Source: Cellulophaga sp. RHA19 (GTDB taxonomy: Bacteria; Bacteroidota; Bacteroidia; Flavobacteriales; Flavobacteriaceae). From it: a stretch of 64,000 nt of DNA. Below the pieces are notes generated by a model. That model did not search any database. It had not been told where the DNA came from and saw only the letters and a program-made list of their open reading frames with translations. Below are positions 1-64,000 of the stretch, in pieces (the first letter of the stretch is position 1; the number at the start of each line of letters is the position of its first letter). The stretch covers positions 1,590,001 through 1,654,000 of the forward strand of contig NZ_PHUL01000001.1 in NCBI RefSeq assembly GCF_002813425.1, given 5' to 3'. Made by a program: the position numbers and the translations under genes.

Positions 1-2
1 GA

Positions 3-563
3 GAGTTTATTAGAGGTATGTATATTACTAAAGGAACAGAGGAGCGTACTACTAATTATTGGAAGTTTACACGTAAAATACCAGCTTCTTTTTATACAGG
101 AACAACAGGTATACCACCAATAGACCAAACTATTAAAAAACTATTACAAACAGGATATAGCCACCATATAGAGCGTTTAATGGTATTAAGTAATTTTATG
201 TTGTTGTGTGAGTTTCATCCGGATGAGGTATACCAATGGTTTATGGAGTTGTTTATAGATTCTTATGACTGGGTTATGGTACCTAATGTGTATGGTATGA
301 GTCAGTTTGCAGATGGCGGTTTAATGGCAACCAAACCCTATATAAGCGGCAGCAATTATTTAATGAAAATGAGTAATTACAAAAAAGGAGAGTGGCAAGA
401 TGTTTGGGACGGACTCTTTTGGAGGTTTATGCATACACAAAGAGATTTTTTCTTGTCTAACCCAAGGTTAGGAATGCTTATACGTATGTATGATAAAATG
501 GATAAAGAAAAACAACAAGCTCACTTAACTAATGCAGAAGAGTATTTAGCTACATTAGACTAA
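3..563 (+). CDS. Photolyase/cryptochrome-related protein, C-terminal part (5' truncated by window edge)
   Basis: The reading frame is open from the first bases of the window (Glu-Phe-Ile-Arg-Gly precede the first Met at 18), so this is the 3' part of a longer gene. The visible 187 residues match the FAD-binding C-terminal half of the prokaryotic cryptochrome/(6-4) photolyase-related family (the PhrB or FeS-BCP type): the REFIRG-like entry, the segment HHIERLMVLSNF, and PNVYGMSQFADGG followed by TKPY are hallmark stretches. Members of this family repair UV photoproducts or act as blue-light receptors. In PhrB-type proteins a four-cysteine iron-sulfur site lies after the SGNY segment; here that stretch (after SGSNY) has no cysteine at all. 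A Crp/Fnr gene follows after 12 bases. The family call is firm; repair versus signalling cannot be decided. Confidence 0.85.
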   Translation, partial: EFIRGMYITKGTEERTTNYWKFTRKIPASFYTGTTGIPPIDQTIKKLLQTGYSHHIERLMVLSNFMLLCEFHPDEVYQWFMELFIDSYDWVMVPNVYGMSQFADGGLMATKPYISGSNYLMKMSNYKKGEWQDVWDGLFWRFMHTQRDFFLSNPRLGMLIRMYDKMDKEKQQAHLTNAEEYLATLD

Positions 564-575
564 CTTATTTTAACT

Positions 576-1151
576 ATGCCATACCAATTATTAAAGAAAA
601 ACTTAAACGGTAATTTAGACCTTTCTAGCAAAGAGCTAGAGAAAATATGCTCTTATTTTACAACAAAAGAGATAAAGAAAAAAGAGTTTTTATTAACTCA
701 AGGAAGCATTTGTAAGTTTGAGGGGTTTGTGGTACAGGGATGTTTTAGAGTGTTTTCTTTAGATAAAAACGGTAATGATAATACCTTGTATTTTGCTGCA
801 AAAGACTGGTGGTTAATGGATATAGATAGCTTTATGAACCAAACACCATCAGAACTAAATATACAGGCTTTAGAAGATAGTAAGGTGCTGTTAATTAATA
901 AAGAAGATAAAGAACAACTGTGTAATTTGCTTCCAATTGTAGAAAAGCTTTTTAAAATAATGTTTCAAAAAGCTGTTGTGTCTTGGCAAAGAAGATTAAT
1001 ACGTAATCATTGTTTAACAGCTAAAGAAAGGTATTTGTATTTTATAAAAACATATCCAGACATTTCTTTAAAACTAACAGATAAACAAATTGCAGGTTAC
1101 TTGGGTATTAGACACGAGTTTTTAAGCAAGATTAAAAAAAACGAAAAATAA
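576..1151 (+). CDS. Crp/Fnr family transcriptional regulator
   Basis: A 191-residue protein with an N-terminal cyclic-nucleotide-binding-like beta-roll (about residues 20-115, including a GFVVQGCFRVF-like strand region) and a C-terminal winged helix (about 145-190) in which LTDKQIAGYLGIRHEFLSKI is the helix-turn-helix. The length and layout fit the Bacteroidota Crp/Fnr-like regulators that usually lack an obvious cAMP site and have unknown effectors. It follows the photolyase-like gene by 12 bases and is probably cotranscribed with it. An intrinsic terminator lies directly after the stop codon. The family call is solid; ligand and targets are unknown. Confidence 0.85.
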   Translation: MPYQLLKKNLNGNLDLSSKELEKICSYFTTKEIKKKEFLLTQGSICKFEGFVVQGCFRVFSLDKNGNDNTLYFAAKDWWLMDIDSFMNQTPSELNIQALEDSKVLLINKEDKEQLCNLLPIVEKLFKIMFQKAVVSWQRRLIRNHCLTAKERYLYFIKTYPDISLKLTDKQIAGYLGIRHEFLSKIKKNEK

Positions 1152-1159
1152 TTTTTTAC

Positions 1160-1184
1160 AGTTGAACTTGTTCAACTTTTTTTT
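1160..1184 (+). terminator. Intrinsic terminator after the Crp/Fnr gene
   Basis: The stem AGTTGAA/TTCAACT closes a CTTG loop and is followed at once by a run of eight T. It begins 9 bases after the stop codon of the regulator gene, so it probably ends that operon. Confidence 0.75.
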
Positions 1185-1232
1185 CATTTTCATTATAGAG
1201 ATTTGCATTACATTAATATGTAACAACCAATA

Positions 1233-1713
1233 ATGATGAATTTATATACACCTAAAATTACCTTTAAACCAAAGGGAAAAACTTTAAAACACAACAGATA
1301 TTACAGATAAGGATGCTTTAAGTGCTATTTTAAAGGCAAAGCAAAAAGCAGAAAGTATGGGAGTTTTGGTAAATATTGCTGTGGTAGATGCAGGAGCAAA
1401 TTTAAAAGCTTTTGTACGTATGGACGATTCTTTTTTAGGAAGTATAGATGTAGCTATAAAAAAAGCAAAAACCTCTCGTTATTTTAATATTGCAACTGGT
1501 GATTTAGGTAAACTTACCCAGCCAGGTGGTATTATTTACAATATAGAACTCTCTAATAATGGATTGATTAGTTTTCCAGGAGGAGTTCCCATAAAAAACA
1601 ATGAAGGGAAAATAATAGGAGCCATAGGAGTAAGTGGTGGTACAATAGAAGAAGATCATAAAATAGCGACTTACGGAGCAAAATCTATATTAAAAGAGCA
1701 AAAAACAAAGTAA
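1233..1713 (+). pseudogene. Heme-binding protein of the GlcG/HbpS (DUF336) family, apparent +1 frameshift near the 5' end
   Basis: From ATG 1357 an ORF of 118 residues runs to 1713 and contains the family core (VNIAVVDAGANLKAFVRMDD, then GKLTQPGG and ISFPGGVPI). The first helix of the family is encoded upstream in the same frame (1288-1356, giving TDITDKDALSAILKAKQKAE), but no ATG, GTG or TTG starts it and a stop lies at 1285. Another frame supplies ATG 1233/1236 and reads to a stop at 1308, so the two join if one extra base is skipped around 1281-1291. Either the gene is frameshifted, or the base is a sequencing error, or a short product starts at 1357. The family binds heme or small ligands; its exact role is unclear. 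The gene ends 1 base before the next start. Confidence 0.65.
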
Positions 1714-1714
1714 A

Positions 1715-3241
1715 ATGAATTGGATTAAAAGTATATTTTTTATCGTATTTAGTTGTAGTTGCTTCCTTGGTTATACTCAACTTACAAAAAGTAATTATAC
1801 AGTATTACAACAAACAGATTTTAAAACTACCAAGTACAACACGGTTACAGCTACTACTTACAGTAAAAACGGAGTTAATTATGTGTTCTCTGGAGGAGAT
1901 GGTGCATTTATAAATGTATTTAAACTAAACGCTACCGGAGAATTAATACCAGTTGGTGCTTATGAGTTGCAGAACAAAAAAGGACCAGCAAGAGGTTTGG
2001 TAGCTCATAATATAAAGGGAACAGATTATTTATTTGTAGGTAATAAAGGAGGCAATAGTGTAGAGGTTTATAGTATAGAAGATAATGGAAGCTTAAAAAG
2101 GGTATTTGTATTAAACGATACACCAGAAACTTATTTAGGTACAGTTATTACTCTTAAAGTTATTCCTATAAAAAACAATTTTTACCTTTTTGTAGGTGGA
2201 CTAGAGAGCGCACCGGGTTTAAGCTGTTTTAAAATACATAAAAACGGAAAACTTAGTCATATACAATCGCTTGCAGATGATGATTTTATACATACAGACG
2301 GTATAATTGGTATGTATTCACATAAAATAAATGGCAAAATATTTCTTATTACAGGTGGTTTTCAAGACAATGGCATTAGTAGTTTTGAGGTTTTTAACAA
2401 TGGCACTTTTAAAAATGTAAATAACATTGCAGACAATACAACCAACCGTTACTTAACAGGCGCATACCCTGTAAACGGAGTTACTTTAGGAGCTAACCAT
2501 TATATTGTTGTAGGGCATAGACATCATAAATATTATAAAAGAGGTAATTTTATTAAAAAGAAAGATTTTGTTTTTCATGGTGATGGTGTAAGCGTTTTTA
2601 AGGTTAATGAGTCAGGAGAACTTATTCCTCATTCTGTTTTAGTTAATAATGCTACCACAAAATTAGCAGGACAAACACGTATTGAAATATTAAAAATTGA
2701 CGAATCTGAAGCATTAGTTGCAATAGGTACGCGTGATGATAATAGCATACAATTATGTAAATTAAATGCTAATGGCACCTTAAAACCTTCTGGTGTATTA
2801 GATACTAGTTACCCTATTTATTATGGGTTAGCATCAATAAAAATTAATGAAAATTTCTTTTTTTTAGCAGGTTCCGTAGATCCTAAAGTAAAAAAGATGT
2901 TTGCTTATAAAGTAAGTTTTAAGTCTAAAAATGGCAAAAAACTTAGACATGTTGTAAATTTAAAATATAAAGATGCTGCTACACCAAAAGAGGTGAATAG
3001 GGCAGTAGAGAATTTTGTAGCGTTAAAAAATAAAATTCCTGAAATTTTAGATTTTGAATGGGGAATTAACAACAGTAAAGAAGGAAAAAGTAAAGGGTTT
3101 ACCCATAGCTTTATGCTTACTTTTAAAGACGAAAAAGCGCTAGAGGTGTATTTGGTTCACAAAGAACATTTAGAACTTATAAAAAATATAGGTTCGTTAA
3201 TAGATGATGTTTTTGTTATGGATTATTATACCACAGAATAA
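1715..3241 (+). CDS. Secreted beta-propeller protein fused to a C-terminal Dabb (stress-responsive A/B barrel) domain
   Basis: The 508-residue protein begins with a signal peptide (about 1-21, ending near GYTQ). Residues about 30-405 form repeated strands of the lactonase/YncE beta-propeller type (repeats such as YVFSGGDGAFINVFKLNATGEL, FVGNKGGNSVEVYSI, FLITGGF). Residues about 410-508 match the Dabb domain: the opening LRHVVNLKYKD, a middle GFTHSFMLTFKDEKAL and the closing VFVMDYYT are typical. Dabb domains usually occur alone as small dimers; at the end of an exported propeller they are unusual. The start is 1 base after the heme-binding-like gene, suggesting translational coupling. No catalytic function can be assigned. 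Confidence 0.7.
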   Translation: MNWIKSIFFIVFSCSCFLGYTQLTKSNYTVLQQTDFKTTKYNTVTATTYSKNGVNYVFSGGDGAFINVFKLNATGELIPVGAYELQNKKGPARGLVAHNIKGTDYLFVGNKGGNSVEVYSIEDNGSLKRVFVLNDTPETYLGTVITLKVIPIKNNFYLFVGGLESAPGLSCFKIHKNGKLSHIQSLADDDFIHTDGIIGMYSHKINGKIFLITGGFQDNGISSFEVFNNGTFKNVNNIADNTTNRYLTGAYPVNGVTLGANHYIVVGHRHHKYYKRGNFIKKKDFVFHGDGVSVFKVNESGELIPHSVLVNNATTKLAGQTRIEILKIDESEALVAIGTRDDNSIQLCKLNANGTLKPSGVLDTSYPIYYGLASIKINENFFFLAGSVDPKVKKMFAYKVSFKSKNGKKLRHVVNLKYKDAATPKEVNRAVENFVALKNKIPEILDFEWGINNSKEGKSKGFTHSFMLTFKDEKALEVYLVHKEHLELIKNIGSLIDDVFVMDYYTTE

Positions 3242-3287
3242 AACAGAATTTCTTGCTAATTTTAGAGTTAAATATAAATAATTGAAG

Positions 3288-4001
3288 ATGAAAAAAACAG
3301 CATACATAACAGGTGGTTCTAAAGGAATAGGATTAGGAATAGCAGAAGCATTGCTAAAAGAAGGAGTTAATGTAGCTATTACAGCAAGAACGCAGAATGA
3401 TTTAGATGAGGCAGAAAAACACTTAAAAACAATTGGGGATGCAGAGGTTTTAGTAATTAAATCTGATGTAAGAAACCTAGCAGATGAAGAAAATGCCATA
3501 CAACAAGTTGTAGACAAGTGGGGACAATTAGATTATTGTATAGCTAACGCAGGCGTAGGAAGATTTTCTCCTGTTGATGAAATGAGTGCGGAGGATTGGA
3601 ATGCCGTTATAGATATAAATGTAACAGGAGTTTTTAATACCATAAAGTCTGCAATACCTGCCCTTAAAAAGTCTAAAGGTTATATTATTACTATTGCAAG
3701 TTTGGCTGGTACTAATTATTTTGAAAAAGGAGCAGCTTATAACGCTAGTAAATTTGCTGTGGTAGGTTTTTCACAAGCTATTATGCTAGACTTAAGACCT
3801 TACGATATTAAAGTAACTACTATTATGCCAGGCTCTGTAGCCACTTATTTTAACGGACACACACCTACAGATGCAGATGCTTGGAAAATTCAGCCAGAAG
3901 ATATAGGACAAATGGTGGTAGACTTAACGCAAATGAATCCAAGAACATTACCAAGTAAAGTAGAGGTAAGGCCAGCTGTACCGCCTTCTGCAAAAAAATA
4001 A
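3288..4001 (+). CDS. Short-chain dehydrogenase/reductase (SDR), FabG-like
   Basis: A 237-residue classical SDR. The cofactor motif TGGSKGIG is at about residues 8-15, the structural NAG motif is at about 87-89, and the catalytic Ser (ITIASLAG) precedes the YNASK motif (Tyr and Lys four apart). The ATG at 3288 is preferred to an in-frame TTG six bases upstream because the Rossmann strand starts directly after it. These enzymes reduce carbonyls or oxidise alcohols with NAD(P); the substrate here cannot be read from sequence. It follows the propeller gene by 46 bases in the same direction and is closed by a strong terminator. Confidence 0.85.
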   Translation: MKKTAYITGGSKGIGLGIAEALLKEGVNVAITARTQNDLDEAEKHLKTIGDAEVLVIKSDVRNLADEENAIQQVVDKWGQLDYCIANAGVGRFSPVDEMSAEDWNAVIDINVTGVFNTIKSAIPALKKSKGYIITIASLAGTNYFEKGAAYNASKFAVVGFSQAIMLDLRPYDIKVTTIMPGSVATYFNGHTPTDADAWKIQPEDIGQMVVDLTQMNPRTLPSKVEVRPAVPPSAKK

Positions 4002-4030
4002 TTTTTATGTAAAAAACTTTTTTAAATTTA

Positions 4031-4060
4031 AACCCCGTAACTTAAACGGGGTTTTTCTTT
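4031..4060 (+). terminator. Intrinsic terminator after the SDR gene
   Basis: The 8-bp stem AACCCCGT/ACGGGGTT with a 7-base loop is followed by a T-rich tail. It lies 30 bases after the SDR stop codon. Confidence 0.85.
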
Positions 4061-4111
4061 TTAGCTATTTTTCTAGTTTAAATCTCGTTTTAATTTTTAG
4101 ATTGCCACAAT

Positions 4112-4879
4112 ATGTTTTATACCATAGGATTTACCCTTTTAATAGCTTTTGCTATTTATGCATTTATAATTACTAGAAATAAAAAAGTAGAAAAATTCCC
4201 TTCTAATTGGCACACGTTGTTGGTTTCTAAAGTAGGGTTTTACAAAAAATTGTCATCAAGTGAACAACAAAGATTTCAAAAACGAATAATGCTATTTTTA
4301 AGCGAGGTGCATATAGAAAGTGTTGGCTTTAGTGTAGATGATATTGATAAAATTTTAATAGCCTCTAGTGCTGTAATTCCAGTATTTAATTTTACAGAGT
4401 GGCATTACAAGCATTTAAGTACAGTACTTATTTATCCAGAGCATTTTAATGAAGACCTAAGTTTTGCTAAAAAAGATAAAGACAGAAATATTGCAGGTAT
4501 GGTGGGTAACGGACAGTTTAAAAACCAGATGCTTTTATCTAGAAAAGCACTGCACAATGGGTTTAAAAATAAGTCTCGTATTCACAATACAGGAATACAT
4601 GAGTTTATACATTTAATAGATAAACAAGACGGTGTAATAGATGGTATACCAGAACGCTTGCTAAATGAGCCATATATTATTCCTTGGTTAAAAACCATAC
4701 ATAAAAAGATGGAGGATATAAATGATAACAAATCAGATATTAGAAATTATGGAGGTACAAATGAAGCCGAGTTTTTAGCAGTAGCTTCAGAATATTTTTT
4801 TGAAAAACCAGAAATAATGAAAAAAAAGCATCCAGATTTATACCAGATGCTTAAGTCTTGTTTTCAGGCAAAAGATTAA
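4112..4879 (+). CDS. MtfA-like zinc peptidase (M90-type) with an N-terminal membrane anchor
   Basis: The 255-residue protein starts with a transmembrane helix (about residues 3-20). The rest resembles MtfA: an early FPSNWHTLL/YKKLSSSEQQRF segment, a middle YPEHF motif, and the zinc site HEFIH (about 165-170) followed downstream by NEAEFLAVASEYFFE, which would supply the third, glutamate ligand. E. coli MtfA is a cytosolic peptidase linked to control of the glucose PTS regulator Mlc; that role cannot be transferred, as Bacteroidota generally lack that circuit. The gene stands alone behind the SDR terminator. Confidence 0.82.
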   Translation: MFYTIGFTLLIAFAIYAFIITRNKKVEKFPSNWHTLLVSKVGFYKKLSSSEQQRFQKRIMLFLSEVHIESVGFSVDDIDKILIASSAVIPVFNFTEWHYKHLSTVLIYPEHFNEDLSFAKKDKDRNIAGMVGNGQFKNQMLLSRKALHNGFKNKSRIHNTGIHEFIHLIDKQDGVIDGIPERLLNEPYIIPWLKTIHKKMEDINDNKSDIRNYGGTNEAEFLAVASEYFFEKPEIMKKKHPDLYQMLKSCFQAKD

Positions 4880-5047
4880 TTTTCTTTTAAAAGTTTTGCA
4901 TTCAACAAAACCTTTGTATAGTAAGTTATTATTTTAATGTTTGGTTTCTTTTTTAAGGCTACTAACCTGTGCTTGTTCTACTTTTTAATCGTCTTAAATA
5001 ATAATAATTTTTGAGAATAGGACTTACAAAATGTAATAATAAGTTGC

Positions 5048-5533
5048 TTATGGTAACCATTTCTGTTCTTTCTCTGTAGCATCTAAAATATCTAACTTTA
5101 AAGTATTTTTAATATCTGTTGCCACTTTAAAAGCATTGTCTTTGTTTTTAGATTGATAAAAAGTAATGTGTTTATTTTTTGAATAAAATAAATTGATAAT
5201 AAAAATTTGATTTGAAAATGACGCAGATGCACCAAGTGAATTTATACGTTGCGATTGTTTGCCTTTAAAAACAGATATATACTCAAACTCTGGATTTTTA
5301 TGCCAATTGCCAAAATGAATTGAAAAAATAGACCAAATTTCTCTATAGGTATTGTTGCTTAAATTAATTTGTGAACCCGTTGTAGCACTTAAAAAAATAC
5401 CCAGCGCACACATAAAAAAACCAAATAAAATGTTGTTAAATAGTACAACGTAAATAGAAAGTAAAATTAAAAAAGCACCAAAAATTCTTTTTAAGATAGA
5501 AACTGGCTTTATGTATGTAATAATGTTGTTCAA
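5048..5533 (-). CDS. Small membrane protein of unknown function
   Basis: A 161-residue protein not recognised as any named family. Two hydrophobic helices occupy about residues 15-50 (ILKRIFGAFLILLSIYVVLF and a following GFFMCALGIFLSA); the remainder is soluble with several beta-type segments (NTYREIWSIFSIHFGNWHKN). It lies 36 bases downstream of the PQQ-like propeller gene on the same strand, so the two may share a transcript. Confidence 0.6.
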   Translation of the reverse strand: MNNIITYIKPVSILKRIFGAFLILLSIYVVLFNNILFGFFMCALGIFLSATTGSQINLSNNTYREIWSIFSIHFGNWHKNPEFEYISVFKGKQSQRINSLGASASFSNQIFIINLFYSKNKHITFYQSKNKDNAFKVATDIKNTLKLDILDATEKEQKWLP

Positions 5534-5569
5534 AATTTTAGCAGGTTTAGTTGTTTTGTAATGTTTTGG

Positions 5570-6823
5570 TTAATTGGCTTTAACTATTTCAAAATATAAA
5601 TTAAAAGCATCATTAACCTCATATTCTAGTTTAATGTCTTTGTAAGCGTACTTTTTTGTTTTAAGGTTGTAGGTTACAAAATAGTTTTTTGTTAAAAATG
5701 TTAGTTCGCCATTAGAAATAAAAATATTAGATAGTATCTTCTCCTTAGGCTGACTAATTTTTAACTGCTTACCATCTGCCGCGTTTAGCATAAAAAATGC
5801 ATTAGTATCAGCCTTTGTAAAACCATAAATATAGTTGTTGTATTTACTAAAGTACCTAACATCATCACCATCAATATTTAGACTGGTTTTCCATAGTAAC
5901 TCTCCATTATCACTATTTAAAGCAATAGCATCTAAGGTATCATTATCTGTTTCAGATGCAAAATAATACGTTCCACCGTCTAGTATAGTGTTGCTGTCTA
6001 TATTGGCATATGTATGTTCGGTTTGGTATTCCCAAGCTATAGACGCCATATCGTCAATATTTAAAGCATATACTTTATTATATTCGTTAGCTACGTAAGC
6101 TTTTTTATCATCAATCTGCATTAAAGAATACATAGGGGTATTACCAAAACCTCTTTGCCAAATTGCTTGTCCTGTTTGTGATTTAAAAGAGTACACATAA
6201 GGCGCGTTAGATATTACAAGGTTGTCTTTGTTTAAAACAGGCGTATAGTTATTGAAAGGAAACTGTAACTTGTAGTTCCATACTTTGTCTCCTGTATATT
6301 TGTTAAAAGCGTATAGTTGTTTGTTGTTAGATGCTAAAAAAATTAAATTTCCTTGTATTGGTAAATGCTGACCACTAATTACATACCTTTTATCTACGCC
6401 AGAGTGCATACCAATTTCTGTTTTCCAATACAGACTGCCATCATTTACATTAGCAGCAATAATTTCTTTTTGTGTGCTTGTAGCATATAAAATAGAGTTT
6501 TCAATTTTAAACTGATTCCTCATTTTATTATAAGAGCTATCTGTAAACTTAATATTCCATTTTTGGTCTAAACTTTCTAAATCATAAGACGTTATTTCTC
6601 CATCGTTTTTTAAAACAATAATAAGGTCATTTTCTACTTTTTCATTGCCTAAAATATCCTTGTTATTTGTTGTGCTTAGGATCTCTTTAATAGATGTAGC
6701 AATTTTGTCATTACTATACTGGTTTGTTTCGGGCTCATCACTGCCAAGGCTTATTGTTTGCCCTAATGCAAAAGCACTAATAAGCAGTGTACATATTGTT
6801 GTTAGTAAATATCTATTTTTCAT
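5570..6823 (-). CDS. Secreted PQQ-like beta-propeller repeat protein
   Basis: A 417-residue protein with a signal peptide (about 1-21, ending ALGQ). The body shows repeated PQQ/BamB-type blade signatures with a Trp-Lys/Trp-Asn pattern, such as LYWKTEIG, KVWNYKLQFP, AIWQRGFG and LLWKTSLN. These repeats form a propeller used for scaffolding or, with PQQ, in dehydrogenases; the metal and PQQ-binding residues of true dehydrogenases are not evident, so I do not call it an enzyme. It is probably periplasmic or outer-membrane associated. A short membrane protein follows in the same direction. Confidence 0.75.
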   Translation of the reverse strand: MKNRYLLTTICTLLISAFALGQTISLGSDEPETNQYSNDKIATSIKEILSTTNNKDILGNEKVENDLIIVLKNDGEITSYDLESLDQKWNIKFTDSSYNKMRNQFKIENSILYATSTQKEIIAANVNDGSLYWKTEIGMHSGVDKRYVISGQHLPIQGNLIFLASNNKQLYAFNKYTGDKVWNYKLQFPFNNYTPVLNKDNLVISNAPYVYSFKSQTGQAIWQRGFGNTPMYSLMQIDDKKAYVANEYNKVYALNIDDMASIAWEYQTEHTYANIDSNTILDGGTYYFASETDNDTLDAIALNSDNGELLWKTSLNIDGDDVRYFSKYNNYIYGFTKADTNAFFMLNAADGKQLKISQPKEKILSNIFISNGELTFLTKNYFVTYNLKTKKYAYKDIKLEYEVNDAFNLYFEIVKAN

Positions 6824-6944
6824 TTTTATGTAAAATTTAATTCTGTATTGTAGTTATATAGGCTAAGTAATGTAATTTTTAAGAGTGATGAAATACTCAG
6901 TTTTTTTTCGCCCTGTATCAGTATATATTCGTGTCATAAAAAGT

Positions 6945-6982
6945 AAAAAGCCACAAGTTTATAAATAAACTTGTGGCTTTTT
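6945..6982 (-). terminator. Strong intrinsic terminator of the lipocalin-like lipoprotein gene
   Basis: A perfect 17-bp inverted repeat (AAAAAGCCACAAGTTTA and its complement) flanks a 4-base loop, with A and T runs at both ends, so it could work in both directions. It lies 18 bases past the stop codon at 7001 on the minus strand. Confidence 0.88.
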
Positions 6983-7000
6983 AAGTATATATTATTGGTT

Positions 7001-7471
7001 TTATTTTACATATTGTATCTCGTATTCGTCATTGTTACCGTCGTCATCTACATCTAAAGAGGTTATTTTAATTTTTAAAGAGCTACTAGTTAAGTCTAAT
7101 ATCTCAAATACATAAGTGTCATTTTGAATTAAACTTCCAGTTTGAGTGAAGTTTAGAGTTAACTCAGAATTACTAATGCTCCAAGTTCCTTTAGATGGTT
7201 CTGCATCAACACACTCTCCGTCTATTGGATCTAGTTCTACAGAAAAAAAGGATTCATCTGCTTTAAATTCAGTAGTTTCAATTGCTTGGCATTCATCAGT
7301 AAACGGGAGAATATCTCCATTTAAAAATTGTTTGTCAATTTCCCAAAGACCAATAATTTTTGTTGCATTATCTACTTCTGGATCTGATTTGGTTGTGTCA
7401 TCATCGTTATTACAACTAATTGTAACTAAGCTAAAAACTAGTAAGGCAAATAAATAAGATGTTTTTTTCAT
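7001..7471 (-). CDS. Lipocalin-like surface lipoprotein
   Basis: The 156-residue precursor carries a lipoprotein signal peptide whose lipobox ends VTISC (Cys at about residue 20), followed by the NNDDDT sequence typical of Bacteroidota lipoproteins. The mature part starts with IIGLWEIDKQF and contains GTWSISNSELTLNF, the pattern of lipocalin-like domain proteins that are common and poorly characterised in Flavobacteriia. Two or three cysteines in the middle may pair. It has its own terminator and is transcribed alone. Confidence 0.75.
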   Translation of the reverse strand: MKKTSYLFALLVFSLVTISCNNDDDTTKSDPEVDNATKIIGLWEIDKQFLNGDILPFTDECQAIETTEFKADESFFSVELDPIDGECVDAEPSKGTWSISNSELTLNFTQTGSLIQNDTYVFEILDLTSSSLKIKITSLDVDDDGNNDEYEIQYVK

Positions 7472-7554
7472 AAGTAAGTTTAAATGTTGGTTTCAAACTT
7501 ACAAATTAAAAAATAAAAACCTACAAATTAATGATTTCTTATTCCTTTGAAGAA

Positions 7555-8619
7555 TCATATATTATCAACATAAGCAACAATCTCCTTTACAGTTTGTTTA
7601 GCAGTTTTTCCAACGCCATAAATAGTAGCAGAGGCAAAACCCGTCCAATTGCCATAGCCAACCAACCACAAGCCATTTATATCTGTAGCTTTAGTACCTG
7701 TTGTGTTTATTTTACTGTTTTGGGTAATTTGCAATGCAGACAAATGTTCTAAATTAGCTCTAAAGCCAGTACACCAAATAATTACATCTACAGGTTCTTT
7801 AGTGTTGCCTTCCCAGATAACACCATTTTCATAAAAGGATGTAAAAGGCCTATAATCTTTAAAAACCTCTCTTTTTAAGGCTTCTTGTACGCTTTTAATT
7901 TGTACAATATCACTTAATGACACTTTCTCTGTATAGCTTTTTGTGTCGTTATTAACATAGCTTTCTGTGGCCTGTTTAAACAAATAACGACCATCTATCT
8001 CCTTAGGTAAAAAATTAGGTTCTTTTAAGGTAACCCATTTTGTTTTAGCAACTTTAGATACTTCTGCTAAAATTTGAGCACCAGAGTTACCGCCGCCAAC
8101 AACAATAACATTTTTATCTTTTAAATTACTAGCATTTTTATAATTTACAGAATGTATTAGTTCTCCTTTAAAAATGTCTGCTTTTGGATATGTTGGAATA
8201 AAAGGATTTTTAGCAGTACCCGTAGCACTTACTAATGTTTTACTATAAAAAACACCTTTGTTTGTAGTTATTTTATATAAATTATGTTCTTTAACAACCT
8301 GTTGCACATTTGTACTATAGTTTACAGGAAAATTGTATCTTTTTTTATAAGCAGTAATATACTTAATAAACTCATTTTTAGTAGGGTATTCTTCATCTGT
8401 ATTAGGCATTTGCCAGCCAGATAAAGAACTGTATGCAGCAGGCGAAAATAGCTTTAAACTGTCCCAAGTTTTTAGCCAAGCACCACCAGCGGTATCTTGT
8501 TCGTCTAAAATAAGATACTCTAATTTTGTTCTTCTAAAAAAATAACCAACAGACAAACCTGCTTGTCCGCCACCAATAATAATACAGTCGTATATTTTAT
8601 GTTCAGAGTTACTTTTCAT
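7555..8619 (-). CDS. ArsO-like FAD/NAD(P)-dependent monooxygenase
   Basis: The 354-residue protein has two dinucleotide-binding motifs: GGGQAGLSVG near residue 16 (FAD) and VVGGGNSGAQ near residue 170 (NADPH). Between them are WDSLKLFSPAAYSSLSGW, with NEFIKYITAYKKRYNFPV, which resemble the ArsO group of flavin-containing monooxygenases; the C-terminal segment LWLVGYGNWTGFASATI completes the FAD site. ArsO proteins are usually found in arsenic-resistance operons, but no arsenic genes are near, so the substrate is open. It appears monocistronic. Confidence 0.75.
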   Translation of the reverse strand: MKSNSEHKIYDCIIIGGGQAGLSVGYFFRRTKLEYLILDEQDTAGGAWLKTWDSLKLFSPAAYSSLSGWQMPNTDEEYPTKNEFIKYITAYKKRYNFPVNYSTNVQQVVKEHNLYKITTNKGVFYSKTLVSATGTAKNPFIPTYPKADIFKGELIHSVNYKNASNLKDKNVIVVGGGNSGAQILAEVSKVAKTKWVTLKEPNFLPKEIDGRYLFKQATESYVNNDTKSYTEKVSLSDIVQIKSVQEALKREVFKDYRPFTSFYENGVIWEGNTKEPVDVIIWCTGFRANLEHLSALQITQNSKINTTGTKATDINGLWLVGYGNWTGFASATIYGVGKTAKQTVKEIVAYVDNI

Positions 8620-8738
8620 TGCTACTAAATTTAGTAATTACAGACTAAAGTTACTCTTATTTTTTAAGCGGAAAAAGAACATAAATCATACTTAAGCAAA
8701 AAAGAAATTTAGATTATAAGCTTAGTATAATAAAGCAT

Positions 8739-10256
8739 TTAGTTGCAAGTTACGCCCGGGTCAATAAAAATAGTGGTGTTATTATTACTTTTTAAGTCAC
8801 ATACACTTTGTGGTATAGTGCTAAGTTCATTTTTTTCTAAAAATAAATCTTCTAAATATCCAAGGTTTCCTATTTCAGCAGGTATACTAGTTAATTTATT
8901 TTCTTCTAAATTTAAATAAGTTAGTTGGGTTAGTTTCTCTATTTTTGTTGGAATACTAACTAGTTGATTACCTTTAAAAGACAATGTTTTAAGGTTAGTA
9001 AAAACTGTTATTTCATCAGGAACAGCATTTATGTTGTTATTATTAATAGCTAATGTAGTTAACTTAGAAAGTGTATTAATTCCTTTTGGAAAACTAGTTA
9101 AATTATTATTATCTAAACTTAGGGTAACTAGGTTTGTTAGTGTCCCAATTTCTTCAGGAAAGCTAGCTAAATCCATATTAATAATAGCCAAACTAGTTAA
9201 ATTACTAAGTGTACCTATTTCAGTAGGAAAACTAATTAATTTACAGTGTAACGTTAGGTGTATTAAGTCTGTAAAGTTTTTTAAATCTATAGGAAAACTA
9301 GCTAAATTAATTAGATTAAGGTATAGCTTATTAAGCTTAGTTAAGTTATTAATTGTAGAAGGGATATTTACAATGTTATCACCACCTAAAGACAGTGTTG
9401 TTAAGTTGCTTAGAGTACCAATTTCTGTTGGTATTTCTTTTAATTCATTATCACTAATATTTAAACTCTCTAAGTTTTTTAAATTACCTATTTGTTTAGG
9501 AATAGCTTTTAGCTTGTTGTTTGCAATATTAAGGTCTTTAAGCTCTGTTAAGTTGTCTATTTTTTCTGGAAGATCTGTAATATTATTGCTAATAATATAA
9601 AGAGTAGTAAGGCTTGTTAAATTAATTATTTCTTCAGGTAAGTTAGATAATTGCCCCTTTACTAGCGCAAGTTTATTTAAGTTTTTAAGTCCCCCAAATG
9701 ATGCTGGCAATGTTGCAATATTTTTGTTAATAATTGTAACCTCAGTTACATTACCATCAGTATGTTTAACGCCATACCAAGAATCCATTGTAGAGTCGCT
9801 TAAATCCCAGTATAAAGTATTGTCAGGATTTGCATTGTAAAACTCTAATAAAATTTCACGATCTGTAAGTTTTTTATCTTCAACAACTACTTCTACTTTA
9901 TATTTCTGTTCTGTTTTATCTTCAGCGGTAACAGTATAGTAAACAGTATTGCTAAAATCTTGTTCTACTTTAGTTTTAGGGTTTATAGTAGAATTTGGAG
10001 CTATAGTTATTGTAGGTTTAAGCTTCGTAATATTAGTGTCAAAAGGAAAAGAAACCGAAATTATTTTTTTGTCTTGGTCTATTTTAGCTGCAATATTAGC
10101 CGTTAAATTAGAATTGTCTTCTGTTGTAAAAGTAAATTCTATAATCTCTTTTTTACTACTTAGCACTTTACTGTCATCATCTGTATTACAAGAGATAAAC
10201 AAGGCTAAGATGCTTATTTTTAGTAGGCTTACATATGTTTTAATTTGACTATTCAT
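8739..10256 (-). CDS. Leucine-rich-repeat surface lipoprotein
   Basis: The 505-residue precursor has a lipoprotein signal ending LFISC (Cys at about 23) and then NTDDD. Residues about 35-125 form a beta-sandwich-like domain (FTFTTEDNSNLTANIAAKI, YYTVTAEDKTEQKYKVEV) of the kind found beside surface repeats in Bacteroidota. Residues about 175-490 hold some thirteen leucine-rich repeats of 23 residues with the pattern IGNLxNLxxLxLxxNxLxxxP. These repeats bind proteins or polymers; the target is unknown. The matching 69-bp DNA period makes the gene prone to changes in repeat number. Confidence 0.88.
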   Translation of the reverse strand: MNSQIKTYVSLLKISILALFISCNTDDDSKVLSSKKEIIEFTFTTEDNSNLTANIAAKIDQDKKIISVSFPFDTNITKLKPTITIAPNSTINPKTKVEQDFSNTVYYTVTAEDKTEQKYKVEVVVEDKKLTDREILLEFYNANPDNTLYWDLSDSTMDSWYGVKHTDGNVTEVTIINKNIATLPASFGGLKNLNKLALVKGQLSNLPEEIINLTSLTTLYIISNNITDLPEKIDNLTELKDLNIANNKLKAIPKQIGNLKNLESLNISDNELKEIPTEIGTLSNLTTLSLGGDNIVNIPSTINNLTKLNKLYLNLINLASFPIDLKNFTDLIHLTLHCKLISFPTEIGTLSNLTSLAIINMDLASFPEEIGTLTNLVTLSLDNNNLTSFPKGINTLSKLTTLAINNNNINAVPDEITVFTNLKTLSFKGNQLVSIPTKIEKLTQLTYLNLEENKLTSIPAEIGNLGYLEDLFLEKNELSTIPQSVCDLKSNNNTTIFIDPGVTCN

Positions 10257-10614
10257 AACGTGGTTTGTCTAATAAAATTTGGTTTCTTACTCTAATTGGT
10301 AGTGCAAAACTACAAAACACTAAATTAATTTGTAGTATAATGTATGTTAAGGAAAAGTCTAATTTGTATTTAATACTAAAAAATACAGTCCAAATAATAG
10401 AGTGGAGGTAGTTTGGTTTAGAAAAAGACATAAAAGAATAACTAGGTTAAAAAACAGTATTTTTAAGTATTACCTAAAATCTCATAGCTCAAAAATTAGT
10501 TATATTTGAGTTATAAAAAAAGATAGAACCAAGAGAGCTAGGTATTTCTAAAAATTTTGAAATAACTATTGAATTATTGATTCTTACAAACTCTATTTAA
10601 CCATCAATTTGTTA
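10257..10614. other. Intergenic region between divergent LRR and esterase-like genes
   Basis: This AT-rich stretch separates two divergent genes, so it should hold both promoters. TATATTTG at 10501-10508 is a good -7 element for the plus-strand gene, without a matching TTG at -33. On the minus strand TAGTTTTG (10305-10312) is a candidate for the LRR gene. No RNA gene or further coding sequence was recognised. Confidence 0.5.
10501..10508 (+). promoter_or_regulatory. Candidate -7 promoter element of the esterase-like gene
   Basis: TATATTTG matches the Bacteroidota -7 consensus TAnnTTTG exactly; no TTG is found 17-23 bases upstream, so support is partial. Transcription would leave a leader of about 100 bases. 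Confidence 0.4.
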
Positions 10615-13089
10615 ATGATGAAATTATTTTCTGCCTTTTTATTTCTTGCTCTTCTGTTACCCAACAACATTATTTCTCAAAATACTATTAATTTAGATAG
10701 TACTAGTTCTTATTCTTTTTTAGATTCTATAACATTTAATAAAAGGATAGTGTTATTGGGAGAACAAACCCATGGAGACGGTGCAACTTTTGACGAAAAG
10801 GTTAAAATAGTGAAATATTTACACGAGAATCTTGGGTATAATATTTTAGTTTTAGAAAGCGGATTTTATGATAATTACAAAGCTTTTAAAAACTATGTTA
10901 ATAGTAAAAATGGTGAGGCGTCTATTTTAGATAATGAAGTAGAAAATATTTGGTCTAAAACTGAGGCTATCCAGAATTTGTATAATTATATAGATGATAG
11001 GGCAAAACAAAAAGATACTATAAGACTGTTAGGGTTTGACAGTATGGAAGGCTCTATTTTTAATGATAACTTTATTCCAGATTTAAAAAATATATTTAAA
11101 AAACACAAAATATTACTTGATGAGCAACTTTTTAATAGTTTAGAAAAAGGCTTGGTTTTAAAAGATAATGAAAACGAAGTGGTAAATAAAAATGATTCTA
11201 TAGAACTATATGATAAAATTAAATTAGTAGCCAATCATTTAAATGCTATTGAAAACCCTAGTTCTTATGAGAAAATGATACAACAGACTTTCATAAGTCA
11301 AGTGTCAGATGTTTCGTTTGAAATTAGAAAACGACAAAAACAAAAGATTTTTGTACAGAATCCTAGGGATGCGCAAATGGCCAATAACTTAATTTTTTTG
11401 TCGGAAATGTATCCTAATGAAAAAATGATATGTTGGGGAGCATCATACCATTTTGGAAAAAATATCAGCAAAGTTAAATTTACCAACTTAAGTGAACAGT
11501 ATTTAGAAGCCCAAGACTCATTAAATGTTATAAATAGTGAATCTACAGATTATAAAAAGGGACAAGGATATAAACTTTTAGAAGGAGCTATACCTATGGG
11601 GCAAATTTTAAAAGCACATTTTAAAAATAATATGTACACTATAGCTTTCTCGTCTTATGATGGTAAATGGGGAGAAGTAGGCAATAAACCTTATCCTTTT
11701 TTAACTCCTCCAGAAAATAGTATAGAAAAAGAACTGGTAGATTTAAAATATAAAAATGCATTTTTAGAATTTAAAAATTTTGAAGGTAAAGAATACTATT
11801 GCTCTGCTTTAGGTAATTTGCCATTAAAGGCAAATTGGTCTGAAATTTTTGATGGACTTGTTTTTATAAAAACCTCTTATTCTGCTAATGCTAGAAAATA
11901 TGAAGAACCTGTAAATTCAAAAAAAGTATCGTTTGTAAAAGGTAAGGTTTTAGATTTTGCAAATGATAAAGGCTTGCCAAATGCAGAGGTATCTTTACTA
12001 AATACAAATAAAATTGTTTTGTCTAATAAGGAAGGAATGTTTAAAATACATATTCCAAAGGAAGAGCTAAAAGGCAAAATAGTAGTCTCTGTTATGGGTT
12101 ATGAAAACGACACAATAGAAATTTCTACTTTCTCTAAATTAAAAGAAAGACATATAAAACTTATAGAGAAAAATTACAATACTATTAGCTTGGATGAAGT
12201 TACAATTTTAGGCGAAGCTAAACAATTTACTGCAGAAGAGATTATTGATAAAGCACGTAAAAATCTCAAAATAAATTATTTTGAGAACCCGTTTAATCAA
12301 CAGTTTTACTTCAGACGTTTACGTACTAAGAATAGTGAAGCAATTAAGGGAGAAGAGGCAATAATAGAAACCTATAACTCAAAAGGAATGAAAGTTTCCA
12401 ATAATCCAGAAACTAAAATGTTTGGGTTTTCAAAACATCAACAACCAATTGGTGTTGAGCAAATAACAGATTCTTATTGGGGTAAAGTTAATAAAATGCC
12501 TTTTATTTTTGATAGAGGTGTAATTTTAAGTAAAGCAAACGTTTTATATAGAACTTCTTCATTTGAATTACTAAAAAAGAATATTGTTAACTATGCAGGA
12601 ACAAGAGCTTACAAAATAGGCTTTAACAATAAAAGACCTAGTTCGTTTTCAGCCAGTAGTTATGGGAGGGTAAAGTCATCGTCAGGTAATATATACATAG
12701 ATACAGAATCATTTGCTATATTAAAATACGAGAATTGTGTAACTCAAAAGCCTTACGATTTAGAAACAAATTTAGACAAAACCGTAGAGCGTTCTTTTAA
12801 TATTATTTTTACGTACAAGAAGACGGGTAATTTTTATTATATTTTTCATAGTCATATTACCGATAAAATAACAACTACATCAAAGTCAGATTTCAATATA
12901 GCGCAGAATATTTATATTGAGTCAACTGATTTATTATCTACAAAAATAAACAATTTAAATGTCTCTAGAATAAAACAACCACTTTACTATATGTCTAAGC
13001 CTAAGAATGGCAAGACTAATAAATTATTTTGGAATAATAATAGCTTTATGCTTAGTGAAGAAAAATTAGAACTGCCTCAATGTAATTAA
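10615..13089 (+). CDS. Erythromycin-esterase-like enzyme fused to a carboxypeptidase-regulatory-like domain
   Basis: The precursor is 824 residues from ATG 10615 (an in-frame TTG at 10609 is less likely; ATG 10618 is also possible). After a signal peptide (about 1-22, ending IISQ) comes an erythromycin-esterase/succinoglycan-biosynthesis-type domain to about residue 410, with the key motifs LLGEQTHGDGATFDEK (active-site Glu and His), LVLESGFYD, and MICWGASYHFGK (second His). A CarboxypepD_reg-like beta-sandwich follows (about 440-530, GKVLDFANDKGLPNAEVSL), then about 290 residues resembling the domain after such modules in Bacteroidota surface proteins. The enzyme family hydrolyses lactone or ester bonds; a macrolide need not be the natural substrate. 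It stands alone. Confidence 0.8.
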   Translation: MMKLFSAFLFLALLLPNNIISQNTINLDSTSSYSFLDSITFNKRIVLLGEQTHGDGATFDEKVKIVKYLHENLGYNILVLESGFYDNYKAFKNYVNSKNGEASILDNEVENIWSKTEAIQNLYNYIDDRAKQKDTIRLLGFDSMEGSIFNDNFIPDLKNIFKKHKILLDEQLFNSLEKGLVLKDNENEVVNKNDSIELYDKIKLVANHLNAIENPSSYEKMIQQTFISQVSDVSFEIRKRQKQKIFVQNPRDAQMANNLIFLSEMYPNEKMICWGASYHFGKNISKVKFTNLSEQYLEAQDSLNVINSESTDYKKGQGYKLLEGAIPMGQILKAHFKNNMYTIAFSSYDGKWGEVGNKPYPFLTPPENSIEKELVDLKYKNAFLEFKNFEGKEYYCSALGNLPLKANWSEIFDGLVFIKTSYSANARKYEEPVNSKKVSFVKGKVLDFANDKGLPNAEVSLLNTNKIVLSNKEGMFKIHIPKEELKGKIVVSVMGYENDTIEISTFSKLKERHIKLIEKNYNTISLDEVTILGEAKQFTAEEIIDKARKNLKINYFENPFNQQFYFRRLRTKNSEAIKGEEAIIETYNSKGMKVSNNPETKMFGFSKHQQPIGVEQITDSYWGKVNKMPFIFDRGVILSKANVLYRTSSFELLKKNIVNYAGTRAYKIGFNNKRPSSFSASSYGRVKSSSGNIYIDTESFAILKYENCVTQKPYDLETNLDKTVERSFNIIFTYKKTGNFYYIFHSHITDKITTTSKSDFNIAQNIYIESTDLLSTKINNLNVSRIKQPLYYMSKPKNGKTNKLFWNNNSFMLSEEKLELPQCN

Positions 13090-13095
13090 AAATAG

Positions 13096-13155
13096 ATGTG
13101 CAATTAAAATAATAGATAAGAAGCACCAACTTAAATTAAGCGCATAAAAAAAGCT
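13096..13155. repeat. Repeat element, copy A (downstream of the toxin-antitoxin pair)
   Basis: The element shares ATGTG...AATAGA...AGAAGC...CTTAAATTAAGCGCAT, followed by an A run and AGCT, with copy C at 15274-15336, and shares AATTAAGCGCAT plus the flank through GCTCATAGAACTTGTTTT with copy B at 13888-13935. Copies carry TATGYG...CGCATA-type inverted ends. Read on the minus strand, it lies behind the ParE gene. Confidence 0.65.
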
Positions 13156-13185
13156 CATAGAACTTGTTTTAGAGTTTATGAGCTT
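13151..13185 (-). terminator. Putative terminator of the toxin-antitoxin operon
   Basis: The stem AAGCTCATA/TATGAGCTT, extended by AACT/AGTT after a one-base bulge, is followed on the minus strand by seven T, which are the A run of repeat copy A. It lies 76 bases past the toxin stop codon. On the plus strand no T run follows. Confidence 0.6.
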
Positions 13186-13261
13186 ACTATAATAAAGTCT
13201 TTAAATAACGAAGAATTTGTTTTAATTTGATTTTTTGTTGGCTACAGTTTTTTATATTCCA

Positions 13262-13549
13262 TTATAATTTTTCATTCAAATCTTGTCTTTCAATTATTGT
13301 CACTATTTCAACAATATTTTCATTGACCTTATAATAAATACTATCAACGCCACACGTGCAACGTCTGTATCCTTTTTTTATATAGTCAATAGATTCAAAG
13401 GAAAAAGGACGTTTAGTGATGATGTCAAAATATTCAAAAAAAGACTCAAAATATTTGTCATCTTGGGTTATCCCGAATTTTTTAACTCCGTAATGGTGAA
13501 TCCGAATTAAGTCATTTTTTGCTTCATTTGTCAGTTTGTATTTAGCCAT
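13262..13549 (-). CDS. parE: ParE/RelE-family toxin
   Basis: A 95-residue protein of the ParE/RelE fold: it begins MAKYKLTNEAKNDLIRI, has the central (Y/F)F.YFDIITKRPFSFE segment, then GYRRCTCGVDSIYY and IVEIVTIIERQD, the order of strands seen in ParE toxins. ParE members usually poison DNA gyrase, RelE members cut mRNA; the ParD-like partner favours the gyrase type, but this is inference. Its start overlaps the end of the antitoxin gene by 8 bases, the usual coupling in such pairs. It sits in the accessory array between repeat copies A and B. Confidence 0.85.
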   Translation of the reverse strand: MAKYKLTNEAKNDLIRIHHYGVKKFGITQDDKYFESFFEYFDIITKRPFSFESIDYIKKGYRRCTCGVDSIYYKVNENIVEIVTIIERQDLNEKL

Positions 13550-13781
13550 TAAGCATAGACTTTGATTGAGCTAAAATACTTTCTTTACTATCACTTGTAA
13601 ATCCACTATTTTCAGCTTTTTCAATTTTAGCTCTAACCCAGTCAATTTGAACTTGTTGTTTTCGTGCTTGTCTAATTAAATCGTTAACTAATTCGCTTTT
13701 GCTAGAATATTCTTTATTGTCTACTTGGGCTTTTAACCATTCATCGTTTGGCTTTGTAAATGATATACTTTGTCTCGACAT
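13542..13781 (-). CDS. parD: ParD-family antitoxin
   Basis: A 79-residue protein. The N-terminal ribbon-helix-helix (MSRQSISFTKPNDEWLKAQV then YSSKSELVNDLIRQARKQQ) would bind the operon's own promoter as a dimer, and the C-terminal tail (EKAENSGFTSDSKESIL) is the type that wraps the toxin. It is the first gene of the pair and overlaps the toxin gene by 8 bases. The pair is probably autoregulated. Confidence 0.87.
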   Translation of the reverse strand: MSRQSISFTKPNDEWLKAQVDNKEYSSKSELVNDLIRQARKQQVQIDWVRAKIEKAENSGFTSDSKESILAQSKSMLNG

Positions 13782-13840
13782 AATTTATTTATTTGATGTA
13801 AAAAAACACCAAAAACGAATCACATCCAAATTTTAGCTAG

Positions 13841-13935
13841 CAGTCTCGACTATGAGTAGTTGCTTGGTTTAGCACTTAACTTTGTAAGTATGCGAGAATA
13901 AGCACTTACTTGAATTAAGCGCATAAAAAAAAGCT
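13841..13935. repeat. Repeat element, copy B (fullest copy)
   Basis: The element starts with AGTCTCGACTATGAGTAG and ends with GTATGCG...AATAAGCACTTACTTGAATTAAGCGCAT plus an A run and AGCT. It contains internal inverted repeats (GTAAGT/ACTTAC and TATGCG/CGCATA). Its right part is nearly identical over about 38 bases to copy A, and its left motif recurs at 14445-14457. On the minus strand it lies between the 150-aa membrane protein gene and the ParDE pair. Confidence 0.65.
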
Positions 13936-13963
13936 CATAGAACTTGTTTTTAGTTTAGTTGGT

Positions 13964-14416
13964 TTAAATCTGAAGTTTATAAAATATGTCAAAAGAAGAA
14001 TATCCAATTAAAGAGAAAAGACTTATTAAGAAAAATAATATATTTAATTTTCCAGAAATTCTATAAATCCATTTAGGGGATATATTTTCAAAGTCAGAAA
14101 TTGTTTCAGTCATTCCATCCACCAGTTTTATTGCACGTTGAATCTGAAATTTCTTTAGACGGTCTAAAATGTTTATTTCAGCATATAGATGAATTAGGGA
14201 AAAAAGGATACCCATTCCAAGTGATGATAATGAAATCAAAAAAATAACAGACTTAATAATATGTTCTTTTTGGTCTGTCTTAAAAGCTATTAGTATTCCA
14301 AAAAGTCCAACAGATAATGTTAACAAGGTTTTAACCCAGGAATAATGCTTCTCAAGTCTTTCTTTTTGAATATCTTTAATATGGTTTATTTGCATTATTG
14401 CTTCATCTTGTGTCAT
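13964..14416 (-). CDS. Membrane protein of unknown function
   Basis: A 150-residue protein that I do not recognise. It begins with a charged amphipathic stretch (MTQDEAIMQINHIKDIQKERLEKHYSW), then has three hydrophobic helices at about residues 29-45, 55-77 and 128-146. The arrangement resembles small accessory membrane proteins, but no motif links it to a function. It lies in the array between repeat motifs at 14445 and 13841 and is followed by repeat copy B, which looks like a truncated copy of the terminator region behind the toxin gene. Confidence 0.6.
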   Translation of the reverse strand: MTQDEAIMQINHIKDIQKERLEKHYSWVKTLLTLSVGLFGILIAFKTDQKEHIIKSVIFLISLSSLGMGILFSLIHLYAEINILDRLKKFQIQRAIKLVDGMTETISDFENISPKWIYRISGKLNILFFLISLFSLIGYSSFDIFYKLQI

Positions 14417-14444
14417 AAGTATGAGTGTTAAATGTTTGTAAACG

Positions 14445-14457
14445 GTCTCGGCTATGA
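14445..14457. repeat. Short repeat motif GTCTCGGCTATGA (left-end motif of copy B)
   Basis: The 13 bases match 13843-13855 with one change (GTCTCGRCTATGA). The motif lies 28 bases upstream of the 150-aa membrane protein gene, on the downstream side of the 165-aa gene. The rest of the element was not recognised here. Confidence 0.5.
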
Positions 14458-14606
14458 TTTGTTTTTGAGGAACGAAAAAAAATAGATTATATACTTTATT
14501 ATCAAACTCTTTTTAATCTCTGTTCTTTTGGCAGGAGAAAACGATTTACTTAGGATTAATGATAAATGTAAAACTTTCTTTACTTGAGTTGGTTTTGTTC
14601 TGACCA

Positions 14607-15104
14607 TTATCTTATTAGCAACGAAAGGAAATATCCTAAAAATATTCCAATGGTTATTATAAATCCTAAATACCATTTGTAGGCTTTTATTAAGTTTATG
14701 ACTAATAATTGTTCCTTTAGACTTCTTATAGTTTTTTCATATTTCAAATTATCTATTTGTAACTTTTTTAGTTCCGTTTCTAAATTTTTATTCTCATTAT
14801 TTTTATATAAGTAATTTTTTAAACCATTAGCGTTTATAACATCATATCCTTTTTCGCTTAACTCAAATTGGGTTTTTACTCTAACTTGAATAAATCCCAT
14901 TGATTTACAATAGTTAATAGACTTTCTTCTCAAATCAGATAGATCTTTAAGTATAACACATAAATTATCATTAGACATCCATTCTAGCAAATCATCAATA
15001 TCTTTATATTCCTTATCAGTCATTCCCTTTTTTATTTTCTCCCCAACAGTGGTTTTAAATGTTTGGTAACTAGTTAGTAAATACAATAAATTGAGTTTAT
15101 TCAT
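14607..15104 (-). CDS. Membrane-anchored coiled-coil protein with a winged-helix-like N-terminal part
   Basis: A 165-residue protein with no recognised family. Residues about 1-95 look like a winged-helix fold (helix MTDKEYKDIDDLLEWMSN, then a segment RVKTQFELSEKGYDVINANG of the form often seen at the wing). Residues about 103-135 form a coiled coil (NLETELKKLQIDNLKYEKTI), and residues about 142-163 form a C-terminal membrane helix. The order domain, coil, tail anchor suggests a soluble N-terminal part held at the membrane. It is the gene of the array nearest to the tRNA. Confidence 0.6.
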   Translation of the reverse strand: MNKLNLLYLLTSYQTFKTTVGEKIKKGMTDKEYKDIDDLLEWMSNDNLCVILKDLSDLRRKSINYCKSMGFIQVRVKTQFELSEKGYDVINANGLKNYLYKNNENKNLETELKKLQIDNLKYEKTIRSLKEQLLVINLIKAYKWYLGFIITIGIFLGYFLSLLIR

Positions 15105-15273
15105 CCATATTGGCGCAATAAACGCATATATTGCAGTTTGGCTTTTTATTTCAACACAATGTAAAACTATTTTTTTGTGTTCAATTACGGATATGTGTAA
15201 TTGGGTATAATTTATTTATAAATGGTATAAAATTAGTTGTAGGTAACTTTTCTATTTTAAGAGTAAATAGAAA

Positions 15274-15336
15274 GTATGTGTAAAACAGCATAATAGAGTA
15301 GAAGCGCTTGCTTAAATTAAGCGCATAAAAAAAGCT
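15274..15336. repeat. Repeat element, copy C (beside the initiator tRNA)
   Basis: GTATGTG, then AATAGAG, AGAAGCGC, and CTTAAATTAAGCGCAT with an A run and AGCT align with copy A over about 60 bases. In this copy AAGCGC and GCGCTT form an inverted repeat. It abuts the terminator of the tRNA gene and marks the upstream end of the accessory array as read on the minus strand. Confidence 0.62.
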
Positions 15337-15357
15337 TCACATTTCTGTGAAGCTTTT
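15330..15357 (-). terminator. Intrinsic terminator of the initiator tRNA gene
   Basis: A 12-bp stem AAAAGCTTCACA/TGTGAAGCTTTT with a 4-base loop ends in seven T on the minus strand. It begins 8 bases after the tRNA 3' end. Confidence 0.85.
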
Positions 15358-15365
15358 AAACTTTG

Positions 15366-15438
<73 letters not shown>

Positions 15439-15512
15439 ATTTGCGTTTCCAAAATAAACATCTTAGCTTTTAACTTTCAGATCATAACTGCTGACCGTTA
15501 TATTTCGGACTG

Positions 15513-15542
15513 CAAATATACAACCTTTTTTCTATCCGGCAA
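15513..15542 (-). promoter_or_regulatory. Promoter of the initiator tRNA gene
   Basis: On the minus strand TTG, a 19-base spacer and TATATTTG match the Bacteroidota housekeeping consensus. Transcription would start about 65 bases before the tRNA. Confidence 0.8.
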
Positions 15543-15679
15543 GCCAAAATCAAAATAATTCTAAAAAATATTTATTTATCAATTTTTAGTCTGTTTTTTT
15601 GACGCTTAAAACAGCTAGTATTCTATAAAATCTTACTATTTTGTAACGTTTTATAAAACCTTTACTAAACCAATTTTTT

Positions 15680-17158
15680 ATGGATAATTACGGCTGGCTA
15701 TCAATATTACCTCCAATAATTGCAATTGTACTAGCATTACGTACTAAACAAGTATACATAGCTTTGCTTTTTGGTATATGGTTTTCGTGGATTATCATAA
15801 ACGATTGGAACTTTTTAACAGGTACCTTAAGTGCTATAGAGGGTATGGTAAATGTATTTAAGTCAGAGGGCAATACAAGAACCATTATGTTTAGTGCCTT
15901 GGTGGGTGCTTTACTTTTATTTATACAATACTCTAAAGGTGTAGAAGGTTTTATCAATCAGCTTAACAAAGTAATTGCCTATTTTGAAAAAAAACAGAAA
16001 GGATACAGCAGAGTAATTGTACAATTGCTGGCATTATTAACTGGTATTTTATTGTTTGTAGAAACCAGTATAAGCTCTTTAACAGTTGGTACGTTGTACA
16101 GACCAGTTTTTGATAAGTTAAAAATACCAAGAGAAAAACTAGCGTACATAGCAGATTCTAGTTCTGCGCCATCATCTATACTAATTCCTTTTAATGCGTG
16201 GGGAGCTTTTATTATGGGCTTGTTGGTTACACAAGGATTAGAAAACCCGTTTGGCTTAATGCTGTCATCCATAGCATATAATTTTTATCCCATTTTGGCT
16301 ATTGCAATAGTAATAATTGTAATTGTGTCTAAAAAAGATATTGGTCCAATGGCCAAAGCAGAAAAAAGAACCCGAGAAACGGGTAAACTTTTAAACGACA
16401 ACTCTAAACCTATGTTGTCTAGTGAGGTTACTTCGTTAGCACCAAAAGAAGGTATTAAAGCAAAGGCATATAATATGATTATTCCTTTGGCAACAATGGT
16501 GTTTATGATGCCTATAAACTTGGTGTACACAGGTTGGGGTAATGTTACAGATGCAGTATCAACATCAGACCATATATTTAAAGCAATTGGCCAAGGATCT
16601 GGATCTTCTTCTGTATTATATGCAGTATTAACCGCTATTTTGGTGGCAATGGTATTGTACAGGTCTCAAAAAATAATGAAAACCAAAGAAATGATAGATT
16701 TGGTTTTAAAAGGTATTAGTGAGCTTATGCCACTAGCATTACTTATGTTATTAGCGTTTGCCATTGGCGATGCTTGTAACGAGTTGGGTACAGGTAAATT
16801 TGTAGCAGAATGGTCTAAAGACTGGTTGTCGCCAGAGTTTTTACCAGCCATAATTTTTGTAATTAGTTCTTTTATAGCATTTTCTACAGGTACATCTTGG
16901 GGAACATTTGCAATTATGATGGCTATAGCAATACCAATGGCAGAGGTACACCAGGCACCTATAACGCTTGTAATTGCAGCAACTTTAGGTGGTGGTATTT
17001 TTGGAGATCATTGCTCGCCTATATCAGACACCTCAATAATATCGTCAATGTCTTCTGCAAGTGACCATATAGATCACGTAAATACACAGTTGCCTTATGC
17101 CTTAATTGGTGGTATTGCAACCATTATATTATACTTAATTTTAGGGTTTGCATTGTAG
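15680..17158 (+). CDS. nhaC: NhaC-family Na+/H+ antiporter
   Basis: The 492-residue protein has about twelve membrane helices over its full length. The segments ETSISSLTVGTLYRPVFDKLKIPREKLAYIADSSSAPSSILIPFNAWGAFI (central discontinuous helix region) and FSTGTSWGTFAIMMAIAIP plus GGGIFGDHCSPISDTSIISSMSS near the C-terminus are signature stretches of the NhaC superfamily. These inner-membrane proteins exchange Na+ for H+ and support pH and salt balance; some relatives use amino acids or lactate/malate, so the substrate is not certain. It stands alone, diverging from the tRNA gene. Confidence 0.85.
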   Translation: MDNYGWLSILPPIIAIVLALRTKQVYIALLFGIWFSWIIINDWNFLTGTLSAIEGMVNVFKSEGNTRTIMFSALVGALLLFIQYSKGVEGFINQLNKVIAYFEKKQKGYSRVIVQLLALLTGILLFVETSISSLTVGTLYRPVFDKLKIPREKLAYIADSSSAPSSILIPFNAWGAFIMGLLVTQGLENPFGLMLSSIAYNFYPILAIAIVIIVIVSKKDIGPMAKAEKRTRETGKLLNDNSKPMLSSEVTSLAPKEGIKAKAYNMIIPLATMVFMMPINLVYTGWGNVTDAVSTSDHIFKAIGQGSGSSSVLYAVLTAILVAMVLYRSQKIMKTKEMIDLVLKGISELMPLALLMLLAFAIGDACNELGTGKFVAEWSKDWLSPEFLPAIIFVISSFIAFSTGTSWGTFAIMMAIAIPMAEVHQAPITLVIAATLGGGIFGDHCSPISDTSIISSMSSASDHIDHVNTQLPYALIGGIATIILYLILGFAL

Positions 17159-17184
17159 TAAAGCCGTACAATAGTGTACCTTTG
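17153..17184 (+). promoter_or_regulatory. Promoter of era
   Basis: TTG, a 21-base spacer and TACCTTTG match the Bacteroidota consensus. The TTG overlaps the last codons of the NhaC gene. The leader would be about 20 bases. Confidence 0.72.
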
Positions 17185-17208
17185 CATTTTAAATGATAAA
17201 ATAGTAAA

Positions 17209-18093
17209 ATGACTCATAAAGCCGGATTTGTAAATATTATAGGAAACCCAAATGTGGGTAAATCTACTTTAATGAACGCCTTTGTGGGCGAAAAACTGTC
17301 TATTATTACCTCTAAAGCACAAACTACAAGACATCGTATTTTGGGTATTGTTAATGGTGATGATTTTCAGGTAATACTTTCTGATACTCCAGGAATTATA
17401 AAACCAGCTTATGAATTACAAAGTTCTATGATGGATTTTGTAAAGACTGCTTTTGAAGATGCTGATATTCTTATTTATATGGTAGAAATAGGAGAAAAAG
17501 CATTAAAAGATGAAGCGTTTTTTAATAAGTTGAAAAATAGTAAAATACCGGTACTATTATTATTAAATAAAATTGATGCCTCTGAGCAAGAAAAACTAGA
17601 GGAGCAAGTACAATATTGGCAAGAGCAATTGCCAACTGCAGAAATACACCCAATTTCTGCCTTAATGAACTTTAATGTAAAAGAGGTTTTTCTTAGAATT
17701 ATAGAGTTGTTGCCACTGTCTCCTGCGTACTACCCTAAAGACCAGTTAACAGATAAGCCAGAACGTTTTTTTGTAAACGAAACTATTAGAGAAAAAATAC
17801 TTCAATTTTATAAAAAAGAAGTTCCTTACGCTGTAGAAATAGATACAGAAGAATTTTTTGAAGACGAAGATATTATTAGAATGCGTGCCGTAATTATGGT
17901 AGAAAGAGATTCGCAAAAAGGTATTATTATTGGTCATAAAGGTTCTGCTTTAAAAAGAGTAGGTGTAGAGGCACGTAAAGACTTAGAAAAGTTTTTTGAC
18001 AAGCAAGTACACTTAGAGCTTTATGTTAAGGTAAATAAAAATTGGCGTAGCAATGCAAACCAATTAAAACGTTTTGGTTACAATAAAGGCTAA
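17209..18093 (+). CDS. era: GTPase Era
   Basis: A 294-residue two-domain GTPase that binds the 3' end of 16S rRNA and aids assembly of the 30S subunit. The G domain has GNPNVGKS (12-19), the TTRHR switch I region (39-43), DTPG (59-62) and NKID (about 122). The C-terminal KH domain includes IIIGHKGSALKRVGVEARKDLE, with the GHKG loop. Length is normal for the family. The gene has its own promoter. Confidence 0.97.
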   Translation: MTHKAGFVNIIGNPNVGKSTLMNAFVGEKLSIITSKAQTTRHRILGIVNGDDFQVILSDTPGIIKPAYELQSSMMDFVKTAFEDADILIYMVEIGEKALKDEAFFNKLKNSKIPVLLLLNKIDASEQEKLEEQVQYWQEQLPTAEIHPISALMNFNVKEVFLRIIELLPLSPAYYPKDQLTDKPERFFVNETIREKILQFYKKEVPYAVEIDTEEFFEDEDIIRMRAVIMVERDSQKGIIIGHKGSALKRVGVEARKDLEKFFDKQVHLELYVKVNKNWRSNANQLKRFGYNKG

Positions 18094-18177
18094 AAGCTAA
18101 CCTTTCTTTGTTTTTAAGTTTACAATAAAGTTATATTACATCATCATTTTTGGGAGAACTATATAATCAACCTGAAA

Positions 18178-19695
18178 ATGAAAAAATATGTATTAAGCGC
18201 TGCATTATTTGTAGCGCTGTTTGTTTCTTGTGATAAAGACGATAACAGTGGCGGTGAAACTCCTATAGACACATCTGCCTTAACATTTAATAGAGTTGGT
18301 GGTTTTACCAACGGAACCGGAGATGAAGGTTTTGCAGAAATTAGTGCTTATGACAAGGTTTCTAAAAAACTATTTGTGGTTAACCCTAATAATAACGAAG
18401 TTTCGGTTTGGGATTTATCTTCACCAGAATCACCATCTAAACTAACTCCTATAGCGTTAACAGGTACACCAAATAGTGTGGCAACCTATAATGGATTGCT
18501 TGCGGTTGCAGTAGAAAATGCAAACAAACAAGCAAATGGTAAAATTGTAACCTATAATACAGATACACAAGTTTTAGAGCAATCTTATGCTGCTGGTGCT
18601 TTGCCAGATATGGTAACTTTTAGTCCAGATGGTAAATACATTATTTCTGCTAATGAAGGCGAGCCAAATGATGATTACACTATAGATCCAGAGGGTTCTA
18701 TAACAGTAGTAGACTTAACTAAAAAAGAAGTTGTACAGTTAAGCTTTGCAGGTTTTAATGGTCAGGATATAGACAATAATTTTAGAGTATTTGGTCCTGG
18801 TGCAACTGTTGCGCAAGATATAGAGCCAGAGTATGTAGCGGTTTCTAAAGATAGCAGGTTTGCTTATGTTTCTTTACAAGAGAACAACGGTATGGCTGTA
18901 GTTAACTTAAACTCTAAAAGTATTACTCAGGTTTTTGGTTTAGGTGTTAAAGACCATATGCTAACAGATAATATGTTAGATGCTAGTAATAAAGATGATA
19001 TTGTTGGTAATTTTAAAAACTGGCCAGTAAAAGGTTTTTATATGCCAGATGCTATAACGTATGCATCTATAAACGGAACAGGTTATATTATTTCTGCTAA
19101 CGAGGGAGACTCTAGAGATTATGATGGCTATTCTGAAGAAGAACGTGTTAAAGATGTAACATTAGACCCTACAGTTTTTCCTAACGCTGCAGACCTTCAA
19201 TTAAATGAAAATTTAGGTCGACTTAAAATTACTACGGCAAATGGTGACACAGACAATGATGGTGATTTTGATGAGCTGTATTCATACGGTGCAAGATCTT
19301 TTACAATTTGGAATACAGATGGATCTTTAGTTTATGATAGCGGAGATGCTATTGGCAAAAAAACATTAGAAGTTAATCCTGCTTATTTTAATGCAGATGA
19401 GGGTGAAGCAGATGGCAGAAGTGATGATAAAGGTGCAGAACCAGAGTCTGTAGCTACTTTAAAAATAGGAGATGCAACATTATTGTTTGTAGGCTTAGAA
19501 CGCACAGGTGGCGTAATGGTTTACGATATTACAAACCCTGCAGCTCCAGAATATGTACATTGGATTTTTAATGGTAGTGATGTGGCTCCTGAGGGTTTAC
19601 TAACTGTATCTGCAGAAGATAGTCCGTCTGGAGAAAATTTAGTTATAATAACTAACGAGGTTTCTAACACCGTATCTATTTACGAAATAAAATAA
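18178..19695 (+). CDS. Choice-of-anchor I family lipoprotein (beta-propeller)
   Basis: The 505-residue precursor has a lipoprotein signal ending FVSC (Cys at about 19) followed by DKDDNSGGE. The body has the repeated propeller strands of the choice-of-anchor I family, including PDMVTFSPDGKYIISANEGEPNDDY, IEPEYVAVSKDSRFAYVSLQENN, YIISANEGDSRDY and the late GAEPESVATLKIGD and VAPEGLL. Relatives are sometimes annotated as alkaline phosphatase or esterase-like, but no catalytic residues for those are evident. It is likely a cell-surface or periplasmic protein. A terminator shared with the convergent gene follows. Confidence 0.82.
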   Translation: MKKYVLSAALFVALFVSCDKDDNSGGETPIDTSALTFNRVGGFTNGTGDEGFAEISAYDKVSKKLFVVNPNNNEVSVWDLSSPESPSKLTPIALTGTPNSVATYNGLLAVAVENANKQANGKIVTYNTDTQVLEQSYAAGALPDMVTFSPDGKYIISANEGEPNDDYTIDPEGSITVVDLTKKEVVQLSFAGFNGQDIDNNFRVFGPGATVAQDIEPEYVAVSKDSRFAYVSLQENNGMAVVNLNSKSITQVFGLGVKDHMLTDNMLDASNKDDIVGNFKNWPVKGFYMPDAITYASINGTGYIISANEGDSRDYDGYSEEERVKDVTLDPTVFPNAADLQLNENLGRLKITTANGDTDNDGDFDELYSYGARSFTIWNTDGSLVYDSGDAIGKKTLEVNPAYFNADEGEADGRSDDKGAEPESVATLKIGDATLLFVGLERTGGVMVYDITNPAAPEYVHWIFNGSDVAPEGLLTVSAEDSPSGENLVIITNEVSNTVSIYEIK

Positions 19696-19712
19696 GTTGT
19701 AATTTATATTCT

Positions 19713-19760
19713 AAAAAAATTCTTAATAGCTACTTATAGTAGTTGTTAGGGATTTTTTTT
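19713..19760. terminator. Bidirectional terminator between convergent genes
   Basis: A long imperfect stem (about 19 pairs, several G-U) around a TAT loop is flanked by an A run and a T run, and lies between the convergent choice-of-anchor I and membrane protein genes. Confidence 0.65.
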
Positions 19761-20259
19761 ATGCAGTACACTCAGCAATAGTTTGCTGCATAAAAGCATA
19801 AAGTTCATTCATTTGTGGCTTTCCCTTTTGTTTTCCTATACGACCAAAAATATATAAAGACACCCAAATAATACTCATAAAAATTATACTAGTTAGTTGT
19901 AAAAAGTAAGATTTGTTTAAAGACCAATTTGTGTATCCCCAAATGGAAAAAATTAGAAAAGCAATTGCTATAGCAAAATGAATAAACATAAAAAAGGTCC
20001 ATAATGAAGGGTTGGGACCAAAAACACCATAAATTTTGCAACTTTCTTTATTAATACTATCTAGTTCTAAATGAAGTTGTGGAGACCAAAAGTGAATGTT
20101 TTTAGGTTTAATTTTTAAAAAGAGGTGCTCATCTAATCGTTTGCAAGTAATATCGTTACTGTTTGTGTTTTCAAACTGATGAAGAATTATACTGCTTGGA
20201 TGGTCTAATTTTAGCTGAAATCTAGGCCTTAAAACAATGTCGTTAGGTAATGTTTTCAT
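19759..20259 (-). CDS. Membrane protein of unknown function
   Basis: A 166-residue protein without a recognised family. The first 80 residues are soluble (FQLKLDHPSSIILHQFENTN and similar strands), followed by two membrane helices at about 85-107 and 120-142 and a short cytoplasmic-type tail (GKQKGKPQMNELYAFMQQTI). It diverges from der and shares a terminator region with the lipoprotein gene before it. No role can be assigned. Confidence 0.6.
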   Translation of the reverse strand: MKTLPNDIVLRPRFQLKLDHPSSIILHQFENTNSNDITCKRLDEHLFLKIKPKNIHFWSPQLHLELDSINKESCKIYGVFGPNPSLWTFFMFIHFAIAIAFLIFSIWGYTNWSLNKSYFLQLTSIIFMSIIWVSLYIFGRIGKQKGKPQMNELYAFMQQTIAECTA

Positions 20260-20312
20260 TATGTAAATAGATAGTAAACAAAAAGATACTGTTTTTCTTC
20301 AGATATTAATAG

Positions 20313-20320
20313 TACTTTTG
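20313..20320 (+). promoter_or_regulatory. Candidate -7 element of der
   Basis: TACTTTTG fits TAnnTTTG, 15 bases before the ATG at 20336. No clear TTG was seen at -33. The TTG inside it, an in-frame possible start codon, would lie upstream of the transcript start. Confidence 0.5.
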
Positions 20321-20335
20321 CAAAAAAATAAAAGA

Positions 20336-21640
20336 ATGAGTGCTATTGTTGCCATCGTAGGAAGACCAAATGTAGGGAAGTCCACTTTTTTTAATAGATT
20401 AATTCAACGTAGAGAAGCAATTGTAGATGCTGTTAGTGGTGTTACAAGAGATCGTCACTACGGTAAAAGTGATTGGAATGGAGTTGAGTTTTCTCTAATA
20501 GACACTGGTGGGTACGTATTAGGAAGTGAAGATGTTTTTGAAGCAGAGATTGATAAGCAAGTAGAATTAGCTATAGATGAAGCAGATGCTATTATCTTTA
20601 TGGTAGACGTAGAGTCTGGCGTAACAGGTATGGATGAAGATGTAGCTAAATTGTTGCGTAGAGTAGATAAGCCAACTTTTTTAGTGGTAAATAAGGTAGA
20701 TAACTCTAAAAGAGCAGAAGACGCTGTTGAGTTTTATTCACTTGGTTTAGGAGAGTATTATACTATTGCCAGTATTAATGGTAGTGGAACAGGAGATTTG
20801 TTAGATGCTGTTGTAAAAGTACTTCCAGAAAAAGAACAAGAAAATGATGATTTACCTAGGTTTGCTGTAGTAGGTAGGCCAAATGCTGGTAAGTCTTCAT
20901 TTATAAACGCCTTAATTGGTGAAGAAAGATACATTGTAACAGATGTTGCTGGTACTACCAGAGACAGTATAGATACAAAGTACAACAGATTTGGTTTTGA
21001 GTTTAACTTGGTAGATACTGCTGGTATCCGTAGAAAAGCTAAAGTAAAAGAAGACTTAGAATTTTATTCTGTAATGCGTTCTGTTAGAGCTATAGAGCAC
21101 GCAGATGTTTGTATTTTAATGTTAGATGCTACTCGTGGTTTTGATGGTCAGGTAGAGAATATTTTTTGGTTAGCACAGCGTAACAATAAAGGTGTTGTTA
21201 TTTTGGTAAACAAATGGGATTTGGTAGAAGATAAAGAAACCAATTCTATAAAAGAATATACTACACGTATTAAGCAAGCTATAGAGCCTTTTACAGATGT
21301 GCCAATTATATTTGTATCTGTACTTACCAAACAACGTATTTTTAAAGCTATAGAAACAGCTGTAGAGGTTTATAATAATAGAGCTAGAAAAATACAGACA
21401 CGTAAGTTTAATGACGTTATGTTACCTATTATAGAAAACTATCCGCCACCAGCGTATAAAGGTAAGTTTGTTAAAATTAAGTTTTGTACACAACTACCAA
21501 CGCCTTATCCGCAGTTTGCATTTTTCTGTAATTTACCACAGTATGTACGTGATCCTTATAAGCGTTTCTTAGAAAATAAATTAAGAGAAAATTTTAATTT
21601 TGAAGGAGTGCCTATTTCTGTATTTATGCGTAAAAAATAA
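20336..21640 (+). CDS. der: Ribosome-associated GTPase Der (EngA)
   Basis: The 434-residue protein has the two tandem G domains that define Der, needed for 50S subunit assembly. Domain 1 carries GRPNVGKS (9-16) and DTGG; domain 2 carries GRPNAGKS (near 180), DTAG and NKWD. A KH-like C-terminal domain follows ([48 protein letters not shown]). ATG 20336 is chosen over TTG 20318 because the latter lies inside the -7 promoter element and adds residues not seen in the family. Confidence 0.96.
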
Positions 21641-21679
21641 ATATAAGTACAAGTATATTTAAGTTTAGTTGTTAGCGGT

Positions 21680-22705
21680 TTATCCCTTAAAGGTAGATTC
21701 TCTAACAACTAAATTTGTTTTTACCTCTATGGTTTTGGTTTGCATAGTTTCTTTTGGGTTTAATATTTCGTGCAATAAATAATTAACAGCAGTTGCGCCA
21801 ATTTTACTTCCTGGTTGGTTTATGGTTGTTAAACTTGGAGATATTATAGTAGATTTAACAGAGTTACTAAAACCAACAACCGCAATTTCATTAGGAATAT
21901 TAATGTTTAAGGTTTTTAGGGTTTGTATAGCTCCAATTGCTGCATTGTCTGTAATGGCAAAAATAGCATCTGGTCTATTTTTCATACTAGCAATTTGTCT
22001 TGTTATTCTTTTTCCGCTTTCTAATGATACTCCTTCTGCGCTAAAAATTAAATCGTCATTAATTGGTAAGTTGTTACTAGTTAATGCACGTTTATAGCCA
22101 GCTAATCTTGTTCTTGAGTTATAAGAGTTTTCTGTTTCTTTTAAAATAGCAATTCTCTTTTTGCCTAAACCAATTAAATGCTCTACTGCATTAAAAGATG
22201 CTTCTTCATCATCTATTACAATTTGTGAGCAAGGTATTTTATCAGAAACTTTATCAAACAAAACAAGTGGTATACGTTCTAATATACTTAATATAGAGTC
22301 TACAGATTTTGTTTTTCTGGCTAAAGACATAAGTACGCCGTCTACTCCAAACTGTATCATAGTTTGCAGCATTTCAAACTGTTTCTCTTCGTTGTTTTTA
22401 GATTCAGATATAATTACTCTGTATCCTAAAGTTTCTGCTTGGGTTAAAATGCCTTTTAAAATAGTAGCAGTAAAGCTGTGACAAATGTTAGGAACAACAA
22501 CACCTAATGTATTTGTCTTTTTTGCTCTAAATCCTTTGGCAAAAAGATTGGGAATGTAGTTGAGCTCTTTTGCTAAATCTTTAACTTTTTTAATTGTAGC
22601 AGGACTAATATCAGGATGATTGTTTAAAGCTCTGGAAACTGTTGATACAGATACATTTAGTCTTTTTGATAGCTCTTTTAGCGTGATATTTACTTTTTTA
22701 GCCAT
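21680..22705 (-). CDS. LacI-family transcriptional regulator of the adjacent uptake operon
   Basis: The 341-residue protein has the LacI N-terminal helix-turn-helix (about 5-30: ITLKELSKRLNVSVSTVSRALNNHPDIS) with hinge helix, then a periplasmic-binding-protein-like sensor domain (LGVVVPNICHSFTATIL, GVDGVLMSLARKTKS, DAIFAITDNAAIGAIQ, INIPNEIAVVGFSNS). It is divergent from the TonB receptor-GH63-symporter-glycerate kinase operon, with three palindromes in the space between. It would sense an intermediate or the sugar itself and control that operon, by repression or, as often in Bacteroidota, activation; the ligand is inferred from context only. Confidence 0.9.
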   Translation of the reverse strand: MAKKVNITLKELSKRLNVSVSTVSRALNNHPDISPATIKKVKDLAKELNYIPNLFAKGFRAKKTNTLGVVVPNICHSFTATILKGILTQAETLGYRVIISESKNNEEKQFEMLQTMIQFGVDGVLMSLARKTKSVDSILSILERIPLVLFDKVSDKIPCSQIVIDDEEASFNAVEHLIGLGKKRIAILKETENSYNSRTRLAGYKRALTSNNLPINDDLIFSAEGVSLESGKRITRQIASMKNRPDAIFAITDNAAIGAIQTLKTLNINIPNEIAVVGFSNSVKSTIISPSLTTINQPGSKIGATAVNYLLHEILNPKETMQTKTIEVKTNLVVRESTFKG

Positions 22706-22750
22706 TTACTTTGGGGTTTGTAAGTTAATATACTCAAAAAAAAGTGTTTA

Positions 22751-22764
22751 TGCAATCGATTGCA
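22751..22764. promoter_or_regulatory. Candidate LacI operator 1
   Basis: TGCAATCGATTGCA is a perfect 14-base palindrome with the central CG common in LacI-family sites. Confidence 0.65.
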
Positions 22765-22774
22765 CAAACGTTTG
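22765..22774. promoter_or_regulatory. Candidate LacI operator 2
   Basis: CAAACGTTTG is a perfect 10-base palindrome with central CG, directly abutting operator 1. It resembles typical LacI/GalR family half sites (CAAACG). Confidence 0.55.
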
Positions 22775-22779
22775 CGTTA

Positions 22780-22795
22780 TTTTATTGCAATAAAA
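22780..22795. promoter_or_regulatory. Candidate regulatory palindrome 3
   Basis: TTTTATTGCAATAAAA is a perfect 16-base palindrome. It shares ATTGCA with operator 1 but lacks the central CG, so it may bind the same regulator weakly or another protein. Confidence 0.45.
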
Positions 22796-22892
22796 CTATT
22801 GATTTGTTGAGAATCACCTTATAAATTTACTTCACAATTGTACATTTTATAAATAACTGACAACAAACTTAAACTTATTAAAACTCAACAAA

Positions 22893-25487
22893 ATGAAAAA
22901 TTTAATTATTGCATTCGCATTAATTTTTAGCATTACAGGAGTGTTTGGACAAACAGATATCTCTGGTACGGTTAAAGATTCAGATGGAGTTCCGGTAGAT
23001 GGAGCTAATATTATTATAAAAGGAACAAGTGAAGGGACAACATCAGATTTTGATGGTAATTACACATTTAATACTAGTTTAAGTGGCTCGCAAATAATAA
23101 GAGTTACTTATATAGGGTATACTACAATAGAAAAAACTGTTAACTTATCTGGTTCTTCAGTTACATTAAATTTTGTTTTAAATGCAGACGGACAACAGTT
23201 AGATGAGGTTTTACTAACAGCAACATCAACCAGAAGGTCCCAAAAAGAAACACCTTTATCTGTAACCTCTTTGGGGGCAAAACAATTAGCAAAAGTAAAT
23301 ACAAGTAGCCAGGCAGACGTATTGCGTAGTGTGCCAGGTATTACCGCAGAAGGTGGTGGTGGTGAGGTAGCGTCTAACATTTTTGTAAGAGGTTTGCCTT
23401 CTGGTGGTCAATACCAGTTTAATCCATTACAAATAGATGGTATGCCAGTATTAAGCACATTTGGTTTAAACTCATCTGCTCATGATGTATATTTTAGGAA
23501 CGATATAGGCATAAAAAGTTTAGAATTTGTGCGTGGTGGTTCTTCAATTTTATACGGAGTTGGTTCTGTTGCGGGTATTATAAATTATACTAGTATTACA
23601 GGAACAGTTCAACAAAAAACAACATTAAGAACCGAGTTTGGTAGCAACTCTAGATACAAAGCAGATTTTGTTACTAGTGGTCCTTTAGGCGGAGAAGATT
23701 CTAAAACCTTTTACGCACTATCTGGATTTTATAGATATGATGAAGGGCCAATTATTACAGGTTTGCCAACAGAAGGTTTTCAGTTAAGAGGTAATATTAA
23801 GCACGTAACAGAAAAAGGTTCTATTACAATATCTGGTCAGTATATAGATGATCAGGTGCAATTTTTCTTGCCTTACCCATTAGAGGGTGGTTCTAGAGAA
23901 AGACCAAATGGAAATAACGGAGATGAAATTTTTACACTGCAAACTGCAGATGCACAAGACATATCTTACAGAACTCCAGATGGTATATACACGTCTCCAA
24001 TACAAGACGGAGTATCTACAAAGGGGTCTTACATTATGGCAGATTTTAAACATAGGTTTGATGATAGTTTTAAGTTAGATGCAAAATTACGTTACTCTAA
24101 ATACGCACATCAGTTTAACTTATTTTTAGATGGTAGCGGTGTAGGCGGAGCAAAAGTTGTAGAAACACAACAAGAGTATTTAGATGCAAGAGGCTTAGCA
24201 AGCGGAGATTTTACATACTTAAACGGGCAACCTTTAGATGCAGATGCATTACTTTTTGAAAACAGAATTTTAGACAGAGATAGACCGCTACGTGAGTTAA
24301 TGGCAGACATTAAATTAACAAAGTCTATAGATATACACAATATTACTTTTGGTACATTCTTTTCTAGATCAGAAGCAGGAGATTTTAATGTTATTACTAG
24401 GTATTTAGGAGAATACAACAACAGGCCAAGTTTGGTTAATGTATCAGATTACAGTGTAAACGGTGTTACAAACAGAGGTTTAGCATATACAAATCGTAAT
24501 ATTTCTAGTAATAAAATAGCTGCATTTATAGCAGATGAAATTAAACTAGATCGTTGGAACTTAGATTTTGGTATTAGATATGAGAGAGCTTCTGGTGATA
24601 TTGAAAACGAAGGTACAGCATCTTACCTTGTAGATAATACAGGTATTGCTGGTTTAGATAATGTAACTTGGGGAGATGGTAGCTATACTAGAGGTCATGT
24701 ATACGCAGATGATTTTGCTGTTGCTTTAGCAGCTTTGTATAAAGTAAATGATAACTTAAGTGTATATGGTAACTTTTCTAGAGGATACTTTTTTCCAGAG
24801 TTAAGAGGTACAAAGTTTGATGCTTTAGGAAATCCTTCATCATACGACACAGAGAAAATTCTTCAAGGAGAATTAGGTGTTAAATATGGCGTTCCTGGTT
24901 TTTCTGCAACTGCAGCGTTATATAATGTTAGTTTAAAAGACAGGCGCTCTGTAAGTTTTGTTAATGCTCCAGGAGGTGGTTTTTTAGAAGAAGTAGATAA
25001 GCAAGACTCTAATACATATGGTTTTGAAGGTACTTGGAACTGGAGTTTTGCAGATAACTTTGCTTTTACAGGTTCTTTTACATACCAAGATCATGAGATT
25101 ACAAAGTCAGAGAACGACCCAACTATAGAGGGTAACGAGTTAAGAAGACAACCAAATGTTATTAGTGCTTTGGGCCTTAGTTATGATGATGCTAAGCTAG
25201 ATGCTAGTTTTGATTTTAACTACACAGGTAAAAAGTTTACTAATGAAACAAATACAATAGAATTAGACGCAATAGGTATTTCTAATCTTAATTTAGGATA
25301 TACTTTTAGTTTAAGTGAAGAAGGAGAAACATTAAGAGTAGGTACGCAAGTATTTAATTTGTTTAATTCAGATGGCGTAACAGAAGGCTCACCAAGGTTA
25401 GGTAATAACCAAACAGATGAAGAGTTTTTTGTAGGTCGTCCAGTGTTGCCAACAAGAGTATTTTTAAACGCAACATTCAATTTCTAA
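22893..25487 (+). CDS. TonB-dependent outer-membrane receptor of the glycosylglycerate-type operon
   Basis: The 864-residue precursor has a signal peptide (1-19, ending VFGQ), a CarboxypepD_reg-like domain (about 21-100, ISGTVKDSDGVPVDGANIIIKGT), a plug domain (about 110-235, with QADVLRSVPGITAEG, FVRGLPSGG, VRGGSSILYGVGSVAGIINY) and a beta barrel ending in the aromatic residue of NATFNF. It lacks the SusC-specific segments and no SusD partner follows, so it is a classical stand-alone receptor suited to a small substrate. It is the first gene of the operon; a strong hairpin separates it from the hydrolase gene. Substrate assignment is inference from the neighbours. Confidence 0.9.
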   Translation: MKNLIIAFALIFSITGVFGQTDISGTVKDSDGVPVDGANIIIKGTSEGTTSDFDGNYTFNTSLSGSQIIRVTYIGYTTIEKTVNLSGSSVTLNFVLNADGQQLDEVLLTATSTRRSQKETPLSVTSLGAKQLAKVNTSSQADVLRSVPGITAEGGGGEVASNIFVRGLPSGGQYQFNPLQIDGMPVLSTFGLNSSAHDVYFRNDIGIKSLEFVRGGSSILYGVGSVAGIINYTSITGTVQQKTTLRTEFGSNSRYKADFVTSGPLGGEDSKTFYALSGFYRYDEGPIITGLPTEGFQLRGNIKHVTEKGSITISGQYIDDQVQFFLPYPLEGGSRERPNGNNGDEIFTLQTADAQDISYRTPDGIYTSPIQDGVSTKGSYIMADFKHRFDDSFKLDAKLRYSKYAHQFNLFLDGSGVGGAKVVETQQEYLDARGLASGDFTYLNGQPLDADALLFENRILDRDRPLRELMADIKLTKSIDIHNITFGTFFSRSEAGDFNVITRYLGEYNNRPSLVNVSDYSVNGVTNRGLAYTNRNISSNKIAAFIADEIKLDRWNLDFGIRYERASGDIENEGTASYLVDNTGIAGLDNVTWGDGSYTRGHVYADDFAVALAALYKVNDNLSVYGNFSRGYFFPELRGTKFDALGNPSSYDTEKILQGELGVKYGVPGFSATAALYNVSLKDRRSVSFVNAPGGGFLEEVDKQDSNTYGFEGTWNWSFADNFAFTGSFTYQDHEITKSENDPTIEGNELRRQPNVISALGLSYDDAKLDASFDFNYTGKKFTNETNTIELDAIGISNLNLGYTFSLSEEGETLRVGTQVFNLFNSDGVTEGSPRLGNNQTDEEFFVGRPVLPTRVFLNATFNF

Positions 25488-25520
25488 GTTAGTAGTTTTT
25501 TGTTTATAATTATTAAAAAC

Positions 25521-25549
25521 ACATTGGCGGCAGTCAGTGCCGCCAGTGT
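25521..25549 (+). promoter_or_regulatory. Intercistronic hairpin inside the operon
   Basis: An extended 12-bp stem (core TGGCGGCA/TGCCGCCA, perfect) closes a 5-base loop GTCAG. It is by far the most GC-rich spot in the surrounding spacer and lacks a strong T run, so it is more likely an mRNA-stabilising or processing element, or a partial terminator, than a full stop. Confidence 0.7.
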
Positions 25550-25569
25550 GTTTAATTCAACATTTTTTT

Positions 25570-26871
25570 ATGAAAGAGAGGTTAATATCACAAGCCATTA
25601 ATGTATTAGAGGAAAATTTTCAACCAGGAGGGTTTACAATTCCGTGTAAAGGATTGTATCCTTTTCAATGGAAATGGGATAGCGGTTTTATAGCCATTGG
25701 TCAGGCTTATTATGATGTGTCTAAAGCAAAGCAAGAAATTTCTACTTTGTTAGATGCGCAATGGGATAATGGTTTTATACCACACATTGTTTTTCATAAC
25801 GAGAGTGATACCTACTTTCCAGGAGCAGATGTGCACAGATCAGATTTAAGTCCTGTGTCATCTAAAAAGTACAAGTCAACAGGAATGACACAACCTCCTG
25901 TTACTGGTTTTGTGCTAGAAGAAATGTATAGAATAGCAAAAGACAAAGAAGATATGTTTGGCTATATAAAAAGTCAAATAGACAAGGTTTATGACAACCA
26001 TAAGTATTTTTATCAAAACAGAGATGTAAATGATGAAGGGTTGGTCTTTATTTACCACAATTGGGAATCTGGAACAGATAACTCTCCTATTTGGGATGAT
26101 ATTTGGAAAACAATGAACCCTCCAGATTATACTTTTGAACGTAGAGACACTACACACGTAGATGCATCACAAAGACCAAGTAAAAGAGAGTATGATCATT
26201 ATTTGTATATCATAGAAATAGCTAAAGAGCATAATTATAACGATGCTAAAATAGCAGAGTTATCTCCTTTTTTAGTAATAGACCCATTATTTAATGCTAT
26301 GTTAATAAAGTCTAATCAAGCATTAATTAACTTGTATACACTTATTGGTGATAATGATGATAAAATAGCACAACTTGTAAAATGGCAAGGAAAAAGTATA
26401 AAAGGCTTTAACAAAAAGTTGTGGGATAAAGATTTAGGTGCTTATGTACACTATGATTTAAGAAAGGATAAACCAATAAGTTTTGTAACATCATCATCTT
26501 TTTCTCCTTTGTTTGCAAACATACCAAGTAAAGAGAGAGCAGATATTTTGGTAAATACAATGATGACAAAATTTGGAGGAGAAGATAAGTACTTATGTGC
26601 TTCTTTTGATCCAGAAAGTGATCGTTTTGACCCTAAAAAATACTGGAGAGGTCCTGTTTGGATTAATATGAACTGGATTTTGTTCTACGGATTAAAAAAT
26701 TACGAGTACAATAATATTGCAGATCGCATAAAAGAAGATTCTATAGAGCTTATTGAAAAATTTGGCTTTTACGAGTATTTTAACTGTAAAAAAGGAACAG
26801 AGGATGCTGGTTATGGCGGAGATAATTTTTCATGGAGTGCAGCATTGCTTATAGATTTTTTAAATAATTAA
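25570..26871 (+). CDS. GH63-type glycoside hydrolase, probable mannosylglycerate/glucosylglycerate hydrolase
   Basis: A 433-residue protein without signal peptide, so cytoplasmic. ATG 25570 is chosen over a GTG at 25537 that lies within the hairpin. It has the (alpha/alpha)6-barrel pattern of GH63/GH37 enzymes, with QWKWDSGFIAIG (33-44), QWDNGFIPH (64-72), HNWESGTDNSP (163-173, Asp170 the likely catalytic acid), YWRGPVWINMNWIL and the C-terminal EYF...GGDNFSWSAAL (a Glu here, probably 402, the likely base). Size and motifs fit bacterial mannosylglycerate and glucosylglycerate hydrolases, which release hexose and glycerate. The glycerate kinase in the same operon supports this choice over trehalase or alpha-glucosidase. 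The specific sugar cannot be decided. Confidence 0.8.
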   Translation: MKERLISQAINVLEENFQPGGFTIPCKGLYPFQWKWDSGFIAIGQAYYDVSKAKQEISTLLDAQWDNGFIPHIVFHNESDTYFPGADVHRSDLSPVSSKKYKSTGMTQPPVTGFVLEEMYRIAKDKEDMFGYIKSQIDKVYDNHKYFYQNRDVNDEGLVFIYHNWESGTDNSPIWDDIWKTMNPPDYTFERRDTTHVDASQRPSKREYDHYLYIIEIAKEHNYNDAKIAELSPFLVIDPLFNAMLIKSNQALINLYTLIGDNDDKIAQLVKWQGKSIKGFNKKLWDKDLGAYVHYDLRKDKPISFVTSSSFSPLFANIPSKERADILVNTMMTKFGGEDKYLCASFDPESDRFDPKKYWRGPVWINMNWILFYGLKNYEYNNIADRIKEDSIELIEKFGFYEYFNCKKGTEDAGYGGDNFSWSAALLIDFLNN

Positions 26872-26883
26872 TTAAACCAGAGT

Positions 26884-28530
26884 ATGAACTATATAGACTA
26901 TGCAATTGTTGGGCTTTACCTTTTTGGGTTCTTGGCAATGGGCTATTTTTTTAAGGAAAATAAAGACTCTAAAGACTACTTTTTAGGAGGTAAAAGTCTT
27001 GGGTGGTTTCCTTTAAGCCTATCTACCATGGCAACACAATTGTCTGCTATTAGTTTTATTTCTGCACCAGCATTTGTTGGATTAAAATTAGGAGGTGGGA
27101 TGAAATGGCTAACGTTTGAGTTTGCCGTTCCATTAGCAATGATTTTTATAATGGTCATTATAGTTCCTCCTTTGTTTAGATCTGGAGTTGTTAGTATTTA
27201 TGAGTTTGTAGAAAGACGTTTTCATTCATCTACACGTATGCTTTTAAGCGTGGTTTTTTTAATAAGCAGAGCTTTAGCAACGGGAGTAATGGTATACACT
27301 ATTTCTATAATATTGCAAGCTGTTTTAGATATAGATTATGTGTATACAGTATTAATTATAAGTGTTATAACTATAATTTATTCTTGGCAAGGAGGTATGA
27401 AAGCCGTTGTTTGGGGAGATGCAATACAAATGATAATACTTTTTGTAGGCTTAATAATATGTCTTTTTTATGGTTGGTCTTTACTAGATAGTCATGGAGG
27501 TATAGGACAAGGTTTTGCTCCTGAAAGATTACAGGTAATAGACTTTAATTGGGGAATAGGAGAAGGCCAAGAATATGGTTTATGGCCAATGTTAATTGGT
27601 GGTTTCTTTTTATATGTTTCTTATTATGGTTGTGACCAAACACAAGCACAAAGATTGCTGTCTGCAAAAAATGAAAGTACCATACGCAAGTTGTTATTAG
27701 CAAACGGACTGTTGCGTTTTCCTGTTGTATTACTGTATTGTACTATAGGTTTGGTTGTAGGTACTTTGGTTATAAAAGCCCCCGATTTTTTAAATGATAT
27801 TGCTGTAATGACAGAAAAGTATTTTCCTGCAGAATATGCCGCTACTGGCGCTAAAGCAGATTTAATGATACCTATTTTTATTACCAAATATTTACCCCAC
27901 GGGTTAATTGGTCTGTTAATGGTAGGAATACTTTCTGCAGCAATGTCTACTTTAAGCTCAACAGTAAATTCACTATCTGCAGTTACAGTTGAAGATTTTT
28001 TTAATAGAGGAGGTAAAAAAATATCAACAAAAAAATACATGATGGTCTCTAAAATCTCAGTGGTTTTTTGGGGTCTTGTGTGTATGGCTAGCTCGTTTTT
28101 GTTTGGTGGCAGTAAAAGTGCAGTAATAGAAATTATAAATGCAATTGGTTCTGTTTTTTATGGACCAGTTTTAGTAACCTTTTTGCTAGCTATGTTTTCA
28201 AAAAAGGTAAACTATAAAGGTATAAATGCAGGTATTTTAATAGGTGTTTTGGTTAATCTTATTTTTTCTAAAACAATGCAAAATATTGTAGGCATAGATT
28301 TAGGAATACATATTTTTTGGATATGGTTAAACTTTACAGGTGTGCTATTAACTTTGGCTATTAGTTATTTAGTAAGTTATTTAACAGGTTGGCAAAAAGA
28401 CACTAGTAATTTATTGATAAATGTATTTCCTAAAAAATCAGATTTTTTAATAAAAGAAGTTTATATATTATTAGGCTTTTTTGTTGTTATACTTATTCTA
28501 AGTTTTCTAATTCCCCAAATATATAGTTAG
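26884..28530 (+). CDS. Sodium:solute symporter (SSS family)
   Basis: The 548-residue inner-membrane protein has about 13-14 helices and the SSS family landmarks: DSKDYFLGGKSLGWFPLSLSTMATQLSAISFISAP at the first helices, RTLATG-like SRALATGVMVYTIS, YYGCDQTQAQRLLSAKN and the late MVGILSAAMSTLSSTVNSLSAVTVEDFF, which carries sodium-site serines. It would bring the small glycoside from the periplasm into the cytoplasm with Na+. It begins 12 bases after the hydrolase gene and ends 1 base before glycerate kinase. Confidence 0.9.
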   Translation: MNYIDYAIVGLYLFGFLAMGYFFKENKDSKDYFLGGKSLGWFPLSLSTMATQLSAISFISAPAFVGLKLGGGMKWLTFEFAVPLAMIFIMVIIVPPLFRSGVVSIYEFVERRFHSSTRMLLSVVFLISRALATGVMVYTISIILQAVLDIDYVYTVLIISVITIIYSWQGGMKAVVWGDAIQMIILFVGLIICLFYGWSLLDSHGGIGQGFAPERLQVIDFNWGIGEGQEYGLWPMLIGGFFLYVSYYGCDQTQAQRLLSAKNESTIRKLLLANGLLRFPVVLLYCTIGLVVGTLVIKAPDFLNDIAVMTEKYFPAEYAATGAKADLMIPIFITKYLPHGLIGLLMVGILSAAMSTLSSTVNSLSAVTVEDFFNRGGKKISTKKYMMVSKISVVFWGLVCMASSFLFGGSKSAVIEIINAIGSVFYGPVLVTFLLAMFSKKVNYKGINAGILIGVLVNLIFSKTMQNIVGIDLGIHIFWIWLNFTGVLLTLAISYLVSYLTGWQKDTSNLLINVFPKKSDFLIKEVYILLGFFVVILILSFLIPQIYS

Positions 28531-28531
28531 C

Positions 28532-29719
28532 ATGAATTATTTAGTTATTCCAGATAAGTTTAAGGGCTCATTAACTGCTAATGAAGTAATACAATCAATT
28601 ACTAGTGGTTTACAAAGAGCGGACAAATCACCTTCTGTAAAGTCAATTTTAGCATCAGATGGTGGTGACGGTTTTTTAGACGCCGTTGCTTGTAAAATTA
28701 TGGTGCAAAAAGTATATGTAGATACTATAAATCCAATAGGAGATAAGCTAAGAACATATTACTTACTTAATAAAGACACTAAAACGGCTTACGTAGAGCT
28801 TGCTAAAGCATCTGGTTTAGAGTTGTTAAAAGCCAAAGAACGTAGTGCTAAAAAAACATCTACATTTGGTACAGGTCTTTTAATTAAAGATGCCATTAAA
28901 AAAGGCGCAACAAGTATTTATTTAGGTCTTGGCGGTAGCGCAACTAATGATGCTGGTATGGGATTGGCTGCGGCTTTAGGGTATTCTTTTTTTAATGAAG
29001 ACGGTATGGCATTAAACCCAATTGGAGAAAATTTGTCTAAAGTTTTTAAAATAGAGCGCAATGCTACGGTTACTATTTTAAATAGGATAAAATTTTATGC
29101 AGTTAATGATGTAGATAACCCTTTGTTTGGTGAAAATGGAGCTGCAAAAGTTTATGCAAAGCAAAAAGGAGCAACTGCAAAAGATATAGAGATTTTAGAT
29201 AAAGGACTAGAGTACTTTAGTTCTGTTATAAAACATTCTATGCTGTTAGATCATTCATTTTTGCCAGGAGCTGGTGCTGCTGGAGGAACAGCTTTTGGTT
29301 TAAAAACTTTTTTTAATGCCGAATTTATTAGCGGTGTAAAATTTTTACTAGAACTAACAGAGGTTCCAAAAATGCTAAAGACTAAAAAAATTGATTGTAT
29401 AATTACTGGTGAAGGTAAAATAGACAGTCAAACTAATAATGGAAAGCTAGTAAAAGGTGTTGTAGATTTAGCTAGGCATTATAATATTCCTGTAATTGCC
29501 ATTTGTGGTAAATTAGACGCAGATGAGGAACAGTTAAGTAAAATTGGTTTAAATGAAGCATTAGAAATTTACGATCCTAAAAAAGGAGTAGATTATAGCA
29601 TAAAAAATGCAGCTATGCTTGTGGAAGAAATTATATATCAGTTTTTTAAAAATGGTAGGCGTAAAGCACAAAAAAAAGTTAACGTAAGTAAAATTCTTTC
29701 AAAATTTAATATATTTTAA
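28532..29719 (+). CDS. Glycerate kinase (GlxK/GarK family)
   Basis: The 395-residue protein starts with the family signature PDKFKGSLTANEV, then SDGGDGFLDA, VELAKASGLELL, TFGTGLLIKDAI, GLGGSATNDAGMG (substrate/nucleotide loop), GAGAAGGTAFGL, and DCIITGEGKIDSQT. Enzymes of this family phosphorylate D-glycerate, usually to 2-phosphoglycerate, which enters lower glycolysis. The C-terminus carries a basic extension (NGRRKAQKKVNVSKIL) of unclear meaning. It starts 1 base after the symporter stop, so it is certainly cotranscribed. Its presence is the strongest clue to the substrate of the operon, since the upstream hydrolase would release glycerate. Confidence 0.93.
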   Translation: MNYLVIPDKFKGSLTANEVIQSITSGLQRADKSPSVKSILASDGGDGFLDAVACKIMVQKVYVDTINPIGDKLRTYYLLNKDTKTAYVELAKASGLELLKAKERSAKKTSTFGTGLLIKDAIKKGATSIYLGLGGSATNDAGMGLAAALGYSFFNEDGMALNPIGENLSKVFKIERNATVTILNRIKFYAVNDVDNPLFGENGAAKVYAKQKGATAKDIEILDKGLEYFSSVIKHSMLLDHSFLPGAGAAGGTAFGLKTFFNAEFISGVKFLLELTEVPKMLKTKKIDCIITGEGKIDSQTNNGKLVKGVVDLARHYNIPVIAICGKLDADEEQLSKIGLNEALEIYDPKKGVDYSIKNAAMLVEEIIYQFFKNGRRKAQKKVNVSKILSKFNIF

Positions 29720-29773
29720 GATAAACTGTAGGTTTTTTAAGGTTTCTTTAAGAGGTATCGTTTAGGATAAAAT

Positions 29774-29781
29774 TACATTTG
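29774..29781 (+). promoter_or_regulatory. Candidate -7 element of the outer-membrane barrel gene
   Basis: TACATTTG fits TAnnTTTG, 27 bases before the start codon. No TTG was seen at the right distance upstream. It suggests the barrel gene is not part of the preceding operon. Confidence 0.45.
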
Positions 29782-29808
29782 CTTGGAACGAACTAAGCAA
29801 AACCCAAA

Positions 29809-32562
29809 ATGAAATTATTTTTATCGCTAGTACTAATGCTAACCACATTAGCTAGCTTTTCTCAATCTAAACAGAAACCCTTTGATGTTTCTGGGATTAT
29901 TATTACAGCAGACGACAACCAACCATTAGAGTCTGCAACTGTTTATTTGCAAAGAGTAAAAGACAGTTCTTTAGTAACATATACAATTACAGATCAGGAC
30001 GGAGCTTTTACCTTAGAGGGTAAAACCTATGATGCAAGTTTAAATATGTTTATCTCATACATAGGCTATAAAACTTACACTAAAAAAATACAAATATCAA
30101 AAGACAAAATTAATTTAGGTCAGGTTAATTTACAAGTAGATGAAAATTTACTAGATGAGGTTGTGGTTAAGGCTACAGCGCCAGTAACTGTAAAAAAAGA
30201 CACATTAGAGTTTAATGTTAATTCTTTTAAGACTAAAAAAGATGCAAATGTAGAAGATTTGCTAAAAAAGTTACCAGGTGTAGAGGTAGATGAAAATGGA
30301 AAAATTACTATAAACGGTAATGATGTTAGTAATATTTACGTAAACGGGAAACCTTTTTTTGGTGACGATCCTACAATTACTACGCGGAATTTAACTAAAG
30401 ATCTTATAGAAAAAGTACAAATTACAGACACTAAAACAAAATCACAAGCTTTTACAGGTGAGGAGTCTGAGTCTGAAGCTAAAACAATTAACCTTACTAT
30501 AAAAGAAGAAAAAAACAAAGGTGTTTTTGGTAAAGCCTCTGCCGGTGGTGGTACAGATGAACGGTATGAAGCAGCTGCAATGGTAAACCTTTTTGATAAC
30601 GACCAAAGATTAAGCTTACTCTTTGGTGGTAATAATATTAATTCTGCTGGCTTTAGTTTTGGAGATTTAAGTAATATGTTTAGCGTTGTTGGTGGCGGAG
30701 GTGCTGGCAGTGGAATAACAACTTCTAAAAATGCCGGATTAAATTATACAGATAAGCTAAATGATAAAGTAGATATTTCTGCAGATTACTTTTATAAAGA
30801 AAGTAATACAGAGAATGATAATGCAAGTCAGCGAGAAAATATTTTACCAGACTCAAGGTATTTTACAAACTCAAGATCCAATTCTCTTGCAGATAATTTT
30901 GAGCACGAAGCAAACTTAGAATTAGAAATAGAGCTAGATTCTACATTGCGTATAGATTTTGAACCAACTTTTACTTACGGAAAAAATACAAGTTCATACA
31001 CAAGTATGGAGGAGTCTAGAAATGAGGAAAATTTTATTACCAATGAATCTGCATCTAATTCTTTTTCTGAAGGTACATCTAGTAATTTTAGAAACGATAT
31101 AGATATTACTAAAAAAATAGGGTCTAAAGGTTCTTTTTTACGTGTAAGTATTACTAATGGAATTAGAGAATCTAACACAGAAAACTTTCTTAATTCACAA
31201 ACAGAAATATACGGTGATAATGCAGAGTCTATTAGTAGAGATCAGTTTACAGATGGAGAGCAAAAAACTACAACTTTAAATACAGGACTTACATATAGAA
31301 TTCCATTAGTTAAAGATGTACTTTCTTTAGATCTTAAATATGATTATAGGTCAGATAAAGATGAAGATGTAAAAAGTACTTTTGACTTAGATAACACATC
31401 ACAAGAATTTACTAATTTTAATAAAGCTTTAAGTACAGATTTTGAATATAAAAACGATAGAAGCACTCCAGGACTTCGTTTAAATTACAAAAAAGATAAA
31501 TTAAGTCTAAATTTTAGAGGTAGTTATATTTATAGAACGCTAGAGAATAAAGATGCGTTAAGACCAGAGCTTAACTTAAAACGTAATTTTGAGGCCCTAG
31601 AATTGTCTTCTAGGTTTACTTATAGGTTTAGTCCTAAGGCTAGAATTTTTGCGCGTTATTCTTTAGACAATAATACACCAAGTTTAAACCAGTTGCAACC
31701 TTTTGAAAATGTTAACGACCCATTAAATACCGTAGTTGGTAACCCTGGTTTAGAGCCAACCACTACTCATAGGCTAAATTTAGGTTATGGCAAACATAAT
31801 TTTCAGAAAGGATTAACTATTTGGTCTTATGCAGGTTTTAATATTGATAAAAACCAAATAGTTGCTAAAACTACTATTAATGATGACTTTGTTAGAAGTA
31901 CAACGTACGCTAACGTAAATGGCGGATACAGCGCAAGAGGTAATATTTTTGCAAGCAAAACTAAAAGGTTAGACACTTTAAGAACATTAAAATTTGGAGT
32001 AGGATTTTTTGGTAACGTTAATAAGTCTATCAATTTTAATAATAATATTAAATATAGCGCAACAAATACTTCTTTAAATCCATCTTTAGAGCTTACGTTT
32101 AATTGGAAAGATGTTATGGAAATTATACCTAGGTATTCTGTGTCATTTACTAAAAATACTTTTGATTTAGATCAATTTAATAATCAAGATTTTAAATATC
32201 AAACTTTAGGTATAAGAACAGCTACTTTTGTGCCTAAAAAATTAGAGTGGCGTAATGATGTTAACTATACATACAACCCAAATGTAGGGCCAGGTTTTCA
32301 AAAAAGTGCTTGGTTTTGGAACACAACTTTAGCGTATTCTATTTTAAAAAATAATGGTACAGTTTCTTTAAAAGCATATGATTTGCTTAACCAAAATACA
32401 AATGCAAGGCGTATAGCAACGGGGAACTACATACAAGATAGTCAAAGCACGGTGTTGCAGCGTTATTTTATGTTAAGCTTTAGTTGGAAATTTAATAGCC
32501 TTGGAAGTGGTAAAATGCCACAACAAAGAGGCAGAAGAGGATCTTACCGTCACTACGGATAA
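29809..32562 (+). CDS. Large outer-membrane beta-barrel protein (TonB-receptor-like)
   Basis: The 917-residue precursor has a signal peptide (1-19), a CarboxypepD_reg-like domain (about 25-110), a plug-like region (DANVEDLLKKLPGVEVDENGKITING, NVYVNGKPFFGDDP-type) and a long barrel of the outer-membrane beta-barrel family common in Bacteroidota, including the conserved ARYSLDNNTPSLNQLQPFENVNDPLNTVVGNPGLEP block. The C-terminus is unusual: it ends in a basic PQQRGRRGSYRHYG tail, not the aromatic residue typical of barrel ends. Function is unknown; such proteins are not proven transporters. It follows the glycerate kinase gene by 89 bases and probably has its own promoter. Confidence 0.82.
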   Translation: MKLFLSLVLMLTTLASFSQSKQKPFDVSGIIITADDNQPLESATVYLQRVKDSSLVTYTITDQDGAFTLEGKTYDASLNMFISYIGYKTYTKKIQISKDKINLGQVNLQVDENLLDEVVVKATAPVTVKKDTLEFNVNSFKTKKDANVEDLLKKLPGVEVDENGKITINGNDVSNIYVNGKPFFGDDPTITTRNLTKDLIEKVQITDTKTKSQAFTGEESESEAKTINLTIKEEKNKGVFGKASAGGGTDERYEAAAMVNLFDNDQRLSLLFGGNNINSAGFSFGDLSNMFSVVGGGGAGSGITTSKNAGLNYTDKLNDKVDISADYFYKESNTENDNASQRENILPDSRYFTNSRSNSLADNFEHEANLELEIELDSTLRIDFEPTFTYGKNTSSYTSMEESRNEENFITNESASNSFSEGTSSNFRNDIDITKKIGSKGSFLRVSITNGIRESNTENFLNSQTEIYGDNAESISRDQFTDGEQKTTTLNTGLTYRIPLVKDVLSLDLKYDYRSDKDEDVKSTFDLDNTSQEFTNFNKALSTDFEYKNDRSTPGLRLNYKKDKLSLNFRGSYIYRTLENKDALRPELNLKRNFEALELSSRFTYRFSPKARIFARYSLDNNTPSLNQLQPFENVNDPLNTVVGNPGLEPTTTHRLNLGYGKHNFQKGLTIWSYAGFNIDKNQIVAKTTINDDFVRSTTYANVNGGYSARGNIFASKTKRLDTLRTLKFGVGFFGNVNKSINFNNNIKYSATNTSLNPSLELTFNWKDVMEIIPRYSVSFTKNTFDLDQFNNQDFKYQTLGIRTATFVPKKLEWRNDVNYTYNPNVGPGFQKSAWFWNTTLAYSILKNNGTVSLKAYDLLNQNTNARRIATGNYIQDSQSTVLQRYFMLSFSWKFNSLGSGKMPQQRGRRGSYRHYG

Positions 32563-32588
32563 ATATTTTAAAAGAATAGTAGAGCATA

Positions 32589-32630
32589 AAAAAACTCCCT
32601 TAACTACATTAAAAGTTAAGGGAGTTTTTT
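32589..32630. terminator. Bidirectional terminator between convergent genes
   Basis: A perfect 17-bp inverted repeat (AAAAAACTCCCTTAACT and complement) with an 8-base loop separates the barrel gene from the convergent TPM-domain gene. Confidence 0.9.
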
Positions 32631-32646
32631 GTTTTTTTAATGTTGT

Positions 32647-33435
32647 TTACCAACCACCAGAAGCGCCACCGCCACCAAAGCCGCCTCCGCCAAAGCCACC
32701 ACCAAAACCTCCTGTGCTGCCTCCGCCAAAGCTGCCGCCTCCGCCAAAACCACCAGAAGAACCTCCGCGGCCAAGGTTGCTTAATATTATAATATCTAAC
32801 AAATCTATTCCTGTAGATCTGTTGCCACCGTTATTGCCGCCATTGTTTCTCTTTTTGTTTATCAATATTAAAATAATAATAAAGAAAACAATAAAAGGTA
32901 AAAAAGATTCTAAACGAAGCTTAGTAAGATTTCTATCTTCTTTAAATTCACCTTTTAACGCGCTAAAAATAGCATCTGTACCGTAGTTTAAGCCGCTGTA
33001 ATAATCTCCGCTTTTAAATTGGGGTATAATTACGTTGTTTATTATTTGGTGGGCTGTAATGTCTGGTAATCTTCCTTCAACTCCGTAACCAGTATTTATG
33101 GCAATTTTTCTATCATTTTTAGCTAATAGAATTAAAATACCGTTGTCTTTTCCTTTTTGACCAAGCTCCCATTTTTGTCCCCATTGTGCACCCAAAAAGT
33201 TAATGTTTTCACCTTCTGTACTTGGTATAACAGCAATAACTATTTGTGTAGATGTGCTGTCAGAATAACTTATAAGTTTGCGTTCTAAACTACTTTTATC
33301 AGTAGGAGATAAAAGATTGGCATAGTCATATACACTAGTTTCTAACTCGGGTTTTTCAGGAATTTTATATTGTGCAAAACTTAAATTTGCTACAACAAAA
33401 AATAAGAGTAATAAGTTAACCTTTAGATATTTCAT
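32647..33435 (-). CDS. TPM-domain membrane protein with a glycine-rich tail
   Basis: The 262-residue precursor from ATG 33435 has a signal peptide (MKYLKVNLLLLFFVVANLSFAQ region), a TPM domain (about 28-160, with VYDYANLLSP, TQIVIAVIPSTEG, WGQKWELGQKGKDNGILILLAKNDRKIAINTGYGVEGRLPD), one membrane helix (about 178-195) and a low-complexity tail of GGFGGG units ending GGW. Two more in-frame ATG codons lie upstream, but 33435 gives the clean signal peptide. The gene overlaps the preceding one by 20 bases and is last in the lemA group. The family is often called YgcG; its biochemical role is unsettled. Confidence 0.85.
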   Translation of the reverse strand: MKYLKVNLLLLFFVVANLSFAQYKIPEKPELETSVYDYANLLSPTDKSSLERKLISYSDSTSTQIVIAVIPSTEGENINFLGAQWGQKWELGQKGKDNGILILLAKNDRKIAINTGYGVEGRLPDITAHQIINNVIIPQFKSGDYYSGLNYGTDAIFSALKGEFKEDRNLTKLRLESFLPFIVFFIIILILINKKRNNGGNNGGNRSTGIDLLDIIILSNLGRGGSSGGFGGGGSFGGGSTGGFGGGFGGGGFGGGGASGGW

Positions 33436-33853
33436 TACTAAGTTCATTGGCATCAGTATGTAACCAAGGAAAATGAGTTTCTAACTCTTTCCCGGCTTTT
33501 AAAACACCATTAATAATTCCTTGTTTAAAATTTCCTTTGGTAAATTCAGCTTGAATAGCATCTTTGGTTGTATTCCAAAAATCTTTAGGCACAGCATTAT
33601 TTATGCCTTTATCACCATAAATAACAAACTTTTTATCAAGCACAGCAATGTAAAGTAATACGCCATTTTCTGCCTTAGTGTTGTCCATTTTTAAATAATG
33701 AAAAACTTCTTGAGCTCTTTTGTAGTGTTCTATATTGCTTTTTGCTTCAATATGTACTCTAATTTCACCAGAAGTATTTTTCTCTGCAGCTACAATGGCA
33801 GCTACAATTTCTTGTTCTTCAGTAGCAGTTAAAAACTCTTCAACCTTAGACAT
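33416..33853 (-). CDS. TPM-domain protein (second, short form)
   Basis: A 145-residue cytoplasmic-type protein from ATG 33853, chosen because the family domain starts at once (FLTATEEQEIVAAIVAAEKNTSGEIRVHIE) and because upstream codons lie inside lemA. Further family segments are NGVLLYIAVLDKKFVIYGDKGIN and DAIQAEFTKGNFKQGIINGV. There is no signal peptide, unlike the next gene. It begins 7 bases after the lemA stop codon. Pairs of TPM proteins with LemA are common; this pair would act on the two sides of the membrane. Confidence 0.85.
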   Translation of the reverse strand: MSKVEEFLTATEEQEIVAAIVAAEKNTSGEIRVHIEAKSNIEHYKRAQEVFHYLKMDNTKAENGVLLYIAVLDKKFVIYGDKGINNAVPKDFWNTTKDAIQAEFTKGNFKQGIINGVLKAGKELETHFPWLHTDANELSNEISKG

Positions 33854-33860
33854 AGGACTA

Positions 33861-34460
33861 TTATTTAAAGTCAAAACTTGCATCTGGTGCTTTTTCTGAA
33901 CCTTCATCAGCACTAAATAAAGCCATTGGTTCAAAATTAGCTATAGCGGCAATAATGTTTGTAGGTATCTTTTTTATATGAATATTATAGTCTCCTGCAA
34001 TATCATTAAATCTATTACGCTCTACGTTTATTCTGTTTTCTGTGCCTTCTATTTGTGTCTGTAACTCTAAAAAGTTTTTGTTAGATTTAAGGTCAGGATA
34101 ACGTTCTACAGATACCAATAATTTGCTAAGTGCGCCAGTTAACCCACTTTGCACTTTGCTAAATTGCGCTATTTGTTCTGGTGTCATATTAGATGGGTCT
34201 ATGTTTATAGACGTTGCTTTAGCTCTTGCATTTATAACACCAGTTAAAGTGCTTTTTTCAAAATCTGCTGCACCTTGTACTGTTTTTACTAAGTTACCAA
34301 TAAGGTCATTTCTTCTTTGGTAAGAGCTTTCTACATTTGCCCATTGCTTAACAGCTTGTCCTTTCATTTCTACTAAGGTATTATTTGCGCTAACATACCA
34401 GCCGCCAAGAGCTAGTAGCAATACAACAAAAAAGGCAAGTACAATTAATAATTTTTTCAT
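33861..34460 (-). CDS. lemA: LemA family protein
   Basis: A 199-residue protein with one N-terminal membrane helix (about 4-22) and a long helical bundle. Diagnostic segments are KQWANVESSYQRRNDLIGNLVKTVQG, LTGVINARAKATSI and NVERNRFNDIAGDYNIHIKKIP. The C-terminal tail (GSEKAPDASFDF) is typical. LemA proteins sit in the membrane with the helical part outside; their job is not settled. First of a lemA-TPM-TPM group. Confidence 0.92.
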   Translation of the reverse strand: MKKLLIVLAFFVVLLLALGGWYVSANNTLVEMKGQAVKQWANVESSYQRRNDLIGNLVKTVQGAADFEKSTLTGVINARAKATSINIDPSNMTPEQIAQFSKVQSGLTGALSKLLVSVERYPDLKSNKNFLELQTQIEGTENRINVERNRFNDIAGDYNIHIKKIPTNIIAAIANFEPMALFSADEGSEKAPDASFDFK

Positions 34461-34499
34461 AGTTATGTTTTTAGTGTTTAGTTTATATGTAATTAATGG

Positions 34500-34829
34500 T
34501 TATAATTGATCTTTTATTTTTAGAAGCTCTGACTTAACATTCTCTAGTTTTGTAATAATATCAAAATTAGAAAGTGTTTTTTTCTTTTCTTCTTTTAAAT
34601 GAGTTTTGGCACCATCTAGTGTAAAGCCTCTTTCTTTTACAAGGTGGTAAATTAACTGTAAATTTTTTATGTCTTGCGGAGTAAATTTACGGTTGCCTTT
34701 TGCATTTTTTTTTGGTTTTAAAACATCAAACTCCTTTTCCCAAAAACGTATTAAAGACGTATTTACGTTAAAAGCCTTGGCTACTTCGCCAATACCATAA
34801 TATCTTTTTTCTGGAAGTTGTATATGCAT
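34500..34829 (-). CDS. MerR-family transcriptional regulator
   Basis: A 109-residue regulator whose N-terminal domain has the MerR winged helix: YYGIGEVAKAFNVNTSLIRFWEKEFDVLKPKKN, then NRKFTPQDIKNLQLIYHLVKERGFTLDGAKTHL. The C-terminal part is a short helix for dimerisation and carries no metal-binding cysteines, so it is not a metal sensor. Its start codon overlaps the stop of the M23 peptidase gene by one base (TAATG), which implies translational coupling. Regulation target unknown. Confidence 0.88.
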   Translation of the reverse strand: MHIQLPEKRYYGIGEVAKAFNVNTSLIRFWEKEFDVLKPKKNAKGNRKFTPQDIKNLQLIYHLVKERGFTLDGAKTHLKEEKKKTLSNFDIITKLENVKSELLKIKDQL

Positions 34830-35806
34830 TAATCCAATGATTGATTTTCTTGTGATGCGTGTTTCAGTAAATTTTCAAACTCTATAGCAGAAAGGTTACC
34901 GTAGTAGAAATTAATAGGATTAATTCTGTCACCATCTTTCCAAACCTCATAGTGCAAGTGTGGAGCTTCAGATCTACCAGTACTACCTACAAAACCAATA
35001 ATATCTCCTCTTTTTACTCTTTGCCCGGCAGTAACATTGTACTTGCTCATATGCGCATAAAGTGACAGGTAGCCATAACCGTGGTCTATACGTACGTGTT
35101 TACCATAACCTGTAGAGCTAGCATCTGCTCTAGTAACTTTACCGTTACCAGATGCGTAAATTGGTGTTCCTCTAGGAGATGTAAAATCCATTCCCCAGTG
35201 CATTTTACGTACTTTGGTAAATGGGTCAGATCGCCAGCCAAAACCAGATGCCATACGTGTTAAGTCTTCGTTGCTAACTGGTTGTATAGCAGGTATTGCT
35301 TCTAAAAATTTTTCTTTTTCTTCGGCAAGTTTGGTAATTTCATCTAAAGATTTAGACTGTATTACCATTTGTTTTTGTATAATTTCTAATCGTTTAGTGG
35401 CATCAATAATCATTTCAGAATTGTTAAAGCCTTCTAGAGACTTGTATCTGTTTACACCACCAAAACCTGCACGTCTTTGTTCTTCTGGTATTGGGTTAGC
35501 TTCAAAATATAAACGATATATGTTATTATCTCTATCTTCTATATTAACCAATACTTGTTCCATTTGCTCCATTTTTTTGTTAAGCAATTCAAACTGAAAC
35601 TCATAATTATGTAGTTCTCTCTGTAAAGAAAGTTCTTTGGGTGTATTAATTAAATTGGTATTTAATAGAAGTAGCAACCCTAAAAAACCCAATATTGCAG
35701 CACCCATAAACATTAGCGCTACGTTGCGAAATTTTTTAGACTTTTTAAGCTCTATCTTTCTGTAAGATAGAGTGTCTGGATCATAATAATATTTAACTTG
35801 AGACAT
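34829..35806 (-). CDS. M23-family peptidase (cell-wall endopeptidase) with a membrane anchor and coiled coil
   Basis: The 325-residue protein has a cytoplasmic start, a membrane helix (about 30-48), a coiled coil (about 60-105, LHNYEFQFELLNKKMEQMEQ) and an LytM/M23 zinc domain (about 185-305). The zinc site residues are visible in HWGMDFTSPRGTPIY (His and Asp) and in HLHYEVW (HxH); a second His lies in YAHMSKYN. Such proteins cut peptidoglycan crosslinks or activate amidases during growth or division. The gene is first in a run with the MerR gene and possibly lemA, and diverges from alaS. Confidence 0.9.
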   Translation of the reverse strand: MSQVKYYYDPDTLSYRKIELKKSKKFRNVALMFMGAAILGFLGLLLLLNTNLINTPKELSLQRELHNYEFQFELLNKKMEQMEQVLVNIEDRDNNIYRLYFEANPIPEEQRRAGFGGVNRYKSLEGFNNSEMIIDATKRLEIIQKQMVIQSKSLDEITKLAEEKEKFLEAIPAIQPVSNEDLTRMASGFGWRSDPFTKVRKMHWGMDFTSPRGTPIYASGNGKVTRADASSTGYGKHVRIDHGYGYLSLYAHMSKYNVTAGQRVKRGDIIGFVGSTGRSEAPHLHYEVWKDGDRINPINFYYGNLSAIEFENLLKHASQENQSLD

Positions 35807-35829
35807 AAAGGGAATTTATCCTATTTTTG
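35798..35829 (+). promoter_or_regulatory. Promoter of alaS
   Basis: TTG, a 21-base spacer and TATTTTTG match the Bacteroidota consensus. It overlaps the start of the divergent M23 gene and would give alaS a leader of about 170 bases. Confidence 0.65.
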
Positions 35830-35893
35830 CACTTTTAATTTATCAAAACAAACAAATATAAAAATTGTTTTGCAGAAATAGTTAATTTTATAA

Positions 35894-35925
35894 AAAGCTT
35901 ACCATTTTAGGGTGGTATAAGCTTT
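35894..35925 (+). promoter_or_regulatory. Hairpin in the alaS leader
   Basis: AAAGCTTACCA pairs with TGGTATAAGCTTT (2-base bulge) around an 8-base loop, about 80 bases before the alaS start. It is followed by GTAATTTAATG with no T run, so it is not a plain terminator; a role in leader-based control is a guess. Confidence 0.4.
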
Positions 35926-36006
35926 GTAATTTAATGTTATTTGCGTTAAATATAACGTTTTTTAACAAACTAGAGCAGCCAATTAAATTTACAAACATAG
36001 CAACAG

Positions 36007-38622
36007 ATGAAATCTCAAGAAATAAGATCTCAGTTTTTAGAATTTTTTCAGAATAAAACACACAAAATTGTTTCTTCTGCCCCAATGGTCATTAAAGATG
36101 ATCCTACTTTAATGTTTACCAATGCTGGGATGGTACAGTTTAAAGAGTTTTTTCTTGGAAATACTGAAGCCAAAAATACTAGAGTTGTAGATACTCAAAA
36201 ATGTTTGCGTGTTAGTGGTAAGCATAACGATTTAGAGGAAGTTGGTAAAGATACCTACCACCATACAATGTTTGAAATGTTGGGTAACTGGAGCTTTGGA
36301 GATTACTTTAAAGAAGAGGCTATTGCTTGGGCTTGGGAATTGCTAACCGAAGTTTTTAAAATTGATAAAACAAGTCTTTATGTTACTGTTTTTGAAGGAA
36401 GTAAAGACAGAGATAATTTAGATATGGACCAGGAAGCATTAGATTTATGGAAAAAAATTATTCCAGAATCTCAAATTCTTTATGGTAATAAAAAAGATAA
36501 CTTTTGGGAAATGGGAGATCAAGGACCTTGTGGACCTTGCTCAGAAATACACGTAGATATTAGATCTGCAGAAGAAAAAGCAAAAGTTTCTGGTGAAGAC
36601 TTGGTAAATATGGATCATCCTGAGGTTGTAGAAATATGGAACCTTGTATTTATGCAATACAACCGTAAAGCAAACGGAGAATTAGAAAACTTACCTGCAA
36701 AGCACGTAGATACAGGTATGGGATTTGAACGTTTGTGTATGGTAATGCAAGGTGTGCAGTCTAATTATGATACAGATGTTTTTACTCCTATCATTAGAGA
36801 AATAGAGACTATTACCAATGCAGAATATAACAAAGAAGAAGAAATAAATATAGCAATACGCGTTATTGCAGATCATATTAGAGCTGTTGCTTTTTCTATA
36901 GCAGACGGTCAGTTGCCAAGTAATACAGGCGCTGGTTATGTTATACGTAGAATTTTAAGAAGAGCAATACGTTACGGGTTTACTTTTTTAAATACTAAAG
37001 AACCTTTTATGTATAGGTTGGTAAATGTGCTAACTAATACTATGGGTGATGCTTTCCCAGAACTTAAAGAGCAAAAGCAATTAATAGAGAATGTTGTTAA
37101 AGAGGAGGAGCACTCTTTCTTAAAAACATTAGACCAAGGCTTGGTATTGTTAGATAGTGTTATTAACAACGCATCATCTAAAAATATAGATGGTAGAAAA
37201 GCATTTGAACTGTATGATACATATGGTTTTCCTATAGATTTAACTGCTCTTATTTTAAGTGAGCGCGGGTATACTTTAGATGAAAAAGGGTTTGAAGCAG
37301 CAATGCAAGAACAAAAAAAACGTTCTAGGTCTGCGTCTGAAGTATCTAAAGAAGATTGGGAAGTTTTATTGCAAGATGCAGAACAAGAATTTGTTGGGTA
37401 TGATGCTTTAGAAACAAATGTACGTTTGGTAAAATACAGAAAAGTAACGTCTAAAAAAGATGGTGAGCAGTATCAGTTGGTATTTAATATAACTCCTTTT
37501 TACGCAGAGGGAGGCGGACAAGTAGGAGATAAAGGGTATTTAGAAGCACAAAACGGAGATGTTGTGTATATAGTAGATACTAAAAAAGAGAATAACGAAA
37601 TTATTCACTTTGCTAAAAATTTACCTAAAAATACTACAGATACTTTTAAGGCTGTTGTAGATGTTAAACAGCGTCAAAGAACAGCAAGTAACCATACAGC
37701 TACACACTTATTGCACCAAGCATTAAGAGAAGTTCTGGGTACACACGTGGAGCAAAAAGGTTCTGCTGTACACTCTAAATACTTACGTTTTGATTTTTCT
37801 CACTTTTCTAAAGTTACTGCAGAGCAGTTAAAAGAGGTAGAAGATTTTGTAAACGCAAGAATAGAAGGTAACTTACCTTTAGAGGAAAAACGTAATATAC
37901 CAATGCAAGAGGCTTTAGATGCTGGTGCAATGGCATTGTTTGGAGAAAAATACGGAGATACGGTTAGACTTATACGTTTTGGGCAGTCAGTAGAACTTTG
38001 TGGAGGTACACACGTACAAAACACAGGAGATATTTGGCACTTTAAAATTAAGTCAGAAGGTGCAGTTGCTTCAGGAATACGTAGAATAGAAGCTATTACT
38101 TCTGATGCTGTTAAAGATTTTTATGCAGCTAATAGTGAAGTTTTAACAGATATTAAAGAGGTATTAAATAATGCTAAAGATCCTGTAAAAGCTGTAACTT
38201 CTTTGCAAGAAGAAAATAGCAAGCTTAAAAAAGAAATAGAGCAATTATTAAAAGATAAAGCTAAGAACTTAAAAGGCGATTTGTTAAACGAGTTACAAGA
38301 TGTAAATGGCGTGCAATTTTTAGCTAAAAAAGTAGATTTAGATCCTGCAGGGATTAAAGATCTATGTTTTAATATGGGTGCAAACGCTACTAATATGTTC
38401 TTGCTTTTTGGAGCAGAGAACAATGGTAAAGCTACCTTGTCTTGTTATATATCTAAAGAATTAGCAGGCGATAAAGATTTAAACGCGGGTACCATTGTAC
38501 GCGAACTTGGTAAATACATTCAAGGAGGTGGCGGTGGCCAACCATTTTTTGCAACTGCAGGCGGTAAAAACCCTGGCGGAATTACAGAAGCTTTAGAAAA
38601 GGCAGTATCTTATATAAATTAA
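36007..38622 (+). CDS. alaS: Alanyl-tRNA synthetase
   Basis: The 871-residue cytoplasmic enzyme charges tRNA-Ala. The class II aminoacylation core is at the N-terminus ([48 protein letters not shown]), followed by the editing domain with the zinc motif set [17 protein letters not shown] and [14 protein letters not shown], and the C-terminal C-Ala domain ending in [15 protein letters not shown]. The length is normal. It is followed by the GSCFA gene after 8 bases. Confidence 0.98.
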
Positions 38623-38630
38623 AATAGTGT

Positions 38631-39587
38631 ATGAAACTACAAACTAAAGTACCACTTAAGCCAAGTACGTTTCAAATAGACTATTCTAGTAAGCTATTGT
38701 TATTGGGTTCTTGCTTTGCAGAGCATATAGGTAATAAGTTTACGTATTATAAAATGCAAGCCGCAACCAATCCGTTTGGTATTTTGTTTCATCCGCAAGC
38801 AATAACGCAGTTGATAAAAAATGCAGTTTTACAAGAAAAATACACAGAGGAAGATATATTTAAACAGAATGAGCGTTGGCATAGTTTCAACGCTCATTCT
38901 AGTTTAAGCACGCCATTAAAACAAGAACTACTACAAAATTTAAATACAGCAGTAGTAAAAACTAAGTCTACTTTAGATACCGCTACACACGTGGTAATTA
39001 CCCTAGGAACTGCTTGGGTGTACAAACACTTGGAGTTAAGTAAAGTAGTTGCAAATTGTCATAAAGTGCCACAAAAAGCCTTTAAAAAGCAATTGTTAAC
39101 CGTGGCAGAGATAGAGAATAGTTTACAAGAGCTTATTACATTGGTAAAAAGTGTAAATGCTAATGCTAAATTTATTTTTACGGTTTCTCCTGTTAGGCAT
39201 ATAAAAGATGGTTTTATAGAAAATCAGCGTAGTAAATCTCATTTGCTAACTGCTGTACATAACACCATAGAATTAGAAAAAAATAGAGGTACTACTTTTT
39301 ATTTTCCTAGTTATGAGATTATGATGGATGAGTTGCGTGATTATCGATTTTATAAAGAAGATATGGTACACCCAAGCAAATTAGCTGTAGATTATATTTG
39401 GGAGAAGTTCTCTAGTGTCTGGTTAACTAAAAAGGCCTTAGAAACTACTGAAAAAGTAGGCGCTGTACAAAGAGGATTAGAGCATAGACCATTTAATTCG
39501 CAATCAGAGGAGCATCAGAAATTTTTAAAAAATATTCAAGAAAAAATTACGTATCTTCAAAAAGAATATCCTTTTATTTCGTTTTAA
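38631..39587 (+). CDS. GSCFA-domain protein
   Basis: A 318-residue protein whose N-terminal LLLGSCFAEHIGNKF gives the family its name; further conserved stretches are TNPFGILFHP, VVITLGTAWVYKH, FIFTVSPVRHIKDGF and FPSYEIMMDELRDYRFYKEDMVHPS. The order of Ser-containing GSC, Gly and a final D..H motif resembles SGNH hydrolases, so an esterase-like activity is plausible but unproven. It is downstream of alaS and is probably cotranscribed with it. Confidence 0.88.
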   Translation: MKLQTKVPLKPSTFQIDYSSKLLLLGSCFAEHIGNKFTYYKMQAATNPFGILFHPQAITQLIKNAVLQEKYTEEDIFKQNERWHSFNAHSSLSTPLKQELLQNLNTAVVKTKSTLDTATHVVITLGTAWVYKHLELSKVVANCHKVPQKAFKKQLLTVAEIENSLQELITLVKSVNANAKFIFTVSPVRHIKDGFIENQRSKSHLLTAVHNTIELEKNRGTTFYFPSYEIMMDELRDYRFYKEDMVHPSKLAVDYIWEKFSSVWLTKKALETTEKVGAVQRGLEHRPFNSQSEEHQKFLKNIQEKITYLQKEYPFISF

Positions 39588-39589
39588 TT

Positions 39590-40216
39590 ATGAAGAGAAT
39601 CCTTGTAGGAATTATTATTGTTTTAGTAGCTTTACTTGTATTTAAAACTTGTTCAGATAAAAAAGAAGAACAATCTATTTTACAAGAAAACTCAATGTTA
39701 ATACAGCAGCAAATACAAAATGTATCTAAGCTTGTGGTAACCGAAGGTCACTTTGCAGAGGTGTATAATTACAAAGATTCTCAGCAGCTTTTTGGGCCGC
39801 TAATTACAGCAGAAAAAAAAGCATTGGTTGTAGTAAATGCAGATGTTACTGTTGCTTATGATTTAAGTAAAATTGTTTTTAATCTTGATGAAGAAAACAA
39901 GGTGTTGCAAATAACAAGCATACCAGAACCAGAAGTAAAAATAAGTCCAGATTACGAATATTATGATGTTACGGCCGACTTTTTAAATCAGTTTGATGCT
40001 AATGATTATAATAAAATAAAGAAAAACGTAAAAGCATCATTACTTAAAAAAGTTGAAAATTCAACCTTAAAAACAAATGCGCAAAACAGACTTTTAAGTG
40101 AGCTGTCTAAGTTTTATGTATTAACAAATTCTTTGGGGTGGACATTACAATACAATGACAACCCAATTAATAAAATTGAAGAGTTAAATTACATTAAAGA
40201 GTTAGAGTTACAATAA
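39590..40216 (+). CDS. DUF4230-domain protein, membrane anchored
   Basis: A 208-residue protein with an N-terminal membrane helix (about 4-20) and a periplasmic-type domain of the DUF4230 kind: LVVTEGHFAEVYNYKDSQ, KKALVVVNADVTVAYDLSKI, and SIPEPEVKISPDYEYYDVTADFLNQF. The function of the family is unknown. It starts 2 bases after the GSCFA gene, the third gene of the alaS transcript, and converges on the aromatic hydroxylase gene. Confidence 0.82.
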   Translation: MKRILVGIIIVLVALLVFKTCSDKKEEQSILQENSMLIQQQIQNVSKLVVTEGHFAEVYNYKDSQQLFGPLITAEKKALVVVNADVTVAYDLSKIVFNLDEENKVLQITSIPEPEVKISPDYEYYDVTADFLNQFDANDYNKIKKNVKASLLKKVENSTLKTNAQNRLLSELSKFYVLTNSLGWTLQYNDNPINKIEELNYIKELELQ

Positions 40217-40217
40217 C

Positions 40218-41969
40218 TTATACAACCAAACTTTTATCTACCAGTTCCAGTCCGTCATCTATTAAATGTCCAACCTTAGGATTGTTTTGTTTTACAGTTT
40301 CTAAGTGCTGTATAATTTCGGAAGCAAAATCCTCATCATTATTAGATTTGGCTAATTCATACAATTCTACTGGCAACAACCAATCTGTTGGGTAGTTGTT
40401 TTTTACTTCCTGAAAAACTTTGTTTCTAGAGATTGTAATATTAGTGCCTTCTCTAAACTCACGTACTTGTTTATATAAATTTTCAAGCAGTGTTTTTGCT
40501 TCTGTTTGTTTAGGTTTAATAGTTTCTTCAGTAATGCTATGTGTAATTAAATCAAAACTATGCAAATCTGCTGGTCCGTTAAATGCAGAAACAATGTTTT
40601 CGCCCACTGCCATATGGTATAATCCCCATTCTGGTTTAAACAGTATAGTTTCTCCTTGTGTAACAGTACAGTTTTCAAAAGTAATAAGAACAATTTCACC
40701 TTTTAGGTTTCGTGTTCCGGTTATAATACTTCCTTTAACTTTTATGCCGCCAACAAATTCTAAGGTAATGGTTTGTCCTTCAAAAATATTATAAGCTTTT
40801 AAGTCGCGCGGACTCATATCTTCAATGGCTAAATTAATGCCTTTTAGTTTGCCAATAGGAGAGCCAAAGCCATCTGCGTGGTGTTTTGTACTGTGTCCAA
40901 CCAATTCTTTTTCTCTGTAAGACAAAGCTGTTTTACCAGTAGTTTGTATGTAGCTAGGTTTTCCTTTATGAGTAATTACATTTGTAAATACACCAGATAT
41001 TTGCAAGCCTGTGCTAAGTTCTACAGTTCCTAAAGCATTAGAGTCTATAAGTTTATTAACGCCGTCTAAACCACCAGTACGTAAAGCCATTGTGTTGGCA
41101 AACTCTTCTAAAACCTGACTTAAAAAAGCAAAGTCTGGTGTTACAAAAAGCTGAGGTTGAGGTTGTGTAATATCAAAAGATTTATGAGCAGCTTCACTAG
41201 AGTATTCTAATTTTTTAACTTGGTCTGTCATACACCAAGCACTTTCTCCTATAGAAGAAAGTAAACCAGCACCGTAAATTTTAGGATTTTCAGTAGTGCC
41301 TATTAATCCGTACTCTACGGTCCACCAGTGTAAATTACGAATTAACGCCATTTCACTAGGTTCGCCCATATTTTGTTGTAAATCTTCTACGTGTTTTTCT
41401 GCTTTTTCTATTTCTTTTTCATCAGATCCAGCAGCTTCCTTTATAATAGATAAATGCCTAACAGCTTCATACAGCTCATAATCTTTTCCGCTAGATATTG
41501 CTTTGCATCCTATTTCTCCAAATCGTCTTAAATACTCTGCGTATTCAGGATTTGCAATAATGGGAGCGTGGCCAGCACCTTCATGAATAATATCTGGTGC
41601 AGGTGTATATTCTATGTTTTCTAATTGTCTAATGTCAGACGCAATAACCAATACGTTGTAAGCTTGGAACTCCATAAAAGCAGAAGGAGGTATAAAACCA
41701 TCTACTGCAACAGCAGCCCACCCTATTTCTTGTAAAATACGGTTCATACCGTACATATTAGGAATGTTTTCTATAGAAATACCTGTCTTTTTTAAACCTT
41801 CTAAATAAGATTTATGGGCAACTTTACTTAAATAATCTACATTTTTACGCATAACATAACGCCAAACAGCTTGGTTTACGGGAGTGTAATCCTCATAATT
41901 TTGCGGTTTTATATATTGTTTTAAATGCGTTGGTAGTTTATCTAATATGTAATTGCTTGTGTAAGACAT
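40218..41969 (-). CDS. Aromatic amino acid hydroxylase (phenylalanine 4-monooxygenase type)
   Basis: The 583-residue protein belongs to the iron- and pterin-dependent aromatic amino acid hydroxylases. The iron ligands are visible: His129 and His134 in IIHEGAGHAP and the Glu in WWTVEYGL. The usual bacterial enzyme is under 300 residues; here the catalytic core fills about 1-330 and another 250 residues follow, with a small beta-barrel-like section (about 365-450) and a helical C-terminus. This long form is known from Bacteroidota and its extra part is unexplained. The likely reaction is phenylalanine to tyrosine; tryptophan cannot be excluded. Confidence 0.85.
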   Translation of the reverse strand: MSYTSNYILDKLPTHLKQYIKPQNYEDYTPVNQAVWRYVMRKNVDYLSKVAHKSYLEGLKKTGISIENIPNMYGMNRILQEIGWAAVAVDGFIPPSAFMEFQAYNVLVIASDIRQLENIEYTPAPDIIHEGAGHAPIIANPEYAEYLRRFGEIGCKAISSGKDYELYEAVRHLSIIKEAAGSDEKEIEKAEKHVEDLQQNMGEPSEMALIRNLHWWTVEYGLIGTTENPKIYGAGLLSSIGESAWCMTDQVKKLEYSSEAAHKSFDITQPQPQLFVTPDFAFLSQVLEEFANTMALRTGGLDGVNKLIDSNALGTVELSTGLQISGVFTNVITHKGKPSYIQTTGKTALSYREKELVGHSTKHHADGFGSPIGKLKGINLAIEDMSPRDLKAYNIFEGQTITLEFVGGIKVKGSIITGTRNLKGEIVLITFENCTVTQGETILFKPEWGLYHMAVGENIVSAFNGPADLHSFDLITHSITEETIKPKQTEAKTLLENLYKQVREFREGTNITISRNKVFQEVKNNYPTDWLLPVELYELAKSNNDEDFASEIIQHLETVKQNNPKVGHLIDDGLELVDKSLVV

Positions 41970-42086
41970 TGCACTTTATGTTAGGTATTAACTTAATGGC
42001 AATAAAGATACAAAATTGGAAAATGATTTTAGTTTTATTTAGTTGAAATAAGCATTAATAACGAAGAATAAGTTTTGAGTTTTAAG

Positions 42087-42114
42087 CAAAAAAAAACCGC
42101 TATAAATAGCGGTT
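42087..42114 (-). terminator. Intrinsic terminator of the DUF4136 lipoprotein gene
   Basis: The stem AACCGCTA/TAGCGGTT with a 4-base loop is followed on the minus strand by nine or more T, 7 bases past the stop codon at 42122. Confidence 0.85.
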
Positions 42115-42121
42115 GTAATTT

Positions 42122-42676
42122 TTATTTAGATGCTAACTCTGGCGGATAAGCTTCTAGTATCTGAGAAACAAACTCTTTAATACGTTGTTCCTTTTTTTCT
42201 ATGTTACTAGTGTTGTTTAAGGTTCCAATACCACGGCCTTGCCAAACTAGCTCTTTATTTTTAGCATCAATTAAGTCTATATATAAAGATCCTTCTGTAC
42301 TTGTAGAAACATTACTTCTGTTAAACCCGTTACCAAAATAATAAGGATTCCAGCCCCAGCCAAAGCCTCCGCCCCAGTAGTTATTGTAAATATCTACACG
42401 TTCTTTTTCTTTGGTAAAAATACTTACTAGAATATCTGGTGTTGCAGATTTTACAAAGCCTCTAGAACTCATTTCAGCATCAATAGCTTTTAGAATTCTT
42501 TTTTTATCTAGGTCAGATATTTGAGCTTTATCTATGCCTGTTTTATAAAAAGCATATGTTTTGTATGTGTTAAAACTTGCTTCCTTATCGTAGTCAGACA
42601 ATACGCGTACAGACGTACAAGAGCTAAAAAGAACCAGAGCAAGTACTGGTGCTAATGCTAACTTTAATGCTTTCAT
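42122..42676 (-). CDS. DUF4136-domain lipoprotein
   Basis: From ATG 42676 the precursor is 184 residues with a lipoprotein signal ending LFSSC (Cys at about 20); a longer frame start would bury the signal. The mature part has the DUF4136 pattern: FNTYKTYAFYK, LDKKRILKAIDAEMSSRGF, PDILVSIFTKEKE, an aromatic-glycine stretch GGGFGWGWNPYYF, and LYIDLIDAKNKELVWQGRG. Family function is unknown; it is likely held at the outer membrane. Confidence 0.85.
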   Translation of the reverse strand: MKALKLALAPVLALVLFSSCTSVRVLSDYDKEASFNTYKTYAFYKTGIDKAQISDLDKKRILKAIDAEMSSRGFVKSATPDILVSIFTKEKERVDIYNNYWGGGFGWGWNPYYFGNGFNRSNVSTSTEGSLYIDLIDAKNKELVWQGRGIGTLNNTSNIEKKEQRIKEFVSQILEAYPPELASK

Positions 42677-42758
42677 ATTTTTGATGTTTTTAGTTTGTAT
42701 AAATAGCACAAAAACTGTGCCGTTACTTTATAAACGCCTAATAATAAGCTGTTTTAAT

Positions 42759-42920
42759 TTATTTTTGAGTATTTGTTTTAGCATTGTAACCATAAGGACA
42801 GTGTCTGCAACCACTTTCGCAACAGTATCCTCTTCTTTTGTGGTATTGCTCTGTAAATACTCTGTAACCCTCTTCAGATAAATAATAGTCACCTTCTATA
42901 GGTTGAAGATTTTTTTTCAT
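42759..42920 (-). CDS. DUF5522-like small protein
   Basis: A 53-residue protein. It starts MKKNLQPIEGDYYLSEEGYR and has the cysteine-rich signature YHKRRGYCCESGCRHCPYG, with four cysteines suitable for binding a metal. This layout is that of small DUF5522-type proteins found in many Bacteroidota; the role is unknown. The coding case rests on this signature and an intact frame from ATG to TAA; no terminator or promoter was clear. Confidence 0.85.
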   Translation of the reverse strand: MKKNLQPIEGDYYLSEEGYRVFTEQYHKRRGYCCESGCRHCPYGYNAKTNTQK

Positions 42921-43087
42921 ATCGGTAAAATTACGAGTTTTTGCGTTAAGTATGTAAAACCGTAATTGTTAAAAGTTAAAAATAGTTGGTAGTCGGTGTT
43001 TTCAGTTATTAATCGTTTTAAGTCTTAAAAATGGTATAGTTTCTGTACTAAGTTGTTAAATTTGACAATGTTAATTAATAAGTACGT

Positions 43088-43417
43088 ATGATTTTAGTTT
43101 CAAAACTCTTCTTTAGAAAAAATTATGTAGGCCTATCTTTATGGCCTTTTATAATTTTAAAGAGTGATGCGCTAAGGGATGATGACTCTTTAATTAATCA
43201 CGAAAAAATACACTTAAGGCAGCAATTAGAACTTTTAGTTTTGCCTTTTTATATATTGTATTTGCTAGAGTTTTTAATTCGTTGTTTGTTTTATTGGGAT
43301 AGTTATAAGGCTTATCAGAATCTTAGTTTTGAAAGAGAGGCTTATTATAATGAAGATAACCCTAATTATTTAAATGAACGTAAACCCTTCAGTTTTATTA
43401 AATATCTTTGGCGCTGA
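43088..43417 (+). CDS. Small membrane-associated protein with an HEKIH motif
   Basis: A 109-residue protein that starts with a beta-type stretch and has NHEKIHLRQQLELL at residues 37-50, a perfect HExxH zinc-peptidase motif (38-42), a hydrophobic segment (about 50-70) and a later FEREAYYNE that could supply a third ligand. The arrangement recalls the minimal core of membrane metallopeptidases, but it is far shorter than any peptidase family I know. It precedes the PLP-enzyme gene by 12 bases, so it probably shares a transcript with it. Function is open. Confidence 0.72.
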   Translation: MILVSKLFFRKNYVGLSLWPFIILKSDALRDDDSLINHEKIHLRQQLELLVLPFYILYLLEFLIRCLFYWDSYKAYQNLSFEREAYYNEDNPNYLNERKPFSFIKYLWR

Positions 43418-43429
43418 AAATTATAAAAC

Positions 43430-44335
43430 GTGAAAGTTTTAAATCAGCAAGTACGACTTCCTATTTTATCAGAAAAAAAGATATCACTCTGTATTAAGAG
43501 AGAAGATACGCTACACCCTTTTATCTCTGGTAATAAGTTTAGAAAATTAAAGTATAATTTACTGCACGCTAAAGAAATAAAAGCAACAACACTTTTAACA
43601 TTTGGTGGTGCGTACTCCAATCATATTGCGGCAACTGCCTATGCAGGAAAAGAAAACGGTATAAAAACCGTTGGTGTAATTAGGGGTGAAGAATTGGTAA
43701 GTAAATGGCAACATAACCCAACTTTGGCTTTTGCTAAAGAAAACGGAATGGAGTTTAAATTTATAAGTAGAGAAGCTTACAGACAAAAAAATAATTCTGA
43801 ATTTTTAACCAATTTGCAGTTAGAGTTTCCTAATAGTTTTGTGTTGCCAGAAGGTGGTGCTAATGACTTGGCTGTAAAAGGTTGCGAAGAAATATTGACA
43901 GAAAGAGATGCTGATTTTAATGTGGTATGCAGTGCTGTTGGTACAGGTGGTACAATAGCAGGTATTATAAATTCTGCAAATAAGAATCAATTGGTTTTGG
44001 GTTTTCCGGCGTTAAAAGGTGATTTTTTAAAAGAAGATATTTGTAAATTTGCTAATAACACAAATTGGGAGCTTATAAATAGCTATAATTTTGGTGGTTA
44101 TGCAAAGGTAACATCAGAATTAATAAATTTTATAAACTCTTTTAAAAATGAAACCAGTATACCTTTAGATCCTGTGTATACGGGTAAAATGGTTTATGGT
44201 ATTTTAGATCTAGTACGTAAAAATTATTTTGCACCTGGCACTAAAATTGTAGCAATACACACTGGCGGATTACAAGGAATAAAAGGAATGAATAGTTTAT
44301 TACTAAAGAAAAAATTACCTCTTATAAATGAATAA
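43430..44335 (+). CDS. PLP-dependent deaminase/desulfhydrase (ACC deaminase/D-cysteine desulfhydrase family)
   Basis: A 301-residue fold-type II PLP enzyme. The PLP lysine is in SGNKFRKLKYNL, preceded by CIKREDTLHP; TFGGAYSNHIAATAYAG forms the next signature, GGANDLAVKGCEEI and AVGTGGTIAGII the phosphate-binding loop. Members act as 1-aminocyclopropane-1-carboxylate deaminases or D-cysteine desulfhydrases; many bacterial members turn out to be the latter, so the substrate is left open. The start is GTG. It overlaps the next gene by 8 bases. Confidence 0.85.
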   Translation: MKVLNQQVRLPILSEKKISLCIKREDTLHPFISGNKFRKLKYNLLHAKEIKATTLLTFGGAYSNHIAATAYAGKENGIKTVGVIRGEELVSKWQHNPTLAFAKENGMEFKFISREAYRQKNNSEFLTNLQLEFPNSFVLPEGGANDLAVKGCEEILTERDADFNVVCSAVGTGGTIAGIINSANKNQLVLGFPALKGDFLKEDICKFANNTNWELINSYNFGGYAKVTSELINFINSFKNETSIPLDPVYTGKMVYGILDLVRKNYFAPGTKIVAIHTGGLQGIKGMNSLLLKKKLPLINE

Positions 44336-45170
44336 TAAGACACAAAAAAATAGTTTAAGGTTAATTTATAAAGCAGGAATAATAGTGTTGCTTGTTTTTT
44401 TTGCAAGTTGTAAAGCTAAAAGAAGTGTTACCAAAAGGTCTCATAAAAAAGTATCTACAGTTACGCCTAAAAGTAATTCTAACAATGGTGACGCTCTTTA
44501 TGGTTTGCCAAAAGATGAAGGTAAATTTGTAAGTTTTGCTATAGAAAATACAGACGATTATATAAATACATTTGCTGCAATAGCCCAAGATGAAATGAAA
44601 ACTTATGGAATACCCGCAAGTATAACTATTGCACAAGGTATTTTAGAAAGTGGATCTGGAAAAGGAGAGTTGGCACGTAAAACCAACAACCATTTTGGTA
44701 TAAAATGTCATACTGGTTGGGAAGGAGATTTTGATTATCATGATGATGATGAAAAAGGGGAGTGTTTTAGAAAATACAACCACCCAATGTACTCTTTTAG
44801 AGATCATAGCTTGTTTTTAACAACAAGAGGTAGGTATTCTTCTTTGTTTGATTTACGCGCTAATGATTACAAAGGATGGGCTAAGGGATTAAGAAAAGCT
44901 GGTTACGCAACAGATCCTAAATACCCGCAAAAGTTAATTTACTTAATTGAAAAATATGACCTTCATAAATATGATGGTAAGCATAAAGCAGTGCGTACAG
45001 CTCCAAAAGAATATGTTGTAAAAAAGCATAAGGTAGAGGCAGGTGAAACACTGTATGCTATATCTAGAATGTATTTTATGGGAGTGCCAGAGTTAATGAA
45101 ACTAAATAATTTAAAAAATACAAACCTAAGCGTAGGTCAAGAACTTATTGTAAAATATACTAAAAATTAA
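44328..45170 (+). CDS. Glucosaminidase-domain lipoprotein with LysM repeat
   Basis: The 280-residue precursor has a lipoprotein-type N-terminus (helix 14-27 ending FFASC), then a basic linker, a glucosaminidase/flagellum-specific muramidase-like domain (about 78-215; ITIAQGILESGSGKGELARKTNNHFGIKCHTGW, with the likely catalytic Glu in ILESG) and a C-terminal LysM module (about 232-278; HKVEAGETLYAISRMYFMGVPELMKLNN). It would bind and cut peptidoglycan in the periplasm. It overlaps the PLP-enzyme gene by 8 bases and is followed by hemL after 9. Confidence 0.9.
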   Translation: MNNKTQKNSLRLIYKAGIIVLLVFFASCKAKRSVTKRSHKKVSTVTPKSNSNNGDALYGLPKDEGKFVSFAIENTDDYINTFAAIAQDEMKTYGIPASITIAQGILESGSGKGELARKTNNHFGIKCHTGWEGDFDYHDDDEKGECFRKYNHPMYSFRDHSLFLTTRGRYSSLFDLRANDYKGWAKGLRKAGYATDPKYPQKLIYLIEKYDLHKYDGKHKAVRTAPKEYVVKKHKVEAGETLYAISRMYFMGVPELMKLNNLKNTNLSVGQELIVKYTKN

Positions 45171-45179
45171 ATCTTAAAA

Positions 45180-46460
45180 ATGATTTATAAAAGAAGCAGT
45201 GAACTTTTTAACGAAGCTAAAAAATACATTCCAGGTGGTGTAAATTCTCCTGTAAGAGCTTTTAATGCAGTTGGTGGTGAACCAATTTTTGTAAAGGAAG
45301 CAAAAGGAGCATATTTGTATGATGAAGACGGAAATAAAATTATAGATTATATAGCATCTTGGGGACCATTAATCTTAGGTCACGCTTATGATCCTGTAAT
45401 AAATGCAGTAATAGAAAAAGCAAAAAAAGGAACCTCTTTTGGTATGCCAACAGAGATAGAAACAGAGTTAGCAAAACTAGCAGTTTCTATGGTTCCTAAT
45501 ATTGATAAGATTAGATTTGTAAATAGTGGTACAGAAGCTTGTATGAGTGCCGTGCGCTTGGCAAGAGGTTTTACTGATAAGGACAAAATTATAAAGTTTG
45601 CAGGTTGTTATCACGGACATTCAGATTCGTTTTTAATACAAGCGGGTAGTGGAGCTGTAACTTTTGGTAGTCCTAATAGCCCTGGAGTAACAGCTGGTAC
45701 AGCTAAAGATACTCTATTGGCAACGTATAATGATTTAGCAAATGTTACCTCTTTAGTAGCAGCTAACAAAGGAGAAATAGCAGCGATAATAATAGAGCCA
45801 GTGGCAGGTAATATGGGCTGCATAATTCCGTCTAAAGAATTTATTACTGGTTTAAGAGAACTTTGTACAAAAGAAGGTATTTTATTAATTTTTGATGAAG
45901 TAATGACGGGCTTTAGGCTGGGTAGAGGCGGAGCTCAAGAAGTACTGGGTATAGATGCAGATATTGTAACTTTTGGTAAAGTTATAGGTGGTGGTTTACC
46001 TGTTGGTGCATTTGCGGCTCGTAATGAAATTATGGATTATTTAGCGCCTAATGGACCTGTATACCAAGCAGGTACTTTAAGTGGTAATCCTTTGGCAATG
46101 AGTGCTGGTTTGGCTATGTTAACAGAGTTAAATAATAATCCTGATATTTTTAGAAGTTTAGCAGACAAAACAGAATATTTACACAAAGGATTAAAAAAAG
46201 CTTTAGATAAAAAAGGAATTGCATACCAAATAAATAGGTTTGGAAGTATGATTTCTGTACATTTTACAGATGAACCTGTTGTAGATTTTGCTTCTTCGGC
46301 AAAAGGAAATAATGATACGTTTAAAAAGTATTTTCACGGAATGCTAGATAGAGGTGTTTATTTGCCCCCAAGTGCTTTTGAAAGTTATTTTTTAAATGAT
46401 GCATTATCGTATAAAGATCTAGATGATACTATTGCCGCTCTTGAAGACTTAGAGTTGTAA
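45180..46460 (+). CDS. hemL: Glutamate-1-semialdehyde 2,1-aminomutase
   Basis: The 426-residue cytoplasmic PLP enzyme converts glutamate-1-semialdehyde to 5-aminolevulinate in tetrapyrrole synthesis. It shows the family start [18 protein letters not shown], the cofactor region [44 protein letters not shown] and the PLP lysine in [14 protein letters not shown]. Length is standard. It ends a run of three tightly packed genes with the glucosaminidase and PLP enzyme and is followed by a strong terminator. Confidence 0.97.
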
Positions 46461-46477
46461 TAAAATAATTATATAAT

Positions 46478-46511
46478 AAAAAAAAGGAGCCAATATTGGC
46501 TCCTTTTTTTT
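46478..46511. terminator. Bidirectional terminator between hemL and a convergent gene
   Basis: A perfect palindrome with stem AGGAGCCA/TGGCTCCT, extended by A and T runs of seven to eight, lies between two convergent genes. Confidence 0.9.
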
Positions 46512-46512
46512 A

Positions 46513-47025
46513 TTAAGACCTAATGGTCTTATTTCGCTTTTGCATCATTTGTCTTCTGTTTACTTTTCTTTTTTCAGGAGAATGATGTCTTTTTTTATGT
46601 ACTTTATTCCACTGTGCATATTGGTCTTTAGATAAAATTTTCTTCAATGTCTTTTTTTGAGCTATTTGCAGGTCTAACTTTTCGTTAGTCATTGCAAATT
46701 TTTCATTAGAAGTTAATTTTTTGTCAGCTTCTTTTCTTGCTTTTCTTTCTTCTGCTTTTTGATGAAATAATTCAGCATTTTTTAAATTTAGCTTTTCAAT
46801 TTTTGATTGTTGTTCTTCTGATAGATCTAGGGCAAGTGTCATTTTTTTAGTTTGCAAAATAGCTCTTTGTTCAGGAGTAAATTTTGCCATTTTATGCATA
46901 GCTCTTTTACCGTCTTTTCTCTTATGCATTTTGTGTTTTGCATCTTTAGATTTTTTCTTGCTTTCTTGTGCTGATATAGTTAAAATGCCTAGCATTAAAA
47001 CCATTACAAATGTTATTTTTTTCAT
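46513..47025 (-). CDS. Spy/CpxP-like periplasmic protein, highly basic
   Basis: The 170-residue precursor has a signal peptide (1-19, ending ISAQ) and a very lysine-rich mature part. The pattern FTPEQRAILQTKKMTLALDLSEEQQSKIEKLNLKNAELF, with a second repeat near ILSKDQYAQWNKVHKKRHH, resembles LTxxQ-type helices of the Spy/CpxP family. It may be a periplasmic chaperone-like or metal-binding protein; the histidine and methionine content (KRHHSPEKR, MHKMHKRK) hints at metal contact. Its stop codon lies 2 bases from the terminator. Confidence 0.7.
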   Translation of the reverse strand: MKKITFVMVLMLGILTISAQESKKKSKDAKHKMHKRKDGKRAMHKMAKFTPEQRAILQTKKMTLALDLSEEQQSKIEKLNLKNAELFHQKAEERKARKEADKKLTSNEKFAMTNEKLDLQIAQKKTLKKILSKDQYAQWNKVHKKRHHSPEKRKVNRRQMMQKRNKTIRS

Positions 47026-47123
47026 ATTACTATTTTTTATTGTTTAGTATTTTGACTTTCAATTTTTAAAATAGTTTAATCTAAAATTTGTTTTTGGCAG
47101 CATTTTAACATTGGGTTAGGTGT

Positions 47124-47161
47124 AAAAAAAAAGTCTGAAACCATATGGTTTCAGACTTTTT
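47124..47161 (-). terminator. Terminator of the 59-residue membrane peptide gene
   Basis: The stem GTCTGAAACC/GGTTTCAGAC with an ATAT loop extends by A/T pairs and ends in nine T on the minus strand, 20 bases past the stop codon at 47182. Confidence 0.85.
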
Positions 47162-47181
47162 CTGTATTAAAAATAATACGT

Positions 47182-47361
47182 TTACTCTTCTTCAGTTAAC
47201 TGTACAATTAAGTCGTTACTGTTTGTGTTCTCTTCAATATTTTGAAGCTCTACCGTGTTGTTATTTTCTTCTAAAACGTTTTCGTTGTCAACTTGTACAT
47301 AGGCAAAAATTGCTACAACTAAACAAGAAAAATAAACTAAGCTTTTAAGTTTGTATGACAT
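47182..47361 (-). CDS. Small membrane peptide of unknown function (59 residues)
   Basis: The frame begins MSYKLKSLVYFSCLVVAIFA (a single membrane helix or uncleaved signal), continues with YVQVDNENVLEENNN and ends in an acidic LIVQLTEEE. It has a strong terminator directly downstream and TATCTTTG (minus strand, 47393-47400) about 32 bases before its start, so it is probably a real, independently transcribed gene. No family recognised. Confidence 0.7.
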   Translation of the reverse strand: MSYKLKSLVYFSCLVVAIFAYVQVDNENVLEENNNTVELQNIEENTNSNDLIVQLTEEE

Positions 47362-47392
47362 AAGATTTGGGGTTTTTATATCGGTTCTATAA

Positions 47393-47400
47393 CAAAGATA
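47393..47400 (-). promoter_or_regulatory. Candidate -7 element of the 59-residue peptide gene
   Basis: On the minus strand TATCTTTG fits TAnnTTTG; no TTG was seen at the -33 distance. Confidence 0.45.
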
Positions 47401-47624
47401 CCTAGGTTAATGAATTAATTATAACTCTTGTTGTATAACAACCGCTTTTTGGTTGTGAAACAATTGTTTTTTGTTGTTTGTCTCTTGCAATATATTAAAA
47501 AAAATGGATAAACAAGATAAAGTACATCATTTTATAGATGAAATACACGTTTAATTGTGATTTTAGCTTTATTTGTTGTGTAGCTGTTTTTTTAGTGTAG
47601 TGTGTTGCTATTAAGTATGTTGCA

Positions 47625-47661
47625 TAAAAAAGGCTGTAATGTAAATTACACTACAGCCCTT
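47625..47661 (-). terminator. Terminator of the zinc metalloprotease gene
   Basis: The stem GGCTGTA/TACAGCC, with an inner GTAA/TTAC pair, is followed on the minus strand by a run of T. It begins 22 bases past the stop at 47684. Confidence 0.75.
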
Positions 47662-47683
47662 TAATAATAAAGATGATATATTC

Positions 47684-50164
47684 TTATTTAGGATCTAAAA
47701 TAGATTCTATTCTCTCTTGTATATCTTTTAAGTGAGCTCTTCTAATACCGCTAGAATTTGAAGCAGCAGATTTTACAGAACGTTGCAGCGTTTGTAATTC
47801 AGCTCTTACTACAGCTCTAATATCAGACTGACTAACATTTACAGCTGTACCAAACCTAGATGATTTAGGGTTTACTGTCATTAGGTACTCCATACGATCT
47901 ACATAAGCACGTTGTAAATTACGTCTGTATGTATCTATAGATCTTCCTGTGCTTAACTCTTTCCAAATGCCTTTTCTTACGTCAGCCATCATTGTAGTTA
48001 AGTTGTAGGCTTTAGATCCGTTTAAAGCTTCGTTTTCTATTATACGAGCCATTCTACCGGTATCTAAAAGATTATTTAACGTTCTAGACTGTGTATTTCT
48101 AATACGTTCAACAGCACCAGCATTTTCAATTTTGTTTAAAATATTGTTGTCTAGCAACCAAGTAGGTGTAGCAAACAATTGTTTATGTAAAAACTGAATT
48201 GCTCTTTTTTGTTTTTCTTTAGCTACGTGAGAGTACACATCACCTTCTTGATCATATGTTTTGTAATCTTCATATACGCCACCTACGTTGTTAGATACGT
48301 GACCCATATATCTGTTATATTGTCCTAAAACTTGTCCGTATAATTCATCTAAATCATCATAAGACTTGCCATCTTCTGCTGTCCATTTAATTAAGTTAGG
48401 TACAATTCTTTTTAGGTTAGCAATACCATAACTACTAGCTTTCATTGCATCATCACCTAAATCTTCGGTTTGTGAACTTGGATCTATAACCCCAAATTGT
48501 TGTCTTCCAAAACGATAAAGAGGATCACCAGCGTGCTTTAAAATCCAGCTATCTAAAGTTTTCTTTTCATCTTTAGCAGATTTGTCTAAAATAGGACGGT
48601 AACCCCAACTAATAGAATATTTGTCATAAATACCAATATTTGGCATTAAAGCAACACCTTCATCTCCTGGTTGTGCTATGTAATTAAAACGTGCATAATC
48701 CATAATTGATGGTGCAGTACCATATTTTTTTGTGAAAGATGCAGAGCGTAAAGAATCTACAGGGTACGCAGCACTACTTCCCATGTTATGAGGTAAGCCT
48801 AAGGTGTGGCCAACTTCATGAGAAGATACAAAGCGTATTAACCTACCCATAACTTCAGTTTTAAACTCAACACCTCTTGCATCTGGATTAATAGCTGCGG
48901 TTTGAATAAAAAACCAGTTACGTAATAATGTCATTACGTTGTGGTACCAATTAATATCAGATTCTAAAATTTCACCAGTTCTTGGGTCACTTACGTGAGG
49001 ACCATTTGCATTTGGAATTGGAGAGGCTAAATACCTTACAACAGAATACCTGACATCTTCTGCAGACCATTCTGGATCTTCTTCTGGAGTAGGTGGTGTT
49101 TTTGCAACTATAGCATTTTTAAAACCAGCAGCTTCAAAAGCAACTTGCCAATCTTCTATACCTTGCTTAATAAAAGGAACCCACTCTTCTGGAGTAGCCC
49201 TGTCTATGTAATAAACTATTTGCTTTTTAGGCTCTACAAGTTCACCTCTTTTAAATTTTTCTAAATCTTCATCTTTAACTTCTAATCTCCAACGATCTAA
49301 ATAAGTTACAGATTTACTTTTTTGAGCATCCAAACCATAATCTACTTGACTACGAGCAAACCAGCCTACACGTTCGTCAAAATAACGTCTTTTCATTGGG
49401 TTGCTTGGAAGCAAAATCATAGAGTTATTAATCTCTAATGTAATAGACCCTAGCGCAGAGTTAGATGGTGGGTTGCCAGCAAAGTATGTTTTTACGTGTC
49501 TAGCCTCAATATTTAAAGGGTAACTTTTAACACTTTCAATATAACTTCTGCTATCATCTAAACGACTAACCTTGTATTGTTTTCTGTTACGCTCTGGTAA
49601 ACCTAATGTTTTTACATCTTTCTGAAAAAAGTCATTAATTTGTATAACAGTTGTAGGGTTTAGAGAATCTTTTTTTATCGCTTTAATATCAAAAGAATAT
49701 AAAACAGGCTCTAAGTTAGAGTTCATTACAGCTTCATGTACAGGTAGTTTTTCATCTGCAACAATGTTTGTAGACATAATGCGTAGAAGAACTTTTTTGT
49801 CTTTTTTCTCCCAACGTAACATTTGAGTGTTAATTTTTCCGCCGCCAAAACCTAATCCGGTTGCTGTTTTTGCTATTCTGCTAACCATTAACATTTCTTT
49901 GTTAAACAAAGAATCTGGAATTTCATAATAACGTTTGTCATCTACAGTGTGTACATTAAACAAACCAGTGTCTGTTTTAGCATCTTTGGTAATTACCTTG
50001 CTGTAAGGTAAAATAGCTCCTTTTTTTGGTTTTGAAGCTGGAGCTTCTGTTTTAGCATTTTTCTTGCTTTTCTTGTTCTTCTTTTTAGATTGAGCTTCTA
50101 AATTGGTAAGAGAACCAAATAGAAAAACAGCTAATAGAAGTTTGGTGAGTAAACTTTTAATCAT
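47684..50164 (-). CDS. Zinc-dependent metalloprotease (DUF5117/DUF5118 type)
   Basis: The 826-residue precursor has a signal peptide (about 1-24) and a lysine-rich linker, then an N-terminal DUF5118-like part and a DUF5117-like part (about 60-390). The zinc site is HEVGHTLGLPHN, of the metzincin form HExxHxxGxxH, followed by PSIMDYARFNYIAQPGD with the Met-turn-like MDY. A C-terminal helical region fills about 620-826. It would act in the periplasm or outside the cell; substrates are not known. It is transcribed alone. Confidence 0.88.
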   Translation of the reverse strand: MIKSLLTKLLLAVFLFGSLTNLEAQSKKKNKKSKKNAKTEAPASKPKKGAILPYSKVITKDAKTDTGLFNVHTVDDKRYYEIPDSLFNKEMLMVSRIAKTATGLGFGGGKINTQMLRWEKKDKKVLLRIMSTNIVADEKLPVHEAVMNSNLEPVLYSFDIKAIKKDSLNPTTVIQINDFFQKDVKTLGLPERNRKQYKVSRLDDSRSYIESVKSYPLNIEARHVKTYFAGNPPSNSALGSITLEINNSMILLPSNPMKRRYFDERVGWFARSQVDYGLDAQKSKSVTYLDRWRLEVKDEDLEKFKRGELVEPKKQIVYYIDRATPEEWVPFIKQGIEDWQVAFEAAGFKNAIVAKTPPTPEEDPEWSAEDVRYSVVRYLASPIPNANGPHVSDPRTGEILESDINWYHNVMTLLRNWFFIQTAAINPDARGVEFKTEVMGRLIRFVSSHEVGHTLGLPHNMGSSAAYPVDSLRSASFTKKYGTAPSIMDYARFNYIAQPGDEGVALMPNIGIYDKYSISWGYRPILDKSAKDEKKTLDSWILKHAGDPLYRFGRQQFGVIDPSSQTEDLGDDAMKASSYGIANLKRIVPNLIKWTAEDGKSYDDLDELYGQVLGQYNRYMGHVSNNVGGVYEDYKTYDQEGDVYSHVAKEKQKRAIQFLHKQLFATPTWLLDNNILNKIENAGAVERIRNTQSRTLNNLLDTGRMARIIENEALNGSKAYNLTTMMADVRKGIWKELSTGRSIDTYRRNLQRAYVDRMEYLMTVNPKSSRFGTAVNVSQSDIRAVVRAELQTLQRSVKSAASNSSGIRRAHLKDIQERIESILDPK

Positions 50165-50506
50165 TGTTAGTTTGAGTTAATTTTTTTGAATAAAAACAAA
50201 TAACTGCAAAAAAATCCTAATTCTATGTTAATAATATCATAACAATATAATAGGTAGAGTAAACTTGTCTTGATTTTAAGTCTATGATAATCAAGTGTTT
50301 ATGCAATAAATTAACACAACTTAACATTTGTTAATTAAATTACGATTTAATGATTATTATGTTAAAATCTTACATTTATTGTAACTTTTGAAGATTTTTT
50401 TCGTCTATTTATATAACAATCAACAACAAATAGGAATTACAATATCTCTTTGTAGGATTGAATTAGTCGATTGAATAGCCTTTGCTTTGCAGAGGCTATT
50501 CTATTT
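50165..50506. other. Intergenic region without recognised gene
   Basis: A strongly AT-rich spacer in front of the metalloprotease gene. Apart from the hairpin at 50473-50501, no RNA, repeat or coding signal was recognised, and no perfect TAnnTTTG box is seen on the minus strand near the protease start. Confidence 0.4.
50473..50501 (-). terminator. Hairpin after the DASS symporter gene
   Basis: The 9-bp stem GAATAGCCT/AGGCTATTC with an 11-base loop begins 5 bases past the stop codon. No T run follows on the minus strand, so termination is doubtful; it may protect the 3' end. Confidence 0.45.
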
Positions 50507-51937
50507 TTAAAAAAGTATTGGTAGTATAAATTGATAAAGTAAAATTAATAAGCCTACAGCAATTAAATTTAAAATAATACCTACTCTTGCCATTTGTTTA
50601 ACTTTAATATAACCGCTAGCAAAAACTATAGCATTTGGTGGTGTAGCCATTGGTAACATAAAAGCACAGCTACTGGCCATTGTAACAGGTATAAGTATGT
50701 GTAGCATTGGAATGTTTAACCCAATTGCAATACCAGCAACAATTGGTGCTAAAACTGTTATTAAAGCTACGTTGCTCATAAGCTCTGTCATAAATAACAT
50801 TAATAATATTAAAAGCGATACAGTAAAAAAGATATTTATATTACTACTAGATATAGCCTCTGTTACTGTGGTTACAATACCTGTGGTAGCCATACCATTT
50901 GCAAGAGCTAAGCCTCCACCAAATAATACTAAAATTCCCCAAGCAAGTTTTTCTGTGTCTTTCCAATTTAAAATAAAATCTCCTTTTTTTAAATTATAGG
51001 GTACTGCAAATAAAGATACGGCAGCTATCATACTAATTCCAGTATCAGACAATCCTAAATTGGGGAAAATGGAGTTTATTAATGTTCTAAAAATCCATAG
51101 AAAAACGGTGATTCCAAATATTGTAAGAACCATTTTTTCTCTTTTACTAATAGATCCAAGTTTTTCTAATTCTGAATTGATAACGTCTTTAGATGCAGAA
51201 AACTCTAGTTGTTTGTTAGGGAACATCCATTTTACAAGGACAAAGTAAATTACAGTTAGCAGTACAATTGAAAATGGCAAGCCAATAATCATCCATTTTA
51301 AAAATGATATTTCTATATTATATTGTTCTTCTAACAATCCTATTAAAACCGAATTTGGAGGTGTGCCAATAATGGTTGCAATACCACCGGCATTGGCAGA
51401 AAAAGCAATGCCAAGCATTACACTTAGGGCAAAGTTTTTATCACTTTTTGTAAAACCATCTTCATCATTAACAAGTAATTTTATAACAGATACTGCTATG
51501 GGGAGCATTACAACTGTACTAGCTGTATTGCTAATCCACATACTTAGTGTAGCAGTAGCAATCATAAAACCTAAAACAACTTTATTAGGTGTTGTACCTG
51601 TAATTTTAATAATATTTAAAGCAATACGTTTGTGAAGGTTTACTTTTTCTAACGCAAGCGCTAAAATAAAACCACCAAAGAATAAAAAAATAATTTTATT
51701 GCCATAGTTAGCACCTACTGTGTTTAATGGCATTATATTAAGTATAGGAAATAAAATTAAAGGTAATAGTGCAGTTACAGAAATAGATGTCGCTTCTGCA
51801 ATCCACCAAATAACCATCCAGGCAGCAACGGCTAATACAGCATCTGCTTTTGTAGATAGTATTGTTATTGGAAAAAAAAGAATACAGATAAATACCAAAG
51901 GACCTGCTATAAGTCCTATTTTTTTGCTAATTGCCAT
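50507..51937 (-). CDS. DASS/SLC13-family sodium:dicarboxylate symporter
   Basis: The 476-residue inner-membrane protein has about eleven to twelve helices. Family marks include WWIAEATSISVTALLPLILFPI, the first substrate loop SMWISNTASTVVMLPIA with the SNT motif, FSANAGGIATIIGTPPN and the C-terminal SSCAFMLPMATPPNAIVFASGY. The second loop reads TELMSNVALITVLAP, so the usual Thr of the second SNT motif is Val here. These carriers import succinate, malate, fumarate or sulfate with Na+; the substrate is not decided. It is transcribed alone. Confidence 0.88.
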   Translation of the reverse strand: MAISKKIGLIAGPLVFICILFFPITILSTKADAVLAVAAWMVIWWIAEATSISVTALLPLILFPILNIMPLNTVGANYGNKIIFLFFGGFILALALEKVNLHKRIALNIIKITGTTPNKVVLGFMIATATLSMWISNTASTVVMLPIAVSVIKLLVNDEDGFTKSDKNFALSVMLGIAFSANAGGIATIIGTPPNSVLIGLLEEQYNIEISFLKWMIIGLPFSIVLLTVIYFVLVKWMFPNKQLEFSASKDVINSELEKLGSISKREKMVLTIFGITVFLWIFRTLINSIFPNLGLSDTGISMIAAVSLFAVPYNLKKGDFILNWKDTEKLAWGILVLFGGGLALANGMATTGIVTTVTEAISSSNINIFFTVSLLILLMLFMTELMSNVALITVLAPIVAGIAIGLNIPMLHILIPVTMASSCAFMLPMATPPNAIVFASGYIKVKQMARVGIILNLIAVGLLILLYQFILPILF

Positions 51938-52028
51938 AGTTTACCATACTTATAAGTATACAAATATAGAGTTTGAGAACAAACCTGAAAGAAAAGTTAG
52001 TACTAGCTGATACATTATCAATATAAAA

Positions 52029-53537
52029 TTAATTTTCTTTAGCTAATTGCACCATTTCTAAAGTTGTTTGGTACAGCGGTTTTTTTTCCATTTTACTCTT
52101 TAGCCAAGCGTAAAAACTCATTACAAAAATGTCTTCTTTTTCTTTTCCTACCCACTCAAAAGAACTTTGCACTTTTTCTTTAAACTTATCTGTTAATAAT
52201 TGTGATGGGTCTTTATAATACAGTTCTATAAAAGATAAATATGTAATTGCTCGGTGCTGATTTATTTGTTTTAAATATTTAAAGTAATTTCTTTTAAAGC
52301 TAAGCAGTCTAGATTCTACTAGGTTAATGTTATTAAGCTCTATGTGTAAAATAATTTCTATTAAATTTTTTTTAATAACCCAGTCTTTACCAGCCTTACT
52401 CTCGTAATAATTATCTGTATGGTAAAATTTAGAAAAAATTTGTTGAGCCTCTTTAAGTTTTTCTGCTTGTATGTAAAATGTACTTAACCCTAAATGAATT
52501 TTAAGCAATGAGTCTAAATCACTGTGTTTGCTATTTATATGCTGCTCTAAAATGCTAATGGCTTTATTTTGTTGGTTGGTATAATTGGTATTTAGGGCAA
52601 GTAAAAATTGATACTTTAATTTAAAAGCATTGTAATATTTTTTTTTATTGGCTAACATTTGTGTTTCCATCTGCTTTAAATAGTGTAATGATTCGTTAAA
52701 CTTTTTGTTTCTAAACAAGGTATTAGCAATTAAAAACAATACTTCTATATGGTAATACAGTTGTTTGCTGGCGCTTTTATGTGTTTTTAAAATAGCGTAG
52801 GTTTTTATTATAAAGGGTTCTGTTTTTAAATAATCATTAGTTACAAAAGCAGGTATGCTAACTAAGGTTATTAATTGGTATAAAGATTTAAAAGATAAAG
52901 ACTCAGTTATAGTTATTTGGTGATCTTGCAGTGTGTTTTTTAATAAGGTTTCAATATCTATAACATCTCCTTTATAAGTAATGTTGTTTAATGTTTGCCG
53001 CATTTTAGCATACACTATATTTAATTGGTCCTCTAGCAATAGGTTTTTTTGGTTGATTTTAAATTTAATGATTAAGCTATCAATATTTAGATCTGGTACT
53101 GCATAAGCATATTGGATTTTAGTATGATATATTTCGTTTAAAATTGCAAACAAATAATGAGTCTCTGCTAAAACCTCTGCTTTGTGCAATATTTTATAGG
53201 CAAGCTTGTATTGCTTGTTATGTAAAAAAGACCTAGACGCCAATATGTATTTAATAATTTGCATATCAACAGAGTTTTCTTCTTCTAAATTAATATTAGC
53301 TATAAAATCTATTAAAGAGTTGTATAAGCGTTTTCTTAAAGCGTGATAGGCATTTTTTTTATTTGTTTGGTATAACTGCAAGCAAATTTCTGTGGAGGAT
53401 AAGTTGTTTTGCTGAAGAAGCTTAAATAACTGAATGTTTTTAATGTCGCTACGTTTGTTCTTTTTTTTCAAATAAAGTACAAATTGTTGTTGCTCTTCTG
53501 CAGTTAATGTAGTTATTATTAAATTTAAATCTGTCAT
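52029..53537 (-). CDS. Helical-repeat (TPR-like) protein of unknown function
   Basis: A 502-residue cytoplasmic-type protein made almost entirely of helices, with repeated patterns such as LAYKILHKAEVLAETHYLF, KKFNESLHYLKQMETQM and EKLKEAQQIFSKFYHTDNY that fit tetratricopeptide-like repeats. It begins with a short helical cap (TLTAEEQQQFVLYLKKKNKR). Proteins like this occur in many Flavobacteriia without known function. It diverges from the YiaAB-like gene. Confidence 0.62.
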   Translation of the reverse strand: MTDLNLIITTLTAEEQQQFVLYLKKKNKRSDIKNIQLFKLLQQNNLSSTEICLQLYQTNKKNAYHALRKRLYNSLIDFIANINLEEENSVDMQIIKYILASRSFLHNKQYKLAYKILHKAEVLAETHYLFAILNEIYHTKIQYAYAVPDLNIDSLIIKFKINQKNLLLEDQLNIVYAKMRQTLNNITYKGDVIDIETLLKNTLQDHQITITESLSFKSLYQLITLVSIPAFVTNDYLKTEPFIIKTYAILKTHKSASKQLYYHIEVLFLIANTLFRNKKFNESLHYLKQMETQMLANKKKYYNAFKLKYQFLLALNTNYTNQQNKAISILEQHINSKHSDLDSLLKIHLGLSTFYIQAEKLKEAQQIFSKFYHTDNYYESKAGKDWVIKKNLIEIILHIELNNINLVESRLLSFKRNYFKYLKQINQHRAITYLSFIELYYKDPSQLLTDKFKEKVQSSFEWVGKEKEDIFVMSFYAWLKSKMEKKPLYQTTLEMVQLAKEN

Positions 53538-53686
53538 TTAATCGTCATTAAAAATGTATATATCTTAATAAATATAGTCTATTTAATTGTTTTAATATAA
53601 AATATATCGTCAGTTTTTTATGTAAGTTGTGTTGTTGTAGGTTTTAAACCGTCACATATTTGTACCGTAATCAAAACACAAAAATT

Positions 53687-54166
53687 ATGGATTATCAAAC
53701 AAATGTTTCAGTAGAAAAAGAATTAAAATCAAAAAAGAAAAAAGATAAAAAAGTGTATGACCAAAAACCAACCTCTGCTTTTATAGGAGCCGCTTGGACA
53801 TCTTTACTTGTTGGTATGGTTGCCTTTTGTATAGGTTTATGGAACGCAGATATGCTTTTAAATGAAAAAGGATACTACTTTACAATTTTACTTTTTGGAT
53901 TATTCTCTGTTATATCTGTGCAAAAAGCAGTGAGGGACAAGTTAGAAGACGTACCAGTAACAGATATTTATTATGGAATTAGTTGGTTTGCAGCTGTAGC
54001 GTCTATAGTATTATTAGTTGTAGGTTTATGGAATGCAGATTTGCAATTAAGCGAAAAAGGATTTTACGGAATGTCTTTTTTATTAAGTTTATTTTCTGCC
54101 ATTGCAGTGCAAAAAAATACAAGAGATGTGCAGTATATAAACCGTAATGATAAAAATGAAGACTAA
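53687..54166 (+). CDS. YiaA/YiaB-like inner-membrane protein (tandem modules)
   Basis: The 159-residue protein starts at ATG 53687 (a TTG 27 bases upstream is the only alternative) with a basic cytoplasmic tail, then two copies of a two-helix module: FIGAAWTSLLVGMVAFCIGLWNAD...EKGYYFTILLFGLFSVISVQKAVRD (about 33-85) and ISWFAAVASIVLLVVGLWNAD...EKGFYGMSFLLSLFSAIAVQKNTRD (about 95-148). The conserved GLWNAD and QK..RD mark the YiaAB domain, so this is an internal duplication. Function unknown. Confidence 0.85.
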   Translation: MDYQTNVSVEKELKSKKKKDKKVYDQKPTSAFIGAAWTSLLVGMVAFCIGLWNADMLLNEKGYYFTILLFGLFSVISVQKAVRDKLEDVPVTDIYYGISWFAAVASIVLLVVGLWNADLQLSEKGFYGMSFLLSLFSAIAVQKNTRDVQYINRNDKNED

Positions 54167-54232
54167 TTAAATAATACTTAAAAATTAAAACAAACAAGGT
54201 TATTTGTTTTGATGACGGTTATTATTTAACCA

Positions 54233-54265
54233 AAAACAGCGTTACTGTAAAAGTAACGCTGTTTT
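54233..54265 (-). terminator. Terminator of lysS
   Basis: The 13-bp stem AAAACAGCGTTAC/GTAACGCTGTTTT with a 7-base loop is followed by T on the minus strand, about 22 bases past the lysS stop codon. Confidence 0.85.
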
Positions 54266-54286
54266 AAATTTATAGGTAAATGGATT

Positions 54287-55978
54287 TTAAGCTATTTCTA
54301 CAAATAAACCATCATCTGTTTTGTTGACTTTAGCAACACCATTTTTGTTTAATTCTTTAATAGTTTTATCCCATTTTTTATTACTTAAACCAGAAGTAGA
54401 CTTTAATTCTTCTAACGGTAATTTTTCGGCTTTTTTAAGAATAGCTAAAATCGCTTTTCCTTCATCACTTAAAGCAACAGCTTTGCGCTCTGGTTTCATT
54501 TGAGGAAAAAACAATACCTCTTGTATAGATTGGTTGTTGGTTAAAAACATAATTAACCTATCCATTCCTATTCCCATACCAGATGTAGGAGGCATACCGT
54601 ATTCTAATGCACGTAAAAAGTCCTCATCAATAAACTCAGTAGCTTCATCATCACCTTTTGCAGCAAGTTTTAATTGGTGCTCAAAACGCTCTCTTTGATC
54701 TATTGGGTCGTTAAGTTCAGAATAAGCATTTGCAATTTCTTTACCACAAACCATAAGCTCAAAACGCTCTGTAAGTTCTGGGTTATCTCTATGCTCTTTA
54801 CATAACGGACTCATTTCTTTAGGATAGTCAGTAATAAATGTAGGTTGTATGTAGTTGCCTTCACATTTTTCACCAAAAATTTCATCAATAAGTTTTCCTT
54901 TACCCATTGTAGCATCAACCTCTATTCCCATACCTTTAGCGGCTTCAAAAATTTCGGTTTCAGTTTTACCAGTAATATCAAAACCAGTAAAATGCTTAAT
55001 AGAGTCTGCCATTGTTACACGTGCATAAGGAGCTTTAAAATTAATTTTATGCTCGCCAAATGTAGCTTCGCTTGTACCGTTAACAGCAATTGCACAATGT
55101 TCTAGCAATTTCTCGCAAAAATCCATCATCCAATTATAATCCTTGTAAGACACATAAATTTCCATAGCGGTAAACTCTGGGTTATGTGTTTTGTCCATTC
55201 CTTCGTTTCTAAAGTTTTTAGAAAACTCATAAACACCATCAAAACCACCAACAATTAAACGCTTTAAATAAAGCTCGTTAGCAATTCTCATATACAACGG
55301 AATATCTAAACTGTTGTGATGTGTAATAAATGGTCTTGCCGCAGCACCACCAGGAATAGGTTGTAAAATAGGAGTTTCAACTTCAAAATAACCAGACTCA
55401 TTAAAAAAGCTACGCATTGCGTTAAACAACTTAGTACGTTTAACAAAAACCTCTTTAACGTGTGGGTTTACAACTAAATCTGCATATCTACGACGGTAAC
55501 GCAATTCTGGGTCGTTAAACTCATCAAAAACTTTGCCTTCAGAATCTACCTTTGGTAAAGGTAACGGTCGTAAAGATTTACTAAGTAATGTAAATTTTTT
55601 AACCATTACTGTTTTTTCACCAACTTGTGTTGTAAACAAATCGCCTTCAATACCAATAATATCGCCAATGTCTAGTAATTTTTTGTATACATCATTATAC
55701 AAAGTTTTATCATCACCAGAACAAATTTCATCTCTGTTAAAATATACTTGTATTCTGCCTTCGCCATCTTGTAGCTCCGCAAAAGAAGCTTTTCCTTGAA
55801 TTCTACGAGACATTAATCTACCAGAAATTACCACCTGTTTACCCTCTTCAAAATTCTCTTTAACTTGTTTAGAGGTAGTGTTTACTGGGTATAAGTCTGC
55901 AGGATATGGGTTAATGCCCATTTCTCTAAGCTTGCCTAATTTTTCCCTTCTGATGATTTCTTGTTCCGAAAGCTGCAT
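54287..55978 (-). CDS. lysS: Lysyl-tRNA synthetase, class II
   Basis: The 563-residue cytoplasmic enzyme charges tRNA-Lys. An OB-fold anticodon domain (about 55-145, with SGRLMSRRIQGKASFAELQDGEGRIQVYF) precedes the class II core with FFNESGYFEVETPIL (motif 1), FSKNFRNEGMDKTHNPEFT (motif 2) and GMGIGMDRLIMFL (motif 3). About 60 residues follow the core and resemble a winged-helix extension (EGKAILAILKKAEKLPLEEL and NKKWDKTIKELNKNGVAKV), longer than the E. coli form. A perfect promoter lies just upstream. Confidence 0.97.
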   Translation of the reverse strand: MQLSEQEIIRREKLGKLREMGINPYPADLYPVNTTSKQVKENFEEGKQVVISGRLMSRRIQGKASFAELQDGEGRIQVYFNRDEICSGDDKTLYNDVYKKLLDIGDIIGIEGDLFTTQVGEKTVMVKKFTLLSKSLRPLPLPKVDSEGKVFDEFNDPELRYRRRYADLVVNPHVKEVFVKRTKLFNAMRSFFNESGYFEVETPILQPIPGGAAARPFITHHNSLDIPLYMRIANELYLKRLIVGGFDGVYEFSKNFRNEGMDKTHNPEFTAMEIYVSYKDYNWMMDFCEKLLEHCAIAVNGTSEATFGEHKINFKAPYARVTMADSIKHFTGFDITGKTETEIFEAAKGMGIEVDATMGKGKLIDEIFGEKCEGNYIQPTFITDYPKEMSPLCKEHRDNPELTERFELMVCGKEIANAYSELNDPIDQRERFEHQLKLAAKGDDEATEFIDEDFLRALEYGMPPTSGMGIGMDRLIMFLTNNQSIQEVLFFPQMKPERKAVALSDEGKAILAILKKAEKLPLEELKSTSGLSNKKWDKTIKELNKNGVAKVNKTDDGLFVEIA

Positions 55979-55997
55979 ATATCTATAATTAAGGCTG

Positions 55998-56028
55998 CAA
56001 ATATAGTTACAAACTAGTAATCTATCAA
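55998..56028 (-). promoter_or_regulatory. Promoter of lysS
   Basis: On the minus strand TTG, a 20-base spacer and TATATTTG match the consensus exactly. The expected start gives a leader of about 14 bases. Confidence 0.82.
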
Positions 56029-56249
56029 AGTAGAAAGTGTATTAGCATACAAAGGTTTTTAATTTTTTACATTTTGATGTTAGTATATTGTAAATCATTA
56101 GTAATAAATGTGTTGTTTTCGGTTGATGAGCATTAGGTTATCAACCTAAAAACAAACCTTAAATAGTGTTTTATAATAAAATTGAAGAAAAACAGTAACA
56201 AATAGTGTTTTGGTGCGTCTTATAAATACATCAATCAAAATAATAATAA

Positions 56250-56408
56250 ATGAGTTTTTGGAGAGTTTTATTGGCTATTTTATGTCCGCCTTTGTCTGTA
56301 ATTGGTAAAGGATGCGGATCTATAGTTATTGTATTTTTACTGTGGTTATGTGGTTGGGTTCCTGGCACAATTGCAGCACTTATAATCTTGAATAATCCGG
56401 ACAGATAA
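56250..56408 (+). CDS. YqaE/Pmp3-family small membrane protein
   Basis: A 52-residue protein with two membrane helices: LLAILCPPLSVIGKGCGSIV and IVFLLWLCGWVPGTIAALII. The PP pair in the first helix and the CGWVPGTIAALIIL end are hallmarks of the Pmp3/YqaE family, which responds to salt and membrane-potential stress in bacteria and plants. It ends 15 bases before the lipB start, and the lipB promoter lies within its last codons. Confidence 0.9.
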   Translation: MSFWRVLLAILCPPLSVIGKGCGSIVIVFLLWLCGWVPGTIAALIILNNPDR

Positions 56409-56419
56409 TTGTATCTTTG
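56388..56419 (+). promoter_or_regulatory. Promoter of lipB (possibly leaderless)
   Basis: TTG, a 21-base spacer and TATCTTTG match the consensus. The last G is 5 bases before the lipB ATG at 56424, so the transcript would begin at or within a base or two of the start codon. Confidence 0.65.
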
Positions 56420-56423
56420 TAGA

Positions 56424-57128
56424 ATGAATAAAGAAGTATTTCTACAAGATTTAGGACAAAAGGATTATAAAGAAACTTGGGACTACCAAGAAGATCTTTT
56501 TAAAGAAACTTTAGATATAAAGATTAAAAACAGGCGAGAAGATGCAGGTTTAAAAACACCTAATCACTTTTTGTTTGTAGAGCATCCGCATGTGTATACC
56601 TTAGGAAAAAGTGGGGATATGGCTAATTTGCTAATAGATGAAGAGCAACTAGCTAAAAAAAACGCTACTTTTTATAAAATAAATAGGGGAGGAGATATTA
56701 CGTATCACGGTCCTGGACAAATAGTTGGTTACCCAATTTTAGATTTGGATAACTTTTTTACAGATATACATAAGTATTTACGCCTACTAGAAGAAATGGT
56801 AATTTTAACCTTAGCGGAGTATGGACTAAAAGCAGAGCGCTCTAACGGAGAAACAGGAGTTTGGTTAGATGTAGGAACGCCTTTTGCGCGTAAAATTTGT
56901 GCAATGGGTGTGCGCGCTAGTAGATGGGTAACAATGCACGGTTTTGCTTTAAATGTAAATGCAGATTTAGGGTATTTTGATCTTATGATTCCGTGTGGAA
57001 TAAAAGACAAAGCAGTAACATCTTTAAATGTAGAGCTAGGTAAAACTACAATTGACGAAGCAGAAGTAAAAAGTAAATTACTAAAGCATTTTACAGCATT
57101 GTTTGAGGCAGAAATGATTGCAAAGTAA
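56424..57128 (+). CDS. lipB: Octanoyltransferase LipB
   Basis: The 234-residue cytoplasmic enzyme moves octanoyl groups from acyl carrier protein to lipoyl domains. Family marks are LFVEHPHVYTLGKSGD, RGGDITYHGPGQIVGYPILDL, the lysine in ARKICAMGVRASRWVTMHGFALN and the cysteine in MIPCGIKDKAVTSL, which form the catalytic pair. ATG 56424 is chosen over TTG 56409, since the upstream codons overlap the -7 promoter element. It converges on the next gene. Confidence 0.95.
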   Translation: MNKEVFLQDLGQKDYKETWDYQEDLFKETLDIKIKNRREDAGLKTPNHFLFVEHPHVYTLGKSGDMANLLIDEEQLAKKNATFYKINRGGDITYHGPGQIVGYPILDLDNFFTDIHKYLRLLEEMVILTLAEYGLKAERSNGETGVWLDVGTPFARKICAMGVRASRWVTMHGFALNVNADLGYFDLMIPCGIKDKAVTSLNVELGKTTIDEAEVKSKLLKHFTALFEAEMIAK

Positions 57129-57133
57129 ACAAC

Positions 57134-59563
57134 TTAATTTATTTTATACACAATTAAAGAGTTGTCTAAGTCTTTAGCAACCAGTTCTAGCTTTTTATCA
57201 TTGTCTATATCGGCTAAGTCAATTAATGAACTCCCATAAACCGGAAAGTTCTGTATAGTTGCTGCATTGCTGTCGAACAAATATATTTTCTGGTTCTGTA
57301 AATCTGTAACGCTAACGTATATTTTATTGTTAATGTAAAATATTTTTGGTTTACTGTACATACCTAGGTCTAGGGTTACTTTCTTACCTTTTATAGTAAT
57401 TGTATTTTGGTCCATTAGTACCAATGTATTTGTGGTAGCATCTAAGCCGTGTTCTTTAATTAGATTAAATTTAGAAGCAGAAGTTTTGCCGTTAGTTGCT
57501 ATTTGGTGTAAAACAGCAGTAGTATCTGTAACTGTAAATTTGTTTTTAAATAAAACTACATCGTTGTTAGAAAATGCAATTTTATTGGTTGTTTTAACTC
57601 GGACTTCACCAACTCGGTTTAAAATTTTAAGAGAACCATCTTCAAGCATAAATACGAGGTAATCTTTATTGCCAACAACAAAGTGGTTTGGCTTTTTTAT
57701 AATAGAACTACTTGCTTCTGTGTATTTAAAACCTGTTACAATTTCTGCTTTGGCATTGTACATAAATACTTTTTTGCCTTGGGTTACAATAAATCTGTAA
57801 TTTTTGTTGTTTTCATAATCAAATACTGCAAGGGCATTTAAATTTCCACCATCATAAGTTATAGAAAATGGCTCTACCGTTTCTCCATTTCTATCTAAAA
57901 TTAAAAACTGATTACTTGTCGTAAATGCAAATTGTAAACGTCCATTTTTGTATAGGTCTACTTGTGCTATTTTTCCTTGTATTTTACCTTCCAATTGTTT
58001 TTTCCACAATACTTTTCCGTCTGTAGAAATTAGATATAAATTATTTTCTATATCCTGTACTATAATTTCTTTTTTATTAGTTCTGTGGTTTTTAACAAAT
58101 TGTGGTTCTGTTGCTAAATCATTATCTAACTGTACTGTAAAAATAGGAACAGTAGTATTAGCCTTAGTTGCTTTATTTATTTTTTGAATAGTTATGTTGG
58201 TGTGGTAAAAGTTAGCGTCTGCAACCAACTGACGAGCATAAAAGTAATTGTCTAAATTAGGCTTGTTATTGCCTTTTGAAAATTTTGAAATAATAGCTTC
58301 CTCAAGCTTTTTAGAATTGCCAATTTCTAAAATTGAAGATTGTTTTGCCATAGTTTCTGTGGCAGATGTGTAAAGAGGCGTTTTGTTAAACGTAGTGCCT
58401 GCTTTGTAATTACTAATAATGTCTTGTAGGGTCTCAATTTCTTCAGTAAAAATAAAAGCATTACCTAAAATTGTGTAGTAATTGGCGCTAAACTCCTGTA
58501 TTAAAGGATTAAAAATATCTGTTAAAACAGTGTTGTTATTTAATGTAATTATAGGATTGTCTTTGTTGCTAGCTTTTTTATAAGTAACTAGGTATTCATC
58601 AATATTATCAGCACCAAAAGTTTGTAATAAAATAGCTTTTTTAGATTTTATGGTAATAATGGCTATTTCTTCTACTGTATTAAAAACAGAATCTATTTTA
58701 ATGTCTTTGCTTAGGTAGTTTTTTCTGTTTTTAGTAAATATGTTATAGTTTGTAAAAGTATAAGATGTAATAGCCTCTGTTTGCTGCGGAGCGTATTCTT
58801 GTGCTCTGTTGGCAACAGCAGTTGTATTTTTAAATAGGCTTAAAAAATTTAAAATTGAATCATTAGACATTGTAACACCTGCTAAATTTAACTGGTCTTG
58901 TTTAGTGTTAATATCTAAAGATACCCAAGTAGTGTTTTTTCTTTCTTTTAAGCTATCAGTTTGTATTGTGTTTTTTAGAAAAGGACTATTTTTTTGTTGT
59001 AAAAATAAGGTGGCAGTTTTGTTATTATTGGAAGCTTGGTACAGCTTACGAACATCTTTATTTTTGTTGGTATTACCTTTTTTTAAGGTGTTTTCTATTA
59101 GATTTTTATCTGAAGAGAAAATAGTAAATTTATTATCCTTAACACTATAATAAGGTATGCTATCTAATTTATACTCTTTATATGTTTTGTTATCTACAGA
59201 AATGTTGGTGCTTGTAGAGATGCTATCTAAACGGACTAAGTTTATAGAATCTTTAGTAACAAAATAAAAGTCTGTAGTTGTACTGTCATTTGTTATAAAC
59301 GCTAAAAGCCCTTTTGTATTTGGTTTTATATGGTTTAAGACGTTAGTAGCTCTTTTAAAACTTTTTAATTGGTTGGATTTGGTGAAGAAACTTAAAAGTT
59401 CATTGTTTTTAATGTTGCTAGTTAAACTGTTGTAGTCGTTAATTTTTAAAACCGTAATAGTTTTAGTAGGTAAGTAGTCTAAAATAGTGGTTTTAGCTGG
59501 TTGTTTATTGGTGCACCCAATACAACAGATACTTAATAATAGAATAGCAATCTTTAATTTCAT
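57134..59563 (-). CDS. Large lipoprotein with DUF3352-like and propeller-like parts
   Basis: The 809-residue precursor has a lipoprotein signal ending CCIGC (Cys at about 17). Residues about 30-450 form a domain resembling DUF3352-type proteins (LDYLPTKTITVLKINDYNSL, FYFVTKDSINLVRLDSI, FTIFSSDKNLIENTLK, then YYTILGNAFIFTEEIETLQDIISNY). Residues about 470-809 look like a beta-propeller (LYLISTDGKVLWKKQLEGKIQGKIAQVDLYKNGRLQFAFTTSN; LVFMLEDGSLKIL). This combination places it on the periplasmic or cell-surface side; a function cannot be assigned. It lies 39 bases downstream of rnhB on the same strand, so they may be cotranscribed. Confidence 0.7.
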   Translation of the reverse strand: MKLKIAILLLSICCIGCTNKQPAKTTILDYLPTKTITVLKINDYNSLTSNIKNNELLSFFTKSNQLKSFKRATNVLNHIKPNTKGLLAFITNDSTTTDFYFVTKDSINLVRLDSISTSTNISVDNKTYKEYKLDSIPYYSVKDNKFTIFSSDKNLIENTLKKGNTNKNKDVRKLYQASNNNKTATLFLQQKNSPFLKNTIQTDSLKERKNTTWVSLDINTKQDQLNLAGVTMSNDSILNFLSLFKNTTAVANRAQEYAPQQTEAITSYTFTNYNIFTKNRKNYLSKDIKIDSVFNTVEEIAIITIKSKKAILLQTFGADNIDEYLVTYKKASNKDNPIITLNNNTVLTDIFNPLIQEFSANYYTILGNAFIFTEEIETLQDIISNYKAGTTFNKTPLYTSATETMAKQSSILEIGNSKKLEEAIISKFSKGNNKPNLDNYFYARQLVADANFYHTNITIQKINKATKANTTVPIFTVQLDNDLATEPQFVKNHRTNKKEIIVQDIENNLYLISTDGKVLWKKQLEGKIQGKIAQVDLYKNGRLQFAFTTSNQFLILDRNGETVEPFSITYDGGNLNALAVFDYENNKNYRFIVTQGKKVFMYNAKAEIVTGFKYTEASSSIIKKPNHFVVGNKDYLVFMLEDGSLKILNRVGEVRVKTTNKIAFSNNDVVLFKNKFTVTDTTAVLHQIATNGKTSASKFNLIKEHGLDATTNTLVLMDQNTITIKGKKVTLDLGMYSKPKIFYINNKIYVSVTDLQNQKIYLFDSNAATIQNFPVYGSSLIDLADIDNDKKLELVAKDLDNSLIVYKIN

Positions 59564-59602
59564 ACAAATACAACTTATAATAACAAAGTTAAATTAATTT
59601 AA

Positions 59603-60199
59603 TTACAGCGGAAATTTTAATTGCTCAGGTAATTGCTTAAAGCTTTTTCTGTGGTATTTGGTGATTCCAAATTCTCTAATAGCTTCTCTATGTTCTTTAG
59701 TTGGGTATCCTTTATTTTTTTTCCAGTTATACATAGGAAACTCTTTGTGTATTTTTTCCATATATGCATCTCTATATGTTTTTGCTAAAACAGAAGCAGC
59801 AGCAATACTCATATATTTAGAGTCGCCTTTAACAATGCATTCGTGTTCAATTTTTTTATACTGCTTAAAGCGGTTGCCATCTACAATTATAAACTCAGGT
59901 TTAGTGCTTAGTTTGCCAATGCTTTTGTGCATAGCAAGTATAGATGCATTTAAAATATTTATTTCATCAATTTTTTTAGGATGAATATGAGCAACACCAA
60001 AGCAAATACCTTGTTCTTCTATAATAGGCTTTAAAAGTTCTCTTTTTTTTTCAGAAAGGAGTTTAGAGTCGTTTAATATATCATTTTTAAAACCTTCAGG
60101 TAAAATAATTGCAGCAGCAGTAACAGGGCCGGCTAAGCATCCACGGCCAGCTTCATCGGTACCGGCTTCATTTATTAATTTGTAATAAGCTTTTAGCAT
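59603..60199 (-). CDS. rnhB: Ribonuclease HII
   Basis: The 198-residue cytoplasmic enzyme cuts RNA in RNA-DNA hybrids and removes ribonucleotides from DNA. The signature [18 protein letters not shown] gives the catalytic Asp15 and Glu16 near the N-terminus; the later Asp is in FIIVDGNRF and the last in KTYRDAYM. The block [19 protein letters not shown] is typical of HII enzymes. Length is normal for the family. Confidence 0.95.
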
Positions 60200-60635
60200 A
60201 AAAGATCTAAATATTGAAAAGGTAAAATTAAGAATTTTTCAAAGCTAGGTTTTAAATACTTAATTATAGAGTTGTTTTAATTGAGGTAAAATATATCTTT
60301 AACATTTGAAAGTTATTTAAAATATATACTATGTTAACTTATAAAGTATTTTAAATACGCAATAAGTAAACATATGTTATTTTTTGTATTTTTTTTTGTT
60401 CTTTTTGTAAGATTTTGTCTTCATTTTTTATGGAATAAATTTTATTTTTTTCTTATGAATCAGCTGTTATTTGATATTAAAATTAAATTTTTGTTTATTT
60501 ATTTATCATTTTTTTAATTATTATTCATTTTTAATCTTTTTTTTAACATAAGTAGGCTCCGTTAACGGTAATTTCTTGGAATCTTAACCATTAATTAAGA
60601 GTTTTGTTGGGTACTAACTCAAAAAATAATAATAA
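60200..60635. other. AT-rich upstream region of the susC gene
   Basis: The 436 bases are extremely AT-rich with long T runs on the plus strand. No coding sequence or RNA gene was recognised. Near its right end lies a palindrome (60559-60568) listed separately. The susC promoter is presumed here, but no perfect TAnnTTTG box was found. Confidence 0.45.
60559..60568. promoter_or_regulatory. Palindrome upstream of susC
   Basis: CCGTTAACGG is a perfect 10-base palindrome, the most GC-rich spot in the surrounding region, 67 bases before the susC start. It could be an operator; no regulator gene is adjacent within the window. Confidence 0.35.
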
Positions 60636-63600
60636 ATGAGAACGAAAGTAACGTGGATTTTAACACCCTTGTTGGTGTTATTGATGAGCTTTTCTTATGG
60701 ACAAGAAAAGACAATTACAGGTATTGTTACAGATCATGAAGGTCTAACATTGCCAGGGGTAACTGTTTTAGTTGTGGGTACAACGACAGGTACTCAAACA
60801 GACTTTGATGGTAACTATACTATTAAAGCAAAAGTAGGGCAGGTATTGCGTTACAGCTACGTTGGTCAAAAAACAACGGAGCGAAAAGTAGGTGCTTCAA
60901 GTACTATTAGTCTTCAGATGGAAGAAGATGCAGAAGCTTTGGATGAAGTTGTAGTAGTTGCATACGGTTCTCAAAAAAAGAAGTCTATAGTTGGTTCTGT
61001 AACTTCTTTAGGAGTTGAGGAAATAGGAAACCAGCAATTAACTACTGTAACTAGTGCTATACAAGGTACTGTTGCAGGTGTAAACGTAATTACATCAGGT
61101 GGTCAGCCAGGATCTAACCCAACAATTAGAATTCGTGGTGTAGGTTCCATTAACGCTAGTGCTGATCCACTAATTATATTGGACGGTGTTCCTTTTAACG
61201 GAAATATTAATAGTATTAGTGGTGATCAGATAGAATCTATGAACATTCTTAAAGATGCATCTTCTACTGCATTATACGGTTCTAGGGCGGCTAATGGTGT
61301 TGTTTTAATAACTACAAAAAAAGGTAGTTATAATTCAGAAGCTAAAATTACTGTATCTGCTGTTTCTGGTTTTTCAACTCCAGCTGTAGCTTTACATGAC
61401 CGTATTGGTAATGATGACATGATGAGGTATTCATGGGAAGCAGAAAGAAATAAAAATATATATGTGGCAGGTCAATCTGCTGCAGATGCTGGTGCAAATG
61501 CATCTAGAGATTTAATTTTAAATTTGGGTTATAACCCTTATAATGTCGCGCAACCTGTAGATCAGAATGGAAACCTAGTTGCCGGAGCTAATTCTCTTTG
61601 GGAAACTGACTGGGAAGATGCAATGTTAAGAAGTGCTGCTCAGCGTAATGAGTATACAGTAAGTATTTCTGGAGGTGGAGAGTCATCAAGATATTTTTTA
61701 TCTGCTAATTACTTAAATCAAGAAGGGGCAGTTAGAGAATCTGATTTTGAAAGATTTACTACGCGTTTAAATTTAGAGTCTAATGTTAAAGATTGGTTAA
61801 CTGTTGGTTTAAATACTTCATTATCTACATCTAAGCAACAATTTCCAACCCAGTCGGGTAGTACTTTTGCTAGTACTTACCAATGGATATATAGTATGTC
61901 TTCAATTTATCCATTGTACAGAAGAGGTAACAATGGAGGTTTAGTTTTAGATAACTTTGGCAACCCTATTTATGATTACGGTTCTACAACTGGGCAGACA
62001 GTAAACGGTAGTAGACCTTTATTGGCTAATGAAAATGCGGTGGGTACATTATATAACAATGATGATGTAAATAAAAGAACAAGTGCTATAATAAATGGTT
62101 TTGCTAAAATTAAGTTGTCTGACAACTTATCTTTTAAGACAAACTTATCTTATGAAAATTACCTATATGATAGTAATTCATATAGTGCATATAATGTTGG
62201 TGCAGCTTCAGGTGTTGGTGGTCGTGTAGACCAAGATAGGGATATTACTACAACTTTTAACTTTACAAATTCTCTTAATTACGATAAAAATTTTGGAGAT
62301 CATAATATTCAAGCAACCGCAATTTTTGAAGCTTATAAGCTTAAGGTAGATGCGTTAGGTGCGCAAGCAACAGGTTTTTTACCAGGCGTAAAAGTTTTAA
62401 ATGGTAGTACGCTTCCTGAAAGTGTTAGAGGGTTTATAAATGAAAATAGGTTAACTTCTTACTTAGGTCGTTTGGCTTATAGCTACAAGGATAGATATTT
62501 TATTGAAGGGTCTTACCGTAGAGATGGTTCTTCAAGGTTTTCTGCGGACACGAGATGGGGTAACTTTTTCTCTATTGGTGGTTCATGGGTTATATCTGAT
62601 GAGAACTTTTTAGCAGGCAATAATACTATAAACTTATTAAAGTTAAGGTCTTCTTATGGAGAATTAGGGAACCAAGGTACTACATCATACTTTCCTTATG
62701 TACAGGGATTTGAGACAGGATTTAATGAGTTAGGTAATACGGGTGTTATATTAGGCAATGTAACTGACCCTCAATTAACTTGGGAAAATCAAGCAATTTT
62801 TAATGTTGGTTTAGATTTTTCTTTGCTTAATGATAGATTGGATGGTAGTGTTGAGTACTACAGTAAAGAGTCAATAGATTTAATTTATACTCAGCCATTA
62901 CCAATTTCTACAGGTAATGATGGTATTACAACAAATGTTGGTTCTATAAAAAACTCTGGTTATGAGTTTTCTTTAGCAGGAAGAGTTATACAAACTAATA
63001 ATGTTACTTGGTCTGTTGGGGTTAATGCTGCAATTAACAAGAATGAGATTACAGAGTTAACTCAAGATGAATTCATTAATGGAACAAAGAAATGGAAAGA
63101 AGGAAAATCTTTATATGATTTCTTTATTCAAGACTGGGCAGGAGTAGATTCTGCAGACGGTTATGGTATGTGGTATAAAGACGTATTGGATGTAGATGGT
63201 AACCCAACAGGAGAGAGAGAAACTACAAAGGATTATTCGGAAGCAACTAGATATTACAAAGGTTCATCTTTACCAGATGTTACAGGTGGTTTGACAACAG
63301 ATCTTAAGGTTGGTGGTTTTGACTTTAATATGTTGTTTAACTTTAGTTTTGGATCTCAAGTATATGATAGTTCTTATGCAGGTTTAATGGATGGTTTTTC
63401 TAGACCAGGTTACAATGCTTCTCCAGATGTTGCTAACAGATGGACTCAACCAGGAGACATTACTGATGTACCACTTTTATTAAACTCTCAAAATGATTTT
63501 AATGGTACGTCAACAAGATTCTTATTTGATAACGATTACCTTAGATTAAGAGCTATTACTTTAGGGTATACTTTACCAAAAGATATAACAAACAGAATGA

Positions 63601-63755
63601 CATTGGATAATGTTAGAATCTATTTAAGAGGTGATAACTTATTTACATGGCAAAGTCATAAAGGTATAGATCCAGAACAAAGTTTGGCAGGTACTACAGA
63701 TAGTAGATCTTCTTTGTTAAAAACGATTAGTTTAGGTCTTAATGTTCAATTTTAA
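60636..63755 (+). CDS. SusC/RagA-family TonB-linked outer-membrane protein
   Basis: The 1039-residue precursor has a signal peptide (about 1-22, ending FSYGQ), a CarboxypepD_reg-like domain (about 24-110, ITGIVTDHEGLTLPGVTVLVVGTTTG), the SusC-specific linker LDEVVVVAYGSQKKKSIVGSVTSL, a plug domain (VTSAIQGTVAGVNVITSGGQPGSNPTIRIRGVGSI, LIILDGVPFNG, ILKDASSTALYGSRAANGVVLITTKKG) and a long barrel ending in LNVQF. With the following SusD it would import oligosaccharides or peptides, powered by TonB. The substrate is unknown, as the rest of the locus lies outside the window. Confidence 0.95.
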   Translation: MRTKVTWILTPLLVLLMSFSYGQEKTITGIVTDHEGLTLPGVTVLVVGTTTGTQTDFDGNYTIKAKVGQVLRYSYVGQKTTERKVGASSTISLQMEEDAEALDEVVVVAYGSQKKKSIVGSVTSLGVEEIGNQQLTTVTSAIQGTVAGVNVITSGGQPGSNPTIRIRGVGSINASADPLIILDGVPFNGNINSISGDQIESMNILKDASSTALYGSRAANGVVLITTKKGSYNSEAKITVSAVSGFSTPAVALHDRIGNDDMMRYSWEAERNKNIYVAGQSAADAGANASRDLILNLGYNPYNVAQPVDQNGNLVAGANSLWETDWEDAMLRSAAQRNEYTVSISGGGESSRYFLSANYLNQEGAVRESDFERFTTRLNLESNVKDWLTVGLNTSLSTSKQQFPTQSGSTFASTYQWIYSMSSIYPLYRRGNNGGLVLDNFGNPIYDYGSTTGQTVNGSRPLLANENAVGTLYNNDDVNKRTSAIINGFAKIKLSDNLSFKTNLSYENYLYDSNSYSAYNVGAASGVGGRVDQDRDITTTFNFTNSLNYDKNFGDHNIQATAIFEAYKLKVDALGAQATGFLPGVKVLNGSTLPESVRGFINENRLTSYLGRLAYSYKDRYFIEGSYRRDGSSRFSADTRWGNFFSIGGSWVISDENFLAGNNTINLLKLRSSYGELGNQGTTSYFPYVQGFETGFNELGNTGVILGNVTDPQLTWENQAIFNVGLDFSLLNDRLDGSVEYYSKESIDLIYTQPLPISTGNDGITTNVGSIKNSGYEFSLAGRVIQTNNVTWSVGVNAAINKNEITELTQDEFINGTKKWKEGKSLYDFFIQDWAGVDSADGYGMWYKDVLDVDGNPTGERETTKDYSEATRYYKGSSLPDVTGGLTTDLKVGGFDFNMLFNFSFGSQVYDSSYAGLMDGFSRPGYNASPDVANRWTQPGDITDVPLLLNSQNDFNGTSTRFLFDNDYLRLRAITLGYTLPKDITNRMTLDNVRIYLRGDNLFTWQSHKGIDPEQSLAGTTDSRSSLLKTISLGLNVQF

Positions 63756-63767
63756 TATTTATTATAA

Positions 63768-64000
63768 ATGAAAAATTATATAAAAACAGGATTTTTATCC
63801 TTAATGATAATAACTTCTTTCATATTTGTTGGTTGTTCAGAGGATTATTTAAGTGATCCAGAACCAACAGAAGTTGTTGCGGAAAGCGTTATTTTTGGAA
63901 CAAGAGAAGGTGTTGAAGCCTTTTTGTCAGGAATAAATAGAAGAGCAAGAGGTCAATTTACCAGAACAGATTCAGGAGGTTTAAATTCAATGTATTTTGC
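63768..64000 (+). CDS. SusD/RagB-family surface lipoprotein, N-terminal part (3' truncated by window edge)
   Basis: The first 77 residues are visible, from ATG 63768, 12 bases after the susC stop. A lipoprotein signal with cysteine in FVGCSEDYLSDPEP, followed by TEVVAESVIFGTREGVEAFLSGI, matches the start of SusD/RagB proteins, which bind the nutrient on the surface and cap the SusC pore. It continues beyond the end of the window. Confidence 0.88.
   Translation, partial: MKNYIKTGFLSLMIITSFIFVGCSEDYLSDPEPTEVVAESVIFGTREGVEAFLSGINRRARGQFTRTDSGGLNSMYF

Follow-up and report, generated by a model that had tools for sequence, protein, structure and literature searches.

The locus lies in a 64,000-nt stretch of DNA from Cellulophaga sp. 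RHA19 (GCF_002813425.1, NZ_PHUL01000001.1:1,590,001-1,654,000), referred to below as the window; coordinates are positions within it. All five genes that a sequence-only reading had placed at 21680..29719 are found there, and the gaps it gave as 1-12 bases from the hydrolase onward measure 12 (hydrolase/symporter) and 1 (symporter/kinase). The features are as follows.

21680..22705, minus strand: LacI-family regulator, divergent from the operon (PF00356, 52 bits; PF13377, 106 bits)
22752..22763, no strand: palindrome GCAATCGATTGC, read directly; possibly a second regulator site
22764..22775, no strand: probable LacI operator ACAAACGTTTGC, a perfect palindrome but for one base
22893..25487, plus strand: TonB-dependent receptor without a SusD partner (PF00593, 116 bits; PF07715, 66 bits; PF13715, 72 bits)
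25517..25553, plus strand: 16-pair intercistronic hairpin in the receptor/hydrolase gap
25570..26871, plus strand: mannosylglycerate/glucosylglycerate hydrolase (GH63, MGH1-like), predicted cytoplasmic
26884..28530, plus strand: sodium:solute symporter, presumed to bring the whole glycoside through the inner membrane (TIGR00813, 213.7 bits, cut-off 184)
28532..29719, plus strand: glycerate kinase, GlxK/GarK type (TIGR00045, 350.3 bits, cut-off 168.45)

The five-gene set is common to many relatives. Gene order, which the same reading had proposed as a check, was followed in 80 named loci; these are the best among 570 confirmed candidates, a choice biased to near relatives. The complete set stands together in 67 of these 80, far beyond chance, and 6 of the remaining 13 touch a contig end. 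Gene by gene, the symporter is found in 78/80, the glycerate kinase in 76/80 and a LacI regulator 47-73% identical to that of the window in 71/80 (best 80 of 570). Relatives' genes were plain ORF calls of at least 90 amino acids compared by BLAST with the window proteins, and split ORFs lower some counts (in L072 the LacI gene is uncounted because the receptor spans two ORFs); the named and unnamed locus sets overlap in species. The hydrolase gene is present in 31/199 sampled Flavobacteriaceae genomes, the window's own included. A sister clade has the hydrolase-symporter-kinase block without LacI and without an adjacent receptor, so the link to the receptor is not universal.

The hydrolase ORF as listed starts at GTG 25537; alignment to relatives favours ATG 25570, giving a protein of 433 residues that begins MKERLISQ and has, as had been claimed, no signal peptide visible by eye. 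Its assignment to GH63 is borne out by PF22422 (mannosylglycerate hydrolase MGH1-like; 304 bits, cut-off 27) over the whole domain. The catalytic Asp/Glu pair (D170, E402) and the substrate-contact residues Y30, W34, W36, D37, Y82, Q108, G168, R202, Y208, Y358 and W359 are all present. The tree and the structure prediction suggested as checks agree: the enzyme groups with characterised mannosylglycerate hydrolases (MgH) and away from glucosylglycerate hydrolases (GgH) in a tree that took in no trehalase, where it belongs to a separate Bacteroidota clade, and it does so again in structure comparison, with a predicted fold near enzymes of both kinds. We know of no characterised enzyme inside that Bacteroidota clade.

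Relatives carry the database names trehalase or amylo-alpha-1,6-glucosidase, and PF01204 (trehalase) gives 61 bits, above its low cut-off of 21; both would fit an enzyme of disaccharides, whether trehalase or another alpha-glucosidase. The NCBIfam trehalase models, a test for GH37, reach at best 44.3 bits against a cut-off of 512, which together with the structure comparison makes a trehalase unlikely. Both score and predicted fold lie far closer to mannosylglycerate/glucosylglycerate hydrolases than to trehalases or alpha-glucosidases, and we consider the disaccharide reading very improbable.

Position 434 of GgH is Phe420 in the window hydrolase and Gln in 120/120 GgH-like matches; Gln as a mark of GgH is a reading of the present analysis, not a published definition, and 7 of 15 distant loci were usable for the comparison (five with frame stops, and L157, L158 and L159, were left out). 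The Gln434/Phe difference separates the clades and may record history rather than function. Characterised MgHs are described as cleaving mannosylglycerate and glucosylglycerate with similar efficiency (PMC6608630), so the preferred glycoside cannot be read from the enzyme.

Most loci have no sugar-specific genes with the operon, and the window has none either. Mannose-6-phosphate isomerase (ManA) occurs in 8/80 named loci (best 80 of 570) and a PF01050 cupin in L087. A GH13 glucosylglycerate phosphorylase-like gene is inserted in the operon of L037 and L137 (the latter from Lutibacter); among the named loci it is found in 1/80 and is absent from the operon in the other 79 (best 80 of 570) as well as in the window. 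These GH13 genes, like E. coli YcjM, have the motif TETN. In PMC7178133, (T/S)ETN is a mark of GH13_18 GGaP, for which a conserved Glu in loop A is also named.

Seaweeds are a frequent habitat of host genera such as Zobellia, Maribacter and Cellulophaga. Together with the Phe at GgH position 434, the tree position away from GgH, the ManA genes and the cupin, this favours an operon for mannosylglycerate (the digeneaside of red algae) alone, with glucosylglycerate at most a side substrate. The phosphorylase-like genes of L037 and L137 and the similar efficiency of MgHs on both glycosides count against such a restriction, as does the digeneaside level of one red alga, given as low and unaffected by salinity (PMC8523428); we hold it to be a credible narrowing with somewhat less than an even chance of being right. 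That the main substrate is instead the glucosylglycerate of marine cyanobacteria appears unlikely: the phosphorylase-like gene in two loci points that way, but the GgH-type Gln434 is missing, the glucosylglycerate hydrolase model NF047898 scores 322.5 bits, below its equivalog cut-off of 550, the window locus has no glucose-specific gene, and ManA is the commoner neighbour (8/80 against 1/80 for the phosphorylase, best 80 of 570). The glycosylglycerate class proposed by the sequence-only reading has support from several sides: conserved residues, the tree, the structure prediction, a glycerate kinase in the same operon, and accessory genes that fit one sugar or the other; as far as sequences and models tell, the substrate would be an alpha-hexosyl-glycerate.

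The symporter's best solved relative is the sodium/iodide cotransporter (143 bits), and the solved relatives do not tell its substrate. The downstream gene is a GlxK-type kinase as had been read, with a TIGR00045 score about twice the cut-off. Such a kinase gives no information on the source of the glycerate. One-step mannosylglycerate synthases belong to GT78. An enzyme recycling a self-made osmolyte, as the mycobacterial GgH is described to do (PMC6608630), would not call for the receptor and symporter that share this operon. Furthermore, the window's own genome has no PF09488 synthase, and its best match to glucosyl-3-phosphoglycerate synthase is 64.5 bits against a cut-off of 262; in a search covering these two kinds of synthase, an endogenous osmolyte is thus made unlikely, and we consider recycling very improbable.

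The receptor scores 99.7 bits with the SusC model TIGR04056, short of the cut-off of 368, and its neighbours are LacI and the hydrolase, with no SusD beside it in the window; a canonical SusCD polysaccharide utilisation locus was rejected on these two grounds. No ORF of at least 90 amino acids lies between receptor and hydrolase in any of the 73 named loci that have a receptor (best 80 of 570). For so small a solute a TonB receptor may be unnecessary. The same gap holds a hairpin with z < -2 and a stem of at least 10 in 65/73 loci, compared with 23/104 other same-strand gaps, 21/57 convergent gaps, 22/67 LacI-divergent gaps, 5/21 gaps from the hydrolase to the next gene and 2/6 symporter-kinase gaps; in this survey the hydrolase start was set by a conserved motif, the shuffles preserved single-base composition alone, and true terminators are among the controls. 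Through the hairpin, the receptor is probably produced in greater amounts than the enzymes.

Upstream, the word CAAACGTTTG occurs exactly in 53/73 divergent regions (72 loci and the window, each region taking in 60 bases of either flanking gene) versus 7/1443 random stretches. With at most one mismatch it is found in 68/73, compared with 12/73 for the reversed word and 26/1443 random stretches. The window's site is one base off this 12-base word, and the genome's two exact matches lie elsewhere, without visible link. From this conservation, 22764..22775 is a probable LacI operator. The adjoining palindrome is a possible second site. With at most one mismatch allowed, the genome has four sites for GCAAACGTTTGC and 13 for the reversed control word; besides the window's site, the remaining three fall in or near genes with no visible link, and a wider regulon is not claimed. 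A promoter scan gave 28 sites, fewer than the shuffle mean of 38.1, and is left out of the argument.

Taken as a whole, the locus is in all likelihood a regulated scavenging operon for alpha-hexosyl-D-glycerates, namely mannosylglycerate (digeneaside) and, probably, glucosylglycerate as well. At the outer membrane the glycoside would enter through the TonB receptor, with no SusD lid, and the symporter would then carry it intact across the inner membrane, where the cytoplasmic GH63 hydrolase would cleave it to hexose and D-glycerate by an inverting Asp/Glu mechanism. Glycerate would be phosphorylated by the kinase and enter lower glycolysis; phosphorylation and isomerisation of the hexose would fall to enzymes from other parts of the genome. 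Its sole ROK match is a polyphosphate glucokinase, and a search for Glk-type glucokinases (PF02685) found none. As long as no inducer is there, LacI would repress from its palindromic site or perhaps from a tandem pair. A broader view, on which we are evenly divided, is of a modular operon family that keeps its gene order, exchanges receptor and symporter alleles and plugs in sugar-specific genes (ManA; glucosylglycerate phosphorylase): one LacI-controlled cassette for red-algal and cyanobacterial osmolytes, in which a conserved RNA hairpin, differing in sequence between lineages, would set the receptor-to-enzyme ratio.

Mannosylglycerate is made by red algae and glucosylglycerate by marine cyanobacteria, and marine Flavobacteriaceae are known mainly for polysaccharides. 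The operon very probably takes up such sugar-acid compounds and burns both halves, uptake and cleavage being predicted from sequence and model, and it offers a sharply testable route to the small, charged solutes that algae and picocyanobacteria supply. The digeneaside sink is little studied, since the literature from 2014 on, in the parts accessible, rarely concerns bacterial breakdown genes; engineered production is another of its subjects.

Barbeyron in 2016 reportedly predicted digeneaside genes in Zobellia galactanivorans. The gene set had been taken as undescribed in Bacteroidota, which does not hold: in the published work, as far as available, digeneaside is already a predicted substrate in two papers, one of which builds on the 2016 Zobellia work, and PMC6298971 considers it a possible substrate of PULs in North Sea Flavobacteriia. 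The proposed substrate and the family are those of the window, and the window's gene order recurs in three loci from other species of Zobellia (L066, L068, L073); we infer that the published Zobellia genes are the present set. The available parts of these predictions make no mention of operator, hairpin or accessory genes, and the main text of PMC9296495 (Zobellia on fresh macroalgae) none of digeneaside, mannosylglycerate, floridoside, GH63 or glycerate. A search for mannosylglycerate with TonB returned work on other subjects. Uptake and breakdown of glycosylglycerates is thus an idea published before as prediction, with no experimental test found in the literature searched.

GGaP (GH13_18; E. 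coli YcjM) also cleaves a glycosylglycerate and often adjoins glycerate kinase (PMC7178133). Here a GGaP-like gene is only an insertion in the operon of L037 and L137, and the window operon lacks it. The E. coli mng pathway, like the proposed operon, imports and cleaves mannosylglycerate; import is by the phosphotransferase system and the hydrolase acts on the phosphorylated form. The mannosylglycerate hydrolase of Thermus thermophilus (4wva; EC 3.2.1.170, GH63) matches the window hydrolase in fold, catalytic pair, glycerate site and Phe at 434, whereas the window enzyme is only ~41% identical to it, belongs to a separate Bacteroidota clade and is part of an uptake operon.

A divergent LacI regulator facing a receptor, hydrolase, symporter and kinase had been proposed for 21680–29719 of the window, and gene calls together with profile matches confirm this gene list. 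The host genome is a single contig of 3,934,755 bases, and the window hydrolase is 97% identical to one from Cellulophaga sp. RHA_52. The locus is laid out as follows.

21680–22705, minus strand, LacI regulator
22752–22763, palindrome GCAATCGATTGC, between the LacI and receptor genes
22764–22775, near-palindrome ACAAACGTTTGC, between the same genes, adjoining GCAATCGATTGC
22893–25487, plus strand, TonB-dependent receptor
25517–25553, 16-pair hairpin in the receptor–hydrolase gap
25570–26871, plus strand, hydrolase
26884–28530, plus strand, symporter
28532–29719, plus strand, kinase

The divergent LacI and receptor starts lie 187 bases apart, and this interval contains the two abutting 12-base sites. 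Receptor and hydrolase are spaced by 82 bases (hydrolase start taken as ATG 25570), hydrolase and symporter by 12 and symporter and kinase by 1. An outer-membrane beta-barrel gene (PF14905, 29809–32562) follows the kinase after 89 bases; it is probably outside the operon, because among the best 80 of 570 loci a relative occupies that place only in the Cellulophaga loci L062 and L063. Upstream, 15680–17158 encodes a Na+/H+ antiporter family protein (PF03553), whose Tet(35) match is below cut-off (157 of 750 bits).

Conservation of the gene order was assessed by a scan of genome contigs with simple gene calls, keeping the best 80 of 570 loci; hosts include Zobellia, Maribacter, Winogradskyella, Algibacter, Aquimarina, Lutibacter, Polaribacter and Flavobacterium. 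The order is indeed conserved: around the hydrolase, LacI occurs in 71 of these 80 loci, the receptor in 73, the symporter in 78, the kinase in 76 and all four in 67, and 6 of the 13 incomplete sets touch a contig end. In a second genome sample the hydrolase gene occurs in 31/199 genomes of the family, 6/395 of the class and 19/395 of the phylum (each count including the window's own genome); the 30 other family members carry the symporter (30), kinase (26), LacI (18) and receptor (16). A sister clade has the hydrolase–symporter–kinase block with neither LacI nor adjacent receptor, and in 6 of the 30 second-sample loci this block and a gene for a MurQ-like protein (N-acetylmuramic acid 6-phosphate etherase) are transcribed divergently (L054, L056, L057, L059 and L060 by BLAST, L061 by domain scan); in L058 the gene is three ORFs off. 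Muricauda/Allomuricauda loci have an S66 LD-carboxypeptidase-like gene between symporter and kinase (L103:13557–14573; L134:13008–14030), with ORFs of equal size in L135 and L136. The S66 and MurQ genes are two apparent ties to cell-wall recycling. Between hydrolase and symporter, 20 of the best 80 of 570 loci (e.g. L064, L071, L097) carry a GNAT acetyltransferase-like gene, assigned from a domain scan of the L039 copy, and Wenyingzhuangia heitensis carries a GH97 gene (L128:11269–13269).

Within the constant gene order, receptors fall into two classes of identity to the window protein (42–51% and 61–91%) and symporters into three (51–55, 60–65 and 74–93%). Since each receptor class is paired with all three symporter classes, the simplest reading of these identity classes is that parts have been swapped.

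Accessory genes bear on the sugar. A ManA-like gene, detected by BLAST with the L044 protein (157.6 bits against a TIGR00218 cut-off of 116.2), immediately follows the kinase in 8 of the best 80 of 570 loci (L082, L094, L098, L104, L115, L118, L123, L126). At the same position L087 has a PF01050 cupin (40 bits, cut-off 23.6), which falls well short of the cut-off of the NCBIfam model for the bifunctional enzyme (31.1 against 373 bits). In L037 and L137 (Lutibacter sp. B1) a GH13 protein lies between symporter and kinase and has the TETN motif, in the available text of PMC7178133 a mark of glucosylglycerate phosphorylase; the two proteins share 42.0% and 43.6% identity with E. coli YcjM, which carries that enzyme's annotation, and among solved structures glucosylglycerol and sucrose phosphorylases come closest. 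We read these genes as evidence that the imported substrate would be a glycosylglycerate, both sugar forms being used across the operon family. The window locus has neither a ManA-like nor a GH13 phosphorylase-like gene; elsewhere its genome encodes ManA and a polyphosphate glucokinase. The sequence-only reading of a predicted glycosylglycerate utilisation operon holds, accessory genes of either sugar agreeing with it.

The word CAAACGTTTG, a probable LacI operator, has an exact copy in 53 of the 73 divergent regions, counting that of the window, versus 7 of 1443 random stretches from the same loci, and its reversal is found in none. In all 73 receptor-bearing loci from the best 80 of 570, the receptor–hydrolase interval lacks any ORF of at least 90 aa; a hairpin with z < −2 and a stem of at least 10 is present there in 65/73 loci, against 23/104 other same-strand gaps and 21/57 convergent gaps with both marks. 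Stem sequence varies among Zobellia, Algibacter, Winogradskyella and Flavobacterium, 5 of the 16 pairs in eight aligned related hairpins have both partners substituted in one or more of the sequences, and 37 of 74 hairpins bear a T-rich tail. We infer a role in partial termination or in protection of the receptor message.

In the available text of the mostly open-access literature searched, we came across neither an enzyme assay nor a growth experiment in Bacteroidota, nor any reference to the probable operator, the hairpin or the phosphorylase insertion. The available text of PMC6298971 lists digeneaside as a further possible PUL substrate in 53 North Sea Flavobacteriia, and that of PMC8072126 describes in Maribacter dokdonensis homologues of the Zobellia galactanivorans digeneaside degradation genes, crediting Barbeyron 2016. 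A digeneaside-type prediction for the family is therefore already in print, and the suggestion that the gene set was undescribed in Bacteroidota fails as worded; what this analysis adds is accessory-gene evidence for both sugars, a split at residue 434 (Gln in GgH-like proteins, Phe420 in the window hydrolase), the probable operator, the conservation of the hairpin and the mosaic of alleles.
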